A DNA stretch of 64,000 bases. It comes from Sphingobacteriales bacterium (GTDB taxonomy: Bacteria; Bacteroidota; Bacteroidia; Chitinophagales; Chitinophagaceae). The DNA is taken from positions 186,001 through 250,000 of the forward strand of contig SEFT01000004.1 in NCBI GenBank assembly GCA_004144175.1, in the 5' to 3' direction. Both the position numbers and the translations under genes were made by a program. Of this stretch, positions 1 through 64,000 are shown piece by piece (the first letter of the stretch is position 1; each line of letters begins with the position of its first letter). The notes under the pieces were generated by a model. That model worked only from the letters and a program-made list of their open reading frames with translations, was not told the DNA's origin and did not search any database.

Positions 1-278
1 GCTTTTTCTACATCAGTTATATTGTTATTGCATAACGCCATACAGCAGTATAGGCTCGCAGGTAATTGTTTTTGTGATTTAACAACAAAAATAAAATTAT
101 TAATATGGATTAGTTTCATATATAACTAACAACATCACATAAAATAACCTAACAAGCTGGTAGTTCAGCTGGCAAATATGCGCCTGTAGTGCTTTTGCGC
201 TGATACAGATTTATTTGCCCGTGGCATATTCCTTTAGCTAATGCAGCAAGTAAATAAGAAAACAAAAACTAAACTACT

Positions 279-764
279 ATGGCAGAAAACAACAAACGCG
301 GTACAGGCAGCAGCCGCAGTAACTCAGGCAGCTCATCACGTAGCAACAGCAGCAGCACCAACAGCGGTAGCCGCAGCAACACAAGCAGCAGCAAAGGCAC
401 ATCTAAGCGTGGCTTCGCATCGATGGACGAAGACAAGCAGCGCGAGATAGCTAAGAAAGGCGGTGAAGCGTCGCATGGCGGTGGCCGTCGCAGCAATGCC
501 AGCACTGGCCGTAGCAGCAGCTCTGACAGCAGCAGCCGTGGCAAGTCTGAAAGCAGCCGCAGTAGCACGGGCAGCAGCCGTAGCAACACCAGCACAGGCC
601 GCGGAAGCAGCTCAGAGAGCAGCCGTAGCAACACCAGCACAGGCCGTGGTAGCAGCTCAGAAGGCAGCAGCCGTAGCTCAAGCAGCCGTGGAGGCTCTAG
701 TAGCAGCAGCCGTAGTTCAAGCACAGGCCGTGGCAGTAGCAGCCGTAGCCGTGGTGAAGAATAG
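279..764 (+). CDS. KGG-motif stress-type protein with long Ser/Arg-rich low-complexity tail
   Basis: This 161-residue protein has one KGG-type motif at about residues 45-70 (GFASMDEDKQREIAKKGG followed by EASHGGG), the hallmark of con-10/GsiB-like stress proteins. The rest is almost entirely Ser, Arg, Gly, Thr and Asn. A 15-residue unit, SSRSNTSTGRGSSSE, is repeated twice in tandem at about residues 99-128. It has no signal peptide or membrane segment and is predicted to be disordered and strongly basic. The DNA repeats make long spurious frames on both strands; this frame is chosen for the KGG motif and its own ATG. It converges on the next gene across a strong hairpin. Its function beyond a stress or nucleic-acid-binding role is unknown, and that role is inference. 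Confidence 0.8.
   Translation: MAENNKRGTGSSRSNSGSSSRSNSSSTNSGSRSNTSSSKGTSKRGFASMDEDKQREIAKKGGEASHGGGRRSNASTGRSSSSDSSSRGKSESSRSSTGSSRSNTSTGRGSSSESSRSNTSTGRGSSSEGSSRSSSSRGGSSSSSRSSSTGRGSSSRSRGEE
573..662 (+). repeat. 45-bp tandem repeat, two units, inside the KGG gene
   Basis: Two copies of a 45-base unit start at 573 and 618, each beginning AGCAGCCGTAGCAACACCAG. They differ at only a few positions. They encode the duplicated 15-residue Ser/Arg/Gly unit, and degenerate copies of the same AGCAGCCGTAGC core continue to the stop codon, which suggests recent slippage or unequal-exchange growth. Confidence 0.8.
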
Positions 765-797
765 TTTAACGAAACATAGGTATCAAACAACCTGTAT

Positions 798-831
798 AAA
801 TAAGCCCTTTGCAGCAGCAAAGGGCTTATTT
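798..831. terminator. Bidirectional intrinsic terminator
   Basis: A perfect 15-bp stem (798-812 with 817-831) with an AGCA loop lies between the converging KGG gene and its neighbour. It is A/T-rich at both bases, so it can stop transcription from either side. Confidence 0.85.
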
Positions 832-839
832 GTTTATCA

Positions 840-1403
840 TCAGTGCAGGCAATAGTTACGCACTACCGCTGTTTTCATACCCGCGCCCACAAAGTTGGCA
901 AACACCTGGAGGTCGGCAGTATCGTCATGATACATTACCTCACAGGCGCGGCTTTCACCGTCTACCTGTTGCTGTGCCAGCGATGCTATCCAGTAAGGAG
1001 CTGTGTTCTCCTTGCCGGCTACTTCATTATCTCCATGGCCGAAGTAATGCTGCCGGTGCCTGTTGTTGATAGCATGTATACACTGGTGCATCAGCGTGTT
1101 GGCCAGGCTGCCTGCCGTGCGGTTGAGGTTCCACTTGTTCAGCCAGATGGTTTGCGGGTTGGTCTCATCGTCGAACGACAAGGCTTTGCTAAAGGGATAG
1201 AGCGAATAGTAAAACTCTATTTTCATGTCCATCCGCGTACTGCGGATGAGTAACGACAAGTTCAAGGGGCTGATATCAGCCAGGTCAAAATCGCGGTGGC
1301 GGCTGATCGTGTTATAAAAATCGGTATCGAGGAACAATGCGTTTACGCTTGCTACTGCTTGTTGTAGTGCTTCATCGGAGCCTTTATAAATGATCCGGAC
1401 CAT
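840..1403 (-). CDS. Hypothetical protein with degenerate zincin-like motif
   Basis: This 187-residue soluble protein has no signal peptide. Around residues 103-108 it carries MHQCIH followed by AINNRH and later GHGDN and APYWI. The layout resembles small HExxH metallopeptidases in which a downstream His or Asp supplies the third zinc ligand and an APY-like turn follows. Here the catalytic Glu is replaced by Gln (HQxxH). The protein may therefore bind zinc without cleaving, or the likeness may be accidental. It stands alone, read against the KGG gene, and its substrate cannot be named. Confidence 0.65.
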   Translation of the reverse strand: MVRIIYKGSDEALQQAVASVNALFLDTDFYNTISRHRDFDLADISPLNLSLLIRSTRMDMKIEFYYSLYPFSKALSFDDETNPQTIWLNKWNLNRTAGSLANTLMHQCIHAINNRHRQHYFGHGDNEVAGKENTAPYWIASLAQQQVDGESRACEVMYHDDTADLQVFANFVGAGMKTAVVRNYCLH

Positions 1404-1681
1404 AATTCACGTTTTGAGATGGAGTGTGTGTGTTTAAAAATGTTTTCATGGTGATAGTGCGGTGCGACAACCAATATCTGAAAGAGGGTGCAGGCCTGCG
1501 TTTTCCTCACTCATCTATTTCGGGAGGCAGTATGAATGCCTGATACAAAGCTGCAACAAACCCTTTTACCGCAACAGGGTACTATATGTACGGGCAAGGG
1601 GGTATTTTTCACGGTATCATAATGCGGGTATTATTGGGAGGCTGGCTTTCTCTATGTATCTTGTAATCAAATCTTTATACC

Positions 1682-2473
1682 ATGCCAGTAAAAATCTCAG
1701 CGAATCCTGCCGGCGAACCAGACAAAAGAGCCATCACACAAGATGAGTACGACCAGGGCCGTACTAACTTTAACGAGCACTACACCTCAGCGCAAACCGG
1801 CGAGGTACAAGGGCAGATCATCCCGGTAAGCTGGGCTGCCTTTACCAATATGATAAACAGCTATATAGCCACCTACCCTGCCGAGGTAAATGCCGGCAAC
1901 ATAGCCGTGTCTTTTATCCATTGCTACGATACACTGGAAGAGATCCTTTACTACCGTGTAAAGCTAAGCGTCCTACAGCCCACCGAAGACCCAAGTGTAT
2001 TTAACCTTGTTGGCCCATTTATGTGGCAAACCATCAGGGAGCACAACATAGCTCCCTGCGTGCATCAGTCTTCAGAAGATATACAGTATATGAATAACAT
2101 ACTGTATCTACAAGGCCCCGAAGCTGACGTACAGCAACTTTCAGAGAATCCTGGAATATTCGTAAGGTCAATGACCTTACCCTGGCAAAACGAAATATTG
2201 CAAATGTATGTTGATAACGGCAGCCCAATGAATGCAACGCTCAACCTGGCATCCTGCACCTATCTGGATGGCGGCACCGGCGAAGCATTAGTAGAATGGC
2301 CGCATGGAATTGTATTGTACTTATCAGTAGGAGGTACAGACCTGTTGAATAATGAAGATTATATATTGCCCTTTAATCACAAAGGTGCCGACCTCAGTAC
2401 AGTATGTCCTCCTATTTGTCACGAATATATTGTTCCTGTAGGCGTGAGCAATCCTGCTAATACATCCGCATAA
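1682..2473 (+). CDS. Hypothetical cytoplasmic protein
   Basis: This 263-residue protein begins at a clear ATG, MPVKISANPAGEP, and has no signal peptide, membrane segment or recognised domain. It has mixed composition with several Cys in the second half and a negatively charged N-terminal segment. The gene forms a single transcription unit: a strong intrinsic terminator follows 10 bases after its stop. The 278 bases upstream hold no other gene. I do not recognise the family and give no function. Confidence 0.75.
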   Translation: MPVKISANPAGEPDKRAITQDEYDQGRTNFNEHYTSAQTGEVQGQIIPVSWAAFTNMINSYIATYPAEVNAGNIAVSFIHCYDTLEEILYYRVKLSVLQPTEDPSVFNLVGPFMWQTIREHNIAPCVHQSSEDIQYMNNILYLQGPEADVQQLSENPGIFVRSMTLPWQNEILQMYVDNGSPMNATLNLASCTYLDGGTGEALVEWPHGIVLYLSVGGTDLLNNEDYILPFNHKGADLSTVCPPICHEYIVPVGVSNPANTSA

Positions 2474-2482
2474 TTCTTATTT

Positions 2483-2513
2483 GGATTGCACAAACATTCC
2501 GTTTGTGCAATCC
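2483..2513 (+). terminator. Intrinsic terminator hairpin
   Basis: A perfect 13-bp inverted repeat (GGATTGCACAAAC, 2483-2495, with 2501-2513) and an ATTCC loop, followed by a T-rich stretch. It ends the preceding gene. A TTG at 2486 that could extend the next gene lies inside this stem, which argues against that start. Confidence 0.85.
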
Positions 2514-2548
2514 TATTCTATATTCTAATTTTAGCAAAAGTTCAGGGA

Positions 2549-3193
2549 ATGCTCTTCCTATTGATGCTCATTTTCTGCAAAATCGTTGCTTTATTTACCG
2601 GGGTAATTCTCTTAAAGCATTTAACGCTTCCTTATCGATTGATACTAATACAGGTTTTTATTGCTTTAGCAATAGAAGTCACTGGGTATTATATGTCCAT
2701 AGGACAAGTAAAAAATGGATGGATATTTAATCTCTATCTACTCCCAGAATTATGGCTCTTTGGATTGGCAGGACGCTATTTTTACCGGAAGAATTACCTT
2801 CTGGTAAATGTCCCGATAATGCTGTTGGTCGGGACTGCTTGTCTCATAATCGATGTTTATTTTAATGGAATTAATAATTTGGCTCATTGGGCCATTCTCT
2901 CCATCGGAATAATATTAATCCTTATATACCTTAACGCTTTAATTGGTAATAGCCTTTTCACAGACAATATCTTTAGCCAACCAATTTTCTGGATATCAAT
3001 AGCAACCATATTGTATTACGCTTGTATAATTCCATCATTCGGTTTGTATCAGTACTTAGCCGATAGCCACCCGAATATTTTAAAGAAGCTATACAATATT
3101 GTATTTATCTTCAATAATGTCCGCTATATCTTTATTGCTGTTGGTTTCTACTTATTTGCCAAACAATTTAAATCTGGAAAGCTTTCAGCGTAA
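2549..3193 (+). CDS. Integral membrane protein of unknown function
   Basis: A 214-residue protein that is almost wholly hydrophobic, with about seven predicted membrane helices (first near MLFLLMLIFCKIVALFTGVI, last near YIFIAVGFYLFAKQF). The ATG at 2549 is chosen because the longer TTG frame begins inside a terminator stem and because CAGGGA precedes this ATG. The gene is AT-richer than its neighbours. It lies 136 bases before a histidine kinase in the same direction. Small multi-helix proteins often precede such kinases in Bacteroidota, so a sensory role is possible but not shown. Confidence 0.7.
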   Translation: MLFLLMLIFCKIVALFTGVILLKHLTLPYRLILIQVFIALAIEVTGYYMSIGQVKNGWIFNLYLLPELWLFGLAGRYFYRKNYLLVNVPIMLLVGTACLIIDVYFNGINNLAHWAILSIGIILILIYLNALIGNSLFTDNIFSQPIFWISIATILYYACIIPSFGLYQYLADSHPNILKKLYNIVFIFNNVRYIFIAVGFYLFAKQFKSGKLSA

Positions 3194-3329
3194 ATTCTAG
3201 CTAATACGATACATCCATCGCTAACATCTAATAAGTTCCTATCAGTAGAGTCATTTCTCTATTAAATACTGCGCCTGTAATAGTAGTACCTCTATATTTT
3301 TTACTTTAGCTCAGCATTTAGCAGAATTC

Positions 3330-4094
3330 ATGCTCTCAAACGATATTGCAGTTACAGTCATAGTCACTACCCTGCTCATTCTACTCCTCATCCTCGGAGT
3401 AGTCATCACCATCGTGCTTGCCAACCGCCGCCATATACGGCAGGAGGTAAAGATGGCGCAGCTACAAGTAACTTACGAGCAAGAGCTGCGCCAGGCCGAG
3501 CATGAGGTACAGGAGCAGGTGCTCACCAACGTAGCCCGCGACCTGCACGATAATATAGGCCAGTTGCTCACCTACATCAATATACAGGTAGAACAGGGCA
3601 AGATCAATCAGCCGGAAACTGCCCCAATGCTAGGCCCCATCAGCGATACGGTGCAGGATACGATACAACAGGTGCGTATGCTCAGCCGCAGCCTCAACAG
3701 CGACTTCCTCGAAAACGGCGGACTCATACAGGGCATCACGCAGGAGGTGAACCGACTGCAACAGTTCCGCTCTATCAGCATAAAGTGGGCGCACGACGAT
3801 ACCGAGCCTGCGCTGGATAAGAACCAGCGGGTAATGACCTTCCGCATCTTCCAGGAGATCATGAACAACACCCTGAAACACTCCGGTGCTAAAGAGATCA
3901 GCATAAGCCTAAAGGGGCAGGATGGTTTTGCGCTCACAGTAGCCGACAACGGTCGTGGCTTCGACCTGGAAGAAAAGCGCAAAACAGGCGGCTCAGGCCT
4001 AAAGAACATGGAAAAACGCGCTGCACTCGCAAATCTTCAATTCAGCATCACCACATCACCGGGAAAAGGCAGTAGCTTTGCGTTAACTATTTGA
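3330..4094 (+). CDS. NarL-family sensor histidine kinase (HisKA_3)
   Basis: A 254-residue membrane-anchored kinase. One transmembrane helix at about residues 7-30 is followed by a coiled coil and the H-box ARDLHDNIGQLL, with the phosphoacceptor His at residue 73. The ATPase domain shows an N-box with MNNTLKHSGA and a G-box ADNGRGFDL, then GGSGLKNMEKRA. There is no extracellular sensor domain, so the signal probably comes through a partner, perhaps the membrane protein upstream. It ends 10 bases before its response regulator and very likely phosphorylates it. Confidence 0.9.
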   Translation: MLSNDIAVTVIVTTLLILLLILGVVITIVLANRRHIRQEVKMAQLQVTYEQELRQAEHEVQEQVLTNVARDLHDNIGQLLTYINIQVEQGKINQPETAPMLGPISDTVQDTIQQVRMLSRSLNSDFLENGGLIQGITQEVNRLQQFRSISIKWAHDDTEPALDKNQRVMTFRIFQEIMNNTLKHSGAKEISISLKGQDGFALTVADNGRGFDLEEKRKTGGSGLKNMEKRAALANLQFSITTSPGKGSSFALTI

Positions 4095-4104
4095 CATATA
4101 GTGT

Positions 4105-4779
4105 ATGCAAACACCTGTTTCCATATTCCTCATCGACGATCATCCCATAGTACGCAATGGCATCCGCTCGCTTATAGAGTCAATGGGTCCCTATAAGGTC
4201 ATCCGCCAGTTCGATAACGGGCAGGACCTGATAGATGCTATTCCATTCGACGAGGCACCGCAACTAATGATACTAGACCTGGCCATGCCCGTAATGGATG
4301 GAAAGGAAACCGTGAAACAGCTACGCGCGTTGAATGTCAACATACCCGTACTGATACTGACGCTGGAGACAGATGAGCAGACCATCATAGAGCTTTTCCG
4401 GATGGGCATTCGCGGCTACCTGCCCAAAAGCTCCACCGCCGAGATATTGAAGAAGGCGATAGATGATGTGATACATACAGGCTACTATCACAATGAGATA
4501 CTGATAAAAGCGCTTACTGCCAATACAGAAGATAAAGCTCCTCAGCAACCACTGGTACACGCCACCGAACGAGAGGCCGAATTTCTGCGATTGGTATGCG
4601 ATGAGCAGGAATATACCTACGAGCAAATAGCGCACATGATGGGCATCAGCCGCCGCACGGTCGATGGTCACCGCGAGTCGCTATTCGAAAAATTCAATAT
4701 CAAATCTAAAACGGGATTGGTACTTTTTGCTATTAAGAGTGGTATCTATAAAGTAGAGCAGGCTAAGACACAGCGCTAG
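4105..4779 (+). CDS. NarL/FixJ-type response regulator
   Basis: A 224-residue DNA-binding regulator. The receiver domain spans about residues 5-120, with the acidic pair DD at 11-12 and the phosphorylated Asp at residue 58 (LMILDLAMP). A LuxR-type helix-turn-helix lies at about 160-215 (YEQIAHMMGISRRTVDGHR). It is the cognate partner of the kinase just upstream. Its stop codon overlaps the stop codon of the converging gene within a shared CTAG, so the two genes have no intergenic space and no room for a terminator. Confidence 0.93.
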   Translation: MQTPVSIFLIDDHPIVRNGIRSLIESMGPYKVIRQFDNGQDLIDAIPFDEAPQLMILDLAMPVMDGKETVKQLRALNVNIPVLILTLETDEQTIIELFRMGIRGYLPKSSTAEILKKAIDDVIHTGYYHNEILIKALTANTEDKAPQQPLVHATEREAEFLRLVCDEQEYTYEQIAHMMGISRRTVDGHRESLFEKFNIKSKTGLVLFAIKSGIYKVEQAKTQR

Positions 4780-5417
4780 CTATACTTGATGATGATCGAC
4801 TCCAGCACATCGGCGGCATCATGGCATTTGGCAATAAGTGTCTGCTGTATGCCGTAGTGGCCCATCATCTTGATAAGCAGCACAGGGCTATCCTGATCGG
4901 CAAAGAGGCCGGCGATCGCATTATCCACCATACCGTCGAGGCTTTGGCTCAACTTCTTTATCTGCATACACTCATCGTGAAGCTTATCCAGCGATTTCTT
5001 ATTCTTTAATTGCGATACAGCAACGGCCAGCAGTTTGGCTATCTTCTGCACACCCGTAGCCACGTTCTGCGAGGTACGGTTAGGAGAAAGCAGGTTGTAA
5101 CTCTGTATCATCTTCACATTCGACAGCATATAGTCGATGATGTCATCGAGCGTACCTGCAAGGCCGTGTATGTCTTCTCTATCAAATGGCGTAACGAAAT
5201 TCTTACCCAGCTCTATGAACAGGCGATGTGTAGCCAGATCGCTCTTATGTTCCAGACGCGACATCTCCACTATCAAAGGACCGTACACCGCTGCATTGGG
5301 TTCATACACCACCTGCACCATCAACCGCGACATCTCCTGCATATTGCTACCTACTTCTTCAAAAAGGTCATAGAATCGCTTACCCGATGGCTTAAATAGT
5401 TTGCTGATTACAGACAT
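4776..5417 (-). CDS. DUF47 / PhoU-like phosphate-transport accessory protein
   Basis: A 213-residue all-helical protein of the DUF47 family, which resembles PhoU and normally pairs with the low-affinity phosphate transporter Pit. Family signs are the N-terminal KLFKPSGKRFYDLFEE, the charged EHKSDLATHR segment at about residues 52-62, and FVTPFDREDIHGLAGTLDDI at about 73-92. No pit gene is next to it here, which is unusual. The upstream neighbour is a sulfite-exporter-like gene about 90 bases away on the same strand. Its own promoter was not resolved. Confidence 0.88.
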   Translation of the reverse strand: MSVISKLFKPSGKRFYDLFEEVGSNMQEMSRLMVQVVYEPNAAVYGPLIVEMSRLEHKSDLATHRLFIELGKNFVTPFDREDIHGLAGTLDDIIDYMLSNVKMIQSYNLLSPNRTSQNVATGVQKIAKLLAVAVSQLKNKKSLDKLHDECMQIKKLSQSLDGMVDNAIAGLFADQDSPVLLIKMMGHYGIQQTLIAKCHDAADVLESIIIKYS

Positions 5418-5509
5418 TTAGAAATGCATTTAAGCAAATCTAAATCTGCCACCATGCACAAACATCATGCTTATCGCTATTTAATGAGGATATAACATTG
5501 CCTGCACCA

Positions 5510-6217
5510 TCAGTGCTTATGACAGCAAGACGACTTAACTACCTGCTGCTCTATCTGCACTTCAGGGCTCAGGTATGGTATTCCCAGGTTCATACCGCGG
5601 AGTACGAAAATGCAGCCGAATACCAGCATCACAGCAGGCACCAGTTTCTTTACCTGCTGTATGCGCAGGAAAGAAGCTTTGCTCTTTAATGCGGTAAGCG
5701 CAATCAGCACAGGCAGCGTACCTGCACCAAATGTGTACATTAACAATATCGATTGCAGTGGTGTGGCTGCCGTAGCGGCGGCAGACAGTGCCATGTACAC
5801 CAGCCCGCAAGGAAGCAGCCCATTAAGCATACCGGAAATGAATAATGAAGAGAGCGACGGGCTGCCAATGAACCGCCCCAGCCTGCTCTTTACAAAACCT
5901 GCCCATGGCAGCTCAAAAGACCGCTTGCCGGGAATGAACGAAATAACGCCGATAACAAGTAATACGATACCTAATGCAATAGAAACATACTGCTGCCACT
6001 GCGGATGGAACATTGCGCTGAAGGAATGTAGCATAAGCCCCATAAGCGCATACATGCTAATACGGGCAAAATGATACAGCGCAATACCAAACCACTTATT
6101 ATAGCCCCGCAATACCTGGAACGGCATTACCCATATAATAGGGCCGCACATACCGGCGCAGTGCAGGCTACCTGCAAGCCCCATCATCAACGCCAATGCG
6201 ATAGAGAATGTTTCCAT
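5510..6217 (-). CDS. TauE/SafE-family (sulfite exporter-like) membrane protein of cbb3 cluster
   Basis: A 235-residue membrane protein with about six helices and the N-terminal motif GLAGSLHCAGMCGPI, typical of the COG2836 proteins found at the end of cbb3 oxidase operons. Family members are linked to metal or thiol handling during cytochrome oxidase assembly; the transported substrate is not proven. It ends with a His/Cys-rich tail (SSCCHKH), a plausible metal ligand set. It starts 1 base after ccoH ends, so it is the last gene of the cco operon. Confidence 0.85.
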   Translation of the reverse strand: METFSIALALMMGLAGSLHCAGMCGPIIWVMPFQVLRGYNKWFGIALYHFARISMYALMGLMLHSFSAMFHPQWQQYVSIALGIVLLVIGVISFIPGKRSFELPWAGFVKSRLGRFIGSPSLSSLFISGMLNGLLPCGLVYMALSAAATAATPLQSILLMYTFGAGTLPVLIALTALKSKASFLRIQQVKKLVPAVMLVFGCIFVLRGMNLGIPYLSPEVQIEQQVVKSSCCHKH

Positions 6218-6218
6218 A

Positions 6219-6668
6219 TTATTGCAGGTTTATGGCTGATTCCTGGTAATAATCTTTACCATCGGCCTGCCAGTTGATCTTGATCTTATAGCTTGCTTTG
6301 CTCAGCTCATTGCGGCTCACATACATGCTGTTGGCGCTTACTGCTATATCAAAAGACTTGTCCAGCGTAGCATTTACAGGCGAATAGAAATAGACCTTAC
6401 CACTGAGGCTCTTTCCGGTAAACTCCGTAGGAAACTTCAATACTACATTGCTTTCATTGGCTTGTACATAAACAGGCGAAGAAAGCGCAGCCTGGTTCTT
6501 GCCTGCATCTATGGTCTTTTGATACTCCAGCTCCTGCTGGTAGTAGTCTTTCGATACCAGGTCGTAGTTCTGCCGCATGCTGCCTATTACCAGCGTAGCG
6601 ATCAGCACTACAAATCCTCCATACAGGAACGCGATCCGGGTACCCCATCCTATCTTCATCGTTGTCAT
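6219..6668 (-). CDS. ccoH: CcoH/FixH cbb3 oxidase assembly protein
   Basis: A 149-residue FixH-family protein. A single N-terminal membrane helix (about residues 9-29, IAFLYGGFVVLIATLVIG) is followed by the conserved KDYYQQELEYQKTID segment and a periplasmic beta-rich domain. FixH proteins are needed for assembly or stability of cbb3 cytochrome oxidase. It lies between ccoG (13 bases upstream) and the exporter-like gene, the usual order in Bacteroidota. Confidence 0.92.
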   Translation of the reverse strand: MTTMKIGWGTRIAFLYGGFVVLIATLVIGSMRQNYDLVSKDYYQQELEYQKTIDAGKNQAALSSPVYVQANESNVVLKFPTEFTGKSLSGKVYFYSPVNATLDKSFDIAVSANSMYVSRNELSKASYKIKINWQADGKDYYQESAINLQ

Positions 6669-6681
6669 TGTTTACTTGTTT

Positions 6682-8082
6682 TTAGTTGGCAGAAAAAGGG
6701 CCGAGGAATGAGGTAGTGATCGTCTTGATCTTTTCACCGTTCTCATACACGCCAATCCTGAGCTGTGTCTTTCTCTGGCTGATGTCTCTCTTATCTACAT
6801 ATACGAACAGCGCCCCTGCCGCGTAGTCTTCTTTAGGCACATGCAGCCTGTCTTTACCCACCAGCTTTATTTCGCCTTTAAAATTTTCCGGCTTTAGCTG
6901 CAGTTGTTTGTCTTCGTAGGTTTTATTCAGGAATTTGTAGTTGTACAGATTACTCAACCTGCCCCCCTCTTCCTGGAAGAGTTGCCCCGGCGTGCGCAAT
7001 ACCGATATACCAACGTCAGTACGGCTGGCAAGCAGGTACACCAGTACACCCAGCAATACTACCATTACCCCGCTATAGGCCTTTATCCTTGGCGTAATGC
7101 GCGTTAGCTTCTTGTCAGCAATATTGCGCTCCGATGCCAGGCGTATTAGCCCCGTTTCAAAGCCTACTGCTTCCATCATCTTATTGCAGGCATCTATACA
7201 GGCAGTACAATTGATGCATTCCAGCTGCGTACCGTTGCGTATGTCGATACCGGTAGGGCATACCCTTACACATTGCATACAATCGATACAGTCCCCTATT
7301 GCACGTTCCTGGTTCTTTTTATACTTGCCGCGCTGCTCGCCACGTACATGGTCGTAAGAGACTACTATAGAATCACGATCGAGCAGTACGCCCTGCATCC
7401 TTCCGTAGGGACAAACCACCGTACATACCTGCTCGCGAAACCAGGAATAGACAAAGAAGAACACAGAAGTAAAGATGACGATAGCAGTAAAGCCACCCAC
7501 GTGGTTGCCAACCGGCTCGTTCATGATCTTATTCAATTCATCTGTGCCGATGATGTAGGCAAGAAAGGTATTGGCGATGACGAAACTAATAAGCCAGAAT
7601 GCCAGCCATTTCGTACCCTTGCGCATTATCTTATCGATATTCCAGGGTGCTTTTGCCAGTAGCTTTTGTTGCGCACCATCTCCCTCTATCCAGTATTCTA
7701 TCTTGCGGAACACCATCTCCATAAAGATGGTCTGCGGACACATCCAGCCGCAGAACACGCGTCCGAATACCACAGTGAACAATGCTACAAACACGACGAA
7801 CACCACCATACCCAGGCCAAAGATGAAGAAGTCCTGCGGCCAGAATATTTGCCCGAACAATATGAACTTACGCTCCAGTATGTTGATGAGGAAGAACGGG
7901 TGCCCGTTGACCTTTACAAACGGCAGCAGGAAGAATACGGCCAGGTACAATATACTGAGCCAAGTACGGGCATTATACAGCTTACCCTTTGGCATGGTCG
8001 GGAATACCCATACCCGCTTACCTTCCTTATCTACGGTAGCTACTTTATCCCTGAAACTCCCTGCCGGTGCGTTGGTGCTCAT
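6682..8082 (-). CDS. ccoG: CcoG cytochrome oxidase accessory iron-sulfur protein
   Basis: A 466-residue membrane protein of the CcoG/RdxA family, which is implicated in copper reduction for cbb3 assembly. It has several membrane helices, a CGWMCPQ motif near residue 113, CTVVCPYGRMQG, and two ferredoxin-type clusters (CIDCMQCVRVCP and CINCTACIDACN) at about residues 265-310. The C-terminal third is a periplasmic Ig-like domain. It sits 12 bases downstream of ccoP in the cco operon. Confidence 0.95.
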   Translation of the reverse strand: MSTNAPAGSFRDKVATVDKEGKRVWVFPTMPKGKLYNARTWLSILYLAVFFLLPFVKVNGHPFFLINILERKFILFGQIFWPQDFFIFGLGMVVFVVFVALFTVVFGRVFCGWMCPQTIFMEMVFRKIEYWIEGDGAQQKLLAKAPWNIDKIMRKGTKWLAFWLISFVIANTFLAYIIGTDELNKIMNEPVGNHVGGFTAIVIFTSVFFFVYSWFREQVCTVVCPYGRMQGVLLDRDSIVVSYDHVRGEQRGKYKKNQERAIGDCIDCMQCVRVCPTGIDIRNGTQLECINCTACIDACNKMMEAVGFETGLIRLASERNIADKKLTRITPRIKAYSGVMVVLLGVLVYLLASRTDVGISVLRTPGQLFQEEGGRLSNLYNYKFLNKTYEDKQLQLKPENFKGEIKLVGKDRLHVPKEDYAAGALFVYVDKRDISQRKTQLRIGVYENGEKIKTITTSFLGPFSAN

Positions 8083-8094
8083 CTTCGTTACTGT

Positions 8095-9258
8095 TTAGTT
8101 CATGGCTACTTTCTTCGTACTATCGGCTCCGGCTGTCGGCGTACCTTCTACATACAACTCACCTTGCTTTTCCTTTGGTGCAGCAGGCGCTGTACCTTTT
8201 ATCGACTTGATATAAGAAGCGATGTCGGCTATTTGCTTAGGCGAAAAATCATCTTTCCAGCTCTTCATGCCCTTATCCGACCAACCATATTTTACACTCT
8301 TAAATACATCCTGAATACTACCTCCGTGCAACCAGTAGTCGTCGGTAAGGTTCGGCCCCACACCGCCGCCGCCATCTTTGGCATGGCAGGCTGCGCAACT
8401 CGACTGAAAGAGGTTCATACCCGATGCTATGGTCATGGCATCGCCCATTTTCACCGTAGTCTCGTCTACATTATTTGCCGACCTGGCCAGGTAGGCAGCT
8501 TTCTCTGCATCGCCTTTTTTCACTTCTGCTACGTATTCATCATATTGGCTGGGGCCATTGCCGCCTGCATGGTAATACCAGATGTACACAAACGAAACAA
8601 CAATCGTAAGATAGAAGCCATACTTCCACCAGGGCGGAAGGCTATTGTCCAGCTCTTGTATACCATCGTAATTGTGGCCAAGCATGATGTCCTGCTCTTT
8701 TTCCAATGGGACGGTATTGTTCAGGCGATCCCAAAGAGGCAGTTTCACTTGCTTGAGTATCGGCGCTAACTCCGGCTTTTCGCTGATCAGCTTCACCATC
8801 AGGCGCACCATCAGCAGCAGGAATATCACGACAACAAGCTCCAATGTAATGATGCCCATAAGCACATAAAAATCGAAACGTGGTATTCCACTGATATAGG
8901 GAGATACTACTTCCGCGACCACTTCCTCCGCTGCCGGCGCAGCCTCTTGCGCAAATGTTTGCAGTGATGGCAGAGATGTTGCTACTAAAAACAAAACTAC
9001 TTTTATGACACCCGCAGCCTTTAGTCTATCGCTACGCATCTTGTCCTGGTAAGCTGAAGCAAGCTGGCGAAGCACGTTGCCCAACAAGCCTATAGCGAAT
9101 AACAATGCTACCACAAGTGCAACCAGCCCTACCAGCAAAGCATTGAAGCTTTCACCATCTTTCGATGCTGGTGCGGTGGCCTCTGCAGCATGTAGCATTG
9201 CAGGCGCAAACATCATGATGGCAGCTATGGGTATAAATCTTTTTGATCTTGTACGCAT
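8095..9258 (-). CDS. ccoP: cbb3 cytochrome oxidase subunit III (CcoP)
   Basis: A 387-residue diheme-family homolog with a single c-type heme site here, CAACH at about residue 292, and a Met ligand in KGMKSW. It has an unusually long N-terminal part with two hydrophobic segments before the CcoP_N helix, and the conserved HNYDGIQELDNSLPPWW segment at about 195-213. CcoP carries electrons to the CcoN catalytic site. The ATG at 9258 is chosen; a GTG lies one codon upstream. It ends with a low-complexity tail. It follows ccoQ in the operon. Confidence 0.94.
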   Translation of the reverse strand: MRTRSKRFIPIAAIMMFAPAMLHAAEATAPASKDGESFNALLVGLVALVVALLFAIGLLGNVLRQLASAYQDKMRSDRLKAAGVIKVVLFLVATSLPSLQTFAQEAAPAAEEVVAEVVSPYISGIPRFDFYVLMGIITLELVVVIFLLLMVRLMVKLISEKPELAPILKQVKLPLWDRLNNTVPLEKEQDIMLGHNYDGIQELDNSLPPWWKYGFYLTIVVSFVYIWYYHAGGNGPSQYDEYVAEVKKGDAEKAAYLARSANNVDETTVKMGDAMTIASGMNLFQSSCAACHAKDGGGGVGPNLTDDYWLHGGSIQDVFKSVKYGWSDKGMKSWKDDFSPKQIADIASYIKSIKGTAPAAPKEKQGELYVEGTPTAGADSTKKVAMN

Positions 9259-9270
9259 CACTATGATATT

Positions 9271-9450
9271 TTATTGATTAGTATCGTCGGCTTTTACCAG
9301 CGGCATGTTCTTCAATTCATTTATGTAGCTCTTGTTGGCACGGATGGCCCAGATTGCCAATGCAGTGAAGAAGAGAAAGAATATGAGCAGCGACGTAAGC
9401 GGATATATTTCTACGCCTGTTATCGTTTCCAGATAGTTTTTAAATTTCAT
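9271..9450 (-). CDS. ccoQ: CcoQ-like small cbb3 oxidase subunit
   Basis: A 59-residue protein read directly from the bases between ccoP and ccoNO, starting MKFKNYLETITGVEIYP and ending KADDTNQ. One membrane helix spans about residues 17-37 (LTSLLIFFLFFTALAIWAI). Size, topology and position match the CcoQ slot of Bacteroidota cco operons, where the small subunit stabilises the complex. Gaps are 12 bases to ccoP and 25 to ccoNO. The assignment rests mostly on context because CcoQ sequences diverge widely. Confidence 0.85.
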   Translation of the reverse strand: MKFKNYLETITGVEIYPLTSLLIFFLFFTALAIWAIRANKSYINELKNMPLVKADDTNQ

Positions 9451-9475
9451 CTTGTAAGTGTTTTTGTTGTGGGTG

Positions 9476-11683
9476 TTAGTTGCCTGCTACTTCTTCTGTT
9501 TTTTGTTGCAGCTTGATGTCGGTGCCTATGCGTTGCAGGTAGGCTATCAGCGCCACTATTTCCCTACTGCTCTTTATTTCTATTTTGTCTTTGGCGAGGT
9601 TGCCCTTTATTTGATCGGCCTGGGCCATCAGGTCGCGGTTAGCTATGCGGTCGTAGCCCTTGGCGTAAGGCACACCCAGCGTTTGCATGGCCCTGATCTT
9701 AGCCGCCGTCACCGACGTATCCAAGTCGTTCTCGAACAGCCACTGATAGTTGGGCATGATAGAGCCGGGCGACATGCTCGATGGCTCGTACATATGGTTG
9801 AAGTGCCAGCTATCGGGGTATTTGCCGCCTACACGCGCCAGATCAGGTCCTGTACGTTTACTACCCCACTGGAAAGGATGGTCGTATACAAACTCACCTG
9901 CTTTTGAGTATTCGCCATAGCGCGCTACCTCGCTGCGGAAGGGTCGTACCATCTGGCTGTGGCAGGTGTAACAGCCCTCACGTACATATAAATCACGGCC
10001 TTGTAGCTCCAGCGGGGTGTAAGGTTTCACACTGGCTATGGTAGGTACATTCGACTTCACCATAAAGGTGGGAATGATCTCGATAGCACCGCCAATAATA
10101 ACTACTACCAGGCTGCCTACCAGCAGTTGCACGGGGCGACGCTCTATCCAGCGGTGCCAGTGATCGGTGCCATGTGGTACATATTCTTTGGTAAGCGGCG
10201 CTGCTTCTGCTGCTTCGTCGTTTACAACTTTGCCATTCTTTACCGTCTTCCATATGTTCACCACCATCATTACCGCACCTATCAGGTATAGTGTACCACC
10301 TATGCCGCGCATCATATAGAAGGGACGCATTTGGTCAACTGTCTCCATAAACTGATACTTTAACTGGCCTTCGGGTGTAAACTCTGCCCATGCAAGGCTC
10401 TGCATAAAGCCAGCCCAGTACATAGGCACCGCGTAGAAGATCATACCGAGTGTACCTAGCCAGAAATGCCAGTTGGCCATCTTGGTCGAGTGTAGCTCAG
10501 TTCTGAATATTCTTGGCATCAACCAGTACAGCACACCAAACGTCAGGAAGCCATTCCAACCCAAAGCACCTACGTGTACGTGTGCAATGGTCCAGTCGGT
10601 AAAGTGGCTGATGGCGTTTACGTTCTTCAGGCTTAGCATTGGGCCCTCGAAGGTTGCCATACCGTAAGCAGTAACGGCTACCACCAGAAATTTCAGCACC
10701 ACATCTTCACGCACTTTATCCCATGCACCACGCAGTGTAAGCAAGCCATTGAGCATACCGCCCCACGATGGCGCCAGCAGCATAATAGAGAACACTGTAC
10801 CCAGCGACTGCGCCCAGTCGGGCAAGGCAGTATATAGCAAGTGGTGTGGTCCTGCCCATATGTATAAGAATATAAGCGCCCAGAAGTGTATGATCGATAG
10901 GCGGTAAGAATATACAGGACGGTTAGCCGCCTTGGGCAGGAAGTAATACATAAGCCCGAGGTAAGGTGTGGTCAGGAAGAAGGCTACTGCATTGTGGCCA
11001 TACCACCATTGCACCAGCGCATCCTGCACACCTGCATACCAGGAGTATGATTTCATCCATGTGAATGGTATCTCCCATGAGTTAACGATATGCAGCAAAG
11101 CTACCGTTACGAACGTGGCGATATAGAACCAGATAGCCACATATAGGTGACGCTCACGGCGCTTCAGTATGGTACCAAACATGTTCCAGCCAAAGGCTAC
11201 CCATACCAATGTAATGAGTATGTCAATCGGCCATTCCAGCTCTGCATATTCTTTACCGGTAGTATAGCCGGCCAGCAGAGTTACAGCCGCCAGCACTATG
11301 ATGGACTGCCATCCCCAGAAGTGCAGCTTGCTGAGCTTATCGCTGTACATACGCGCCTTGCACAGGCGTTGCAGCGAGTAGTACACGCCCATGAATATAC
11401 CGTTACCGACGAAGGCAAATATTACAGCATTGGTATGTACTGGTCTTACACGGCCAAAGGTGGTAGGTGCCGAGCTGAAGTTAAGCTGCGGAAAGACCAA
11501 CTGGAATGCTGCAAGCAAACCGGCGAGCATTCCTACTACTCCCCAGAACATGGTAGCGTAGGCAAACCACTTGACGATCTTGTTATCGTAAAAGAACTTG
11601 TCTATGCCTCCTGTGCTTTCGATCTTGATCCGGTGCTCCGTAGCAGCCTGCAGGGCTCCGGATGATTGAGAACTGGTACTCAT
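9476..11683 (-). CDS. ccoNO: Fused cbb3 oxidase subunits I and II (CcoN-CcoO)
   Basis: A 735-residue fusion. Residues 1-480 are the twelve-helix heme-copper subunit CcoN, which reduces oxygen to water; signatures include VHTNAVIFAFVGNG, WWYGHNAVAFFLT and HVGALGWNGF. Residues from about 500 are CcoO, a membrane-anchored c-type cytochrome with the heme site CYTCH, the following SQMVRPFRSEVARYG, and GSIMPNYQWL. The fusion is known from many Bacteroidota. It is the second gene of the cco operon, after ccoS. Confidence 0.96.
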   Translation of the reverse strand: MSTSSQSSGALQAATEHRIKIESTGGIDKFFYDNKIVKWFAYATMFWGVVGMLAGLLAAFQLVFPQLNFSSAPTTFGRVRPVHTNAVIFAFVGNGIFMGVYYSLQRLCKARMYSDKLSKLHFWGWQSIIVLAAVTLLAGYTTGKEYAELEWPIDILITLVWVAFGWNMFGTILKRRERHLYVAIWFYIATFVTVALLHIVNSWEIPFTWMKSYSWYAGVQDALVQWWYGHNAVAFFLTTPYLGLMYYFLPKAANRPVYSYRLSIIHFWALIFLYIWAGPHHLLYTALPDWAQSLGTVFSIMLLAPSWGGMLNGLLTLRGAWDKVREDVVLKFLVVAVTAYGMATFEGPMLSLKNVNAISHFTDWTIAHVHVGALGWNGFLTFGVLYWLMPRIFRTELHSTKMANWHFWLGTLGMIFYAVPMYWAGFMQSLAWAEFTPEGQLKYQFMETVDQMRPFYMMRGIGGTLYLIGAVMMVVNIWKTVKNGKVVNDEAAEAAPLTKEYVPHGTDHWHRWIERRPVQLLVGSLVVVIIGGAIEIIPTFMVKSNVPTIASVKPYTPLELQGRDLYVREGCYTCHSQMVRPFRSEVARYGEYSKAGEFVYDHPFQWGSKRTGPDLARVGGKYPDSWHFNHMYEPSSMSPGSIMPNYQWLFENDLDTSVTAAKIRAMQTLGVPYAKGYDRIANRDLMAQADQIKGNLAKDKIEIKSSREIVALIAYLQRIGTDIKLQQKTEEVAGN

Positions 11684-11704
11684 GTATTCAAACTTTATGG
11701 ATGA

Positions 11705-11866
11705 TTAACTTTTTGAAACCCTATTTGTGTCGTTGTCGTAGAGCATTCTCATAGATGCTCCTTTCTGGTCTTCGAACTGGTTCGATCGGACGCTCCATAT
11801 GAAAGCAGCGAGGAAGGTACCGGCAACTGCGATACTGGCTGCTACGAGGAGATATAATGCACTCAT
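11705..11866 (-). CDS. ccoS: CcoS cbb3 oxidase maturation protein
   Basis: A 53-residue protein translated from the bases: MSALYLLVAASIAVAGTFLA, then a helix ending AAFIWSVRSNQFEDQKG. One N-terminal membrane helix followed by the W-x-V-x-x-x-Q-F-(D/E)D pattern is typical of CcoS/FixS, which is needed for cofactor insertion into cbb3 oxidase. It is the first gene of the operon ccoS-ccoNO-ccoQ-ccoP-ccoG-ccoH-exporter, behind a -7 box and a Crp/Fnr-like site. Confidence 0.92.
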   Translation of the reverse strand: MSALYLLVAASIAVAGTFLAAFIWSVRSNQFEDQKGASMRMLYDNDTNRVSKS

Positions 11867-11892
11867 TGGATAGCTTTCTTCTTTTGGATTTA

Positions 11893-11900
11893 CAAAGCTA
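11893..11900 (-). promoter_or_regulatory. Putative -7 box of the ccoS operon
   Basis: TAGCTTTG on the minus strand fits the Bacteroidota -7 consensus TAnnTTTG, 27 bases before the ccoS ATG. No good -33 TTTG is seen at 19-21 bases upstream, as expected for an activator-dependent promoter. Confidence 0.55.
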
Positions 11901-11944
11901 CCATGGCGCTAAGGGGTACCCTATGACGGCGCTCAAGCCAAAAC

Positions 11945-11958
11945 ATGACTGTCGTCAT
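11945..11958. promoter_or_regulatory. Crp/Fnr-like operator upstream of ccoS
   Basis: ATGACTGTCGTCAT is a dyad with half-sites TGA and TCA six bases apart, the geometry of Crp/Fnr sites. The symmetry extends to CATGAC-N4-GTCATG. It lies 44 bases upstream of the -7 box, centred near -64 from a predicted start, a class I position. Two similar sites occur at 14987 and 16334. Confidence 0.6.
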
Positions 11959-11977
11959 GCTTTTGTCAGCGCTATGG

Positions 11978-14419
11978 TTAGCTTTTAAGAGAGAGGCCCA
12001 ACATACGTGCACGCAGACTACTGAGCCCCGTGGTGATGAGAACGATGCTTAGTGTACTCACCGGCATCAGGATGGCGGCGACCATGGGGCTCATCCTGCC
12101 TTGTACAGAGATGTACAACCCGACGATATTGTATAGAATGGAGATAACGAAACTGATATTGGTAATGACCCTGCCCGACTTAGCAAGCTTCAGCAACTGC
12201 GGAAAGTATTTAAACTTTTTAGCGTCAAGGATCGCATCGCAGGATGGTGTAAAATTATTTACATCATCGGCCAGTGTAATTCCTACATTACTTTGCTGTA
12301 ATGCGCCCGCATCATTCAGGCCGTCACCCATCATTAACACTTTATACCCGGCCTGTTGCTGTTGCTCAATGTAATTCAGCTTGTCGGCAGGCTTTTGACT
12401 AAAGAGAAAATCTGTTTTTTTCTTAAAGAACTGCTGCATCACAGCACGCTGCCGATCATTGTCCCCCGACAATAAGGATAACTGATATTGCTCTTCTAGC
12501 GTTGGTATCACATCTGCAAGGCCATCGCGCAGCAGCGGCACTATGTAGAATGCGGTTACCTTATCATTGACACGAACGTATAAGTTTGCTTTTTCGTTAT
12601 CGGCGGTGTCTATATCCAGGTAGTCCGCAGAGCCGATCATTATCTTATTGCCCGATATTACTGCGTCCAAACCTTTACCCTCTGTTTCTTTCCAATGCTC
12701 CGGAGACGATCGATCATGTTGCCCTAAATAGCTTACCAATGCTTTGCTGTAAGGGTGCTTGCTCGATACTGCTACATTGTACACCCATGACTTTTCTTCG
12801 TCGCCTAGCTGATGGCCTGTACACACAAGCTGCGTAGTGCCTTGAGTCAGTGTTCCTGTCTTGTCAAAAACAATCTGGTCTATTTTGCCTAGCTCCTCTA
12901 TCACCACTGCATCGCGCAGAAAGAGGCCATTATTACTAAAGATCCGCAGCAGGTTGCCATCCGTGTAAGTAGCCGCCAGCAACAAGGCACAAGGGCAGGC
13001 CACGATCAGCATGGCCGATACACTGGGCAATATCTTAGCGGGATCGTTCACCGCCCAGTACAAGCCGGTAACGGCAGCCAGTGTAAAGAGCACAATAGTA
13101 AAATACCGGCTCAGCATATGCACTACACTATGTTCTTTAGCGGTCTTTATCTTGTTCTTCGTAAACGCATGGTGGTTCCAGAGAGAGGTAAGATAACTGC
13201 CCGCAACAGGTTTGATGACTTGCAAAGTTATTTGTTCCCCTACCTGTTTACCGCCTGCATATATTACCTCACCTTCCTTTACTACCACAGGCTCGCTTTC
13301 GCCGGTCACAAAGCTATAGTCAATACTGGCTTTGCCCTTTAGCACAATTGCATCAGCAGGCACTATTTCTTCGTTATGCAGCTCTACCACATCCTTTTCC
13401 TTCAGGCCTTGTATGCTGCGGCTCTCAATGCCGGTAGCCGTTACCACATTTACGGCAATGGGAAAGTAAGATTTATAATCGCGATGAAAAGATATGGACC
13501 TGTAAGTGCGCTCCTGCACCACTCTGCCCACCAGCATGAAGAAGACGATACCACTCATGCTATCAAGGTAACCGCCACCTGTGTTTGTTGCTATCTCGTA
13601 AATACTCCTCGTGAATGTAATAAGCAAAGCCAACACAATAGGCGCGTCGATGTTCAGCACTCTTTGCTTTACACCCGCCCAAGCTGAGGCAAAGAACTCC
13701 GTTGCACTGTAAAAGAACACGGGCAGCGCCAGCACCAGGTTGAGCATACGGAACAACTGCGCATACTGATGATCTATGCCCGAGCTATGCGACAGGTATT
13801 CGGGGAAGCTCATCATCATGATATTGCCAAAGCAAAATCCTGCAATACCCAGCTTGTATATCTTTTGCTTGTCGTATTTCTTTTCTGCCTTTTTATCATC
13901 GGCATCCTCCAGCGATATATATGGCTCGTAGCCGATGGTACAAAGCAGCTCTACCACCTGCCTTATTGCTATTTTATCCTTCCGGAAATGTATGGTCACT
14001 TCTTTTGAAGTGAAGTTGAGGCGGCTGCTGTTAATTCCTTCGTTCAGCCGGTGCATATGCTCCATCAGCCACATGCACGATGTGCAGTGGATGCCGGGGA
14101 TGTAGAAAGTAGTGATTGTGTGATTGCCGTCGGTAAAAGAGTAAAATTTCCGGGCTATGTCTTCATTATCCAGGTAGGCATACTTGTCCTGCCGGGTAGC
14201 TTTTATCTGCGACAGGCCCGGGTGCGACTGCAATGAATAATAATCGCAAAGGCCATTATTGTTGATGATTTCATACACCAGCTTACAACCTTCGCAGCAA
14301 AAGACTTTATCTTCCAGGGAGATATTTTTGGTAATACAGGGTGTACCGCAATGATAACACAACACGTCTTTCTTCACCGGCTGCTTTATGATTACCGTAT
14401 TTTTCTCTTTAGTAAGCAT
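11978..14419 (-). CDS. ccoI: CcoI/FixI-type copper P-type ATPase
   Basis: An 813-residue heavy-metal P1B ATPase. The N-terminus has a Cys-rich metal-binding region (CYHCGTPC at residue 21 and FCCEGCKLVYE near 40), then a heavy-metal-associated domain with CTSC at about 112-115. Downstream are the CPC helix (VACPCALLLA), the phosphorylation motif DKTGTLT and the hinge GDGLNDAGAL. The N-terminal zinc-ribbon-like part is typical of CcoI, which delivers copper for cbb3 oxidase assembly. Its start overlaps the end of the Cys-rich upstream gene by 11 bases, suggesting translational coupling. Confidence 0.95.
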   Translation of the reverse strand: MLTKEKNTVIIKQPVKKDVLCYHCGTPCITKNISLEDKVFCCEGCKLVYEIINNNGLCDYYSLQSHPGLSQIKATRQDKYAYLDNEDIARKFYSFTDGNHTITTFYIPGIHCTSCMWLMEHMHRLNEGINSSRLNFTSKEVTIHFRKDKIAIRQVVELLCTIGYEPYISLEDADDKKAEKKYDKQKIYKLGIAGFCFGNIMMMSFPEYLSHSSGIDHQYAQLFRMLNLVLALPVFFYSATEFFASAWAGVKQRVLNIDAPIVLALLITFTRSIYEIATNTGGGYLDSMSGIVFFMLVGRVVQERTYRSISFHRDYKSYFPIAVNVVTATGIESRSIQGLKEKDVVELHNEEIVPADAIVLKGKASIDYSFVTGESEPVVVKEGEVIYAGGKQVGEQITLQVIKPVAGSYLTSLWNHHAFTKNKIKTAKEHSVVHMLSRYFTIVLFTLAAVTGLYWAVNDPAKILPSVSAMLIVACPCALLLAATYTDGNLLRIFSNNGLFLRDAVVIEELGKIDQIVFDKTGTLTQGTTQLVCTGHQLGDEEKSWVYNVAVSSKHPYSKALVSYLGQHDRSSPEHWKETEGKGLDAVISGNKIMIGSADYLDIDTADNEKANLYVRVNDKVTAFYIVPLLRDGLADVIPTLEEQYQLSLLSGDNDRQRAVMQQFFKKKTDFLFSQKPADKLNYIEQQQQAGYKVLMMGDGLNDAGALQQSNVGITLADDVNNFTPSCDAILDAKKFKYFPQLLKLAKSGRVITNISFVISILYNIVGLYISVQGRMSPMVAAILMPVSTLSIVLITTGLSSLRARMLGLSLKS

Positions 14420-14918
14420 GGATGGCTTTTTGTGCTTTTACGATCTCCGGTATTAGTTGCTGCTCTTCCAGCTCAAAAAGATCCAGCAGCGCGTTTGTTA
14501 CCGTCAGCTCGTAGATGGAAATTCTATATCCCGCGTCACCCTCACCTACAGATGTTCTACATCGTTGTACATCATCTATCATAGCCCTCAACTTAGCGTG
14601 CGAGCCCGACAGACTAGCTACATATATGCCGTGCTGCACCTTACAGCCACCCGAGCATGTACTGCAATTGTGCCCGTCGGCTTCTTTATGCTGTAGCTCC
14701 ATCAGGTAGGGCACCAATATGGCACGTCGCTCTTCCATTATCGATGACACCAAGGCGCATAACTGACGGCATAGATCAAGATATATCCCGGTGGCCGGTG
14801 CGCCGCCCAATAGTGCTTTAAAATTTCGGTTGAGCTGGTCGATCACCACATAATATTCAAGGTCAATTTTTTCTGTAACCTGTTGCAGATCGATTATTGC
14901 AATACCGGATATATCCAT
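14409..14918 (-). CDS. Hypothetical helical protein with CSTCSGGC motif, coupled to ccoI
   Basis: A 169-residue soluble, mostly helical protein. A Cys-rich motif, NCSTCSGGCKVQH, lies at about residues 90-102. It precedes ccoI with an 11-base overlap, so the two are co-translated. The His- and Glu-rich context (ELQHKEADGHN, LFELEEQQLIPEI) is faintly reminiscent of hemerythrin-like helical bundles, but the full ligand set is not there. A role in sensing or handling metal or redox state for the oxidase is inference. The ATG at 14918 is chosen; a longer TTG frame would start inside the operator dyad. Confidence 0.75.
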   Translation of the reverse strand: MDISGIAIIDLQQVTEKIDLEYYVVIDQLNRNFKALLGGAPATGIYLDLCRQLCALVSSIMEERRAILVPYLMELQHKEADGHNCSTCSGGCKVQHGIYVASLSGSHAKLRAMIDDVQRCRTSVGEGDAGYRISIYELTVTNALLDLFELEEQQLIPEIVKAQKAIHAY

Positions 14919-14934
14919 ATTTAAATTCTTGAAG

Positions 14935-14942
14935 CGAAAATA
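14935..14942 (-). promoter_or_regulatory. Putative -7 box of the ccoI unit
   Basis: TATTTTCG on the minus strand matches TAnnTTTG at seven of eight positions and lies 17 bases before the ATG at 14918. No TTTG -33 element is seen at the right distance. Confidence 0.45.
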
Positions 14943-14986
14943 GCCCTGCTGACTGGCTTGGCTTATGACGCCCGGCAAGCCCGCCA

Positions 14987-15000
14987 ATGATATATATCAT
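14987..15000. promoter_or_regulatory. Crp/Fnr-like operator upstream of the Cys-rich gene and ccoI
   Basis: ATGATATATATCAT is a perfect 14-base palindrome with TGA-N6-TCA geometry. It lies 44 bases upstream of the -7 box at 14935-14942, exactly the spacing seen at the ccoS promoter. Confidence 0.6.
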
Positions 15001-15012
15001 CGGCTGTACTGC

Positions 15013-16299
15013 CTAAACCTTACACGGCTTGCTAAACCGTTCAAAATACTCCCGCTCCAGGCTTTCGCGATGGTCGGGGTGAGCAATGCCGATCAGCAGC
15101 TTTGCACGTTGCTCCAGGTTCTTTCCATACAGGTTTACAAGGCCATATTCGGTGGCCACATACTGTATATGCCCCCTCGTAGTCACTACGCCTGCTCCTT
15201 GTTTCAGGAACGGTACTATTCTCGATACACCCTTATTGGTAACGGATGGCAATGCAATGACCGGCTTACCACCTTCCGACAAAGAGGCACCGCGCATAAA
15301 GTCCATCTGCCCGCCTATGCCGCTGTACTGGCAAGTACCGATAGAATCTGCACATACCTGGCCCGTCAGGTCTATTTCAATCGCACTGTTTACTGCAACC
15401 ATTTTCGGGTTCTTCCTGATAACCGACGTGTCGTTCACGTAGCTAGCCTCGAGGCAATTGACAAATTGATTGCCGTTTATAAAATCATATACTTTCTTTG
15501 TACCGAGCACAAAGGAGCTGATGATCTTACCACGGTGTATTTTCTTATGCTCATTCGTTATTACACCTTTTTCTACCAGCGGTACTATACCGTCCGAAAA
15601 CATCTCGGTATGTATGCCAAGGCCTTTGTGATTATCCAGGCAACTTAGCACTGCATCAGGTATGGCCCCTATGCCCATTTGTAATGTTGAGCCATCCTCT
15701 ATGATCGAGGCCACGTGCCTGCCGATCTCCCGGGACTGCTCATTCAGTTTTGAGGAGAAATCCAGCTCCTGCAATTCCGCCTTCTGCCATACCATGGCAT
15801 CTATCTTCGATGCATGTATCAATCCCTCTCCATATACCCTGGGCATCAGCGGATTTACCTGTGCTATAATCTTTTTTGCATTGCGCACTGCGCTCATGGT
15901 TACGTCCACCGATGGGCCTAGGGTACAATACCCGTGCGCATCGGGCATAGACACCTGTATCATAGCTACATCCAGCGGCAGTATGCCTTTATCAAACAAA
16001 CGCCCTATCTCGCTCAAAAAGACGGGCACGAACCCGCCTCTGCCCGAATTAACCCAATCGCGCACGTTGGATGAAGCAAAGAGCGAATTGAGATAGAATC
16101 TATTCATCACTTCTTCGCTTCGCCAATTGATATTGCCATACAAACTAATACATGTCAATTCAACATCATTTATCTCCCCTGCCCTTGCCAATAAGGCATT
16201 TATAAGATACAGCGGTGTAGCCGCACCGCCCTGGATAAATACCCTGTTACCGCTCTTTATGTGTCCTACTGCCGCCTCTACTGTTATGTATTCTGCCAT
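15013..16299 (-). CDS. Acetyl-CoA hydrolase / CoA-transferase family protein
   Basis: A 428-residue enzyme of the acetyl-CoA hydrolase/4-hydroxybutyrate CoA-transferase family, which moves CoA between acetate and another acid or hydrolyses it. Seen are the N-terminal FIQGGAATPLYLINALLARA, the GMGAIPDA-like segment QMGIGAIPDAVL at about 208-219, GIHTEMFSDG near 230, and the C-terminal GIGGQMDFMRGA and HIQYVATEYG. The exact acceptor cannot be told. Its placement beside oxygen-linked genes and behind a Crp/Fnr-like dyad suggests a role in low-oxygen acetate metabolism, which is inference. Confidence 0.88.
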   Translation of the reverse strand: MAEYITVEAAVGHIKSGNRVFIQGGAATPLYLINALLARAGEINDVELTCISLYGNINWRSEEVMNRFYLNSLFASSNVRDWVNSGRGGFVPVFLSEIGRLFDKGILPLDVAMIQVSMPDAHGYCTLGPSVDVTMSAVRNAKKIIAQVNPLMPRVYGEGLIHASKIDAMVWQKAELQELDFSSKLNEQSREIGRHVASIIEDGSTLQMGIGAIPDAVLSCLDNHKGLGIHTEMFSDGIVPLVEKGVITNEHKKIHRGKIISSFVLGTKKVYDFINGNQFVNCLEASYVNDTSVIRKNPKMVAVNSAIEIDLTGQVCADSIGTCQYSGIGGQMDFMRGASLSEGGKPVIALPSVTNKGVSRIVPFLKQGAGVVTTRGHIQYVATEYGLVNLYGKNLEQRAKLLIGIAHPDHRESLEREYFERFSKPCKV

Positions 16300-16303
16300 A
16301 GTG

Positions 16304-16311
16304 CAAAGCTA
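16304..16311 (-). promoter_or_regulatory. Putative -7 box of the acetyl-CoA hydrolase gene
   Basis: TAGCTTTG on the minus strand, identical to the ccoS box, lies 5 bases before the ATG at 16299, which would give a nearly leaderless mRNA. The operator at 16334 would then centre near -42, the class II activator position. Confidence 0.45.
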
Positions 16312-16333
16312 TTTCACCCTGCACCGGGCGATG

Positions 16334-16347
16334 ATGATTATGGTCAT
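16334..16347. promoter_or_regulatory. Crp/Fnr-like operator between divergent genes
   Basis: ATGATTATGGTCAT carries the same TGA-N6-TCA half-sites as the dyads at 11945 and 14987. It lies between the acetyl-CoA hydrolase and the PAS kinase, 22 bases from the former's -7 box and 39 from the latter's. Confidence 0.55.
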
Positions 16348-16386
16348 CCATGCAACTGATGCTGATCGCAAATGAGCAGCAATGAT

Positions 16387-16394
16387 TATTTTTG
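16387..16394 (+). promoter_or_regulatory. Putative -7 box of the PAS kinase operon
   Basis: TATTTTTG fits TAnnTTTG, 15 bases before the ATG at 16410. If used, it shows that the alternative TTG start at 16392 would lie within the promoter. Confidence 0.45.
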
Positions 16395-16409
16395 AGGGTC
16401 ATTAGCATT

Positions 16410-17603
16410 ATGGTGAACGCCCAGAATACCCAGCAGGAATACGAAGCATTGTTCAACAATGCGGCCATAGGCATTATCACGGTAAACAAGCAGGGCAATA
16501 TAGTCCTGGCCAATCAGTTTGCACTCCAGCAGTTCGGCTATGCGCTAGACGAGCTGGTAGGGCAAAAGATCGAGATACTGATACCGCAACGCTTCGCGCA
16601 CAAGCACGAAGATCACCGTAACAGATACTACTCTCAAAATCCGCACAGCAGGCCTATGGGTAGCGGTATGGATCTCTTCGCCGTAAAGAAGAATGGTATA
16701 GAGTTTCCGGTAGAGGTAAGCCTGAGCATCTACAACACGGCCGAGGGACAATTCGCTATAGCCTTCATTAGCGATATAACCATACGCAAGCAATCGGAGC
16801 AGGCGCTGGTACAACTGAATGCAGAGCTGGAGCAAAAGGTGAAAGAGCGTACACAATCGCTAACTGAAGCACTTGAGAAAGAAAAAGAGCTGAATGAACT
16901 GAAGTCAAGATTCGTATCAATGGCTTCTCATGAGTTCCGCACACCGCTCAGTACTATTTTGTCATCAGCCTACCTGGTAGCCAAGTACACGCAAACAGAG
17001 GAGCAGCCAAAACGTGATAAGCACATACAGCGCATCGTGTCGTCTGTCAATATGCTGAATGATATACTCAATGATTTCCTGTCGGTAGGTAAGATAGAAG
17101 AGGGACGCATACAGGTGCGTTATTCCAGCTTTGTTATCACCGAGTTTTTAAAAGGTGTTATATCAGAACTACAGCCGATATTCAAGGCCGGGCAAACAAT
17201 GGACTATATGCACGCCGGTGCCGACACGATAAAGCTAGACCCCGCATTGCTGAAGCATATTGTGATGAACCTGCTGAGCAATGCGATTAAGTTCTCGCCG
17301 GAGCAGTCGGCTATTAAAGTGACAACAGCGGTAGAAGGTGACGAATTGCTGCTTTCGGTACGCGACCAGGGGCTGGGTATATCTCAGGAAGATCAGGAGC
17401 ATTTATTCGAGCGTTTCTTCAGGGGAGCGAATGTGACCAACATACAAGGCACGGGCCTTGGACTACATATTGTAGGTAAGTATACAGAGCTGATGAACGG
17501 CCACATAGCCTGCAACAGCGTACTCGAAGAAGGTACTGAATTTATTATTAGGTTTAAGCTACAAAACACGAACGATGAAGACAGTTCTGCTTATAGAAGA
17601 TAA
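16410..17603 (+). CDS. Soluble PAS-domain sensor histidine kinase
   Basis: A 397-residue cytoplasmic kinase without membrane helices. A PAS domain at residues 8-125 resembles the FixL type; it keeps HKHEDHRNRY near 64-73, where FixL has its heme-binding HEHDGYLQRY, but lacks FixL's distal Arg (Met here). A coiled coil leads to HisKA with SHEFRTPL (His 174), and the ATPase domain shows NLLSNAIKFS and GTGLGLHIVG. It overlaps the next gene by 29 bases, so the two form an operon. Heme or oxygen sensing is possible but unproven; many PAS domains of this type bind no heme. Confidence 0.9.
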   Translation: MVNAQNTQQEYEALFNNAAIGIITVNKQGNIVLANQFALQQFGYALDELVGQKIEILIPQRFAHKHEDHRNRYYSQNPHSRPMGSGMDLFAVKKNGIEFPVEVSLSIYNTAEGQFAIAFISDITIRKQSEQALVQLNAELEQKVKERTQSLTEALEKEKELNELKSRFVSMASHEFRTPLSTILSSAYLVAKYTQTEEQPKRDKHIQRIVSSVNMLNDILNDFLSVGKIEEGRIQVRYSSFVITEFLKGVISELQPIFKAGQTMDYMHAGADTIKLDPALLKHIVMNLLSNAIKFSPEQSAIKVTTAVEGDELLLSVRDQGLGISQEDQEHLFERFFRGANVTNIQGTGLGLHIVGKYTELMNGHIACNSVLEEGTEFIIRFKLQNTNDEDSSAYRR

Positions 17604-18633
17604 TACGGACATCAGGGAGAATATGGCCGAGATACTGGAACTGGCCAACTATAAAGTACTGACCGCACCCGATGGTAAAGAAGGTGTGGCAATGGCTGTG
17701 GCAAATGAGCCCGACATCATCGTATGCGATATAATGATGCCGGTACTGGATGGCTACGGTGTGATACATATGCTACAGAAGAATGAGAAGACGCAGAATA
17801 TCCCCTTCATCTTCCTGACGGCAAAGGCAGAACGTACAGAGATACGAAAGGGCATGGAGCTGGGTGCAGACGATTACATTACCAAGCCATTCAACGGAAC
17901 GGAATTGCTCAATGCCATTGAAAGCAGGTTGAGAAAGTCGGCCTTTGTAAAACAGCCTATCAGCCCCGACATCAAGGGTTTTGACAGTCTGATAACTACG
18001 GTTAGTGGTGATGTAGTGCTGGAGCGCCTCAGGCAAGACCGCAGCACCGACGTATATAAGAAGAAACAGATCATCTACCACGAGGGCAACCATGCACTGA
18101 GGCTGTTCTATGTAGAAAAGGGAAAAGTAAAAACCTATAAAGCGAACGATGATGGCAAGGAACTGGTGATAGACCTGTATAGTAAGGGCGATTTCTTCGG
18201 CTATAATGCCCTGCTCGAAGGCACGCCTTATAAAGAAACGGCCGAGGCGCTGGAAGATGCAGAAGTAGCTGCGATACCCAAAGATGAATTCGAGCAGCTC
18301 ATCAACAGCAATAAAGAAGTGATGAAGAAATTTGTGCAACTGCTGGCAAAGAATGTGTCGGAGAAGGAGCAACAGCTGCTGAACCTGGCCTACAACTCGC
18401 TGCGTAAGAAAGTAGCCGATGCATTGGTAGCGATCTATAACAAGTACAACGCTACAGAGTCTTCAGAATTCAGCATTGACATCAGCCGCGAGAACCTGGC
18501 CAATATTGCAGGCACTGCAAAGGAGTCGCTGATAAGAACACTAAGCGACTTCAAAGACGAAAAACTGATAGACATCCGCCAGGGCGAGATCATTGTGAGA
18601 GAGATCAAAAAGCTTCGGTCATTAGCCAACTAG
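17575..18633 (+). CDS. Response regulator with Crp/Fnr-type output (receiver, cNMP-binding fold, HTH)
   Basis: A 352-residue fusion. Residues 1-125 form a receiver with phosphorylated Asp 52 (IIVCDIMMP) and Lys in FLTAKAER. Residues about 155-255 are a cyclic-nucleotide-binding fold (IIYHEGNHALRLFYVEKG, GDFFGYNALLEG). Residues about 280-345 are a Crp-type helix-turn-helix, with recognition helix GTAKESLIRTL that keeps the Glu and Arg which contact TGA half-sites in Crp/Fnr proteins. No Cys cluster for an iron-sulfur centre is seen. Phosphorylation by the upstream kinase should control it. Its stop codon shares CTAG with the converging gene. Confidence 0.93.
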   Translation: MKTVLLIEDNTDIRENMAEILELANYKVLTAPDGKEGVAMAVANEPDIIVCDIMMPVLDGYGVIHMLQKNEKTQNIPFIFLTAKAERTEIRKGMELGADDYITKPFNGTELLNAIESRLRKSAFVKQPISPDIKGFDSLITTVSGDVVLERLRQDRSTDVYKKKQIIYHEGNHALRLFYVEKGKVKTYKANDDGKELVIDLYSKGDFFGYNALLEGTPYKETAEALEDAEVAAIPKDEFEQLINSNKEVMKKFVQLLAKNVSEKEQQLLNLAYNSLRKKVADALVAIYNKYNATESSEFSIDISRENLANIAGTAKESLIRTLSDFKDEKLIDIRQGEIIVREIKKLRSLAN

Positions 18634-19067
18634 GCCGATGCGGGTAGCAACACACCAAAAACATATTCATTGAAATCGGACTTCAGGCGGCTGAATTCTG
18701 TTTCCATCTTTTCCATATCACGGCGCAGGTGCTCTTCTTTCTGAAGTGCCTGTTTTGTTGTACGCTCATCCTGTAGGTCCACTTTCGCAGCCAGTTCTAT
18801 CATGTCATGGCGCAACAAAGACAGCACCGCATCCTTATCGATAAATTTATTGTGGAAGTATTCTATTTTATCCAGGTAATCGCTATGCACATCGTACTGT
18901 AGCAGGTCGGCCACTCTGTTTTTCAGGTATATATTCTCCTGTTGCAGATAGTCGAGGGTGCGCAGCCATGTGTTCACTTCGTGTCCATATTGCTGCGCAC
19001 GCGCATCTTCCGTTATTGCATTATATCGTTTTACAAGGCCCACCGGTTGCTGCTTCAGTTTTTTCAA
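18630..19067 (-). CDS. Hypothetical coiled-coil protein
   Basis: A 145-residue, charged, all-helical protein with no membrane segment. Heptad-like spacing is clear at about residues 40-60 and 95-135 (QKEEHLRRDMEKMETEFSRLK). It ends VFGVLLPASA. The start is a TTG at 19067, because no in-frame ATG occurs before about residue 80; the true start is therefore uncertain. It converges on the Crp-type regulator with stop codons sharing CTAG. I do not recognise the family. Confidence 0.7.
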   Translation of the reverse strand: MKKLKQQPVGLVKRYNAITEDARAQQYGHEVNTWLRTLDYLQQENIYLKNRVADLLQYDVHSDYLDKIEYFHNKFIDKDAVLSLLRHDMIELAAKVDLQDERTTKQALQKEEHLRRDMEKMETEFSRLKSDFNEYVFGVLLPASA

Positions 19068-19132
19068 AATTAAGGCAACACACCAAACCAGTTAATGACA
19101 CCCGGCATCTTAAAAAATGATCTTCGTCACCC

Positions 19133-20542
19133 CTATATTCCTAGGCCAAATTCCTGGTGCATATCGGGTATCTCCACGTCCGAATAGCCCTTGCGTATCA
19201 GGCGCTGCCTGAAGGCTTGCTGCACATCGTACTCGCCATGTACCAGGTATATCTTCTGCACTCGCTTCTTGTCCTGGCAAGCCAGCCATTGCGACATGTC
19301 TTCATAGTCGCCATGGGCGCTCAGTGTATCGATGGATGCCACTTCGGCCTTTACATCGTATGAATGGCCAAAGATACGTACCTCGCTTGCACCTTCTTTC
19401 AGCTTACCACCCAGCGAGTGCGGTTCGCAATAGCCCGTAAAGAGTATGGTATTTTTTGGGTCGGAGATATTATGTGCAATATGGTGTTTGATCCTGCCTG
19501 CTTCGGCCATGCCCGATGCCGATACGATGACGCATGGCTGGGTGCTTTCATTGAGCGCCATAGAGTCTTCAACCCCTTCGGTAAACTTCAGGCCTTTAAA
19601 GTCAAACACATCTTCGTCTCGTTCCAGCATCTTCTGCACGTCTTTATTAAAGTCGCCCACATAGCTTTTCACCATCTGGGTGATCTTGGTCGATAGCGGA
19701 CTGTCTACAAAATAGTCGACCTTTGGCAGACGGTTTTCCAATTCCAGCCTGTTCAGCAGGTATAGTATCTCCTGCGTACGGCCCAGGCTAAAGGCCGGCA
19801 CTATGAGCTTACCTTTCTTCCGCAGGCAGGTCTCTTCTATCCATTCTGCAAACTTATCTATGGCCGTTGTTTGCAGGTCGTGCAGCTTATCGCCATAGGT
19901 CGATTCCATAATGATAAAATCTGCCTGCGGGAAAACCTCGGGTGAACGCAACAGCAGATCGCCATAGCGGCCTATATCGCCACTGAACGTAAGCGCTATT
20001 TTTTTATCCTTTTCTTTCAGGCGCAGGTTTATCGCAGCGCTGCCTACAATATGGCCGCAATCGGTAAAGGTCACATCTATATCCTCGTCTATCCTGTGTG
20101 TTTGTCCGTAAGGCACAATCTCCAGCAGCGGAAAAACATCTTGCGCATCCTCAACCGTGTACAGCGGCTCTATCAGGTCGTTGCGGCCTTCCTTCTCTCT
20201 TCTCTTATTGGCAAACCGTATATCGGCTTCCTGTATATATGCCGAGTCCAGCAGCAGTATCCTTACCAGGTCGGCAGTGCCGGGGGTGCAGTATATTCTA
20301 CCTTTGTAGCCATCCTTTACCAGCTTTGGCAGCAGGCCCGAATGGTCGATATGGGCATGAGATAATACTACATGCGTTATTTCCATCGGGTCGAAGCCCC
20401 AGTTACTGTTCAGCCTCACCGTATCCTTGCCCATCCCCTGGAACATACCGCAGTCGAGCAGCAGCTTCTTTCCGTTTTTAAAGTGTATAATGTGTTTGGA
20501 GCCTGTAACAGTGCGCGCCGCGCCGTGGAAAGATATCTTCAT
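19133..20542 (-). CDS. MBL-fold beta-CASP ribonuclease-like metallohydrolase
   Basis: A 469-residue metallo-beta-lactamase protein of the CPSF-73/YsfI-like beta-CASP group, which cleaves RNA. It carries HAHIDHSGLLPKL with the zinc-binding HxHxDH at about residues 62-67, the Asp motif FSGDIGRYGD, MESTYGDKLHD at the start of the CASP insert, and VSASGMAEAGRIKHH near 345, plus the C-terminal SAHGDYEDM and HGEYDVQQAFRQRL. Length and motif order are complete. It stands alone with an unrelated gene on each side. Confidence 0.92.
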   Translation of the reverse strand: MKISFHGAARTVTGSKHIIHFKNGKKLLLDCGMFQGMGKDTVRLNSNWGFDPMEITHVVLSHAHIDHSGLLPKLVKDGYKGRIYCTPGTADLVRILLLDSAYIQEADIRFANKRREKEGRNDLIEPLYTVEDAQDVFPLLEIVPYGQTHRIDEDIDVTFTDCGHIVGSAAINLRLKEKDKKIALTFSGDIGRYGDLLLRSPEVFPQADFIIMESTYGDKLHDLQTTAIDKFAEWIEETCLRKKGKLIVPAFSLGRTQEILYLLNRLELENRLPKVDYFVDSPLSTKITQMVKSYVGDFNKDVQKMLERDEDVFDFKGLKFTEGVEDSMALNESTQPCVIVSASGMAEAGRIKHHIAHNISDPKNTILFTGYCEPHSLGGKLKEGASEVRIFGHSYDVKAEVASIDTLSAHGDYEDMSQWLACQDKKRVQKIYLVHGEYDVQQAFRQRLIRKGYSDVEIPDMHQEFGLGI

Positions 20543-20685
20543 ATGAGTTGAAAAGCTTTAAGGATAAAAACCTGTTGTAAATATAGAAGATAAAAAATGT
20601 CTGCCATCACTCGCGCATTAGCGGGTTTCAACTTTAACAACAATTGAGTAGCCCTGTCCTATATTCTAAATATCTTGCAAGTCAC

Positions 20686-21966
20686 ATGAAAGATAAGTTC
20701 GCGAAATATAGCCTGCTGGTTTTGCTTACTATATGTTTGCACCATAGCCATGCATGGGCACAGCTTGCACAGCCCAGGGCCACACGCATATTACTGGTGC
20801 TGGATGCATCTTCCAGCATGTCGCAGGATTGGAAGAACAGCACCAAGTACAAAGATGCTGCAGCCTTCATATTACGCCTGATGGATGAAGCGTATAAATA
20901 CGATAGTACCATCGAATTTGCCATGCGGGTATATGGGCACCAGTACCCCGCGCGCTACCGGCAGTGCTACGATAGCAAGCATGAAGTACAGTTCAGCCGC
21001 GACAACAAGCAGCAGATGATGATGCGGCTGGAAAACATACAGCCCAAGGGAGTAGCGTCTGTAGCTTATTCAGTAAAGGAGTCGATACAGAACATCAACT
21101 TTAAAGACCGGTATGAATACATCCTGGTAACCATCACCGATGGCGGAGAAAGCTGTGAAGGCAACTTCTGCGAATCGCTGGAAGCCCTGAAGAAGTATGC
21201 ACCCGTAACCACCCACGTACTGCACCTTGCCGACGTAAAGGAAACACGCCTGAGCTGCGCCGATTACTACTATCTGGCCAACGATGCATCGATAGAGCAG
21301 CACGCCATAGAGAATATACTACAGAAGTATAAAACACCGCGCGGACAGGCACAGCCCGTGCCTACTATGGAGCGACTCGCACCAACGCCCGGCAGACCGC
21401 AAATACAACCGCAACCGCAATCACAAACAACACCACCTGTACCTAAGCAGGAAGTAGCAATACCTAAACCCAAGCCCGAGCCTCCGGTGATCAAAACAGC
21501 ACCTCTGGCGGAACCTAAGCCGCAACCAGCTACACCTGCAACAGTTCCGGCTACTACGCAGCCCCTAATAACAAAACCTGAACCCGCACCGGTATCTATA
21601 TTGGCGCCAATACCCGCTACGACGCCTGTACCAACGCCTGCATCACCAGCAACTGAGACAGAACCTATTGACGAGGAACCACAACCTGAGATGCTAATGA
21701 CGTCACCCGCCGACGATGTATTGGGCTATGGGGTACTATCCCTCACCGGCCTCGATAGCGCCGAGGTGAAAGACCTACAGATAGAAGACCGCGGACGATA
21801 CGCTCATTATGACCGCTATAATGCCAGCATGCAGCCGCAAGGCCCTAAGATGGTACATAAGCTAAAGCCAGGCAACTACAAGCTGCTATACCGCAAAGGA
21901 GTCGACCAGGTATGGCATAAGTTCTTCACCATAAAGGATGGTCAAATAACAGATGTGAAGCTGTAG
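20686..21966 (+). CDS. Secreted VWA-domain protein with Pro-rich linker
   Basis: A 426-residue exported protein. A signal peptide (MKDKFAKYSLLVLLTICLHH, cleaved near AWAQ) is followed by a von Willebrand factor A domain at about residues 30-215. Its metal-ion adhesion site is visible: LVLDASSSMS and TITDGGESC. A long Pro/Lys/Thr-rich linker (about 220-345) leads to a small C-terminal beta domain. An ATG at 20686 is chosen because a TTG 14 codons upstream would extend past the signal peptide. It is probably periplasmic or surface-exposed; its partner is unknown. Confidence 0.85.
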   Translation: MKDKFAKYSLLVLLTICLHHSHAWAQLAQPRATRILLVLDASSSMSQDWKNSTKYKDAAAFILRLMDEAYKYDSTIEFAMRVYGHQYPARYRQCYDSKHEVQFSRDNKQQMMMRLENIQPKGVASVAYSVKESIQNINFKDRYEYILVTITDGGESCEGNFCESLEALKKYAPVTTHVLHLADVKETRLSCADYYYLANDASIEQHAIENILQKYKTPRGQAQPVPTMERLAPTPGRPQIQPQPQSQTTPPVPKQEVAIPKPKPEPPVIKTAPLAEPKPQPATPATVPATTQPLITKPEPAPVSILAPIPATTPVPTPASPATETEPIDEEPQPEMLMTSPADDVLGYGVLSLTGLDSAEVKDLQIEDRGRYAHYDRYNASMQPQGPKMVHKLKPGNYKLLYRKGVDQVWHKFFTIKDGQITDVKL

Positions 21967-21981
21967 ATAGAAACAGTAGTT

Positions 21982-23085
21982 CTATTCTGCCCATTCGCTG
22001 TATTCTTCCAATACTGTATCATTCATATACTCTAATCTTTTCTCATTCGACAACTCTTCTACCGATGAATATGATATGAAAGAACAGCTTTCGGAAAGAG
22101 GTCCTTTGTCAAGTAAGGTAAATACCGGCCTCGATATTTCTTGTAACACTTTATCTTTTCTTTCCACAGGCGCCACAATGTGCGCATTAATATTGAGATT
22201 AGGCTGTAAGGCCATTAAGTCAGCCATTCTCAGTATACCAGAATATATAGACGTAGTATGCTCTACTTTAAAAGCTCTTACAATAGAACGTCCGCGTATC
22301 CATAAGACATCTATATTTTCAATTGTTTTCAATGTAGCATCATCATAATTTAAAGGCAGCAGCTCTAAAAGAGATTCGGCCCTTGGGTGCCACACTTCAA
22401 TGACTCGCTGTCTGTCAGACCGTGGTATCCATATCTTAAGATTCATCCTTTCTCCAATTTCAGCTAGTAATGCCTGGATTTTGATCGAATCCCGATGATT
22501 AATCTGTATATCAATTTTAGTACCGACTTGAGTATCGTCTTTTTCAGGTATTGATACCGCTACTTGTTTGTTTTCACTTGTCCGAACAGTCGGCGACTTC
22601 AGTTTCCTTTCATCCGATTCCGATAGCGCATATATAGTCCCATTTTCCTTCTGTCGTAACAGCAATCTTTCGATAAGTGCACCATCTGCATCTTCAATTC
22701 TACGCAAGCTGCTCCTTACCATTATAGTCCAACCAGTGTGCCCCTTCTGAAATGCTTTGGTAAATGAAAGGCCGTTCCACACTTCATCGGTATCGATAGG
22801 TAAAGATAAATCCAATGGCAGCCAAACTTTTGAATCGATATTAAACCGAAGAATGTACGGATCAACAATGGGAGAAAAAAGAGGTGTTCTGTCTAGTTTA
22901 TATCCACCTTTCACTTCCAATAATCCGACCCATCTAGACAGCTTGGTCACATAGCAAATTAGCTTATCACCAGGTTTAATATTGGCTATCCCCTTTTGAT
23001 TTTCCTTGAATCCTGAAACTGTACGGCTTGACTCGCTATATGCTTTATATGTGTCCGGAGAAAAAATGTTAATGTAGTATGCCAT
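21982..23085 (-). CDS. EVE-like domain fused to PD-(D/E)XK-like nuclease domain
   Basis: A 367-residue protein. Residues 1-145 resemble an EVE (PUA-like) domain, which reads modified bases: AYYINIFSPDTY, then GIANIKPGDKLICYVTKLSRWVG. A linker follows, then a C-terminal domain from about 195 with HRDSIKIQALLAEIGERM, IDVLW at 258-262 and FKVEHTTSIYSGILRMADL at 272-290. The D259...E275 pattern is typical of predicted restriction-type nucleases, though most relatives read FEVE and this has FKVE. The gene is AT-richer than its neighbours and near tRNA-Val, consistent with transfer. Modification-dependent restriction is inferred. Confidence 0.75.
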   Translation of the reverse strand: MAYYINIFSPDTYKAYSESSRTVSGFKENQKGIANIKPGDKLICYVTKLSRWVGLLEVKGGYKLDRTPLFSPIVDPYILRFNIDSKVWLPLDLSLPIDTDEVWNGLSFTKAFQKGHTGWTIMVRSSLRRIEDADGALIERLLLRQKENGTIYALSESDERKLKSPTVRTSENKQVAVSIPEKDDTQVGTKIDIQINHRDSIKIQALLAEIGERMNLKIWIPRSDRQRVIEVWHPRAESLLELLPLNYDDATLKTIENIDVLWIRGRSIVRAFKVEHTTSIYSGILRMADLMALQPNLNINAHIVAPVERKDKVLQEISRPVFTLLDKGPLSESCSFISYSSVEELSNEKRLEYMNDTVLEEYSEWAE

Positions 23086-23430
23086 GTTATGAAGGTAGCA
23101 TACTAATATAAATGGAATATTCTAATGAATGCAGAAATATAGGTGGTTAAGATTGAAAATGAATTTTGCGTGTTGAATCAATCCGCTTCTCTGATTATGT
23201 ATGGGCTTGAACAGCTGGCCTTTCACTTGTAGTCCAGTACATCCCGTATCAACTATGAATAAAACTTTTTAGCTAGCCACTGTACTAATGGCATAGACGA
23301 AGGAAATAGTGATAATTGTAAAAAAGTTAGAGTACCTTTTAGTTTAGATTAGCCAACATCTATGCCTAATCCCACAACTCTTCAACTTGATCCAATGAAT
23401 CTCTCCTGATTCTTAATCAGCTCTGGTAAA
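23086..23430. other. AT-rich intergenic stretch, no gene seen
   Basis: About 345 bases between the EVE-nuclease gene and the tRNA-Val terminator. No open frame with protein-like composition, no repeat copy and no direct repeat of the tRNA 3' end was found. It is AT-rich like the nuclease gene. Confidence 0.6.
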
Positions 23431-23435
23431 ACAAA

Positions 23436-23465
23436 AAGGGTTTCAAACTTACGCTTGAAACCCTT
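23436..23465 (-). terminator. Intrinsic terminator of tRNA-Val
   Basis: A perfect 11-bp stem (23436-23446 with 23455-23465) followed on the minus strand by TTTTTGTTTT, directly downstream of tRNA-Val. Confidence 0.85.
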
Positions 23466-23473
23466 GATTTTGT

Positions 23474-23551
23474 TGGTGGAAGCACACGGGTTCGAACCGC
23501 GGACCCTCTGCTTGTAAGGCAGATGCTCTGAACCAGCTGAGCTATGCTTCC
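23474..23551 (-). tRNA. tRNA-Val (TAC)
   Basis: The minus strand folds into a full cloverleaf: acceptor GGAAGCA with TGCTTCC, anticodon stem TCTGC with GCAGA around loop CTTACAA (anticodon TAC), T-loop TTCGAAC. The 3' CCA is encoded. It stands alone with its own promoter and terminator. Confidence 0.97.
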
Positions 23552-23588
23552 ATTCCTTCTTTCGTTACCGTTGTCCCGAAATGGAATG

Positions 23589-23619
23589 CAAAGATAGGGA
23601 CGGTTTTTATTTCTGCAAA
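23589..23619 (-). promoter_or_regulatory. Promoter of tRNA-Val
   Basis: On the minus strand a -33 TTTG (23616-23619) and a -7 TATCTTTG (23589-23596) are separated by exactly 19 bases, the Bacteroidota consensus arrangement. Confidence 0.85.
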
Positions 23620-23758
23620 CCTTTTTTTAAATTTTTTTATCCTTAATCTACCGCATTGCATCAAAACCCTTTACCGGAAAGGGTTGCAGCCTCAGATAAA
23701 AGTTTGTTGCTGCAAATAAACGCATGCCTTCTTATTTTCGCCGCAAATAGTTTGACAC

Positions 23759-24577
23759 ATGCAACAGCAATGGCAGCAAAAAATTGAAGCCGCATACCAG
23801 AACAGAGAATTACTGAAAGAACAGGAATACCAGGATACCGTACGTGCTTTAATAGAGGAAGTAGATAAAGGCAGGCTGCGTGTAGCCATGCCTACCGATA
23901 ATGGCTGGCAGGTGCAGCAGTGGGTAAAACAAGCCATCCTGCTCTACTTTGGTATACAGCCCATGCAAACATGGACCGTTGAGCCTTTTGAGTTTTATGA
24001 TAAGATGCTGCTGAAGAAAGACTATGCAGGCCTGGGCGTACGCGCCGTGCCGCACGCAGTGGCGCGCTATGGCGCTTATGTGGCCCGCAATGTAGTGCTT
24101 ATGCCATCGTACGTAAACATAGGTGCGTATGTAGATGAGGGCACCATGGTAGATACCTGGGCTACAGTAGGCTCTTGCGCACAGATAGGCAAGGGCGTTC
24201 ACTTGAGCGGCGGTGTAGGCATAGGTGGTGTGCTGGAGCCACTACAGGCTTCACCGGTCATCATCGAAGATGGATGCTTCATAGGCTCGCGCTGTATAGT
24301 GGTAGAGGGTGTGGTCGTGGAGAAAGAAGCCGTGCTGGGCGCCAATGTAGTGCTTACCCAAAGCACCAAGATAATAGACGTAAGCGGCGACAAGCCTGTG
24401 GAATACAAAGGCCGCGTACCCGAGCGTAGCGTAGTGATACCGGGCAGCTATACCAAAAAGTTTCCTGCGGGTGAGTACCAGGTAAGCTGCGCGCTCATCA
24501 TAGGCCAGCGCAAGGCCTCTACCGACCTGAAGACAAGCCTCAACGATGCCCTCCGCGATTTTAATGTATCTGTATAA
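23759..24577 (+). CDS. dapD: 2,3,4,5-tetrahydropyridine-2,6-dicarboxylate N-succinyltransferase
   Basis: A 272-residue DapD, which transfers succinyl from succinyl-CoA to tetrahydrodipicolinate in lysine and diaminopimelate synthesis. A helical N-terminal domain precedes a left-handed beta-helix with hexapeptide repeats (about 105-235), including PSYVNIGAYVDEGTMVDTWA and GGVGIGGVLEPLQ. Length and motifs match the family. An mscS gene follows 6 bases after its stop, so the two are probably co-transcribed. Confidence 0.96.
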   Translation: MQQQWQQKIEAAYQNRELLKEQEYQDTVRALIEEVDKGRLRVAMPTDNGWQVQQWVKQAILLYFGIQPMQTWTVEPFEFYDKMLLKKDYAGLGVRAVPHAVARYGAYVARNVVLMPSYVNIGAYVDEGTMVDTWATVGSCAQIGKGVHLSGGVGIGGVLEPLQASPVIIEDGCFIGSRCIVVEGVVVEKEAVLGANVVLTQSTKIIDVSGDKPVEYKGRVPERSVVIPGSYTKKFPAGEYQVSCALIIGQRKASTDLKTSLNDALRDFNVSV

Positions 24578-24583
24578 TACTGC

Positions 24584-25705
24584 ATGCTGAACCTACTACT
24601 GCAAATAAGAGGCACCGGCCTGGCCACACGCATAGCAGGCGAGCCTATCGTGAACCTTATATGGTGCTTTGGCATCATAACGGCTACCCTGCTGCTCAAA
24701 AAGCCACTTACCAGGCTTATAGCACGGGTTAGCTCGGGCATTGCCAGCCGGTTTGCCAGCCGCGACCAGAGCGCGCAGTTCTGTACGGCGGTGCATGGCC
24801 CACTGGAGGCATTGCTGCAAACGGTACTGTTCTTTATCGCCATCAACCAGCTAACGGTATGGCTCAACTACTTCATCGTAAACCGGGCTAAGAACAAGAA
24901 CAATGTGCTGGCCATACGTTATGGCGATGCGGTAGACCATATAGCGCTGTTCTTTTTTATCCTCTACCTTACGCTGGTAGTTTCGCGCATTGTCAACTTC
25001 GTATTCGAGGTGCAGCAGGCCAAGGCGGTAGCGGAGAAGAACAAAGAGCAGCAACAGTTGCTACCACTCATCAAAGAGATCATCAAGCTCGTACTCTGGA
25101 CCATCGGCATCTTCTGGATACTTGGTTCGGTATTCCAGGTCAATATCCCGGCGCTTATTACGGGTCTCGGTATAGGTGGTGTAGCCATCGCGCTGGCAGG
25201 TAAGGAAAGCGTGGAGAACTTCTTTGCTGCGGTTACCTTGCTAGTCGATAAACCGTTCCAGACGGGAGACACCATACGCATAGGCGGGCTGGAAGGTGCG
25301 GTAGAACGCATCGGCTTCCGCAGTACCTGGATGCGCAATAGCGACGGCTCGGTGTACATCATACCCAACAAAAAGCTGGTAAACGAAAACCTGGAGAACC
25401 TTACGCAGCGTAACACCCGCAGCGTGCAACTGGTACTCAACCTGAAATACGGCATGCCGCACAGCAGCCTGCAGCAGATGATAGATGAGTTAAAGAAGAT
25501 GATCGTAGAAACAGCGCAGGTAATACAGCCGATAGATGTAAATATCGACAGCTTTGGCGAATCAGCTTTGCGACTGGCGCTTAGCTACCATTTGCCGCCC
25601 GCCGGCCCCGAAATAAAGGACGGTGCCATCAAGCAAGACATCAGCATGCGGGCTTACGATATCATGAGCCGGTACACCAGCGGCGAGGTGAAGCAAAATC
25701 ACTAA
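24584..25705 (+). CDS. mscS: MscS-family mechanosensitive channel
   Basis: A 373-residue small-conductance mechanosensitive channel that vents solutes on osmotic downshock. Several membrane helices lead to the pore helix and MscS fold (GLGIGGVAIALAGKESVENF at about 200-220), then FQTGDTIRIGGLEG, GSVYIIPNKKLVNE and a C-terminal alpha/beta domain. It follows dapD by 6 bases. The last 24 bases reappear with one mismatch about 2.8 kb downstream. Confidence 0.93.
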   Translation: MLNLLLQIRGTGLATRIAGEPIVNLIWCFGIITATLLLKKPLTRLIARVSSGIASRFASRDQSAQFCTAVHGPLEALLQTVLFFIAINQLTVWLNYFIVNRAKNKNNVLAIRYGDAVDHIALFFFILYLTLVVSRIVNFVFEVQQAKAVAEKNKEQQQLLPLIKEIIKLVLWTIGIFWILGSVFQVNIPALITGLGIGGVAIALAGKESVENFFAAVTLLVDKPFQTGDTIRIGGLEGAVERIGFRSTWMRNSDGSVYIIPNKKLVNENLENLTQRNTRSVQLVLNLKYGMPHSSLQQMIDELKKMIVETAQVIQPIDVNIDSFGESALRLALSYHLPPAGPEIKDGAIKQDISMRAYDIMSRYTSGEVKQNH

Positions 25706-25724
25706 CACATCCTAAGACATGAAC

Positions 25725-25759
25725 AAGGCCCATTATGCTACGCATGACGGGCCTTTTTT
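25725..25759 (+). terminator. Intrinsic terminator of dapD-mscS
   Basis: A stem AAGGCCC (25725-25731) with GGGCCTT (25749-25755) followed by a T run, 20 bases after the mscS stop. Confidence 0.8.
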
Positions 25760-25893
25760 ATGTCTTGACTTATCTTGTACGGCCGGACTATTATTAACCG
25801 TTCTGTATTAGCTCGTATTTTAAGCAGATATTAAAAAAGTGGATCGGGGTGAGACGCTTCGGCTAGAGGCTGTCTTTTATTTGCACCAGTTTG

Positions 25894-28215
25894 CTAATAC
25901 AGAAAAGCCGGTAGATACAAATTGAATGTCGCGCCTTCATTTTCCCTGCTTTCGGCTGTCACAAAGCCACGATGATTATCCATAACCTTCTTTACAATAG
26001 CAAGCCCAACTCCGCTACCTGCATATTCAGAATTGCCATGCAACCGGGTAAAGACATTAAATATCTTGTCTGCATACTCCTGGTCAAATCCAACTCCATT
26101 GTCTTTTACAGAGATGATATAATACTCATCCGGCGTTTGGGTATTGAATGCCGGTGGCAACTGAGATGATGGAACTCTTAAGCAAGACACTTCAATTTCG
26201 GGCCGTTCACGGTTGCGGCTATATTTTATCGCATTACCTATTACATTCTGAAACACCTGCCGCAATTGCGAGAGATCACCGAGCACCTTGTCCAACTCAT
26301 CAATATCGATTTTGAAACTAGCTTTTGATAGCTCTACTTCAAAATCAAAGTCTTTAACTACCTCCTCTACAATTGCCCTGAGGTTCACTCCACTAAAGGT
26401 CTCCGGCTTAATGCCCGACTGGGAGTATGCAAGCAGATCATCAATCAGAACGCTCATACGGTTGGTTGCACGATCAAGTCGTTGAAAATAATCCCGCTCA
26501 TTAGCATGTAATCTGTCTCCCAGATTTGCATATAGTTTTTCGGAAAAGTAACGGATCTTCCTGACCGGCTCTTTTAAATCATGAGATGCGATGGAGGCAA
26601 ACTCCTCCAAGTTCTTATTCGCTATGGTAAGCTCTTCAAGATACCGCTTTAGTTCAGCCTCACTTTTCTTCCTTTCAGTAATGTCGGCAAACATATTGAG
26701 CAGGCGATTGTCGTTCATTTTAGCTATTGACATCTCCAGCCACGATTGGTTCACCTTGTCGAAATATTCGGTCCTGAAAGTATTACCATGCTCAAGAGCT
26801 TGCAACGCCTGAATAAACAAAGGCGAATCCCTTAGCTCCGGCGAAATCGTTAAAACACTTTTGCTAAGTCTTTCCTGCGTTGGGATTCCCGTAAATGTTT
26901 CGGCAGCCTGGTTGCTCGATATCGTACTAAAATCTTCTACTACGCCTGACTCATTCCTTATTGCTTCATGCACAATAATGCCAGACGGCGAATGTTGTAA
27001 TATATGCTCCAGCAAAGACCGCTGCTCCTCTATCTGTAGCTCTGCCAGCCGTTCTGAAGTAATGTCCTTAATGGTCAATACGAGCTGGTATTTCCGCAGC
27101 TTTACAATAACATACTGATACCATTTGCCTGTTGCCGGAGAATTATAAAGGCTCTCTACATATCCTTGCTCATTTGTAAGCACATCTTCAAAAGACTTGA
27201 AAAGTGAACTATTGCGCAAATAGGGGAAGACCACTGATAGTTTCTCTCCAACAAGCTGCTCCGGCGGCATAGTAACAAATTGCCCTATCCTCTTGTTAGT
27301 AGACAGGACCCTATAATCAGATATAGACCCTTCAGGTCCGGCAATTGCTTCTAAAGCCACTATACCACTATAAGATGCATCAAGTATGCTTTTATTGAAT
27401 TCAGACTGTTCCTTTAGCGCTTGTTGCGAAAGCTTCACTTCGGTAATGTCTGTAACCATTACCATCACGCCGTCATCGAATTTTATGGAAGATACTGCTA
27501 CCCATTTACCCGACTTAGATACAAACTGCTCCCGGTTTATTGACACTCCTTCTTCTACCACCCGTACATATTCTGCAAAGACATGGTTGAGGCCCAAATG
27601 GTTCAGCAATTGCCGGAAGGTGTATGCCTCCCGCAGCCTTCCCGATATGCCGGTAAGTTCGTTGCTACGTTCATTATGCACCCTTATTACAAAGTCGGTT
27701 ATTGTGCCTTCGCTGTCGCGCACTGCCTCATACAGCACTATTCCAATAGGAGCATTGTCAACCAACGAAGTAAGCGACCTTTCGGTTTTTTCATGGCGCT
27801 CTTGTGTATCACGCAATTTCCTTTGGTCTCTCGTTATTACCAGAACGCCACCTTTATACTTCTTTCTTATCGCATCTACCCATGCCTCAGCCCTTCTTGA
27901 GTAGTACTGCGTTTCGGATGTTACGCCTGTCAAATAAACCTCTTTAGTGAGGAGGAATATCTCAGCCGCCACTTCCGGGATTGGCATTCCATCCCGCAAT
28001 ATATATTGCCCAAGCGCATCCTTGACAGGGACCGGCGTGAATTTTTGACAGGATTGATTCATATAGCCAATGCGGAAGTCCGACAACTCATCTCCTTCAA
28101 ACGCGGGCGTCAACCATATAATAGCGTCCGGCAATTCGTCATACAAATCATCAAAAAATCCACTTTCTTCTGTCTTGGCAGGCATTACAAGATCTTTTGG
28201 CTCTGAGATATCCAT
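25894..28215 (-). CDS. Multi-PAS soluble sensor histidine kinase
   Basis: A 773-residue kinase with no membrane helix. About four PAS modules follow each other (roughly 20-135, 150-255, 270-385 and 400-505), each ending with a TDIT/TSE-type junction. HisKA carries IASHDLKEPVRKIRYFSEKL at about residue 540, and the ATPase domain has NVIGNAIKYS, SVKDNGVGFD and GSGVGLAIVKKVMDNH, complete for activity. No response regulator is adjacent, so it is an orphan in this window. Ligands of the PAS domains are unknown. Confidence 0.9.
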   Translation of the reverse strand: MDISEPKDLVMPAKTEESGFFDDLYDELPDAIIWLTPAFEGDELSDFRIGYMNQSCQKFTPVPVKDALGQYILRDGMPIPEVAAEIFLLTKEVYLTGVTSETQYYSRRAEAWVDAIRKKYKGGVLVITRDQRKLRDTQERHEKTERSLTSLVDNAPIGIVLYEAVRDSEGTITDFVIRVHNERSNELTGISGRLREAYTFRQLLNHLGLNHVFAEYVRVVEEGVSINREQFVSKSGKWVAVSSIKFDDGVMVMVTDITEVKLSQQALKEQSEFNKSILDASYSGIVALEAIAGPEGSISDYRVLSTNKRIGQFVTMPPEQLVGEKLSVVFPYLRNSSLFKSFEDVLTNEQGYVESLYNSPATGKWYQYVIVKLRKYQLVLTIKDITSERLAELQIEEQRSLLEHILQHSPSGIIVHEAIRNESGVVEDFSTISSNQAAETFTGIPTQERLSKSVLTISPELRDSPLFIQALQALEHGNTFRTEYFDKVNQSWLEMSIAKMNDNRLLNMFADITERKKSEAELKRYLEELTIANKNLEEFASIASHDLKEPVRKIRYFSEKLYANLGDRLHANERDYFQRLDRATNRMSVLIDDLLAYSQSGIKPETFSGVNLRAIVEEVVKDFDFEVELSKASFKIDIDELDKVLGDLSQLRQVFQNVIGNAIKYSRNRERPEIEVSCLRVPSSQLPPAFNTQTPDEYYIISVKDNGVGFDQEYADKIFNVFTRLHGNSEYAGSGVGLAIVKKVMDNHRGFVTAESRENEGATFNLYLPAFLY

Positions 28216-28636
28216 ATTCTATTGCTATTCTAGACGACATGGCATCCAACCTTCTGTTGAAGAAAGTCTGGCACAAACTGCCGATTGATCTGAAATATAA
28301 CTAATTACAGCAAAAATTATGCCTTCGATTCACTAAATACAGCTATAGTTTGCATGTTACTAAGGATGCGCTGAAGCTGACACCATGCTACACCTGCTTT
28401 CACACCTTTTTGGAACATCCCACAGAGCATGCCGAATTATAGTTATAAGCCATGCTCCGAACGGCATTCAAACAAAACATTTGAAACAACAAAGCCTGCA
28501 ACATCATAAGCCTGAATACAAGTGGCGTGGTGAAGCAAAATCACTAAGCCTGTTTCAATACATAAACTAATTCGACAGGGTTATGCTCCTGGTATCATAC
28601 ATGGCATGTTATTGCTGGCCAGTCAAGACGATACCT
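28216..28636. other. Intergenic stretch with repeat fragment and duplicated mscS tail
   Basis: About 420 bases without a convincing gene. It holds a GGAACATC fragment of the local intergenic repeat family near 28405-28425 and a 24-base copy of the end of mscS at 28524-28547. Frames here are short and of poor composition. Confidence 0.55.
28524..28547 (+). repeat. Duplicated 3' end of mscS
   Basis: Twenty-three of 24 bases match 25682-25705, the last seven codons and stop of mscS, giving G-V-V-K-Q-N-H-stop against G-E-V-K-Q-N-H-stop. Upstream bases are weakly alike. It looks like a decayed remnant of a second copy or a recombination scar. Confidence 0.6.
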
Positions 28637-29884
28637 ATGGACAAGTACATTCTATTACTTACATTGATCGGGGCAGCTGTCTTCTGTATGGCCTGGATGC
28701 CTACGCTGACAAGGAAGATCGGCATTTCATATTCGGTCATATATGTGATGGCCGGTGCCGTCCTATACATTCTTTTACCCGACATGCTTCCTTCACCCCT
28801 GCCGCAGCATAATGAGACGATTACGCTCCGGCTTTCAGAAATGGTTGTCATTATATCCCTGATGGGAACAGGCATTAAGATTGACCGCCCCTTTACTTTA
28901 AAAAACTGGAGGACTCCACTCAGGCTGATATCTATAGCGATGATCCTTTGTATAGGAGCTGCAACTTCCATCGGGTATACTTACCTGGGATTGGATATTG
29001 GCGCAGCCATATTGCTCGGGGCTGTCTTGGCGCCCACCGATCCCGTACTGGCTTCTGACGTGCAGGTAGGGCCGCCTAACGAAAAGGTAAAATCAGAGTC
29101 GAAATTTGCCCTTACTGCCGAGGCTGGCTTAAATGATGGAATGGCATTCCCCTTTACCTGGCTTGCTATAACGCTGACCGCAATGCGTGCGGGAAGCGAA
29201 GATAGTTTGCTGCACTGGTTGGGCTATGACCTGCTTTACCGGATTATCGCCGGTATAATCCTGGGGTATTTATCCGGTAGAGCGGTAGGTTTCCTGATAT
29301 TCAGCCTTGCGAAAAAATATAAGTTCCTCCATACGCGCGATGGTTTCCTGGCTATTGCGCTCACGCTCCTTGTGTACGGCATTACGGAACTGCTTCATGG
29401 CTACGGTTTTATTGCTGTTTTTGTTAGTGGCCTTACACTGCGTCACTACGAAAAAGGACATGATTACCATGATGAACTGCATTCCTTTACAGATCAGATC
29501 GAAAGACTATTGGTAGCTATCCTCTTGATACTATTAGGCGGGGCATTGGTAAGCGGCATACTGTCAGCCCTCTCCTGGAAGATGGTACTTTTCACGGCCA
29601 TTTTTTTGCTGGTGATAAGGCCTGTAGCTGCATATTTAAGCATGTACCGGTTAAAAATACACTACAAGGAGAAACTTGCTATCAGTTTCCTGGGCATCCG
29701 CGGACTGGGTTCTGTTTTCTACCTGGCTTTCGCGTTCCACGAGATTCAGTTTCCGCACGAGCGCCAGTTGTGGTCTATGGTCTCTTTCACAATCCTTTGC
29801 TCCATCGTCCTTCATGGATTTACCGCAAGCCCTATCATGAAGCGGCTGAAAAAGGATCTGCCGGAAGAACGTATTCCGGACTGA
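28637..29884 (+). CDS. CPA1-type sodium/proton antiporter
   Basis: A 415-residue cation:proton antiporter with about twelve membrane helices. The core Asp motif is visible in GAVLAPTDPVLASDVQVGPP at about 120-140, and LTAEAGLNDGMAFPFTWLA follows, both typical of the CPA1/NhaP group. It moves Na+ or K+ against protons for pH and ion balance. The ATG at 28637 is chosen because earlier in-frame starts add a non-helical Cys/Trp-rich leader. It converges on the K+ channel gene, hinting at a shared ion-homeostasis theme. Confidence 0.9.
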   Translation: MDKYILLLTLIGAAVFCMAWMPTLTRKIGISYSVIYVMAGAVLYILLPDMLPSPLPQHNETITLRLSEMVVIISLMGTGIKIDRPFTLKNWRTPLRLISIAMILCIGAATSIGYTYLGLDIGAAILLGAVLAPTDPVLASDVQVGPPNEKVKSESKFALTAEAGLNDGMAFPFTWLAITLTAMRAGSEDSLLHWLGYDLLYRIIAGIILGYLSGRAVGFLIFSLAKKYKFLHTRDGFLAIALTLLVYGITELLHGYGFIAVFVSGLTLRHYEKGHDYHDELHSFTDQIERLLVAILLILLGGALVSGILSALSWKMVLFTAIFLLVIRPVAAYLSMYRLKIHYKEKLAISFLGIRGLGSVFYLAFAFHEIQFPHERQLWSMVSFTILCSIVLHGFTASPIMKRLKKDLPEERIPD

Positions 29885-29922
29885 GCACAAGCATTACTGC
29901 TGCGCGGTCTTACCGCCGTTCT

Positions 29923-30759
29923 TTATGTATGATCCGCGTGTTCGTCCTTGACGGCAACAGGCGCGCCACATTTATTGCAATAGATGCTGCCATACGGCAG
30001 ATTAGCCTGGCAGGCGGCGCACTTTTGCTTTGCATTGTCCGTAGCACGGGCAATCTCTACCGACACTATGCCGGTAGGTACAGCAATGATGCCGTAACCG
30101 ATAATCATAAGAAGGCTTGCTAACAACTGACCGAGCGGTGTCTGTGGCGATATATCGCCATACCCTACTGTAGTAATCGTCACTATCGCCCAGTATATCG
30201 ATATGGGAATATTGGTAAACCCGCCGGCCGCTCCTTCAATCAGGTACATCAGCGTACCCACGATAGTTACCAATGTGATAACAGCCGTCAGGAAAACAGT
30301 GATCTTATAGCTGCTGGCTTTCAGCGCATTTATCAGCACATTCCCTTCGTTTAAAAACCGGCTCAGTTTCAGTATACGGAATATCCTGAGTAGCCGGAAC
30401 GCCCGTATCACTACAATGTAGTGCGCACCTGCATACACTAAACTAATGTAGGTTGGCAAAAACGCGATCAGGTCAATGAGGCCGTAGAAACTGAGCATAT
30501 ATTTTGCCGGCCTGGGGCTGGCATATACGCGCATAAAGTATTCGATCGTGAAACAGATGGTGAATATCCATTCCGCTATCCGGATATAAAAAAAGTAACG
30601 GGCTTTTATACTGGCCACACTTTCCAGGAAAACCGAAAGTATGCTCAGCACGATCAGCACCAGCAAACAGACGTCAAACAATCTGCCGGCTTTCGTGTCT
30701 GCGTGAAAGATAGTTCTGTATAACCTGCTCCTGAAACTAGTGTTTACCTGCATGTCCAT
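29923..30759 (-). CDS. Voltage-gated potassium channel with C-terminal zinc ribbon
   Basis: A 278-residue six-helix Kv-type channel. The voltage sensor S4 shows regularly spaced Arg (IRAFRLLRIFRILKLSRF, about 140-157), and the pore carries TTVGYGD, the K+ selectivity filter, at about 213-219. The C-terminus adds a cytoplasmic zinc ribbon (CAACQANLPYGSIYCNKCGAPV) in place of the usual coiled coil or cNMP domain. The extra ribbon may link gating to metal or redox state; this is inference. Confidence 0.9.
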   Translation of the reverse strand: MDMQVNTSFRSRLYRTIFHADTKAGRLFDVCLLVLIVLSILSVFLESVASIKARYFFYIRIAEWIFTICFTIEYFMRVYASPRPAKYMLSFYGLIDLIAFLPTYISLVYAGAHYIVVIRAFRLLRIFRILKLSRFLNEGNVLINALKASSYKITVFLTAVITLVTIVGTLMYLIEGAAGGFTNIPISIYWAIVTITTVGYGDISPQTPLGQLLASLLMIIGYGIIAVPTGIVSVEIARATDNAKQKCAACQANLPYGSIYCNKCGAPVAVKDEHADHT

Positions 30760-31183
30760 TTGATCGCTGAAAATAACGAATAAGCAATATATTACGAACC
30801 TTCAGCTGTTCAAGATGTTCCGCTGGGCACCGTATTGCGTATACCCTTCGGAACATCCGGAACAACGTGGGGAGCATTGATAAGAATCAAAAAATCATTA
30901 AGGGTCGATATACAAACTACAATGCGTATTACTTTCACCCTTCGGTAATCTCAGATGCTTACAGATATTACCGCTTCAACTCTTCTATTGTAATGAGATA
31001 TAGCATAATAATACGTTGATGGCTCGATAATTGAATATTATAAACAGATATTATCATTCCGGCTATTCTAGCATACTATTTTAGCACAGCCATTATTGTC
31101 TGATCGTTTAGCGCCCGACCTCTCTCTGATAGCAGTTTGCCTGATACGCATATTTCCGGACCATTTTCAATGAAAACATTTCT
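30760..31183. other. Intergenic stretch with hairpin repeat
   Basis: About 424 bases without a gene. It contains an inverted repeat described separately at 30814-30857. No other feature was found. Confidence 0.6.
30814..30870. repeat. Intergenic palindromic repeat, copy 1
   Basis: GATGTTCCG (30814-30822) and CGGAACATC (30849-30857) form an inverted repeat, with GGG and CCC pairing further in, followed by CGGAACAACG. Related copies occur near 33812, 33948 and 33985. Confidence 0.6.
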
Positions 31184-31954
31184 ATGCAGACACCTGCTAT
31201 ACTGACAAAACAATTTGTTGCTACCGGCGACCAGATGATCTTCATGAGCTCATTCTTTCGCAATATTTTTCGTCCAGGCTTCGAATGGAACGAATTTCTG
31301 CGTCAATGCTTCATTATCGGTTACAAGTCGTTTTCTCTTGTAGGTATCACAGGGTTTATACTTGGCTTTGTACTTACACTGCAATCGGAACCAACAATGA
31401 AAGCGTTTGGCGCAGAAAGCTTTGTACCCAGCATGGTGGCTATATCCGTGATACGTGAGATCGGGCCTGTCATTATTGCGCTTATTTGTGCAGGAAAGGT
31501 CGCTTCAAGCATTGGAGCAGAATTAGGAAGCATGAAGGTCAGCGAGCAGATTGACGCAATGGAAGTTTCAGGCGCCAATCCGGTACAATATCTAGTCGTT
31601 ACACGCATACTCGCCTGTGTTATGATGGTACCGCTACTTACATTAATGGCTGACGCGCTGGCTTTATTTGGCGGCTTTGCCGCATCTAACATCAGCAATA
31701 GGATAACAGCTACCTTATACTTTAGCAAAGCCTTTTCAGCACTCACATTTACCGATCTGGTTCCTGCTGTGCTCAAGACAATATTCTTTGGGTTTGCTAT
31801 AGGATTTGTCGGCTGCTATAAAGGCTATAATTCAGATAGAGGTACGGAAAGCGTAGGTATTGCTGCAAATTCTGCGGTTGTAGCTGCGTCACTATGGATC
31901 ATTATGCTTGATGCAATAGCCGTTCAGTTAACCTCTGTGTTTGCGTACAATTAA
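31184..31954 (+). CDS. mlaE: MlaE-family lipid ABC transporter permease
   Basis: A 256-residue permease with about five membrane helices and the MlaE signatures FSLVGITGFILGFVLTLQSE and REIGPVIIALICAGKVASSI, then GAELGSMKVSEQIDAMEVSG. It forms the inner-membrane channel of an Mla-type phospholipid transport system that keeps outer-membrane asymmetry. The ATPase and MCE genes follow immediately. No mlaB or mlaC is present, as is usual in Bacteroidota. Confidence 0.93.
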   Translation: MQTPAILTKQFVATGDQMIFMSSFFRNIFRPGFEWNEFLRQCFIIGYKSFSLVGITGFILGFVLTLQSEPTMKAFGAESFVPSMVAISVIREIGPVIIALICAGKVASSIGAELGSMKVSEQIDAMEVSGANPVQYLVVTRILACVMMVPLLTLMADALALFGGFAASNISNRITATLYFSKAFSALTFTDLVPAVLKTIFFGFAIGFVGCYKGYNSDRGTESVGIAANSAVVAASLWIIMLDAIAVQLTSVFAYN

Positions 31955-31958
31955 TTTT

Positions 31959-32747
31959 ATGATGAGAGAGATAATCGACCCTGATAAACCGCATCATGGC
32001 GAAACGATAAATCAAGCAAAAGAAGCTGTCGTTTCTATACGCAATCTAAAAAAGTCCTTCGGCAGCAAAAACGTACTATCTGATGTAAGCATGGACCTCT
32101 ATAAAGGTGAAAACCTTGTGGTACTCGGCAAATCCGGCTCGGGTAAGTCAGTATCTATAAAATGCATGGTGGGATTACTAACACAGGACTCGGGTAGCCT
32201 AAAAATATTTGGTAGCGAAGTAAAAGATTTATCAGAGCAGGCTTTAAAAGCATTGCGTATCAGAGTTGGCTTTTTGTTTCAGAGCGCTGCATTGTATGAC
32301 TCCATGACGGTATACCAAAACCTGGAGTTCCCGTTAACAAGGGTGATAAAATTGAACGACAAAAAAGAAATACGAGCACGAATAGAGGAAGTGTTGGATG
32401 GCGTTGGCTTGCTTGACGCAATAGATAAAATGCCTTCTGACCTTTCAGGTGGTATGCGGAAGCGGGTTGGTCTGGCACGTACGCTGATCCTGAAACCCGA
32501 TATCATGTTGTATGACGAGCCTACTACAGGCCTCGACCCAATTACATCGCGCGAGATAAGTGAGCTAATGTTGCAAATGCAACAGAGGTACCAAATATCA
32601 TCCATCATCATTACCCACGACATGGCTTGCGCCAAAATTACATCCGACCGTTTGCTCGTATTGAGCGAAGGTTCTTTTATAGCAGAGGGCAATTACGAAC
32701 AATTGGAAAATGGACCTAATGAATTAGTTCGCTCCTTTTTTAAATAA
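31959..32747 (+). CDS. mlaF: MlaF-family ABC ATPase
   Basis: A 262-residue ATPase that powers the Mla complex. Walker A is GKSGSGKS, the signature is LSGGMRKRVGLART, and Walker B is IMLYDEPTTGLDP. The ATG at 31959, 4 bases after the permease stop, is preferred; a TTG at 31941 would overlap the permease end. The MCE gene follows 6 bases later. Confidence 0.93.
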   Translation: MMREIIDPDKPHHGETINQAKEAVVSIRNLKKSFGSKNVLSDVSMDLYKGENLVVLGKSGSGKSVSIKCMVGLLTQDSGSLKIFGSEVKDLSEQALKALRIRVGFLFQSAALYDSMTVYQNLEFPLTRVIKLNDKKEIRARIEEVLDGVGLLDAIDKMPSDLSGGMRKRVGLARTLILKPDIMLYDEPTTGLDPITSREISELMLQMQQRYQISSIIITHDMACAKITSDRLLVLSEGSFIAEGNYEQLENGPNELVRSFFK

Positions 32748-32753
32748 GTCATT

Positions 32754-33704
32754 ATGAAAACAAACGCATCGCAAAAAGTAAAACTAGGCATATTCACGGT
32801 GGTAGGCATACTACTATTCGTTGTGGGAATCTTCATTATTGGCAGTAAGAAAAATATGTTTGGAGATACTTTTCTTATATACGGAACCTTCAAAAATGTA
32901 GGCGGTTTGGCTATCGGGAATAATATCAGGTATGCTGGTATCACTGTTGGTACAGTAGAGGACATACGTATTGTTTCCGATACAGTGATACGCGTAGACA
33001 TGCTAATGCAAGAACAGGTAAGGCCATTTTTGAAAGCTGACGCACTCGCCTCCATAGGTTCTGACGGACTGATGGGAGACAAGCTAATAACAATAGCACC
33101 AGGCTCTGCCAACATGGTACAGCTGCTTTCTGGTGGCTCACGCATCCGTACAGTCAATCCATTAGATTTCGATAAGGTATTAGGTCAGTTCACAAGCGTA
33201 GCAACTAATGCTGAAATCATTACCCAAGAGCTGGCCGGCATGGCCGTCCAGATAAGAGAAGGCGACGGAACTATAAGCAAACTGCTTTACACCGATGATC
33301 TATCACGCAGCCTGGAAGGCACCGCGAGCAATGCTGAAAAGATCACAGGATCATTAGCAGGTATTGCAGCTCAGATAAGGTCGGGCAAAGGTTCTATTGG
33401 CAACCTGGTTTATACTGATACGTTATCGAATGTGCTAGCAACTGCCGGAGCTACAGCTAATTCAGCCATGCTCACCATACAGCAAGGAGCAAACGGCTTC
33501 AGCGAAAATATGAAAGCCTTGCAAGGAAACTATTTCTTACGTGGCTACTTTAAGAAAAAGGCCAGGGCGGAAAAGGAGATAGAACTGAATGCGGGTTCGA
33601 CCACAACGACAGAGAGTATCGATACCGAAATGGACGAAGAAGAGCTACGAAATATAATAGCTGAAGCGCAGAAAGCATTGGATGCTAAAAAGAAAACTAA
33701 TTAA
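32754..33704 (+). CDS. mlaD: MCE-domain (MlaD-like) lipid transport protein
   Basis: A 316-residue protein with one N-terminal membrane helix (about residues 9-31, VKLGIFTVVGILLFVVGIFI) and an MCE domain (FKNVGGLAIGNNIRYAGITV at about 45-65) that forms a ring for carrying lipids across the periplasm. The C-terminal part is helical with two similar segments around residues 165 and 205 (EGDGTISKLLYTDDLSRSLE and SGKGSIGNLVYTDTLSNVLA), a family-type internal repeat. It completes the mlaEFD operon. Confidence 0.9.
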   Translation: MKTNASQKVKLGIFTVVGILLFVVGIFIIGSKKNMFGDTFLIYGTFKNVGGLAIGNNIRYAGITVGTVEDIRIVSDTVIRVDMLMQEQVRPFLKADALASIGSDGLMGDKLITIAPGSANMVQLLSGGSRIRTVNPLDFDKVLGQFTSVATNAEIITQELAGMAVQIREGDGTISKLLYTDDLSRSLEGTASNAEKITGSLAGIAAQIRSGKGSIGNLVYTDTLSNVLATAGATANSAMLTIQQGANGFSENMKALQGNYFLRGYFKKKARAEKEIELNAGSTTTTESIDTEMDEEELRNIIAEAQKALDAKKKTN

Positions 33705-33811
33705 ACTACCGTATAGGTAAATATAAGATCAAATACTAGGGAAATTGTTATAAGCAACCTTAATATTACTACTACTGAGAGCCAGCTAAAAGAACTGCTA
33801 GTACCCTCGTT

Positions 33812-33841
33812 GTTCGAGATGTTCCGCAGGGCATCTCGAAC
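33812..33841. repeat. Intergenic palindromic repeat, copy 2
   Basis: A perfect 10-bp inverted repeat, GTTCGAGATG (33812-33821) with CATCTCGAAC (33832-33841), around TTCCGCAGGG. It shares GATGTTCCGC with copy 1 at 30814. Confidence 0.7.
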
Positions 33842-33947
33842 TTAAGATAAGAAGCCGTTCTCTGAAGGGTATTCAGCTAAGAACTTCTTCTCTCGGGTAA
33901 AGCAGCAGTGAAGTCCATCCAGAGAATGGCTGTATATCCTGTATTCC

Positions 33948-34001
33948 GGATGCCCTTTGGAACACCCGGAACAACATAAATGTTCTTCGGAACATCGGGT
34001 A
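33948..34001. repeat. Intergenic repeat, copies 3 and 4
   Basis: CCCTTTGGAACACCCGGAAC (about 33953-33972) nearly repeats CCCTTCGGAACATCCGGAAC near 30844. A further TTCGGAACATCGGGT follows at about 33986-34000. Both lie in the same intergenic stretch. Confidence 0.55.
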
Positions 34002-34159
34002 AGCAAAGCGTCGCACAAGTGAAGTGCATATTGAAGATGCCTTCCCTCGTTATTCTTCTCTCCCGGTAGTATCAAACGCAACTGTAAAAACTAAAACTTA
34101 ATAACTATTATCTAAAAAATACAAGCTTAAAAGTTATATTTATAGACAAACACGCACCA

Positions 34160-37100
34160 TTGAAAACAACAGTACGTCAATTACTGTTCTTGTTACTCTT
34201 ATTATGTGCCTGCCGTATTTTACATGCACAGGAATTTGAGCAGATAAGCACCCGGCAGGGATTGCCACACAATGTCGTAAGTTCCTTATATCAAGACAAA
34301 GAGGGCTATATATGGGTAGGCACCTATAATGGGTTGTGCCGCTACGAAGGCAATAAGATAAAAATATTCAATAATATTTTTGACAGTGCGCAAACTCAGG
34401 ACTGGCATCAGGCAATAGAGATTATATTTGAAGATAGCCATGACAATATTTGGGCGGGCACTAAAGGCGGACGTATTTGTTGCTTCGTACGAAAAGACCA
34501 GACATGGAAAATATTCAACACTACATCAGGTAGTAGCAATGCAGCAAGTTGCTTCTTTGAAGACAAGTCTAAGCGGCTTTGGTTCGGAACAATGAACGGT
34601 GCAGTGGCGTTCATTCATAATGATAGCATCAAGACTTTTAAGATTACCAACAATACTATACGCTGTATTGGATCACGGGGTGACGGTACGCTAAACATCT
34701 TTTCCGAAAATGGCGCATTCCTGCTCAATGTGAAGGCCGGCATCGTCACGCGGCTGCCGTGGCCCCACGACGACTATTATTTTAATATTTATTGCCACTG
34801 CACACCCGATAATCATGTTTTTATAGAAGATGTGAGTCATACATCACTCTTGAACCTTAGCAAACTAAATGAAAAGGTGCGCATCCCTATCCCGAAATCT
34901 TTTCCTTTCAGAGCAACGAGAAAATCTGCTTTATCACCACAGGGTAGCTACTACCTTACAGACCTAAGTCAAATCAACGAGTACAATTCGTCAGGCACAC
35001 TTATCAACTCTATTCAACTTACAGACTTAGCGGCACTTAGCCAAAGTAATCAAGTCATCAATTGCATACTGGCCGACCGGAACGAAATACTCTGGATAGG
35101 TACAAATAGTGGCCTGCTCAAAATCGATAAAAATAAATACCGTTTTAAGCGATACTCAAAAAACAACATTAGTAATAAACTCACAGACAACTACGTGCGA
35201 ACTGTATATGCCGATCGGCAAAATAACATTTGGGTGGGTTTTAAATCTGGTAAGGTCAATAAACTATTTTATGACAGTTTAAAGTCGTCTTATGTACTGC
35301 AAAAGAGTTTCAAAATGCATCATAGCGAAATTACTGAACAGTACACAGTTAATGCTATGCTCCAATTAAAGAGTGGAGTTGTAATAAACGGCTGCAGGGA
35401 AGGCCTTTTCATGGTCAACGACCGCACAAGCGTTCTTGAGCCTTATTTACATGATACAGATACATCCAGAATAAGATCTATATGGTCTTTATACCAAGAC
35501 AAGGAAGGATGGCTATGGATAGGCACAAAGGGAAATGGGCTTTTCCTTGTAGATCCGCATTTGAAACAGAAATATCATTATAAGCACACCAAAAACAGCT
35601 TGCGTAGTCTGCCTGATAATAATATATGGAACATCTACGAAGACCACAAAGGATATGTATGGTTGCTTACCAATAACTCGGTAGCGCAGGTTAATCCGAA
35701 CCTGGATAAGTCAAATCTTCATTTCAATTGGTTGGAATTAAATAAAGAAATCTCGGAGCCGATACCCACCTGGAATATGCAGGAAGATGATTCAGGAAAT
35801 CTATGGGTCACCACTACTGGATTTGGGCTTTATAAAATCAATAAAAACAGAACAGTCGTAAAGCCCGAAACCTCGTTTCCCCGCAAAGTGATTTCAGGAA
35901 TTCTCCCTAACCATAATGGTCTGCTTTGGATAAGCACAATGAATGGCCTATACTTATACGACCCAGTACATAAAACATACATCGCCTACGATGAGTCTGA
36001 TGGCCTACTTAGTAATGACTTTAATTTTAAAGCGGCTGCGGTGTCTTCTACCGGCTATCTCTTCTTTGGCACCAAAATGGGGCTGATTAGCTTTCAGCCC
36101 GGTAGTGTAAGCGTAAAAAAGAATATACACGTACCTGTATACATTAATACACTACAAATAAACGGCAACGATAGTACAGGTCTTCTATATCAGCGATCGG
36201 AGTTTGAACTCAGCCGACAACAAAATGCCCTACAGTTCACTTTTTCTATTCCCGACTACTCGAAGCCGCATGCACATAGATACCGCTACATACTGCAAGG
36301 CTTTGATACAAAATGGAATACTACCGATGCAATACAGCCTTTGGCAATGTACACCAATATTCCGCCCGGACATTACACACTTGTTGTTGAAGGTAGTATT
36401 GATGGTATTAACTGGAGCCGTCATAAAGATTATATTTCATTTTTTATACGGCCGGCTATTTGGCAGATGCCTCTATTTTGGGTATCGGCCGGTATTGCGC
36501 TGGTCGTCTTTGCATGCTTTCTAATTTATAGACGTGTAACAGCATTGGTAAATCAGGAACGGGAGAAGCACAGAATTGAAAAACAAATTGCCTCGCTGGA
36601 GCTAAATGCATTACAGTCGCAAATGAACCCTCACTTTATCTTCAATTCTCTTAATGCGATACAACATTACATTCTGCACAGCGATGACCTTGCAGCTAAT
36701 GAATATTTATCGCGCTTCGCCCGGCTGATGCGTCTATTCCTGGAGTCATCCAAAAATAAGTACATCTCTCTAGCCGATGAGTTGGAATTATTAGACCTAT
36801 ATATGTCGCTTGAGAAACTACGCTTTGAAGATAAATTCGATTATACCTTAAGTCTAGGCGGTAACTGCATCCGAGAAATGCTCATTCCTTCTATGATGAT
36901 TCAGCCATTTGTCGAGAATGCGATCAATCATGGCTTGTTGCACCTTTCTAGCAAAGGATTATTAAACGTTACGTTTTCTTGCAACGAGCAAGAGGGTATA
37001 CTACAGTGTACGATAGATGATAATGGAATTGGCCGCGAAAAAGCGACAGCTATCAAGGCAACTCTGAATAAACAGCATATATCACGCGGTATGCAGTTAA

Positions 37101-37264
37101 TAAAAGAACGAGTAAAGACATATAATTTCCTGGAAGATTCAGATATAGACATCCTTATTACAGATAAAACGCATCCTGAAGAGGGTACTATTGTCCGGAT
37201 ATCAATACCTACACACCCTGCATTAAAAAAAGCACCATCTTATGATAAAAGCAATTATTATTGA
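34160..37264 (+). CDS. Two-component propeller sensor histidine kinase (LytS-type)
   Basis: A 1034-residue sensor. A TTG start at 34160 directly begins the signal peptide (MKTTVRQLLFLLLLLCACRI), and no later ATG keeps it, so TTG is probably real. Residues about 25-660 are a beta-propeller with recurring WVGTYNGL/WIGTNSGL-type blades; a Y_Y_Y domain follows (YRYILQGFDTKWN), then a membrane helix near 770 and a His_kinase domain with QMNPHFIFNSLNAIQ. The ATPase part has MIQPFVENAINHG and DNGIGREKA. Its regulator follows with a 23-base overlap. The propeller ligand is unknown. Confidence 0.93.
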   Translation: MKTTVRQLLFLLLLLCACRILHAQEFEQISTRQGLPHNVVSSLYQDKEGYIWVGTYNGLCRYEGNKIKIFNNIFDSAQTQDWHQAIEIIFEDSHDNIWAGTKGGRICCFVRKDQTWKIFNTTSGSSNAASCFFEDKSKRLWFGTMNGAVAFIHNDSIKTFKITNNTIRCIGSRGDGTLNIFSENGAFLLNVKAGIVTRLPWPHDDYYFNIYCHCTPDNHVFIEDVSHTSLLNLSKLNEKVRIPIPKSFPFRATRKSALSPQGSYYLTDLSQINEYNSSGTLINSIQLTDLAALSQSNQVINCILADRNEILWIGTNSGLLKIDKNKYRFKRYSKNNISNKLTDNYVRTVYADRQNNIWVGFKSGKVNKLFYDSLKSSYVLQKSFKMHHSEITEQYTVNAMLQLKSGVVINGCREGLFMVNDRTSVLEPYLHDTDTSRIRSIWSLYQDKEGWLWIGTKGNGLFLVDPHLKQKYHYKHTKNSLRSLPDNNIWNIYEDHKGYVWLLTNNSVAQVNPNLDKSNLHFNWLELNKEISEPIPTWNMQEDDSGNLWVTTTGFGLYKINKNRTVVKPETSFPRKVISGILPNHNGLLWISTMNGLYLYDPVHKTYIAYDESDGLLSNDFNFKAAAVSSTGYLFFGTKMGLISFQPGSVSVKKNIHVPVYINTLQINGNDSTGLLYQRSEFELSRQQNALQFTFSIPDYSKPHAHRYRYILQGFDTKWNTTDAIQPLAMYTNIPPGHYTLVVEGSIDGINWSRHKDYISFFIRPAIWQMPLFWVSAGIALVVFACFLIYRRVTALVNQEREKHRIEKQIASLELNALQSQMNPHFIFNSLNAIQHYILHSDDLAANEYLSRFARLMRLFLESSKNKYISLADELELLDLYMSLEKLRFEDKFDYTLSLGGNCIREMLIPSMMIQPFVENAINHGLLHLSSKGLLNVTFSCNEQEGILQCTIDDNGIGREKATAIKATLNKQHISRGMQLIKERVKTYNFLEDSDIDILITDKTHPEEGTIVRISIPTHPALKKAPSYDKSNYY

Positions 37265-37985
37265 CGACGAGGCCAAGAGCAGGCAAACATTAGAAGTATT
37301 AATAAACAGGTATTGCGATTCCGTAGAGATTGCAGGTACGGCATCCAATGTTAAAGAGGGCATATCAATACTTGAACATATACACCCTGAACTGCTACTG
37401 CTTGACATTTCACTATCCGATGGTTCCGGCTTTGATTTGCTGTCGCAGATAAAAGATATAAGTTTTGAAGTAATATTCATTACTGCATATAACGAATATG
37501 CGCTACAAGCAATCAAAGCAAACGCACTGGACTATCTGTTAAAACCGGTTAATATACGCGAACTGCAGGCGGCGATAGCCAAAGCAGAAGAAAAGATCAC
37601 TTCCAAAGAAAAAAAACTGGATATAAAGGCACTAGTCTATCAACTAACGCACACAGAGTCAGCGCCGAGTCGGATTGCAGTACCTGTAACGGACGGCCTT
37701 AAATTTATCTTTCTGAATGAAATAACCCGGTTAGAAGCGGAGGGCAGCTACACGCGTATATTCTGCGATACGGCTACAATGCTTAGCTCTAAACCACTGA
37801 AGGACTATGAAGATATACTGCCCACGGAAACGTTCTTTCGGGCACATCATTCTCACATTATTAACATCAATCGCATAAAGCATTACCATCGCGGAGATGG
37901 TGGCTATGTAACTATGACGGACGGATCGGTGATAGATATTTCCAAACGGAGGAAAAAGAGTTTCCTCGGTCTTTTCCAGTTATAA
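37242..37985 (+). CDS. LytTR-family response regulator
   Basis: A 247-residue regulator with a receiver (phosphorylated Asp 55 in LLLLDISLSD) and a C-terminal LytTR DNA-binding domain (about 145-245: LNEITRLEAEGSYTRIF, FFRAHHSHIININRI). It overlaps the propeller kinase gene and is surely its partner. The next gene on the strand, 124 bases away, encodes a secreted protein that might be a target, but this is inference. Confidence 0.94.
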   Translation: MIKAIIIDDEAKSRQTLEVLINRYCDSVEIAGTASNVKEGISILEHIHPELLLLDISLSDGSGFDLLSQIKDISFEVIFITAYNEYALQAIKANALDYLLKPVNIRELQAAIAKAEEKITSKEKKLDIKALVYQLTHTESAPSRIAVPVTDGLKFIFLNEITRLEAEGSYTRIFCDTATMLSSKPLKDYEDILPTETFFRAHHSHIININRIKHYHRGDGGYVTMTDGSVIDISKRRKKSFLGLFQL

Positions 37986-38109
37986 GAAAAATACAGCCGC
38001 CTATGTGCCGGATAGTACTACTTATAGAATAGTGTTAGGCATAGTCTCAAAGTCAAAGGAAATTGGTATCAAATCACCTTTTTCTTAACCATTCTAAATT
38101 TTTTCGACT

Positions 38110-39120
38110 ATGAGAAAGCTTATCCGCATTGTTGCAGGCTTAATGCTCCTGCTTTGCAGCCAATTTGTAAACGCCCAGCCGTTGCCTCCCGGCCCTCCTT
38201 GCGACCCCTGCGCAGGCATGCCTTGGAGTGCCGATAATTTTGTAACCACCACTATTTACTTATCAGCCCCGGCCGGTTGTCCCTTCAAGGTTTACATTAA
38301 TTATCGAACACGTATCTGTAACGGTAAGCTTCAGATCGATTGTAAATTTCCGGGAGATGTAATTATCGAAGATACTACTGCCGGCGACTCTTGCAATATA
38401 GCTTGCATGCAAGTACCCGAACTTATGAGGAAAGTATATGCACATATTCAGGGCCTGCATGGCTATGCTGCTATCTTCCGTACATTGCCATCACCATGTT
38501 TTTATACCGGCACCATCACAGTTCCTGATGCAGCCAGGGTATGCTTTGGCATGAAGCCGGGATCTAGGCTGAGCGTCCTAATGCCATGCGACCCGAATGG
38601 TTGCTGCCACTCGGAACTGATTCACGTGATGACGTCTGACGGCCCCTCTTTCATTCAAAATGTCATTAATAGCAGTACATGTCCTCCTTTCCCTATTATT
38701 CCCCCTACTGCTACTATAGACTGGTCTTGCGACATACTAGGTGGAGGTAGTGCCACATTCACGGTACCTTTCACACCCGACAGCCCACTGATATGCAAAC
38801 CTGCATGCAACCCCGGCGTAGCAAAGAGTGACCCTACGGCGATTGACATCCTCGATATAAAGACCAATATATCCAACCTTAAGATTTATCCTAACCCGGT
38901 TGAGGATATCCTCAAGATCAGCTTCACCACTACAGAAGAAAATATGCCGGTACGGATAGAAATGTTCGATGTTTCGGGCAGAACAATCGTAAACATGGAG
39001 CATAAAACTACTATTGGTAATCAACAAATAAGTGTAGACATGTCGGCCATGCCGCACGGCAGTTATGGCATTCGTCTTTCTTACAAGTCAGAAACCATTA
39101 CTACTAAAGTAGCTAAATAG
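38110..39120 (+). CDS. Secreted protein with T9SS type A sorting domain
   Basis: A 336-residue protein. A signal peptide (MRKLIRIVAGLMLLLCSQFV, cleaved near NAQ) leads to a Cys-rich region of unknown fold (about 30-240). A C-terminal type IX sorting domain occupies about 255-336: NLKIYPNPVEDILKISF, IEMFDVSGRTI and a GSYGIRL-type strand ending TTKVAK. It should be exported through the T9SS and the sorting domain removed by PorU, whose gene lies at the end of this window. The mature function is unknown. Confidence 0.85.
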   Translation: MRKLIRIVAGLMLLLCSQFVNAQPLPPGPPCDPCAGMPWSADNFVTTTIYLSAPAGCPFKVYINYRTRICNGKLQIDCKFPGDVIIEDTTAGDSCNIACMQVPELMRKVYAHIQGLHGYAAIFRTLPSPCFYTGTITVPDAARVCFGMKPGSRLSVLMPCDPNGCCHSELIHVMTSDGPSFIQNVINSSTCPPFPIIPPTATIDWSCDILGGGSATFTVPFTPDSPLICKPACNPGVAKSDPTAIDILDIKTNISNLKIYPNPVEDILKISFTTTEENMPVRIEMFDVSGRTIVNMEHKTTIGNQQISVDMSAMPHGSYGIRLSYKSETITTKVAK

Positions 39121-39145
39121 AATCAGCCCCTTCAGCTATCGATAA

Positions 39146-39171
39146 AAAGGCCACCTAACGGGTGGCCTTTT
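39146..39171 (+). terminator. Intrinsic terminator after the T9SS cargo gene
   Basis: A perfect 10-bp stem AAAGGCCACC (39146-39155) with GGTGGCCTTT (39161-39170) and loop TAACG, followed by T. Confidence 0.85.
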
Positions 39172-39176
39172 ACTAT

Positions 39177-39636
39177 GCAATACCATTAAATTACAATCTG
39201 TGATCCCAAAGCAGATTGACTGTTGCTAAAACAAGGGGGTGTACATTTCCACTCATCCGCTCAAACATCTGCATCTTTACGGGTTATGTACTTGCTGTCC
39301 ATACTAAGCCCTATCATCCCAACATGACCGCCCGCAAAACATATGAAAACCGATATGGCAAAAATGGCAGTATTTACAACCATTACACAGCAGCTGAACA
39401 ACCGCGCAACGGCAGCGCAGCAGCAGCTCAACATCAACACAATAACTGCGCGACGACAGCACGACAGCACCATAACAGCAGCTTTACAGCAGCGTACAAC
39501 GCTATCAGCTGTATAGCAAACGTACCGCAAACCAATACTAACGGCCTGTTTTGTAAAACATTTGCCTTGGTACCCACCTCATGCAATGCAAACCGCAATG
39601 TTACCTGCCAGCATGGCGCATGGTACAATGTAAAAA
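39177..39636. other. CAG/GCA-rich intergenic stretch between two terminators
   Basis: About 460 bases lie between the cargo-gene terminator and the nusG terminator. The middle (39380-39500) is rich in CAG, GCA and ACA triplets. One small possible gene is listed separately. Nothing else was recognised. Confidence 0.5.
39343..39516 (+). CDS. Possible small protein, low confidence
   Basis: A 57-residue frame starting MKTDMAKMAVFTTITQQLNN and ending RTTLSAV. It is polar, rich in Thr, Gln and Ala, and could form an amphipathic helix. Another frame through the same bases is also open, and the composition may simply reflect the CAG-rich DNA. No ribosome-binding site or promoter is clear. It may be non-coding. 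Confidence 0.2.
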   Translation: MKTDMAKMAVFTTITQQLNNRATAAQQQLNINTITARRQHDSTITAALQQRTTLSAV

Positions 39637-39654
39637 GGCTGCCATGCAGCAGCC
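39632..39654 (-). terminator. Intrinsic terminator of secE-nusG
   Basis: On the minus strand GGCTGC (39649-39654) pairs with GCAGCC (39637-39642), followed by TTTTTA. It follows nusG within 30 bases, so rplK does not follow in this operon. Confidence 0.75.
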
Positions 39655-39680
39655 CCTTCTTAAATTATATTGTTGGTATA

Positions 39681-40274
39681 CTATGCAAGTTTTTCCACCT
39701 GCATGTAGTTGAGCTCTACCGGCGTAGCACGGCCAAAGATCTTTACTACTACCTTCAGTTTCTTCTTCTCTTCGTTCACTTCTTCAATAGTACCATTGAA
39801 GTCGTTGAAAGGCCCATCGATGATCTTCACCGTTTCGCCTACTATGTATGGCTCTGCGTAGCCTATACCCTGCTCGCTCACCTCGTCCATCTTACCAAAC
39901 ATCTTATTCACTTCCGACTTGCGCAGTGCAGTAGGGTTGTCCTTACCCAGGAAGTGGATAACGCCCGTGATGTTTTTGATGGTCTGTATCATATCATCAT
40001 TCAGCTTGCCATCAGCTGCTTCCAGCATCAGGTAGCCGGGGAACAGGATCTTCTCGCGCAGTACCTTCTTACCGGCTACTACTTTAAAAACCTTCTCGAT
40101 AGGGCACAGCACCTGGAATATAGCCTGTGTCCACTGGTTTATCTTTACTTCTTTATCAAGATATTCTTTTACCTTTTTTTCCTTACCGCTTATTACACGC
40201 AGCACATACCATTTTGTATCCGGGGCTGGCTTTGCTTCCGGGTTGATCCCCTGATTCGTTGTAGCTTCTGTCAT
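39681..40274 (-). CDS. nusG: Transcription termination/antitermination protein NusG
   Basis: A 197-residue NusG that couples RNA polymerase to Rho or the ribosome. The NGN domain begins [19 protein letters not shown], and the KOW domain has [20 protein letters not shown] near 145-165. The N-terminal extension ([20 protein letters not shown]) is common in Bacteroidota. It follows secE by 11 bases. A terminator ends the unit, so the ribosomal protein genes that usually follow are elsewhere. Confidence 0.96.
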
Positions 40275-40285
40275 CTTGAATTACA

Positions 40286-40483
40286 TTATTTTCCTAGAAT
40301 ATCATATACGAAGGTGAGCACGCGCTCAGACACTGCGTCCATACCAAAGATCACAACCGTGAAGATGATAAGAGATACCAGTACGATGATGGTTGTCTGC
40401 TGCAGCTCTTCCCATGATGGCCAAGTTACCTTGTGTAACAACTCATCATACGCTTCACCTATATAGCTACCGAATTTGCTCAT
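40286..40483 (-). CDS. secE: Preprotein translocase subunit SecE
   Basis: A 65-residue single-helix SecE. An amphipathic N-terminal region (YDELLHKVTWPSWEELQQTT) carries the conserved VTWP-x(4)-L motif, and one membrane helix follows (about residues 31-52). It stabilises SecY in the translocon. It is co-transcribed with nusG, downstream of a terminator that ends tRNA-Trp. Confidence 0.95.
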   Translation of the reverse strand: MSKFGSYIGEAYDELLHKVTWPSWEELQQTTIIVLVSLIIFTVVIFGMDAVSERVLTFVYDILGK

Positions 40484-40577
40484 AACTAGAGCCCCGAGGG
40501 CTTATTTAAAATGTTTTGAAAAAGAAAAAATAGATGATAAATATAGTCATTATCACCCTTTTATCCCTGCCTCCATT

Positions 40578-40608
40578 AAAAAAAATCCCTCCGGGAGGCG
40601 AGAGGGAT
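40578..40608 (-). terminator. Intrinsic terminator between tRNA-Trp and secE
   Basis: On the minus strand ATCCCTC (40602-40608) pairs with GAGGGAT (40585-40591), followed by a run of T. It sits 6 bases after tRNA-Trp. Confidence 0.75.
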
Positions 40609-40613
40609 GTTAG

Positions 40614-40684
40614 CACGGGCACGCGGATTCGAACCACGATCAAAGGTTTTGGAGACCTCTATTCTACCATTGAACTATGCCCGT
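40614..40684 (-). tRNA. tRNA-Trp (CCA)
   Basis: The minus strand has acceptor ACGGGCA with TGCCCGT and anticodon loop CTCCAAA (anticodon CCA) on a short 71-base body. CCA at the 3' end is not encoded. It lies upstream of secE-nusG, as in many bacteria. Confidence 0.96.
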
Positions 40685-40712
40685 AAATAAAAAGCCCCTT
40701 CAACGGGGTTGG

Positions 40713-40745
40713 CAAAAGTAATAAATTTTCCGTTGAATATGCAAA
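40713..40745 (-). promoter_or_regulatory. Promoter of tRNA-Trp
   Basis: On the minus strand -33 TTTG (40742-40745) and -7 TACTTTTG (40713-40720) are 21 bases apart. A small CCCC...GGGG hairpin followed by TTTTTATTT lies between the -7 box and the tRNA. Confidence 0.75.
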
Positions 40746-40800
40746 CTATAATTCAAACATCATCCGAAAATTATTTACGCCCGCCGCAAACCGCCACCCG

Positions 40801-41859
40801 CTAGCCTTTGAAGGCGCTCAGGCAGTCAATCAGCTGGTTCACCTCATTCTCCGTATTATGAAAGTGGAAGCTCAGGCGGATGTTCCCGTTGCGGTGTATA
40901 GCCAGGAAACCATTGGCAGTGAGGTGCTTATGCAACGCTCCGCTATCGTCGCGCAGCATCACTATCGAGCTGCGGCTATCGGTAGTGGCGGGGCCCAGTA
41001 TAGGGGTATCGCCAATGTTATCGAGCAGCAGTTGGGTAAGGCCCTGGTTGTGCGCTGCTATGGCGTCCATGCCCTTGGCCAGCTTCTCATTTACCGCGGC
41101 CTCCAGCACCAGCAGCCCATGGAAGTTAGGGTGCCCCGGCTCGTAGCTGCGTACAGATGGCATATACTTCATCGACTGCCCATCGTAGCCATAGCTGCCA
41201 AAGCCGCCTACCACAGGCGGGTACTTAGCCAGGAAGCCGTCGGACATGTACATAACTCCCGTACCGAAGCCGGCGTTCATCCATTTGTAGTTGCTGGAGA
41301 TGAGCACATCCACATGCATCTGGTCGATACGCAGGCGCACGGCGCCCAGGCTCTGGGTGGCATCTACAATGAAGACGATATCATTGGCCCGGCAGAAGGA
41401 ACCCAGCTCCACGATGTCGATCTTAAAGCCCGACAGCCACTGCACCTGGCTGATGACCAGTATCTGTATCTTATGCGCTATCAGCTTTTGCTTGATCTCC
41501 TCCATATCGATGCTAAAGCCATCCGCGCTATCTATCCAGGTGATGTCGAAGTTGTTGATACGGAAGGGTTCCAGCACCGAGGGATAATCGCCCTTAAAAA
41601 GCATCACCTTCTCCGAGCCCTTGAACGCCTGCACAATGCTGCACAGCGCATAAGAGAAGTTGGGGATGAAAGCTACATTAGAGGCAGGTGCACCAAGGAA
41701 GGTTGCTACTGCCTCACGAATGCGTGGTATGCCTGTCTCGCGCAGGGCTTCCGCAGCAGTGCTGCTTTGGGTGAGCATGGCGTTGTACAGCTCATTGGTA
41801 GCGGCTACGCTTTGCTGGCTCAGCAGCCCGCAGGAGGCGGTATTGAAGTAGATCATCAA
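40801..41859 (-). CDS. Class V aminotransferase-fold PLP enzyme
   Basis: A 352-residue PLP-dependent enzyme of the class V (cysteine desulfurase/isopenicillin epimerase-like) group. The PLP-binding Lys is in SSNYKWMNAGFGTG at about 194-207, preceded by IVFIVDATQSLGAV with the Asp that binds the pyridine ring. There is no catalytic-Cys loop like that of cysteine desulfurases. Its substrate is unknown. It lies between the tuf terminator and the tRNA-Trp promoter, an unusual place for a metabolic gene. Confidence 0.85.
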   Translation of the reverse strand: MMIYFNTASCGLLSQQSVAATNELYNAMLTQSSTAAEALRETGIPRIREAVATFLGAPASNVAFIPNFSYALCSIVQAFKGSEKVMLFKGDYPSVLEPFRINNFDITWIDSADGFSIDMEEIKQKLIAHKIQILVISQVQWLSGFKIDIVELGSFCRANDIVFIVDATQSLGAVRLRIDQMHVDVLISSNYKWMNAGFGTGVMYMSDGFLAKYPPVVGGFGSYGYDGQSMKYMPSVRSYEPGHPNFHGLLVLEAAVNEKLAKGMDAIAAHNQGLTQLLLDNIGDTPILGPATTDSRSSIVMLRDDSGALHKHLTANGFLAIHRNGNIRLSFHFHNTENEVNQLIDCLSAFKG

Positions 41860-41940
41860 ATGGATTATGATAAGTCAAAAGTAAAAAGTCAAAAGCTAAA
41901 AATAGGTATTCGATTGATACATGAAGTATGAGAAATGATA

Positions 41941-41974
41941 AAAACAAAATAGCCACCGGAAGACCGATGGCTAT
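41941..41974 (-). terminator. Intrinsic terminator of tuf
   Basis: On the minus strand an 11-bp stem with one G-T pair (41964-41974 with 41949-41959) and loop TCTT, followed by TTTGTTTT. Confidence 0.85.
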
Positions 41975-42011
41975 TGAGCTATTTCAAGCGGCAGATAAAA
42001 TCTGCTAATGC

Positions 42012-43199
42012 TTATTTCAGGATTTCAGTAACCTGACCTGCACCTACTGTACGGCCACCTTCGCGGATCGCGAATTTCAGACCTTTTTCCATCGCGATTG
42101 GAGCGATCAGTTTTACAGAAAGGTTTACGTTATCGCCAGGCATTACCATTTCTACTCCTTCAGGCAGCGTGCACTCACCTGTTACGTCCGTAGTACGGAA
42201 GTAGAACTGAGGACGATACTTGTTGAAGAATGGAGTGTGACGGCCACCTTCTTCTTTGCTCAGTACATAAACTTCACCTTTGAAGTCTGTGTGCGGAGTG
42301 ATGCTCTTAGGAGCGCAGATAACCATACCACGACGGATATCTTTCTTCTCAATACCGCGGAGCAGAAGACCTGCGTTATCACCAGCTTGTCCTTGGTCAA
42401 GAAGTTTTTTGAACATCTCAACACCAGTACAAGTAGAAGTCATAGGCGCATCATTGAAACCAACGATCTCAACGTTCTCACCAACTTTAATGATACCACG
42501 CTCGATACGACCGGTAGCAACTGTACCACGACCAGTGATCGTAAATACGTCTTCTACCGACATCAGGAATGGTTGATCAACTGCACGTGGAGGAAGAGGG
42601 ATGTAGCTATCTACTGCTTCCATCAGTTCTTCTACTGCTTTCACCCACTGATCTTCGCCAGCCAATGCGCCTGTTGCAGAACCTTTGATGATTGGTGTGT
42701 TATCACCATCATATTCGTATTTGCTCAGCAGTTCACGGATTTCCATTTCAACCAGGTCAAGGATCTCAGGATCGTCAACAAGGTCAACTTTGTTCATGAA
42801 TACTACGATACGAGGTACACCTACCTGGCGAGCCAGAAGGATGTGCTCTTTAGTTTGAGGCATAGGACCATCCGTAGCAGCAACCACCAGGATAGCACCG
42901 TCCATCTGCGCAGCACCGGTGATCATGTTCTTCACATAGTCAGCGTGACCCGGACAGTCAACGTGTGCATAGTGACGGTTAGCTGTTTGGTACTCTACGT
43001 GTGCAGTGTTGATGGTGATACCGCGCTCTTTTTCTTCAGGAGCTGCATCGATTTCATCATATCCTTTTTTCTCTGCCAAACCTTTGTTTGCCAGGATAGT
43101 AGTGATGGCTGCAGTCAAAGTAGTTTTACCATGGTCTACGTGGCCTATGGTACCAATGTTTACGTGGGGTTTTTCCCGCTTAAAGGTCTCTTTTGCCAT
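42012..43199 (-). CDS. tuf: Elongation factor Tu
   Basis: A 395-residue EF-Tu, which brings aminoacyl-tRNA to the ribosome. The G-domain motifs are [10 protein letters not shown] (P-loop), [12 protein letters not shown] and NKVDLVDD, all within the first 145 residues. Domains 2 and 3 follow ([25 protein letters not shown]). It is the last gene of the Thr-Tyr-Gly-Thr tRNA cluster, the arrangement also known from E. coli tufB. Confidence 0.98.
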
Positions 43200-43245
43200 T
43201 GTTATTGTTGTTTAAAAAAGTTTGAGTCGTTGTTGAAAAAGTGTG

Positions 43246-43253
43246 CAAATATA
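43246..43253 (-). promoter_or_regulatory. Putative -7 box of tuf
   Basis: TATATTTG on the minus strand fits TAnnTTTG, 47 bases before the tuf ATG. A TTTG occurs upstream but at only 14 bases, so the -33 element is uncertain. tuf may also be read through from the tRNA cluster. Confidence 0.5.
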
Positions 43254-43429
43254 ACTTTATTTCGTTTCAAATAAATTTATTTTTCAGGAAATAACGTTCA
43301 GGTCATTTACCGCTATATATACGGTGCACTTCCCCTCATTACCACATGGCCCATCGCCTGTACTTACCTCCGGAGTATCCGTACTGCAAAAAATATATGA
43401 AAGCAAAAAATAAATAGAGAGAGAAGAAG

Positions 43430-43501
<72 letters not shown>

Positions 43502-43562
43502 TTGAAAACTATAAAGTTTTTACCGCGGGGTAAAAACTTTCAGAACTTTCTTTTTATTGAAG

Positions 43563-43635
43563 AGCGGGAGACGAGGCTCGAACCCGCGACCTACAGCTTG
43601 GAAGGCTGTCGCTCTACCAACTGAGCTACTCCCGC
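43563..43635 (-). tRNA. tRNA-Gly (TCC)
   Basis: Acceptor GCGGGAG with CTCCCGC, anticodon stem ACAGC with GCTGT around loop CTTCCAA (anticodon TCC). CCA is not encoded. Confidence 0.96.
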
Positions 43636-43717
43636 ATGTTATCTGTGACCCGACAACTATGTGCAATCTACAAAATTATCATCTGCAAATTGCAAGATCA
43701 AAGAGCACAAAATAAAG

Positions 43718-43800
43718 TGGGCAGAGAAGGATTCGAACCTCCGAAGTCGTAAGACAGCAGATTTACAGTCTGCCCCCGTTGGCCGCTTGGGTATCTGCCC
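43718..43800 (-). tRNA. tRNA-Tyr (GTA)
   Basis: An 83-base class II tRNA with a long variable arm. Acceptor GGGCAGA with TCTGCCC, anticodon loop CTGTAAA (anticodon GTA). CCA is not encoded. Confidence 0.96.
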
Positions 43801-43855
43801 GGTTAAGGACGCGCTCATCTTGCAACGAGCGCATAGCCATAAAAAAAACAAAAAG

Positions 43856-43928
43856 AGCCGCTTGCCGGAATCGAACCAGCGACCTACTGATTACAAATCA
43901 GTTGCTCTACCATCTGAGCTAAAGCGGC
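43856..43928 (-). tRNA. tRNA-Thr (TGT)
   Basis: Acceptor GCCGCTT with AAGCGGC, anticodon stem ACTGA with TCAGT around loop TTTGTAA (anticodon TGT). It is the first gene of the cluster. CCA is not encoded. Confidence 0.96.
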
Positions 43929-43970
43929 TTTTGTGTGTTTTATTTAAAAGAACTTCCCGTGAAGGGATTG

Positions 43971-44001
43971 CAAAAGTAGACAACAAATTGAAAACTGCAA
44001 A
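43971..44001 (-). promoter_or_regulatory. Promoter of the tRNA-tuf cluster
   Basis: On the minus strand -33 TTTG (43998-44001) and -7 TACTTTTG (43971-43978) are separated by exactly 19 bases. It drives tRNA-Thr(TGT) and the genes behind it. Confidence 0.85.
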
Positions 44002-44096
44002 TTTTTTGCAAGCAATTTTTAAATGAAAGTATTGATAATGTTTAGGAGCGTTTACTTAGCTGCTTTAATCCCTTTGAGGATACATAAACGACTGCC

Positions 44097-44693
44097 TTAC
44101 TGCTTATAGGTCCCTTCAAAATTGATGGTATCAACAATGGGCAGGTTGTCAAATATATAAGCCAATACATACTGGCCTGAGACCATTGTACCTATACTAT
44201 TGATCGAACCGAAACCCCTTGCCAGCCTTGTGTTATACGGATCGTTCGGAAACACCTTTGCATTGATGATAAACTCTGTTGGCGTACGGCCAGACTTGCC
44301 ACCAATGATAGCTTCCACATCTTTAAAGCTGCCATTGCCCGCAAGATTTTGCATAAAGAGCATATGTGGTTTACTGTGCGCCTGTAGCGTCAGTATGTAT
44401 TTGCGCTCCTTGCCTTTGTTGCCGCTGGCTACGCTGCCTACAATCTTCTCGGTCACATCCCATGTGCCGGGGTAAGGCGTTATCCAGGGAATCTCACAAT
44501 TCTTACCGTCAAAACCTGCTATGCAGGTACAGCTACCTTTGAAACATACGCCGCCATTCTTGCACGTCATTTGGGCGCAAGGGTCGTTAGAGGTAATTGC
44601 GTTATCTTTTTTGCAGGCCATATAGCCTACCGACAAAAAAGAAAACAGGGCAAGGAAAACGGTAATCAGCACATGACCCTTCGGATGGTTCAT
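44097..44693 (-). CDS. EGF-like lipoprotein, paralog A
   Basis: A 198-residue predicted lipoprotein. The signal peptide ends in a lipobox-like VGYMAC, followed by CKKDN, the mature N-terminus. An EGF-like module (about 38-67) shows CAQMTCKNGGVCFKGSCTC and GFDGKNCE. The rest is a beta-rich domain (WDVTEKI...). It is a paralog of the next gene, with the same order and length of parts. Surface exposure is inferred; function is unknown. Confidence 0.75.
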   Translation of the reverse strand: MNHPKGHVLITVFLALFSFLSVGYMACKKDNAITSNDPCAQMTCKNGGVCFKGSCTCIAGFDGKNCEIPWITPYPGTWDVTEKIVGSVASGNKGKERKYILTLQAHSKPHMLFMQNLAGNGSFKDVEAIIGGKSGRTPTEFIINAKVFPNDPYNTRLARGFGSINSIGTMVSGQYVLAYIFDNLPIVDTINFEGTYKQ

Positions 44694-44726
44694 CGAACAA
44701 TTAGAATTTAACCGAAGTTAAAGCTT

Positions 44727-45257
44727 TTATCTCCTCCAGGCGAAGTTGACTGTAATGGTAGTGTCTTTTTTGTTAGCGGTATCGCTGTAGTTTTTGTAGT
44801 TGAAGATATACAGTCCTGATACCGTATTACCGTCGGACGATATGGTACCGCGCCCCAGCTTAATAGTCACAAAGCTATCCGGTCGCTGCTCGGCCCTGAA
44901 GGTGAACTTAAGCCGTGTATCTCGCTTGCATTGCAGAGCACCCAATGTATCGGCCAGCCCTGTTATATAGAAGCTGTCGGCATTGCCCGATATATCCAAA
45001 TCGTATATGCGGCGTGTACCTGTGGTATCCCTCGCAAAGGTTTCATTTGCGTTCCACCTGCCTGAAAACTTGTCGATCCACCTGTCTTCGCAAGATGGGC
45101 CTTCGTACAGATATGGACAAGAGCATACGCCCTGTACGCAAACGCCCTGATTGTAGCAAGCCACCCGCGAGCACTGATCTTTGATGCACGAGGTGTACAC
45201 AGTGGCCGAAAACACGAGCAAAACAAATAATGCAGTTAGTAAACGCAGGCGAGGCAT
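44727..45257 (-). CDS. EGF-like lipoprotein, paralog B
   Basis: A 176-residue predicted lipoprotein. A signal peptide (MPRLRLLTALFVLLVFSATV) ends at YTSC, and an EGF-like module follows (CSRVACYNQGVCVQGVCSC, YEGPSCED). A WNANETFARD beta-rich domain parallels WDVTEKIVGS in the sister gene. The ATG at 45257 is chosen over one 28 codons upstream because it begins the signal peptide. The pair is a tandem duplication on the minus strand, 33 bases apart. Confidence 0.75.
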   Translation of the reverse strand: MPRLRLLTALFVLLVFSATVYTSCIKDQCSRVACYNQGVCVQGVCSCPYLYEGPSCEDRWIDKFSGRWNANETFARDTTGTRRIYDLDISGNADSFYITGLADTLGALQCKRDTRLKFTFRAEQRPDSFVTIKLGRGTISSDGNTVSGLYIFNYKNYSDTANKKDTTITVNFAWRR

Positions 45258-45378
45258 ATGGATGTTTGGAAGCGTAAAGATAAGGAGTGAGCCATTTATA
45301 CTACCGGTGTGGCCACAATTCCGATAATGAATTAAATCCAATTCATTATATTTAACTATAAATTGAACCCCTGATTAT

Positions 45379-48300
45379 ATGTTCCGGCTTGATACAGTCT
45401 ATGTATTAGTATTTCTGTTGCTTCCCTTCATAAGCATCGGTAAAACCGAATATGCTGCAGAGAAAGCGATAAAACCACGTAGCGGGCAGCTGTATTTTAT
45501 AGAGAATAGCGGGCAAATAAAAGATCAGTACAACGTAGCGCGCAGTGATGTACATTACAAGCTGGAAGCCGCGGGTATGAGTGTATTCGTAGGCAATGGC
45601 AGACTAAGCTACCAATGGCGAAAAGACATACCTGCAAAGGTGAGCAATACGCCGGGTAATACCGAAATATACCGGCTGGATGCAGTGCTGGAAGGAGCGA
45701 ACAAGGATGCAGTGATAACTACCGAAGCACCTGTGCCCTACCAAGAGTATTATTATACCAGCAATTCTAATTTCACTGCGCGATCTTATCAAAAGATCAC
45801 TTACCAAAACATCTACCCAAATATTGATTGGGTACTATACACAAAAGACAACCAACTGAAATATGACTTTGTAGTACATGCTGGTGGCGATACTCGAAAA
45901 ATCAAGGTAAAGTATGCAGGCGCTACCGGTATGGCTATTGCAAATGGCAGTTTTATAATCAAGACGCCATTTGGTAGCATTACGGAAGAAAAGCCATATA
46001 CCTATCATCGATTGGGTAAAGGAGAGGTAGCTTCAGCTTACGCATTGCAAGATGGCACGCTAAGTTTTGATGTAGCACCGCATGATGGCGAGATTGTAAT
46101 AGACCCTGTACTAAGCTGGGCTACTTACTACGGCTCGGATGCACAGTGGGATTATAGCACAGGCCTCGGCACTGATCCATTGGGCAATGTGTACATTGGC
46201 GGCACTACCTTCAGCACCAATAATATTGCTACAATAGGTGCGCACAAAACAGCACTAGGCCCCGATGATGGAGATACCTACCTTGTAAAGCTAAACCCTG
46301 AGGGCATCGTGCAGTGGGCAACCTACTATGGCGGCGAAGCGCTCGACGGACCATCGGACATTGTAGTAAACCCTGCAGGCGACGTGTATATCACCGGATA
46401 TACCGCCAGCCAAACGGGCATATCCACCGCAGGCAGCCATCAGCCAGCATACGGTGGCGGGGCCGTAATGATCGGCGATCTTTACCTGGCCAAGTTTAAT
46501 ACAAATGGGGTACGCCAATGGGGCACTTACTACGGTGGCTTTATGGGTGAGTATAATGCTCACCTATGCCTGGATGCTGACAACAATGTGTACCTGAGCG
46601 GCAACTCCATAAGTTCGGATAAGATCGCTACGAACAACGCATATCAAACCTCACTTAATGGCGGCCAGGACGGTTTTGTGGTGAAGTTCGATAAGGATGG
46701 TAAAAGAATATGGGCTACTTATTGCGGTGGCAATTGGGATGATGAGATAGAAGCTGTTGCCACAGACAGGCAAGGCAATGTATATGTAGCAGGTTTTACA
46801 TTTAGCGAAACCGGCATAGCCAGCGCAAACGCCCACCAGGGCACATACGCCAACCTCAATACAACCGTAAAAGATGGCTTCTTAATAAGCTTTGACAAAC
46901 ATGGCAATAAGCGCTGGGGCACTTACTATGGAGGAAACGGTTACGACTATATAAAAGCTGTAAAATGTGACTACGCCGGCAACGTATATATAGCAGGGCG
47001 TACGTCAAGTACCAATAAGATCGCTACTGCTGGCACCTACCAGCCAGCCTATTCCGACTCGGTAGATGGCTTTGTTGCAAAATTTGATGCAAACGGTGTA
47101 AGAAAATGGGGTACCTATTTTGGTAGCGTTAGCGACGATGAAATAAATGACATATCCGTATCGCGATCGGGGCATGCATTCGTGTCCGGATTCAGTCATA
47201 ATACCAACCTGGCAACGACAGGAAGTATCCAGCCGGTCAATAAGGGAGACCAGGATGTTTTCCTTACGGAGTTTGATGAGGATGGCAGCAGGCTCTATAC
47301 TACCTATTTTGGCGGCAATGGTTTCGACCAGGTATCGAAGGTGCTTCACGACCGCAGGGGCAGCATATACCTCACAGGAAATACAGCAAGTAAGATAGGT
47401 TTAGCGACAGCTAGCGCGCACAAAGCCTCGCTCTTCGGCACATCATACGACGCTTTCCTTACCCGCATACAGATGGATAGCTCCTTATACTTCGACCAAC
47501 TATTCACACAGTCCGTGTATTGTACGGGCGATACGTTCAAGATCGCGTACAATACAGCAAAAAATTACAATGCAGGCAACTCATTCTACGTACAGCTATC
47601 TGACTCAACCGGCAACTTTGCAAGCCCTACTCCCCTGGGTGTTGTAGCAGCCCAGTCAGGAGGCATTATTTCCTGCCGCATACCAAAGACTGTGCTTACA
47701 GGCAATCGATACCGCATACGCCTTACGGCTACGGGAAATCAGGATACGTCATGGGATAATGGCTTTAATATGTACATAGGCGAGATGCCTGTTGTAAAGG
47801 CAACGAGCAACAGCCCTATATGCTCAGGCGACACGCTGAAGCTCAATGTATCTGGTACACCTTCGGGGCTTAACTACAGCTGGAGTGGTGCAGGTGGTTT
47901 CTCGTCGGTCGGTAACAGTGCGCCGATAGTGCCGGGAGCTACGGCATCGGGGAGGTATATAGTAGAGGCTACGATTCTGGGATGCAAGGTGCGCGACACT
48001 ACACTGGTGACTATTAAGGCACTGCCAGACACGCCTAAGATAACAAGCAACGGCCCGTTATGCCTGGGAGAGACACTGACGTTAAGTGTAACCAGCACTC
48101 CCGGCTCTACCTTCAAATGGACAGGACCAGATAGTTTCAGTTCTACAATTCCCAATCCTCAGTTGCAAAACGTCGGCATGTCGGCCTATGGCGTTTACTC
48201 CGTTGTTGCACAAGCCAACGGCTGCACATCTGCAACGGGATATTATACGGCTGTGATCAAACCTTCTCCCCAAAAGCCTAAAGCGTCGGCGAACAGCCCG

Positions 48301-49011
48301 GTATGCGAAGATGACTCCCTATGGATAGAATCGTTAGAGCGTGAGCCGGGCATACTGTATACATGGACAGGCCCTAATGGCTATACATCGCAGAATGCAA
48401 CCACACTCTTTACAAAGGTGTCGCAAATGCAGGCAGGCATGTACCTGCTTACGGCTACAATGGCTGGCTGTAGCCAATCAGACACGGTATCTGTTATTAT
48501 AAAACCCAAACCAACACCTGTAATCGTTAGCAATAGTCCTGTATGGGAGAACGATGATTTGTTCCTGCAGGTGGGTGGCACTAAACCTGGAACCAAATAC
48601 CATTGGACGGGCCCGGGAGGCTATTATTCTTACAGCGAAGCTCCTGAACTACGCGGTATAGCACAGGCCCAGAGCGGCACTTACTTTATAACTGCGGAAT
48701 ACGATGGTTGTAGAGGAACGAATAGTTCCTTTGTTATGGTGCATAAGATGCTCGACGACCTACTGATGCTCTACCCTACTACCAACAATGGAACATTCAC
48801 TATTAAGGCTAAAGTTAGAGATGTGCAAAACATTAACTGGCAGGTTGTAGCTGCCAACGGCCAAATGATATGCCGGGATATGATTGCAAACGCACGGACG
48901 TCCATAAACCAGACCATACAGATGGAAGACAGGGTTGCAAATGGCACCTACTTCTTCCGCATACAGATAAACGGAGCATTGAGGTCTTTGCCATTTACGA
49001 TAATGAAGTAG
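45379..49011 (+). CDS. SBBP-repeat T9SS-secreted surface protein
   Basis: A 1210-residue exported protein. After a signal peptide comes an N-terminal beta domain of the DUF7948 type (about 35-240: GQLYFIENSGQIKDQYN). SBBP-type repeats follow at about 245-690, each with a WATYYGG, D..GNVYI.G and GD-like theme. Three Ig-like/PKD-type modules follow (SNSPICSGDTLKL, SNGPLCLGETLTL, ANSPVCEDDSLWI). A C-terminal sorting domain begins at about 1130 (MLYPTTNNGTFTIKAK). It is probably an adhesin or gliding-related surface protein, which is inference. Confidence 0.88.
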   Translation: MFRLDTVYVLVFLLLPFISIGKTEYAAEKAIKPRSGQLYFIENSGQIKDQYNVARSDVHYKLEAAGMSVFVGNGRLSYQWRKDIPAKVSNTPGNTEIYRLDAVLEGANKDAVITTEAPVPYQEYYYTSNSNFTARSYQKITYQNIYPNIDWVLYTKDNQLKYDFVVHAGGDTRKIKVKYAGATGMAIANGSFIIKTPFGSITEEKPYTYHRLGKGEVASAYALQDGTLSFDVAPHDGEIVIDPVLSWATYYGSDAQWDYSTGLGTDPLGNVYIGGTTFSTNNIATIGAHKTALGPDDGDTYLVKLNPEGIVQWATYYGGEALDGPSDIVVNPAGDVYITGYTASQTGISTAGSHQPAYGGGAVMIGDLYLAKFNTNGVRQWGTYYGGFMGEYNAHLCLDADNNVYLSGNSISSDKIATNNAYQTSLNGGQDGFVVKFDKDGKRIWATYCGGNWDDEIEAVATDRQGNVYVAGFTFSETGIASANAHQGTYANLNTTVKDGFLISFDKHGNKRWGTYYGGNGYDYIKAVKCDYAGNVYIAGRTSSTNKIATAGTYQPAYSDSVDGFVAKFDANGVRKWGTYFGSVSDDEINDISVSRSGHAFVSGFSHNTNLATTGSIQPVNKGDQDVFLTEFDEDGSRLYTTYFGGNGFDQVSKVLHDRRGSIYLTGNTASKIGLATASAHKASLFGTSYDAFLTRIQMDSSLYFDQLFTQSVYCTGDTFKIAYNTAKNYNAGNSFYVQLSDSTGNFASPTPLGVVAAQSGGIISCRIPKTVLTGNRYRIRLTATGNQDTSWDNGFNMYIGEMPVVKATSNSPICSGDTLKLNVSGTPSGLNYSWSGAGGFSSVGNSAPIVPGATASGRYIVEATILGCKVRDTTLVTIKALPDTPKITSNGPLCLGETLTLSVTSTPGSTFKWTGPDSFSSTIPNPQLQNVGMSAYGVYSVVAQANGCTSATGYYTAVIKPSPQKPKASANSPVCEDDSLWIESLEREPGILYTWTGPNGYTSQNATTLFTKVSQMQAGMYLLTATMAGCSQSDTVSVIIKPKPTPVIVSNSPVWENDDLFLQVGGTKPGTKYHWTGPGGYYSYSEAPELRGIAQAQSGTYFITAEYDGCRGTNSSFVMVHKMLDDLLMLYPTTNNGTFTIKAKVRDVQNINWQVVAANGQMICRDMIANARTSINQTIQMEDRVANGTYFFRIQINGALRSLPFTIMK

Positions 49012-49030
49012 AACCGACACGAAACAAAGT

Positions 49031-49063
49031 AAAGGAGCCATGCAATATTTGCATGGCTCCTTT
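49031..49063. terminator. Bidirectional intrinsic terminator
   Basis: A perfect 15-bp stem (49031-49045 with 49049-49063) with a TAT loop sits between the converging SBBP gene and pntB. Confidence 0.88.
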
Positions 49064-49084
49064 ACTTTTGAAGAAATTCGGCTC

Positions 49085-50536
49085 TTATACTTGCTTCAAT
49101 TCCGATACTAAATCCTGCAATACTTTCTTCGCATCGCCAAACAGCATTGATGTTTTTGGCTTGAAGAAGAGGTCATTCTCAATGCCTGCATAACCGGGCT
49201 TCATGCTGCGTTTATTTACGATCACATGTTCTGATTTTTCTACTTCCAGTATAGGCATGCCATATATTGGGCTCGATGGGTCTTCTTTGGCTGCGGGGTT
49301 CACTACGTCGTTTGCTCCTATTATCATCGTTACGCTCGTGGTGCTCATCTGGTCGTTGGCATCTTCCATTTCCAGCAGCTTTTCATATGGCACATCTGCC
49401 TCGGCCAGCAGTACGTTCATATGACCCGGCATACGGCCTGCTACGGGATGTATGCCATAGCATACCTCTACCCCTTTATCCTGTAATACTTTTTCCAGCT
49501 CGTGGCAGGCATGTTGTGCCTGCGCTACAGCCAGCCCATAGCCGGGTATGATCATTACCTTCTGCGCATAGGCCATCAGTACAGCCGTATCGTTGAGTGA
49601 GATCTCTTTATAATTGCCCTGTTCTTTGGTTACCCCAGGCCCTGCCTTGGCACCACCGCCAAACGAACCGATAAGCACATTTTTTAGTGAACGGTTCATT
49701 GCTTTACACATCAGTATAGTGAGTATGGTACCCGCAGAACCTACCAGTATACCACCGGTGAGCATTACGGGATTGTTGTACAGGAATCCACCAAATGCCG
49801 CAGCAACACCCGTAAAGGAGTTGAGCAAGGATATAACAACGGGCATATCTGCACCACCTATCGGCATTACAAACATCACCCCATATACCAGCGACAGCGC
49901 TAGTATGACATAGAACAGGCTTATAGTTTGGCCGGGGCGTATCCACAGGATGTAAAAGGTGAGGACTGCAATAATACCCATCAGCCCAAGGTTTACGATA
50001 TGCTGGCCGTTGAATGAATAATCTTTGATCTTGCCATTGAGCTTACCCCAAGCTATGATACTACCCGCAAATGACACACTGCCTATAACCATACCAAGGA
50101 TGATCGTGATGAGCAATGTGCCGGGTATGTAGCTGAAGAAAGTATAGCCCGACTCCTCCAGTAGCTCCTGACTGAAATCGTGGGTGAGGTGTTGAAACTC
50201 GATAATAGATATGAGCATGGCGCAGGCACCGCCCATACCATTGAACATACTCACCATCTCGGGCATGGCAGTCATCTGCACCTTCCTTGCTGTGAGTGTA
50301 CCTACAACGCTGCCTATTATCAACCCGGCAAATATCCAGCCGTAGTTACCCAATGGGTTACCATGATCGTCGCGGTATAGGAATATGGTGGTAAGTATGG
50401 CGAGGCTCATACCGGCAGCGGCGACAAGGTTGCCCTTACGTGCGCTCTCGGGATGAGACAACATTTTGAGGCCCACGATAAAGGTGATGGACCCGATGAG
50501 ATAACTCAGTAATAATATTGTTTGTTGCTGCATCAT
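49085..50536 (-). CDS. pntB: NAD(P) transhydrogenase subunit beta
   Basis: A 483-residue PntB. About nine membrane helices (residues 1-290) form the proton channel with part of the alpha subunit; the C-terminal domain III binds NADP(H), with VMIIPGYGLAVAQAQHACHEL near 330 and a GANDVVNPAA motif. The enzyme makes NADPH from NADH using the proton gradient. It is the last gene of the pntAA-pntAB-pntB operon. Confidence 0.95.
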   Translation of the reverse strand: MMQQQTILLLSYLIGSITFIVGLKMLSHPESARKGNLVAAAGMSLAILTTIFLYRDDHGNPLGNYGWIFAGLIIGSVVGTLTARKVQMTAMPEMVSMFNGMGGACAMLISIIEFQHLTHDFSQELLEESGYTFFSYIPGTLLITIILGMVIGSVSFAGSIIAWGKLNGKIKDYSFNGQHIVNLGLMGIIAVLTFYILWIRPGQTISLFYVILALSLVYGVMFVMPIGGADMPVVISLLNSFTGVAAAFGGFLYNNPVMLTGGILVGSAGTILTILMCKAMNRSLKNVLIGSFGGGAKAGPGVTKEQGNYKEISLNDTAVLMAYAQKVMIIPGYGLAVAQAQHACHELEKVLQDKGVEVCYGIHPVAGRMPGHMNVLLAEADVPYEKLLEMEDANDQMSTTSVTMIIGANDVVNPAAKEDPSSPIYGMPILEVEKSEHVIVNKRSMKPGYAGIENDLFFKPKTSMLFGDAKKVLQDLVSELKQV

Positions 50537-50587
50537 AATGCTGAACTGAATTGTTAAGTGTGTAATGGATCTGGCTATCGGGAGTAC

Positions 50588-50911
50588 CTATTTCGGTTTC
50601 TTTTTCTTGCCGAACATCTCCAACATTCTATCTGTCACTACAAAGCCACCGACTACGTTGAGTGTACCGAGTATCACCGCCAGCAGGCCGAGTATGAGCG
50701 CAACGTAGTCGTTTGGGTCGGCCTGTCCCATCACTATGATGGCGCCGATGATCACCACCCCATGTATGGCATTGGCACCGCTCATCAACGGTGTATGCAA
50801 TACCGACGGCACGCGCGATATCACCTCGATACCAAGGAAGATGGATAAGATGACAATGGTAAGCAGGCGATATGATGCCTCGTCGTTGAATAAAGACTCG
50901 ATGAACTCCAT
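50588..50911 (-). CDS. pntAB: NAD(P) transhydrogenase subunit alpha, membrane part
   Basis: A 107-residue protein with three predicted helices and conserved FLGIEVISRVPSVLHTPLMSG and GANAIHGVVIIGAI segments, the membrane-spanning C-terminal part of PntA that is a separate chain here. It ends in a Lys-rich tail. It lies between pntAA (5 bases) and pntB. Confidence 0.94.
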   Translation of the reverse strand: MEFIESLFNDEASYRLLTIVILSIFLGIEVISRVPSVLHTPLMSGANAIHGVVIIGAIIVMGQADPNDYVALILGLLAVILGTLNVVGGFVVTDRMLEMFGKKKKPK

Positions 50912-50916
50912 ATAAT

Positions 50917-52050
50917 CTATGCTTTTGTAGTTGTGGTGAGTAATGATTGTACACGGTCATTTACCACCTGTCCATTGTGTGTGATGCAACAACCTTTCAC
51001 AAGGTCGTCTTCAAAATTCAGGTTGATGTTGCCGTCCTTATCCAGTATCAGCTTCAGGAAGTTCAGTACGTTCTTGCCGTATAGCTTACTGGCATCGGCA
51101 GGCATGGTCGATGGTAGTGTAGAATGACCAACGATAGATACACCTTTGTGGTGTACCGTTTCGCGGTCTTTTGTTAGTTCCGTATTCCCGCCAGTTACAG
51201 CTGCCAGGTCTACGACGACAGAACCGGGTCGCATGTCTTCTATCATCTCCTTCGTAATAAGTATTGGCGCCTTTCGCCCAGGTATCTGTGCTGTTGTTAT
51301 GATGATGTCGGCCTTACGTGCATGTTCATGTATCTTCTCCTTCTGCCTGCGTTGGAAGTATTCGCTCTGTTCCACTGCATAACCTCCCGCTTTAGAGGCA
51401 TCTGCGGCTCCTTCTACCTCCACGAACTTAGCGCCAAGGCTCATCACCTCTTCTTTTACAGCCGGGCGTGTATCGAATACCTCTACCACCGCGCCTAGCC
51501 TGCGTGCGGTAGCTACCGCCTGTAGGCCTGCCACACCTGCGCCCAGTATCAGCATTTTGGCTGGAGCAATGCTGCCCGCTGCTGTCATGAACATCGGAAA
51601 ATACCGGCTGTACTGCATGGCAGCCAATAGTACGGCTTTGTAACCAGCAATATTGGCTTGTGAGCTTAGCACATCCATCGACTGCGCACGTGTAGTACGT
51701 GGCAAGGTATCGAGGCTGAATACAGAATAATTCTGACCTGCCCAGCTTTGCATCCTATCGCTATTGAACAAAGGCTGGTAGACACCCAGTAGAATGGCAT
51801 TCGGTTTTATACTGTCGGGTATTGCTTCTTTGTTAATGGCTAGTAGTACATCAGCTTGCGATGCTATAGCGGCCTTGTCCTTTATTTCACCTCCCGCATC
51901 GGTATATGCGGCGTCTGTATAGTAGGCACTCATGCCTGCCCCCTCTTCTATCCAAACCGTAACCTTCATCTTTACCAGTGCTGCAACTACTTCGGGCACT
52001 ATGGAAACGCGCGTTTCCGGTGCCTGTTCTTTTAATACCCCTATGATCAT
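50917..52050 (-). CDS. pntAA: NAD(P) transhydrogenase subunit alpha, NAD-binding part
   Basis: A 377-residue soluble domain I that binds NAD(H). It opens with KEQAPETRVSIVPEVVAALV and has the Rossmann motif LILGAGVAGLQAVATARRLG at about 165-185, followed by VVEVFDTRPAVKEEV and the RPGSVVVDLAAVTGGN segment. It is split from the membrane part, as in many bacteria. It is the first gene of the pnt operon. Confidence 0.95.
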   Translation of the reverse strand: MIIGVLKEQAPETRVSIVPEVVAALVKMKVTVWIEEGAGMSAYYTDAAYTDAGGEIKDKAAIASQADVLLAINKEAIPDSIKPNAILLGVYQPLFNSDRMQSWAGQNYSVFSLDTLPRTTRAQSMDVLSSQANIAGYKAVLLAAMQYSRYFPMFMTAAGSIAPAKMLILGAGVAGLQAVATARRLGAVVEVFDTRPAVKEEVMSLGAKFVEVEGAADASKAGGYAVEQSEYFQRRQKEKIHEHARKADIIITTAQIPGRKAPILITKEMIEDMRPGSVVVDLAAVTGGNTELTKDRETVHHKGVSIVGHSTLPSTMPADASKLYGKNVLNFLKLILDKDGNINLNFEDDLVKGCCITHNGQVVNDRVQSLLTTTTKA

Positions 52051-52140
52051 AAGAAGATGGAATTCTTTAAGTCATATGAAAAATAATAAATTCTCATGGT
52101 AAAGTCAAGCTGCGTGCAAAATCGAGTGTAGAACCCAACC

Positions 52141-52156
52141 CTGCTGTATACAGCAG
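52141..52156. promoter_or_regulatory. Palindrome upstream of pntAA
   Basis: CTGCTGTATACAGCAG is a perfect 16-base palindrome, about 90 bases upstream of the pntAA ATG and 180 bases upstream of the divergent exporter gene. It could be an operator; no partner protein is known here. Confidence 0.4.
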
Positions 52157-52336
52157 TTTTCAGATCATATTTCTCATTTTGTCCCATATCACAACATCAG
52201 TCCGCTCTACACTAATCTATTAAGATAATTTTAAGAGAACATTAGCAGTTAGCCACTTACGATATAAATTTTCTGTTTAGCACAGACTGGCATATTCCTT
52301 TACTAGATTGAACAAGCCAGAATAAGGTGCAGAAAG

Positions 52337-53224
52337 ATGAAGCGGCAGGAAGATAATATCGCTACCCCCCAAAATGAAATCGTAAGCGACAACTGGTCGT
52401 GGGAAATAGGAACAAAAGAGAAGTGGTTTAATTATGACCTGCGGGAACTTGCAAGCTATAAGGAACTTTTATTCCGGCTCGTTAGAAGAGACCTGCTCAG
52501 CACCTATCAGCAAACCATCATAGGAAGATTTTGGATCTTTCTTCAGCCGCTACTTACTACATTGGTTTATGTTATAGTATTCGGCACCATACTGAATACA
52601 TCCACATTGGGCATTCCAAAGATTCTGTTTTACCTGCCGGGTACAATCATCTGGAATTTTTTCGCAGACATTTTTGTAGGGACGATGTACACCTTCCTAT
52701 CGAACTCCCATATTTTTAGTAAGGTCTACTTCCCAAGGATACTGATACCATTAAGCGTATGCTGCACACAGTTTATCAGGCTGGGGATACAGCTTGCGTT
52801 ATTTGCCATCATCTATACTATATATAGCTTTTTCACTCCGGGGCTATATGCATCAACAGACTTTATACTGATACCGCTGTTGCTTCTGCAAATTGCCGGT
52901 TTTGCTTTCGGCGCCGGCCTTATAGCCAGTGTCGTTATAGCTAAGTACCGCGATGTGGAGAACTTCATCCAGTTCATGCTGCGCCTGTTCATGTTTGCAA
53001 CGCCTGTGTTTTACACCACCACCATTGTCCCTAAAGAATATATCGACATCATATGGATTAATCCGCTTACATCTGTAATAGAAACTTTCAGAAGCGTGTT
53101 TCTGTCGCATGAAGTATTGCCGGAGCAGAGCTTCATGTCAGGTACTATTACCGTTGTTGCTATTATGATAGCAGGTCTGGCCCTTTTCAAGAAACAAGAA
53201 CTTAAAGTAATGGATGTTATCTAA
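52337..53224 (+). CDS. O-antigen-type ABC transporter permease (Wzm-like)
   Basis: A 295-residue ABC-2 permease of the polysaccharide-export group. After a cytoplasmic N-terminus with YKELLFRLVRRDLLSTYQQT, six membrane helices follow (for example GRFWIFLQPLLTTLVYVIVF). It forms the channel that exports lipid-linked glycan across the inner membrane. The ATPase follows 5 bases later and three glycosyltransferase genes follow that. Confidence 0.9.
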   Translation: MKRQEDNIATPQNEIVSDNWSWEIGTKEKWFNYDLRELASYKELLFRLVRRDLLSTYQQTIIGRFWIFLQPLLTTLVYVIVFGTILNTSTLGIPKILFYLPGTIIWNFFADIFVGTMYTFLSNSHIFSKVYFPRILIPLSVCCTQFIRLGIQLALFAIIYTIYSFFTPGLYASTDFILIPLLLLQIAGFAFGAGLIASVVIAKYRDVENFIQFMLRLFMFATPVFYTTTIVPKEYIDIIWINPLTSVIETFRSVFLSHEVLPEQSFMSGTITVVAIMIAGLALFKKQELKVMDVI

Positions 53225-53229
53225 CTCCT

Positions 53230-54516
53230 ATGAACAACGTACTACAAATAGAAAATGTATCAAAGCAATATCAGCTCGGAGTCATTGGCTCCGAATCGCT
53301 GAAGCACAGGATGCAATTATGGTGGAACAGAAATGTGAGCAGAGTGTCTCAAAAGGAAGTAACAGAAGCTGCGGATAGCAATAAATCTATATGGGCATTA
53401 CGTGATGTTAGCTTTAACGTACAACAAGGCGATGTCCTTGGGCTCATCGGAAAAAACGGCTCGGGCAAATCAACACTACTTAAGATACTATCGCGTATTA
53501 CCAAACCAACTGCTGGTATAGTAAGAGGGAAAGGCCGGATAGCCAGCCTGCTGGAAGTAGGCACAGGCTTCCATGCAGAGCTTACGGGCCGCGAAAACAT
53601 TTATCTGAATGGTCAGATACTCGGCATGAAGAAGCGCGAGATCGATAACCGCTTTGACGAAATCGTAGCTTATTCTGGAGTTGAACGTTTCCTGGATACT
53701 CCTGTAAAACGATACTCCAGCGGCATGTATGTTCGCCTGGCATTCTCAGTAGCCGCGCATCTGGATGCAGACATTCTGATAATAGACGAGGCACTTGGCG
53801 TTGGCGACTCTGACTTTCAGCGCAAGAGCATTGCTAAGATGAGAGAGATCGCATCGCAGGAAGGCAAAACTGTATTATTTGTAAGTCACAATCTGCAAGC
53901 ACTCCGAAACCTCTGCAACAAAGCAGTATATCTGGACAAAGGACGTGTCGTCGATTTCGGCCTTTCAGAAAAGATCATTACAGACTACTTGAAGAGCGAA
54001 AAAGTACAGTACCTGCGGCAGGATTATGAAGCGCCCGAAGTTGCTCCCGGCAATCAACATATTCGCATCAAAAAAGTAGAAGTTTGCCCGCAATACATAA
54101 AGAAGGATGCTATTGATATACGTACCCCATTGAAGATAAAGTTTGAGTTCTGGTACAATAAGCTGGCCCCCGGAGACTTGATCACAGGTGTTCACCTGTT
54201 CAATTTTGACGGCGACTGCATATTCGACACTTGCTCGGAAAGACATCATCTGGACAATGGATTGATAAAAGGTGAATGCCTGATACCGGGAAACTTCCTC
54301 AATGATGGATCCTATTATGTATCCATTGTATTTGTACGGAATACAGTGGAGCGGCTCTATTATTTCGAAGCTTGCCTGTCGTTCGATGTAGCAGATTATA
54401 GAGAGAATATTGAATGGATTGGCAAATGGGCGGGATTTGTCCGGCCGAAATTTGATGTTGTATTAAAACATGAAAACGCAAATACTCAAAAAGATGAGAA
54501 GGTTCAGACCGTATAA
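53230..54516 (+). CDS. O-antigen-type ABC transporter ATPase with C-terminal glycan-binding domain (Wzt-like)
   Basis: A 428-residue ATPase. The nucleotide-binding domain spans about 1-250 (Walker A GKNGSGKSTLLK, signature YSSGMYVRLAFSVAAH, Walker B ILIIDEALGVGDSDF). A C-terminal beta-sandwich (about 280-415) resembles the Wzt carbohydrate-binding domain that recognises the end-capped chain. It overlaps the next gene by 47 bases, indicating coupled expression. It pairs with the Wzm-like permease just upstream. Confidence 0.92.
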   Translation: MNNVLQIENVSKQYQLGVIGSESLKHRMQLWWNRNVSRVSQKEVTEAADSNKSIWALRDVSFNVQQGDVLGLIGKNGSGKSTLLKILSRITKPTAGIVRGKGRIASLLEVGTGFHAELTGRENIYLNGQILGMKKREIDNRFDEIVAYSGVERFLDTPVKRYSSGMYVRLAFSVAAHLDADILIIDEALGVGDSDFQRKSIAKMREIASQEGKTVLFVSHNLQALRNLCNKAVYLDKGRVVDFGLSEKIITDYLKSEKVQYLRQDYEAPEVAPGNQHIRIKKVEVCPQYIKKDAIDIRTPLKIKFEFWYNKLAPGDLITGVHLFNFDGDCIFDTCSERHHLDNGLIKGECLIPGNFLNDGSYYVSIVFVRNTVERLYYFEACLSFDVADYRENIEWIGKWAGFVRPKFDVVLKHENANTQKDEKVQTV

Positions 54517-56563
54517 GGTGCAACACCTGGAGCTTAGCTGGCTTAAGACTTTTTTACCCCCGACGGAGAATAGCTTCCTCGTTTTCTGGTGGAAAAAAAT
54601 TCCGCTGGGGCATCTTTGGATAGACGGGGATAAGCTCAATCTCCGCATCAATGAATTTCAGAAGCTGGTGGCCGACGCTGTCTGGCCTACCTTATACCAT
54701 TACTTGCAAAATGTAAAAGAGTGCGAAGGCCTATACCAGTCATTGTTACATGATGAACAGGCGACCATCAACAAGACTATAGAGCATGGCTTTACTATTG
54801 CTCCACCGCATTTCGCTACAGAAGACAATGCAAACAAACCGATATCGGTGGTCATCTGCACACGTAATCGCTCCAGGCAACTGTGGCATTGTCTTGATGC
54901 ACTGATGGCGTCAACAGACCAAAACTTTGAAGTAGTAGTAGTGGATAATGCACCGGACGACAATAGCACGGAGGAAGTAATAAAGTTATTTCCCAAAGCG
55001 CGTTATGTACGGGAAGATAGAAAGGGCCTTGACATAGCACGCAATACAGGCGCAAAGAGTGCTACGTTCGATATTATAGCGTATACCGACGATGACGTAA
55101 TCGTAGACAAAGATTGGATCAAGAACATAAAAACATGCTTTAAGGATCCGCTTACTATGGCCGCTACCGGCCTTGTGATACCGGTAGAGCTAAAAACAAG
55201 ATCGCAATACACCTTCGAAAAGCACTGGGGTTTCAACAGAGGCTATCTGCCTATTGTATTCGATCATAAATATTTTATGGATAACCTGGCCTATGGCGTA
55301 CCGGTATGGAATATAGGCGCAGGCGCTAATATGGCCTTCAGAAAAGAGATCTTCCAGCTAGTGGGATATTTTGATGAAAGGCTGGATGTCGGCGCCTCTG
55401 GTTGCAGCGGCGATTCTGAAATGTGGTATCGCATATTGGCGGAGGGATGGAACTGTAATTATTTCCCCAATGCAGTAGTATATCATCAACACAGGGAAAC
55501 AAAAAAAGACCTACGCAAACAAATATTCAACTACATGCGTGGCCAGGTAAGCTCTTTGATGGTGCAGTACGAAAACTACGGCCACGAGGGCAATCTTGAC
55601 AGAATAGGCAGAGGCCTGCCTGAATACTATAAGACCAGGGTAAAAGATTTCTTTACACGAAGAGGCAATCCTCAGATAAGAACTATAATAACCGAAATGA
55701 AAGGCTGCTATTCGGGCAAAAAATTCTACGAGCAGCACAAGCACCGGAAACGTGTGGACGAGCCGGCAATTCCTGAAAGCCTGAAAAATCATGTCAAAGT
55801 AAAAGACAACACCATTGTTTCCATCGTAATACCTTGCTTTAACCATGCGCACTACCTGCATAGCGCATTGCAAAGTATATACAAGCAAACCTACAGAAAC
55901 TTCGAGATCATTGTGGTCGATGATGGTTCCATAGATGAAACGCCGGATATATGTGCTCAATATAAGGAGGTAAAATATCTGCGGGTAGAACGTGTAGGGT
56001 TATCAGCTGCGCGCAACATCGGTGCGCAATGCAGTACGGGCAGTTTTGTAGTATTTCTGGATGCAGATGACATACTGTACCCGAATGCACTCGAATTGAA
56101 CTTGTTCTATTTTAAGTTGTACCCATGGGCAGCATTTATCTCGGGAGGGCACGATAGAATTGATGACAACAACGAGATTATCGGGTCGCTAGAGAAAGCT
56201 CCATTGCAAAAGATAGGTGACAACTATCCAAATCTGCTTCAAGGCAACTACATAGGTATGGAAGCAACGGTGATGTACCGCCGGGACCTGTTCCCTGCAT
56301 TTCATTTTGATACGAAGCTGCGTGCTTGTGAAGATTATGATCTGAATCTGCGTATATCCCGCCATTTCCAGACGGTTAGCCATACGACAAAAATTGCAGG
56401 GTATCGTATGCATCAAAGCAATATGTCGCACAATAAGGAACTGATGTATGAGATGGCTGTATGCGTACTAAAGAAACAAGAGAACCAGTTGCTGAAACAG
56501 GAAGAAAAAGACAATTATCATTTGGGACTCGAACACTGGAAGAATTACTATAAAGTAGCATAG
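54470..56563 (+). CDS. Bifunctional family 2 glycosyltransferase (two GT-A domains)
   Basis: A 697-residue enzyme with two GT2 domains. The first starts at about residue 122 (VVICTRNRSRQLWHCLDAL) with the metal-binding AYTDDDVIV. The second begins at about 445 (SIVIPCFNHAHYLHSALQSI) with FLDADDILY and acceptor-side GLSAARNIGAQCSTGS. Two domains in one chain usually add two sugars or alternate linkages, which is inferred. It starts within the wzt-like gene; an ATG at 54494 is an alternative. Confidence 0.88.
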   Translation: MKTQILKKMRRFRPYKVQHLELSWLKTFLPPTENSFLVFWWKKIPLGHLWIDGDKLNLRINEFQKLVADAVWPTLYHYLQNVKECEGLYQSLLHDEQATINKTIEHGFTIAPPHFATEDNANKPISVVICTRNRSRQLWHCLDALMASTDQNFEVVVVDNAPDDNSTEEVIKLFPKARYVREDRKGLDIARNTGAKSATFDIIAYTDDDVIVDKDWIKNIKTCFKDPLTMAATGLVIPVELKTRSQYTFEKHWGFNRGYLPIVFDHKYFMDNLAYGVPVWNIGAGANMAFRKEIFQLVGYFDERLDVGASGCSGDSEMWYRILAEGWNCNYFPNAVVYHQHRETKKDLRKQIFNYMRGQVSSLMVQYENYGHEGNLDRIGRGLPEYYKTRVKDFFTRRGNPQIRTIITEMKGCYSGKKFYEQHKHRKRVDEPAIPESLKNHVKVKDNTIVSIVIPCFNHAHYLHSALQSIYKQTYRNFEIIVVDDGSIDETPDICAQYKEVKYLRVERVGLSAARNIGAQCSTGSFVVFLDADDILYPNALELNLFYFKLYPWAAFISGGHDRIDDNNEIIGSLEKAPLQKIGDNYPNLLQGNYIGMEATVMYRRDLFPAFHFDTKLRACEDYDLNLRISRHFQTVSHTTKIAGYRMHQSNMSHNKELMYEMAVCVLKKQENQLLKQEEKDNYHLGLEHWKNYYKVA

Positions 56564-56587
56564 ACTTATCCATAAAATAAAATAAAC

Positions 56588-57625
56588 ATGGAAGAACGGA
56601 TACCCCTGACTCCTCCCACAATAAAACCCATAAAAGACAATCTGCCCCGCCCCAGATGGTCGGTAATGATACCAACCTACAACTGCATAAGATACCTGAA
56701 AGCAACTATTGAATGTGTGCTGGCACAGGGCATCGATCCGGAGGAAATGCAGATAGAAGTGATAGACGACCATAGCACAGATGGCGATATTGGCGCACTG
56801 GTAGCTCAAGTAGGGCTAGGTCGTGTAGGTTTTTTCAGGCAGCCGGAGAACCGTGGAAGCCTGCGAAACTTTGAGACCTGTATCAATCGTGCACGGGGAC
56901 AATTTGTACATATACTGCATGGCGATGATCTGATAAAACCAGGCTTCTATAAAGAAATAGAACGCTTGTTCAACCAACACCCCGAAGCAGGTGCTGCGTT
57001 TACCGATCATATCTATATCGACGAAAACAACAATGAACTATATGCCGAAAAGCCGATTATGGCCGAATCAGGAATCCCCGATAATTGGCTCTCGCAGATT
57101 GCCATGGGGCAGCGCATACAGCCCCCTGCTATTGTTGTAAAGCGGAGTGTGTATGAGGACCTGGGCAGCTTCTTCGCGGTACACTATGGCGAGGACTGGG
57201 AAATGTGGACACGCATTGCGTCTAAATATCCTATGGCTCATTCTCCTACTCATCTTGCCCGGTACCGTATACATACTAACAACATCACCAGCCGGTCTTT
57301 TTTATCGGGACAAAATGTGAGAGACATCAAGAAGGTGATCGGCATCATCAGGGACTACCTGCCGGCAGATAAGAAACAGCAGCTATCGAGGCAGGCCAGT
57401 AAAAACTTCTCCATATACTTTGCACACGTTTCGCACAAGATATATCATGACTACAGGGATCCACGTGCAGCACTGAAGCACGCGGGACAAGCACTACACA
57501 TGCACCTGAACAAGACAACAATACTTGCTTTTGCCAAGCTATGTGTAAAGTACTGTATCAAATACCGGCAAAAAGAAATGAATAAAGTACAAGGTGATCA
57601 TGTAATAGCAGTAAGCACTACATAA
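56588..57625 (+). CDS. Family 2 glycosyltransferase
   Basis: A 345-residue GT-A enzyme. MIPTYNCIRYLKATIECVLA begins the donor-binding fold, and the metal-binding motif is HGDDL near 118. The C-terminal half has the helical acceptor region (YGEDWEMWTRIASKYPMA, with ED acting as a likely catalytic base). It lies 24 bases after the bifunctional enzyme and 8 before the next transferase, within the glycan operon. Donor and acceptor are unknown. Confidence 0.88.
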   Translation: MEERIPLTPPTIKPIKDNLPRPRWSVMIPTYNCIRYLKATIECVLAQGIDPEEMQIEVIDDHSTDGDIGALVAQVGLGRVGFFRQPENRGSLRNFETCINRARGQFVHILHGDDLIKPGFYKEIERLFNQHPEAGAAFTDHIYIDENNNELYAEKPIMAESGIPDNWLSQIAMGQRIQPPAIVVKRSVYEDLGSFFAVHYGEDWEMWTRIASKYPMAHSPTHLARYRIHTNNITSRSFLSGQNVRDIKKVIGIIRDYLPADKKQQLSRQASKNFSIYFAHVSHKIYHDYRDPRAALKHAGQALHMHLNKTTILAFAKLCVKYCIKYRQKEMNKVQGDHVIAVSTT

Positions 57626-57633
57626 CCGATACA

Positions 57634-58437
57634 ATGCTACTATCCATCGTTATACCAACATTCAACCGAAACAACCTACTCTGCAACTGTATCGACAGGC
57701 TGCTGCCTGCTTGCCAGCTGGTAGACAATAACCTGTATGAAATAATTGTAGGAGACGACAATCCCAATGACACGCTACAGGGTATCATAGCAGAAAACTA
57801 TCCGACGGTCATCTATAATGCAGGGCCCAGAAGAGGCCCTGCAGCCAACAGAAATGCTGCAGCAAGGCAGGCGAAGGGCCAATGGCTGCTTTTTATAGAC
57901 GACGATTGTATACCGGATGAAAAACTGTTGTCCTCTTACCTGAGTGTTATAAAAAACAACAGGGGTAGAATACTGGAAGGCTGCACCATTACCGACAGGG
58001 CACGCAAACGCGTAGACGAAGAAGCACCGGCTAACTCGAGCGGAGGCAACCTATGGTCTTGCAACTTTGTTATTGACAGAAATCTATTTCTCGATTTAGG
58101 CGGCTTTGATGAAAACTTCAGATTTCCTTATCTGGAGGATGTTGACTTCAGATACAGGGCTACTAAAAAGGAACGGATCACTTTTGTTCAGCAGGCTGTG
58201 GTGATACATCCCTGGCGCAGGCGCCCGGCTTTTGAGCACATGGGAAAGCAGGTAAACGCCCACCGCTATTTCTATAAGAAACACCGGGAGCGAAGCCTGA
58301 AACACAAGTTTCTGCGCTTTTTGGCCTTCTGGAGAGAGTCGATACGTCTGTCCGCACAGTTGGTTCGCTGTTCGTTTCGGGGGTTTGTCGTGTATCTTGA
58401 AAAACTGATCATGTATTTTTTGCTCATATTCTGCTAG
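57634..58437 (+). CDS. Family 2 glycosyltransferase with C-terminal membrane helix
   Basis: A 267-residue GT-A enzyme: SIVIPTFNRNNLLCNCIDRL, IIVGDDNPND and the metal-binding FIDDDCIPD near 90. The acceptor side shows GGFDENFRFPYLEDVDFRYR. The C-terminus ends in a hydrophobic stretch (VVYLEKLIMYFLLIFC) that may anchor it in the membrane. It is the last gene of the exporter-glycosyltransferase operon. Confidence 0.87.
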   Translation: MLLSIVIPTFNRNNLLCNCIDRLLPACQLVDNNLYEIIVGDDNPNDTLQGIIAENYPTVIYNAGPRRGPAANRNAAARQAKGQWLLFIDDDCIPDEKLLSSYLSVIKNNRGRILEGCTITDRARKRVDEEAPANSSGGNLWSCNFVIDRNLFLDLGGFDENFRFPYLEDVDFRYRATKKERITFVQQAVVIHPWRRRPAFEHMGKQVNAHRYFYKKHRERSLKHKFLRFLAFWRESIRLSAQLVRCSFRGFVVYLEKLIMYFLLIFC

Positions 58438-58459
58438 CCTCAACTTACCGGCTTATGCG

Positions 58460-58467
58460 TACCTTTG
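58460..58467 (+). promoter_or_regulatory. Putative -7 box upstream of the ABC-F gene
   Basis: TACCTTTG fits TAnnTTTG, 36 bases before the ABC-F ATG. No convincing -33 TTTG is seen. Confidence 0.4.
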
Positions 58468-58503
58468 CACTCCATTATCAAATAAGAATAGCAGCTCAGA
58501 GTC

Positions 58504-60417
58504 ATGCATTATGTTACGGCAGAAAGTATCAGCAAATCGTTTGGTGTAAAACCCTTGTTCCAGGATATTACTTTTCATATAAGTGAAGGTGAAAAGATAG
58601 CGCTCGTGGCCAAGAACGGCTCGGGCAAGTCGACATTGCTACGTATACTGGCGGGGCAAGATCAGCCGGATGACGGGAAAGTATGGATACATAAAGACGT
58701 AACGGTTGCGCTATTTGAGCAGGAGCCGAAGTTCAATGAAGAGCTTTCGGTAGTGGATAATATATTCCACTATAAGCACCCCGTGGCCGAAGTGCTGCGC
58801 GACTATGAGCGCATACTCAACAGCCCTGAGCGGGATGATGAAAAGCTATCGGAAACACTGGCGCGTATAGATGACCTGGGAGCATGGGAGTTTGAAGCCA
58901 AGGTAAAACAGATACTGGGCAAGCTGAACATCCACAACCTGGACCAGCCCGTAAAGACACTGAGCGGCGGCCAGCGCAAAAGAGTAGCACTGGCGCAAAC
59001 GCTGATAGACATCGGCTTTGAACATAAGCACGTACTGCTGATAATGGACGAACCTACCAACCACCTGGATGTAGAGATGGTGGAGTGGCTGGAGCACTAT
59101 CTGAACCAGGAGAATGTGACGCTGCTAATGGTGACCCACGACCGCTACTTCCTGGATGCGGTATGCGACGAAATATGGGAACTGGATGGCAGCGAACTAT
59201 ATGAATACAAGGGCGATTACGAGAACTATATGGAAAAGAAGGCCGCCCGTATGGAAAGTCAGCACGCCAGTATAGACAAGGCCCGCAACAGCTACCGTAA
59301 AGAGCTGGAGTGGATGCGCAAGCAACCTAAAGCCCGTAGTACAAAATCGCGCAGCAGGCAGGATGCCTTTTATGAAATAGAGGCTAAAGCTAAGCAACGC
59401 ATAGAAGACAATAAGGTAGAGCTGCAAATGAAGATGAACCGCCTGGGTGGTAAGGTGGCAGAGCTGAAAAAGGTTTATAAGAGCTTTGGTGAAAAGACTA
59501 TCCTTCGTGGGTTTGATTATACATTCAAGAAAGGCGACCGTATAGGAATAGTGGGTAAGAATGGTGCCGGCAAATCGACCTTCCTGCAAATGCTGCAAGG
59601 CCTTGAGCCTGCCGACAGTGGTAAGATCAATATTGGCGACACGGTGATATTCGGCAACTTCTCGCAGCAGGGGTTGGAGATAAAGGAAGATATGCGGGTG
59701 ATAGAGTATGTGAAGGACATTGCAGAAAACTTTCCGCTGGCCAATGGCGGCTCGTTGAGTGCAGCAAAATTTCTGGAGCTATTCCTCTTCCCGCCCGAGC
59801 AGCAGTATACGTACTTGTCGAAGTTGAGCGGAGGAGAGAAGAAAAGGCTACAACTGCTGACGATACTGTTCCGCAACCCTAACTTCCTGATACTGGATGA
59901 ACCTACCAACGACCTGGACCTCCCCACCCTTTCGGTATTGGAAAACTTCCTGAGTGAATACCAGGGGTGCCTGCTCATCGTATCGCACGACAGGTATTTT
60001 ATGGACCGGCTGGTGGACCACCTTTTTGTATTTGAGGGCGAAGGCCACCTACGCGACTTCCCGGGCAACTATACCGACTACCGTATATGGCTGCGCGAAC
60101 AGGAAAAGGCGAAAGCCCTAAAAGACGCCGCAAAGCCGGAGCCTGTGGCAGAAATCAGCACTACTACTACTGCAACAGCACCTTCGCTAGCCACTAGAGA
60201 GAAGAAATTTTCGTTTAAAGAAAAGCGCGAGTTTGAACAACTGGGGAAAGATATAGCAGCATTGGAAGCAGAGAAAGAAACCATTACTGCGAAAATGAGC
60301 GATGCATCGCTCCCTTATGACGAACTGCAAAAGCTAAGCGCTCGCGTAACAGAGGTAACAAACCTACTGGAAGAAAAAGAAATGCGCTGGCTGGAACTGA
60401 GCGAGTATTCATCGTAA
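58504..60417 (+). CDS. uup: ABC-F ATPase, Uup-like
   Basis: A 637-residue soluble protein with two ATPase domains (Walker A GKNGSGKST and GKNGAGKST; signatures LSGGQRKRVALAQ and LSGGEKKRLQLLT; IMDEPTNHLDVEM and ILDEPTNDLDLPT) joined by a helical linker with many Lys/Arg. The C-terminal coiled coil (about 560-635) is the Uup-type domain that binds DNA or the ribosome. ABC-F proteins act on translating ribosomes, not in transport. No membrane part exists. Confidence 0.93.
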   Translation: MHYVTAESISKSFGVKPLFQDITFHISEGEKIALVAKNGSGKSTLLRILAGQDQPDDGKVWIHKDVTVALFEQEPKFNEELSVVDNIFHYKHPVAEVLRDYERILNSPERDDEKLSETLARIDDLGAWEFEAKVKQILGKLNIHNLDQPVKTLSGGQRKRVALAQTLIDIGFEHKHVLLIMDEPTNHLDVEMVEWLEHYLNQENVTLLMVTHDRYFLDAVCDEIWELDGSELYEYKGDYENYMEKKAARMESQHASIDKARNSYRKELEWMRKQPKARSTKSRSRQDAFYEIEAKAKQRIEDNKVELQMKMNRLGGKVAELKKVYKSFGEKTILRGFDYTFKKGDRIGIVGKNGAGKSTFLQMLQGLEPADSGKINIGDTVIFGNFSQQGLEIKEDMRVIEYVKDIAENFPLANGGSLSAAKFLELFLFPPEQQYTYLSKLSGGEKKRLQLLTILFRNPNFLILDEPTNDLDLPTLSVLENFLSEYQGCLLIVSHDRYFMDRLVDHLFVFEGEGHLRDFPGNYTDYRIWLREQEKAKALKDAAKPEPVAEISTTTTATAPSLATREKKFSFKEKREFEQLGKDIAALEAEKETITAKMSDASLPYDELQKLSARVTEVTNLLEEKEMRWLELSEYSS

Positions 60418-60419
60418 GT

Positions 60420-60677
60420 ATGGACAGAGCAATATTAAAGTCCAAACTTGACGACTTTGGCATTGCCCCAATCTATTACTCGCTTGACGGCGAGCTTATC
60501 CCGGATTGCATCATACTATTCCATAATTATCACGCGTGGGAAGTATTTTACCTGGATGAACGTGGAGATAGAAATAACACAAGAAATTTCGAGTCAGAAC
60601 ACTAGGCTTGTGAGTACATCCTTACAATGTTTACGGCATCGAAGGACTTGGATGGTAATTTAAGGCTTAAAGCCTGA
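60420..60677 (+). pseudogene. Small immunity-like gene broken by an in-frame TAG
   Basis: The first 61 codons encode MDRAILKSKLDDFGIAPIYY followed by SLDGELIPD and WEVFYLDERGDRNN, ending FESEH and TAG at 60603-60605. The same frame then continues as ACEYILTMFTASKDLDGN to a TGA at 60675-60677. FxSE-x-x-ACEYIL is the natural continuation seen in small proteins of this kind, some annotated as immunity-like, so the TAG looks like a nonsense mutation. A shorter working protein is the alternative. The start lies 2 bases after the ABC-F gene. Confidence 0.6.
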
Positions 60678-60699
60678 AGTAAGTAACTAAGAATAATAA

Positions 60700-60725
60700 C
60701 GAAGGCCCGCAACTGCGGGCCTTCG
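60700..60725. terminator. Bidirectional terminator hairpin
   Basis: An 11-bp perfect stem (60700-60710 with 60715-60725) with loop AACT lies between the broken gene and porV. The T-tract is weak on both sides. Confidence 0.65.
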
Positions 60726-60746
60726 TGCTATAATTTCATTAGGCTC

Positions 60747-61949
60747 TTATTGAGCGCTACTGCCACTTTCGTTTGTTTTCAGCTCATCAAAGTCGAATAA
60801 CAGGGAGAAACGGAATGTGTTAGACAGCGGGTTCCTGTTTACGCTGCTGCCTGAAGGCACCAGGTAAGAGAAGTTCAGGTTGAACACATTGTAGCGCACA
60901 CCCAGACCTACTGTAAAGTATTTACGGTCACCTTTGAATTTGTTCTCGTAGAAGTAGCCTGCGCGTACAGCAAACTGGTTTTGGTACCAGTACTCAGCAC
61001 CCAGCGATACCTGGTATTCTTTCAGCTCTTCCTTCATACCACCCGGCGCATCGCCAAACGAACCGAATACGCCCGATACAATACCTTTTTCAGGGATGTA
61101 GTAGTCAGGATATGCCTGATTCAGATCGGTGTTAGAATCCAGTGGTGTAGGCACCATCAGCTTATTGATGTCGAGCGCAAAAGTGATCTTATTATACGCA
61201 TCTGCCTGATACGTATAGGCACTACCCAGGCCGAGGTTGATCGGGATGAAATCGCGGCGGGTAGAGTTGTAAGATATCTTAGAACCAAGGTTGCTGATAA
61301 CAGCGCCAAGGCTCAGGTTATTGCTGCGGAATTCATCTATCTCTTTGGTCTTAGTATAATACAGACCCAGGTCGGCAGCAAAGGCGTTACCCGGCTTTAT
61401 ATCGATACCCGTACCCGAAAGGCCCGAAGCGATAGAAGAGTTGATGTAACGGAAAGCAAGACCTGCTGACAAATACGGAGACAGCTTGCGCGAGTAACCC
61501 AGATCAAGTGCAAACTCGTTTGGTTTACCTGTACCTATTGGTTGTGCGTTGATGTCGGTATAATTGATCTCACCGAGGTTGAAGTAACGCAGTGATGCAC
61601 TTACAGCCTGGTTGTTCTCCTGCCCGAACTTGGCATAACCCGAAAGGTAAGCCAGGAAGATATCAGGTACCAGGTCCTTCAGCCATGGAGTGTAAGTAAC
61701 CGATACTCCGTATTTCTTTTGTGCAAAAGGTATCTTACCGACGTTCCAGAACTGGGCGTTGGCATCCGGTGAAATAGCCACACCTACATCGCCCATAGCG
61801 CCCGAACGAGCGTCAGGAGATATACGCAGGAATGGTACAGCAGATGTAACCGTATTTGCACCACTAAGGGATTTTTTCTGTGCTATTGCAGATGATGATA
61901 GGAGCCCGGCCGCCAGACTTAAGCCAATTAGAGCAAAGCGTTTTGCCAT
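60747..61949 (-). CDS. porV: Type IX secretion outer-membrane shuttle protein PorV
   Basis: A 400-residue outer-membrane beta-barrel with a signal peptide (LIGLSLAAGLLSSSAIAQ). Early residues show SAVPFLRISPDARSGAMGDVGVA, the PorV family signature, and the C-terminal strands alternate polar and hydrophobic residues, ending FRFSLLFDFDELK. PorV shuttles T9SS cargo from the translocon to the attachment complex with PorU. porU lies just upstream on the same strand. Confidence 0.93.
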   Translation of the reverse strand: MAKRFALIGLSLAAGLLSSSAIAQKKSLSGANTVTSAVPFLRISPDARSGAMGDVGVAISPDANAQFWNVGKIPFAQKKYGVSVTYTPWLKDLVPDIFLAYLSGYAKFGQENNQAVSASLRYFNLGEINYTDINAQPIGTGKPNEFALDLGYSRKLSPYLSAGLAFRYINSSIASGLSGTGIDIKPGNAFAADLGLYYTKTKEIDEFRSNNLSLGAVISNLGSKISYNSTRRDFIPINLGLGSAYTYQADAYNKITFALDINKLMVPTPLDSNTDLNQAYPDYYIPEKGIVSGVFGSFGDAPGGMKEELKEYQVSLGAEYWYQNQFAVRAGYFYENKFKGDRKYFTVGLGVRYNVFNLNFSYLVPSGSSVNRNPLSNTFRFSLLFDFDELKTNESGSSAQ

Positions 61950-61972
61950 TCTATTATTGTTATTTAAAGTGT

Positions 61973-61980
61973 CAAAGGTA
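61973..61980 (-). promoter_or_regulatory. Putative -7 box of porV
   Basis: TACCTTTG on the minus strand fits TAnnTTTG, 24 bases before the porV ATG, within the 103-base gap to porU. The -33 element is weak (CTG at about 20 bases). Confidence 0.45.
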
Positions 61981-62052
61981 GTTTTTATTTACTTTTTCAG
62001 GTACATGGTGCCTAGAGGCAGGCAATATACTCAAAAACAGCAACATACATCA

Positions 62053-64000
62053 TTAACGCGTGATCACCAGTTTTTGGTATCCCATATCGCTGATTCCTGT
62101 AGCTGTTGATATGCGCATCCTATATATATATATACCGGAAGGCAGTTTTGCTCCCATATCGCTGGTACCATCCCAGGTTATTTCATTACTACGGCTGATT
62201 CCTGCGGTAAAGGTTTGCTTAAGCGATTTTACCAATGCACCGCCCGATGTGTAGATATTGATCTCGGCATTCATGCTCTCATCCGGGTGGTTGTGCTCAA
62301 ATACAAAATGGGTCTCATCGCGGAACGGGTTCGGATAGTTCATCAGATTCTGCACCTTCACTACATTACCATTTTTCACTTCAAAGTCTACGTATCCTAC
62401 TCCCGAGTTGTTGTTTACATCCCATGCCTTTACAGTCATTCTGTGGCGCCCTTCAGTTACGTCGGTCAGAGGAAAGGTAACATAACCACGCTTGTAGGTA
62501 TTAGGTGCTGTTTCGTAGTAGTCGTTCAGTATATATGGCTTACTTACGTCGCCATCCAGCACAGCCACCAGATCGTGGCCTACGCTATTACCCGATACAT
62601 TAATGCCGGTAGCATCTTCCAGTATCACATATAGCTGCGTATTAGGCCCTGTCAATCCACCGCTCCGGAACGTACTGTCACCAATATATGGACGAACAAT
62701 AGGGCCATTATTTTCAATAACCGGATAGTCGGAATAGCCGCCAACGATAACGCCATTGTCAGAGCCTGCACCATCAGTGCTTCCGTTCTCGGCATAGTAA
62801 CTTACTTTACCCGGGCCAAACTCATAGTTCAGATCTTTAGGCGCTATAAATGTGACAGAAAATTTACCGTTCGTCGCAGTAGCCTTACCCCTATAGATGA
62901 TGTTATTGCGCATCAGTATCTGCCTTTTGGCCAGGTTGGTGGTAGCATCCACTACCCTTGGCTTGTCGAAGAACGAAACAGATACCCTGCCGTTGAAATC
63001 GGGCAACAGGTTACCTTGCTCGTCAGTTACGCTACCTTTTATTACATATTCACCCAGGGCCTTTACAGAATCGACCGGGTTGCCAAATCCGTCGAGCACT
63101 TCGTCTGTACGCACATTATGCTCGGGAAAGTTCGGTTCCAGCGCAGGGTCGCCCAGCAATGCAAATTTTCTGAAGTTGATGATATTTCCCACATCGGTAT
63201 CAGCCTTGCTGTACATAAAGTTCTTACCTATGCGATAAGCATCGCCGAATGTATTCCAGTGGCCATCTACTTTCTTAAACTGTGCATCGAGGTATTCACG
63301 GTTGATGATACGGTTAGAATATTGATATACGAGCTGTGTGGTAGTGAGTGCAGAGATGACGCCACCATCATACTTCAGCACCATACGTTCGCCAGCCGAT
63401 ACATAGTCAGGATGATCGAAACGGCTGAAATCGCAGGTAGCAGTTACCATGAACGGCATCTTATCAAGGTTCTTCCATTTGCTGTAGTCATCCAATGTCA
63501 GGATGCGCTCCTCTGCGAGCACCTGTGTATTACCATGGCCGCTATAGTTGAGCAGGAAGGTACCTCTGAATACCTGGTCGTTGATAGCCTTATTTGCTTC
63601 GGGTGACCGGTTACCGCCTGGTGTAGATACAACCGGTATTACGTCCTGATATACTTTCACTGAGTTATACAGGCTACTGTTCTTAATAATGGTCGAGTCC
63701 ATTACTTCGCCATCTTCAAGATGCGGACCGGCATCGTCTTCGTTATCGGTAATGATAGTATTATTAAGACGCCATGGGCCAAGCGAAGCAGGAGACTTGT
63801 AGTGTTTTATTTTGTTCACTACATCCTTTGCTTCGTTACGCGACTTTATTGGTAGTCGACCTACACCAATATCCAGCGTGTGTGCAATGCTGATGTTCTC
63901 GATATTTTCATTATCGTCGAGGAAGCCAAAGAAGTCGTCATTGCAATAAGACGAGATGAAAGAGAAAGACTCGGCAGTCTCGAACGTAGGGACAAAATTG
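62053..64000 (-). CDS. porU: Type IX secretion sortase PorU, 3' part (5' end outside the window)
   Basis: About 649 residues of the C25 (gingipain-like) sortase are present; the frame is open to the window edge, and a GTG at 63819 is internal. Before it are PTFETAESFSFISSYCNDD and LDIGVGRLPIKSRNEAKDVV, classic C25 segments. The catalytic His is in LLNYSGHGNTQV and the Cys in VTATCDFSRFD. The C-terminal domain ends with a sorting-type fold (NYPNPFRDETHF, SGIYIYRMRIS, KLVITR). PorU cuts C-terminal domains off T9SS cargo and attaches them to the cell surface; porV follows it. Confidence 0.93.
   Translation of the reverse strand, partial: NFVPTFETAESFSFISSYCNDDFFGFLDDNENIENISIAHTLDIGVGRLPIKSRNEAKDVVNKIKHYKSPASLGPWRLNNTIITDNEDDAGPHLEDGEVMDSTIIKNSSLYNSVKVYQDVIPVVSTPGGNRSPEANKAINDQVFRGTFLLNYSGHGNTQVLAEERILTLDDYSKWKNLDKMPFMVTATCDFSRFDHPDYVSAGERMVLKYDGGVISALTTTQLVYQYSNRIINREYLDAQFKKVDGHWNTFGDAYRIGKNFMYSKADTDVGNIINFRKFALLGDPALEPNFPEHNVRTDEVLDGFGNPVDSVKALGEYVIKGSVTDEQGNLLPDFNGRVSVSFFDKPRVVDATTNLAKRQILMRNNIIYRGKATATNGKFSVTFIAPKDLNYEFGPGKVSYYAENGSTDGAGSDNGVIVGGYSDYPVIENNGPIVRPYIGDSTFRSGGLTGPNTQLYVILEDATGINVSGNSVGHDLVAVLDGDVSKPYILNDYYETAPNTYKRGYVTFPLTDVTEGRHRMTVKAWDVNNNSGVGYVDFEVKNGNVVKVQNLMNYPNPFRDETHFVFEHNHPDESMNAEINIYTSGGALVKSLKQTFTAGISRSNEITWDGTSDMGAKLPSGIYIYRMRISTATGISDMGYQKLVITR

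Follow-up and report, generated by a model that had tools for sequence, protein, structure and literature searches.

Tandem Crp/FNR-type dyads at cbb3 oxidase promoters of a Chitinophagaceae genome, with a receiver-Crp fusion as the likely activator

Control of cbb3 oxidase genes by FixK/FNR-type regulators is of a known kind. In rhizobia, the FixL-FixJ-FixK cascade controls fixNOQP and fixGHIS. The mycobacterial dormancy regulon answers to DosR, a response regulator of the LuxR type whose operators are different. The FNR box is TTGAT-N4-ATCAA, and the available portion of the same source gives wTGTGAnnnnnnTCACAw, wyTTGACnnnnGTCAArw and GTAACnnnnGTTAC as HcpR/HcpR2 motifs and describes HcpR2 regulons, containing only hcp genes, in most Bacteroides species and P. 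gingivalis (PMC1274295). For the Bacteroides Crp protein BT4338, the accessible part of the published account gives the sugar regulon motif wwwTATGTTnTAnAACATAwww (PMC3878776).

We analysed a window of 64,000 nucleotides from a Sphingobacteriales bacterium (contig SEFT01000004.1, positions 186,001 to 250,000), in which putative Crp/Fnr-type operators stand near cbb3 genes. We consider it likely that these are operators of a low-oxygen regulon, with tandem Crp/FNR-type dyads before a sigma-A-type -7 box and a REC-Crp fusion as the probable activator. By analogy, the regulatory logic would match FixL-FixJ-FixK if FixJ and FixK were fused: the resemblance lies in a PAS kinase akin to the FixL heme PAS, a phosphorelay, a Crp/Fnr-type activator and cbb3 targets (fixNOP/ccoI/ccoS), and the differences in receiver and Crp domains joined in one protein, tandem operators and a Bacteroidota -7 box. 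FNR/DNR class II promoters likewise have a copy at about -41.5, the same dyad spacing, a TGA..TCA core and anaerobic or microaerobic targets, but here a second dyad lies 22 bp upstream and the REC-Crp protein is without FNR-type N-terminal cysteines. Going by the portions available of those sources, HcpR/HcpR2 also belong to the Crp/Fnr family but their outer bases or core differ from the sites here, and BT4338, a Crp-family protein of the same phylum, has another motif and gene set. The likeness to the DosR regulon is one of gene sets only, in that relatives of this genome have a similar gene mix. The open-access full-text literature that we searched yielded no description of this operator, and the open-access literature searched no account of high-affinity respiration control in this lineage.

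The initial annotation had reported ATGA-N6-TCAT at 11945, 14987 and 16334, and an exact search of the whole window returns these three sites and no other; its chance rate of about one per 65 kb agrees with our computed expectation of 1.28 in the window. The number of sites alone is not significant, because 11 of 100 dinucleotide-shuffled windows hold at least three matches. A narrower pattern that fits all three, ATGAY-N4-RTCAT, matches 33 times in the 4.34-Mb genome and its reversed control also 33 times, and the tandem pattern with one mismatch shows no excess in this genome either (9 matches vs 10 in the control). As the window and refined-pattern genome counts are within chance, motif number was dropped as evidence. 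Only six of the 33 refined matches are intergenic, by open-frame calls that are crude, as are all gene calls here, and the three window sites are half of those six.

Each of the three sites is accompanied by a second dyad 22 bp away, which the initial annotation had missed, and each is, as we read the sequence, one half of a larger switch of two putative regulator sites at fixed distances (Table 1). The 44 bases described between site and -7 box hold at ccoS (TAGCTTTG) and at the ccoI unit (TATTTTCG, five of six box positions), so that the site centre is 51 from the box at both; at the hydrolase gene it is 29. Because the TAnnTTTG box, which a partly available Flavobacterium transcriptome study places at -12 to -5 (PMC9723704), lies at one fixed distance, the centres of the two copies fall near -63.5 and -41.5. 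By its distance from the box the second of these would suit a class II activator, start sites being predicted from the box, and the class II position near -42 proposed for the hydrolase gene is found at -41.5. The reading of lone class I sites proposed for ccoS and the ccoI unit is rejected: each site is the upstream member, at -63.5, of a tandem pair whose second dyad, 22 bp downstream, is weaker than the first.

A 67-base composite model, trained without the window on a set that includes the cco promoters of relatives, finds four promoters in the window, scoring 25.4 to 41.0 against a best score of 13.7 in six shuffled windows. The fourth (19095-19130, score 34.9) is absent from the initial annotation and precedes a small protein with no Pfam match above cut-off, whose homologues have the refined motif in front in 10 loci; its true start is probably downstream, because the listed start precedes the predicted transcription start near 19060. 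The 16334 site also precedes the divergently oriented kinase-regulator operon, a point likewise overlooked.

Table 1. Genes, putative operator copies and predicted promoter elements in the window
Feature	Positions	Strand	Basis or remark
ccoN-ccoO fusion, cbb3 oxidase subunits I/II	9476..11683	-	Pfam COX1 and FixO; NF011053 above cut-off
ccoS, 53 aa	11705..11866	-	TIGR00847 above cut-off
ccoS promoter, -7 box TAGCTTTG	11893..11900	-	predicted TSS near 11888
ccoS promoter, downstream putative operator copy TTGAGCGCCGTCAT	11923..11936	-	about -41.5; 0 mismatches to tandem pattern
ccoS promoter, upstream putative operator copy ATGACGACAGTCAT	11945..11958	-	centre about -63.5; exact match and model
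ccoI-type P-type ATPase	11978..14419	-	Pfam E1-E2_ATPase, Hydrolase, ATPase-cat_bd; scores under the cut-offs of NCBIfam heavy-metal ATPase models
ccoI unit, first gene, 170 aa	14409..14921	-	hemerythrin-like at most weakly (Pfam Hemerythrin E=0.05, below cut-off)
ccoI-unit promoter, -7 box TATTTTCG	14935..14942	-	5/6; predicted TSS near 14930
ccoI-unit promoter, downstream putative copy TTGCCGGGCGTCAT, degenerate	14965..14978	-	about -41.5; 1 mismatch
ccoI-unit promoter, upstream putative copy ATGATATATATCAT	14987..15000	-	about -63.5; exact match and model
Acetyl-CoA hydrolase/CoA-transferase family protein	15013..16299	-	Pfam PF13336, PF02550
Hydrolase-gene promoter, -7 box TAGCTTTG	16304..16311	-	predicted TSS at the gene's own ATG (16299)
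Hydrolase-gene promoter, downstream putative copy ATGACCATAATCAT	16334..16347	-	about -41.5; exact match and model
Hydrolase-gene promoter, upstream putative copy GCGATCAGCATCAG, degenerate	16356..16369	-	about -63.5; 1 mismatch
PAS histidine kinase	16410..17603	+	Pfam; PAS akin to heme PAS of FixL and DosP (PDB search)
REC-cNMP_binding-HTH_Crp fusion (REC-Crp), likely regulator	17575..18633	+	Pfam
Small protein behind fourth promoter	18630..19067	-	ORF; listed TTG start at 19067
Fourth promoter, -7 box TAATTTTG	19065..19072	-	predicted TSS near 19060
Fourth promoter, downstream putative copy ATGCCGGGTGTCAT	19095..19108	-	tandem pattern and model
Fourth promoter, upstream putative copy GTGACGAAGATCAT	19117..19130	-	1 mismatch; model

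The architecture recurs among relatives. In the intergenic DNA of 80 REC-Crp loci, the ATGA dyad ranks third of the four-base dyads at a gap of 6, against 160th, 44th, 34th and 90th at gaps of 4, 5, 7 and 8. ATGA-N6-TCAT falls 79 times in intergenic and 63 times in coding DNA of these loci, the intergenic share of which is 10.8%, and their 289 intergenic TGA-N6-TCA dyads form 53 pairs at a spacing of 22 bp, the next most frequent spacing being 48, with 7. Of 44 exact -7 boxes in a set of collected tandem promoters, 40 lie 51 from the upstream-copy centre, as does a 5-of-6 box on 84 of 166 promoter sides (76 of 157 once sides at least 65% alike are collapsed). Over 49 genomes from the same class as the window, 132 matches to the tandem pattern stand against 6 to its reversed control. 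The split of tandem matches into 130 intergenic and 7 coding gives no rate, because 40 of the 201 sources were fetched for their tandem matches, a bias from which the gap-6 ranking, the window box distances, the 49-genome count and the 22-bp pair count are free. The spacing control is not wholly clean: nine other dyads were tried, and CTGA-N6-TCAG, whose matches we took for variant operators, also has three of five boxes at 51.

As in FixK/FNR-type operators, the TGA-N6-TCA dyad keeps a constant distance ahead of promoters in the neighbourhood of cbb3 genes, but without their TTGA outer base, which some single copies do carry. The outer base of the upstream copy is A in 47% and C in 33% of 84 promoters, more often than T, unlike in FixL-FixJ-FixK, and the three ATGA-N6-TCAT window sites have A as well. 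The initial annotation took a missing -33 TTTG as a sign that an activator is needed. TTTG stands there in 1 of 84 collected tandem promoters (TTG in 7 of 84), a figure mostly built in because selecting for the downstream copy already determines bases there. In a fairer count, TTTG occurs at 2 of 17 boxes with an upstream copy only, 1 of 19 with the downstream copy and 26 of 162 with none, and TTG at 1 of 17, 1 of 19 and 52 of 162, respectively. The feature is weakly testable because the -41.5 copy itself fills most of that place, and as a sign of activator need it was set aside as largely forced by that copy.

The likely reader of the sites is the REC-Crp protein, which would answer to a FixL-like PAS kinase. 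It belongs to the Crp/Fnr superfamily, with PF00027 (cNMP-binding fold) and PF13545 (Crp-type HTH) above cut-offs; it is no FNR proper, having a REC domain at its N-terminus and no CxxC in its sequence, and no FixJ, its HTH being of the Crp and not the LuxR type. Its binding would follow from co-occurrence with the sites, from sites before its own operon and from the lack of another close candidate: among the matches listed, REC-Crp is the only match in the genome to its own Crp part at E<=1e-10. The kinase adjoins the regulator upstream in 76 of the 80 REC-Crp loci, and a site matching at least 9 of 10 positions precedes the kinase-regulator operon in 29 of these 76, whereas a control pattern is found there in none of the 76. 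In the window, autoregulation by the usual geometry is unsupported, the box on the kinase side of the 16334 site lying 46 from the site centre, away from the usual positions. The kinase PAS matches FixL (1d06) at E=6.7e-13 in a PDB search, and the FixL heme-His position holds His in 61 of 77 aligned kinase rows, with 13 gaps and 3 other residues. At the position that we take, by its R206 numbering, to be FixL Arg206, Arg is found in 6 of 77 rows, and because this position is not conserved the heme remains putative.

The proposal that Crp/Fnr-like operators are common to cbb3 oxidase promoters is strongly supported by relatives, in which the motif recurs upstream of cco genes; this was the comparison that the initial annotation had itself named as able to refute it. 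A ccoN match was present in 142 genomes, and we took the DNA upstream of it from 80, all at about 69% identity or more, though not from every genome above that level. Among the 54 genomes that have REC-Crp or a close stand-alone Fnr-like protein, 41 show the promoter geometry in the 5 kb before ccoN; none of the 26 genomes with neither protein shows it. This contrast is partly taxonomic and cut-off-dependent, because no genome of the 26 belongs to the window's class and 13 have weaker Crp matches that stay below 85 bits, some at 84-85. That cut-off for a stand-alone Fnr-like protein was our choice, and several genomes narrowly miss it, including f5 genomes that we entered as having REC-Crp only; the presence of REC-Crp itself was judged from open-frame length among the matches listed. 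With shifted distances, 6 of 320 control tests were positive.

One family, f5, probably Flavobacteriaceae, keeps a single -41.5 site: a single site lies upstream of ccoN in 17 of 17 of its genomes, with or without REC-Crp. Two genomes (G150 and G017) have tandem sites upstream of ccoN, yet REC-Crp is not among their matches listed. The tandem as a strict mark of REC-Crp is thereby weakened, and family predicts tandem or single sites upstream of ccoN better. Genome-wide, with REC-Crp presence taken from the matches listed, tandem matches number 112 in 21 non-f5 genomes and 8 in 11 f5 genomes with REC-Crp, and 0 in 7 f5 genomes and 12 in 10 others of the class without it; we infer that families f1 and f2 are Chitinophagales. 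The genes linked to sites in relatives include Usp, Hsp20, CBS, PfkB, erythromycin esterase, cation ATPase and nitroreductase, and the predicted regulon of relatives takes in heme synthesis, universal stress proteins and Hsp20. Relatives carry the same putative switch before genes for low-oxygen respiration and stress survival. The available portion of the Flavobacterium transcriptome study reports induction of cbb3 and heme synthesis on oxygen limitation (PMC9723704).

Genuine Crp/Fnr operators might instead be read by a stand-alone, Fe-S-type Fnr-like activator, with REC-Crp serving a small set of its own. Of the 80 regions upstream of ccoN, 19 encode a stand-alone Crp-type protein, and 17 of these proteins have an N-terminal CxxC; their recognition helix (mostly GTATES.IR) resembles the GTAKESLIR of REC-Crp, and the 27 genomes with the stand-alone protein only carry sites too, with the loose motif in 18 and the promoter geometry in 16 (missing in 11). 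Against this, REC-Crp is the sole close match listed in the window genome, where the weaker Crp-like protein L122 lacks CxxC and differs in its helix; as the assembly is 97.6% complete, an Fnr-like gene could be missing from it. On balance we think this reading unlikely.

A repressor that occupies the promoters under aerobic conditions and dissociates when oxygen is low seems to us distinctly improbable. Polymerase and a dimer centred at -41.5 can compete for overlapping DNA, but repressor sites usually vary in position, and here both copies keep fixed distances (51 and 29) from the -7 box, which is what contact between an activator and polymerase would require. Chance palindromes would account for the unremarkable window and genome counts described above, but hardly for spacings of 22 and 51 that are conserved across many loci and, to judge by sequence, recur in unrelated genomes, nor for composite scores so far above those of shuffled windows, and we regard them as a very improbable explanation.

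Under the preferred reading, activation by REC-Crp, falling oxygen would lead the PAS kinase to phosphorylate the REC domain, two Crp-type dimers would bind side by side on dyads 22 bp apart, and the promoter-proximal dimer at -41.5 would recruit RNA polymerase as a class II activator, with the cbb3 oxidase assembly genes, the CoA-transferase/hydrolase-like gene and the small protein as predicted output. More tentatively, and with rather less than even confidence, we suggest that a one-protein FixJ-FixK step has spread through Bacteroidia, in which a heme-PAS kinase phosphorylates REC-Crp and the receivers lock two dimers on 22-bp tandem operators, giving a cooperative, dormancy-like low-oxygen switch, while f5 relies on an Fe-S Fnr at a lone -41.5 site to drive its cco promoters.

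The work predicts a regulon, names a candidate regulator and kinase for it, and gives an exact, searchable promoter code (TGA-N6-TCA, N10, TGA-N6-TCA, N23, TAnnTTTG). It may also represent a case of regulators with probably different sensing modes acting from a conserved promoter position, and would open the way to asking whether Crp dimers cooperate through receiver domains.

At the locus, a 170-aa gene, a ccoI-type ATPase, ccoS, ccoNO, ccoP and ccoG lie on the minus strand, with an acetyl-CoA hydrolase/transferase-like gene (hydrolase gene) upstream of the cco genes. Divergent from the hydrolase gene are a PAS histidine kinase and then a REC-cNMP-HTH_Crp protein (REC-Crp). The window holds exactly three ATGA-N6-TCAT matches, all where the initial annotation had placed them. 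The count alone is proof of nothing, since 1.28 are expected from dinucleotide composition and three or more turn up in 11 of 100 shuffles. All three fit a refined pattern, ATGAY-N4-RTCAT. Across the 4.34-Mb genome its matches do not outnumber those of a reversed control (33 vs 33). Crude ORF calls place six of the 33 in intergenic DNA, half of them being the original sites, within 4.4 kb. With one mismatch allowed, the tandem pattern described below gives 9 matches genome-wide vs 10 for its control, four of the nine being window promoters.

Coordinates of the putative operators and associated features (window positions unless marked C70)
Feature	Position	Remark
ATGA-N6-TCAT site	11945	
ATGA-N6-TCAT site	14987	
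ATGA-N6-TCAT site	16334	between hydrolase gene and kinase operon
Hydrolase gene, -7 box and predicted transcript start	16299-16311	
REC-Crp gene	17575	
Fourth promoter	19095-19130	
Small protein	14409-14921	
Small protein	18630-19067	
Perfect tandem operator (L205 / L113)	C70:13208-13241	between mutL-like and glycosidase-like genes

The evidence that carries the argument comes from relatives, where the suggested search for a Crp/Fnr-like motif was borne out. We took the best 80 of 542 Bacteroidota loci from one scan with the REC-Crp protein, 10.8% of whose 1.39 Mb is intergenic. In that intergenic DNA, ATGA at gap 6 is the third commonest four-base dyad, behind TTTT and AAAA, and ranks 160, 44, 34 and 90 at gaps 4, 5, 7 and 8. 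Such dyads number 79 in intergenic and 63 in coding DNA, and refined sites 62 and 15. Leaving the window aside, refined sites precede the kinase-regulator operon in 18 loci, ccoN in 10 and relatives of the 170-aa gene in 6; homologues of the small protein at 18630-19067 (10 loci), universal stress proteins (7) and further targets also follow them. Both tabulated small proteins, repeatedly under this predicted operator, lack a Pfam or NCBIfam match above cut-off.

Around the 79 strict intergenic sites, 32 neighbours scoring at least 8/10 lie at 22 bp, the runners-up being 5 each at 12 and 48, in a count that enters a pair of strict sites twice. Among 289 intergenic TGA-N6-TCA sites, 53 pairs stand 22 bp apart; 48 bp is a second, minor spacing (7 pairs, loci L016-L095). 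A TAnnTTTG box falls 51 from the site centre in 17 of 44 cases and 29 in 6, and one of nine other dyads, CTGA, likewise gives 51. Regions upstream of ccoN, taken as another set (144 sides), have the box at 29 in 18 cases and at 51 in 8. Of 44 exact boxes in the tandem promoters collected, 40 are 51 from the upstream copy, and a 5-of-6 box stands there on 76 of the 157 sides that remain once those at least 65% alike are collapsed. With the box at -12 to -5, its position in Flavobacterium psychrophilum according to PMC9723704, the two copies would centre at -63.5 and -41.5. The spacer between them tends to be T-rich (positions -45 to -40 in the numbering of the tandem set) and may be where the polymerase alpha subunit docks. 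On 14 sides there is also a box-like sequence 10 from the centre of the upstream copy. The hydrolase-gene mRNA may be leaderless, because its predicted start is the A of ATG.

A promoter model built from 83 promoters, the window left out, scores ccoS 41.0, the fourth promoter 34.9, the hydrolase gene 30.1 and the ccoI unit 25.4; the fifth-ranked window match reaches 11.0 and the peak in six shuffled windows (3-base blocks) 13.7. As the training set holds relatives' cco promoters, this reflects shared ancestry and constraint rather than independent prediction. Among other stretches of this genome examined, one further match, on the stretch C70, scores 28.8, a promoter-like fit apparently directed to what reads as a glycosidase-like gene. 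The annotated absence of TTTG at -33 is weakened as a sign of activator need, being largely forced because the downstream copy fills most of that place; TTTG occurs there in 2 of 17 boxes with only the upstream copy exact vs 26 of 162 without a copy.

REC-Crp probably reads these sites, and stand-alone Crp-type proteins are the competing readers. Among the matches listed, REC-Crp is the only close candidate in the window's genome and was called present, from open-frame length, in at least 32 of 198 phylum genomes. ccoN was found in 142, and 5 kb upstream was examined in 80. One or two exact copies in the expected geometry precede ccoN in 10/11 genomes with both regulator types, 15/16 with REC-Crp only, 16/27 with the stand-alone type only and 0/26 with neither, a contrast weakened in that all 26 lie outside the window's class and 13 have weaker Crp matches, among those listed, below our chosen 85-bit cut-off. 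Distances shifted by 5 or 7 gave the geometry in 6 of 320 tests. Family f5, probably Flavobacteriaceae, has single -41.5 sites in 17/17 genomes, and the tandem is present in 8/9 genomes of the window's own family and order (f1 and f2, probably Chitinophagales), two of these tandem genomes being without REC-Crp among the matches listed. The promoter position is thus common to the two kinds of regulator, and whether sites are tandem or single follows lineage. In five genomes, G174 and G025 of f5 as well as G122, G002 and G099, the REC-Crp match has a tandem site just downstream; G174 and G025 (L213, L214), with both regulator types, carry single sites before ccoN and the tandem beside the REC-Crp gene. 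Some ccoN upstream regions of family f15 (e.g. L136, L151, L152) carry TTGA-N6-TCAA instead, perhaps another Fnr specificity.

A PDB search with the kinase PAS gives matches to a multi-sensor kinase and to the heme PAS domains of FixL and DosP, and oxygen sensing by the kinase is plausible. Of 77 aligned rows, 61 have His where FixL has its heme His (13 have a gap), and the Arg206 position (FixL numbering) is not kept across them; for heme-based oxygen sensing the balance would be even. An N-terminal CxxC in 17 of 19 stand-alone proteins from ccoN upstream regions suggests that these sense through Fe-S.

Eighteen of 20 hand-picked downstream proteins of relatives matched Pfam: Usp, Hsp20, CBS, BON, glutamyl-tRNA reductase, ferrochelatase, PPDK, fumarase, nitroreductase, ScdA/hemerythrin, cation ATPase, erythromycin esterase, PfkB and others, a set presumably resembling that of DosR. 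Induction of cbb3 and heme-synthesis genes by oxygen limitation in F. psychrophilum, as reported in PMC9723704, fits the predicted regulon. The sites are very probably functional operators. The likelihoods given here rest on the spacings and are unchanged by the weakening of the -33 and 'neither' arguments. The system is FixK/FNR-type control in a new form.
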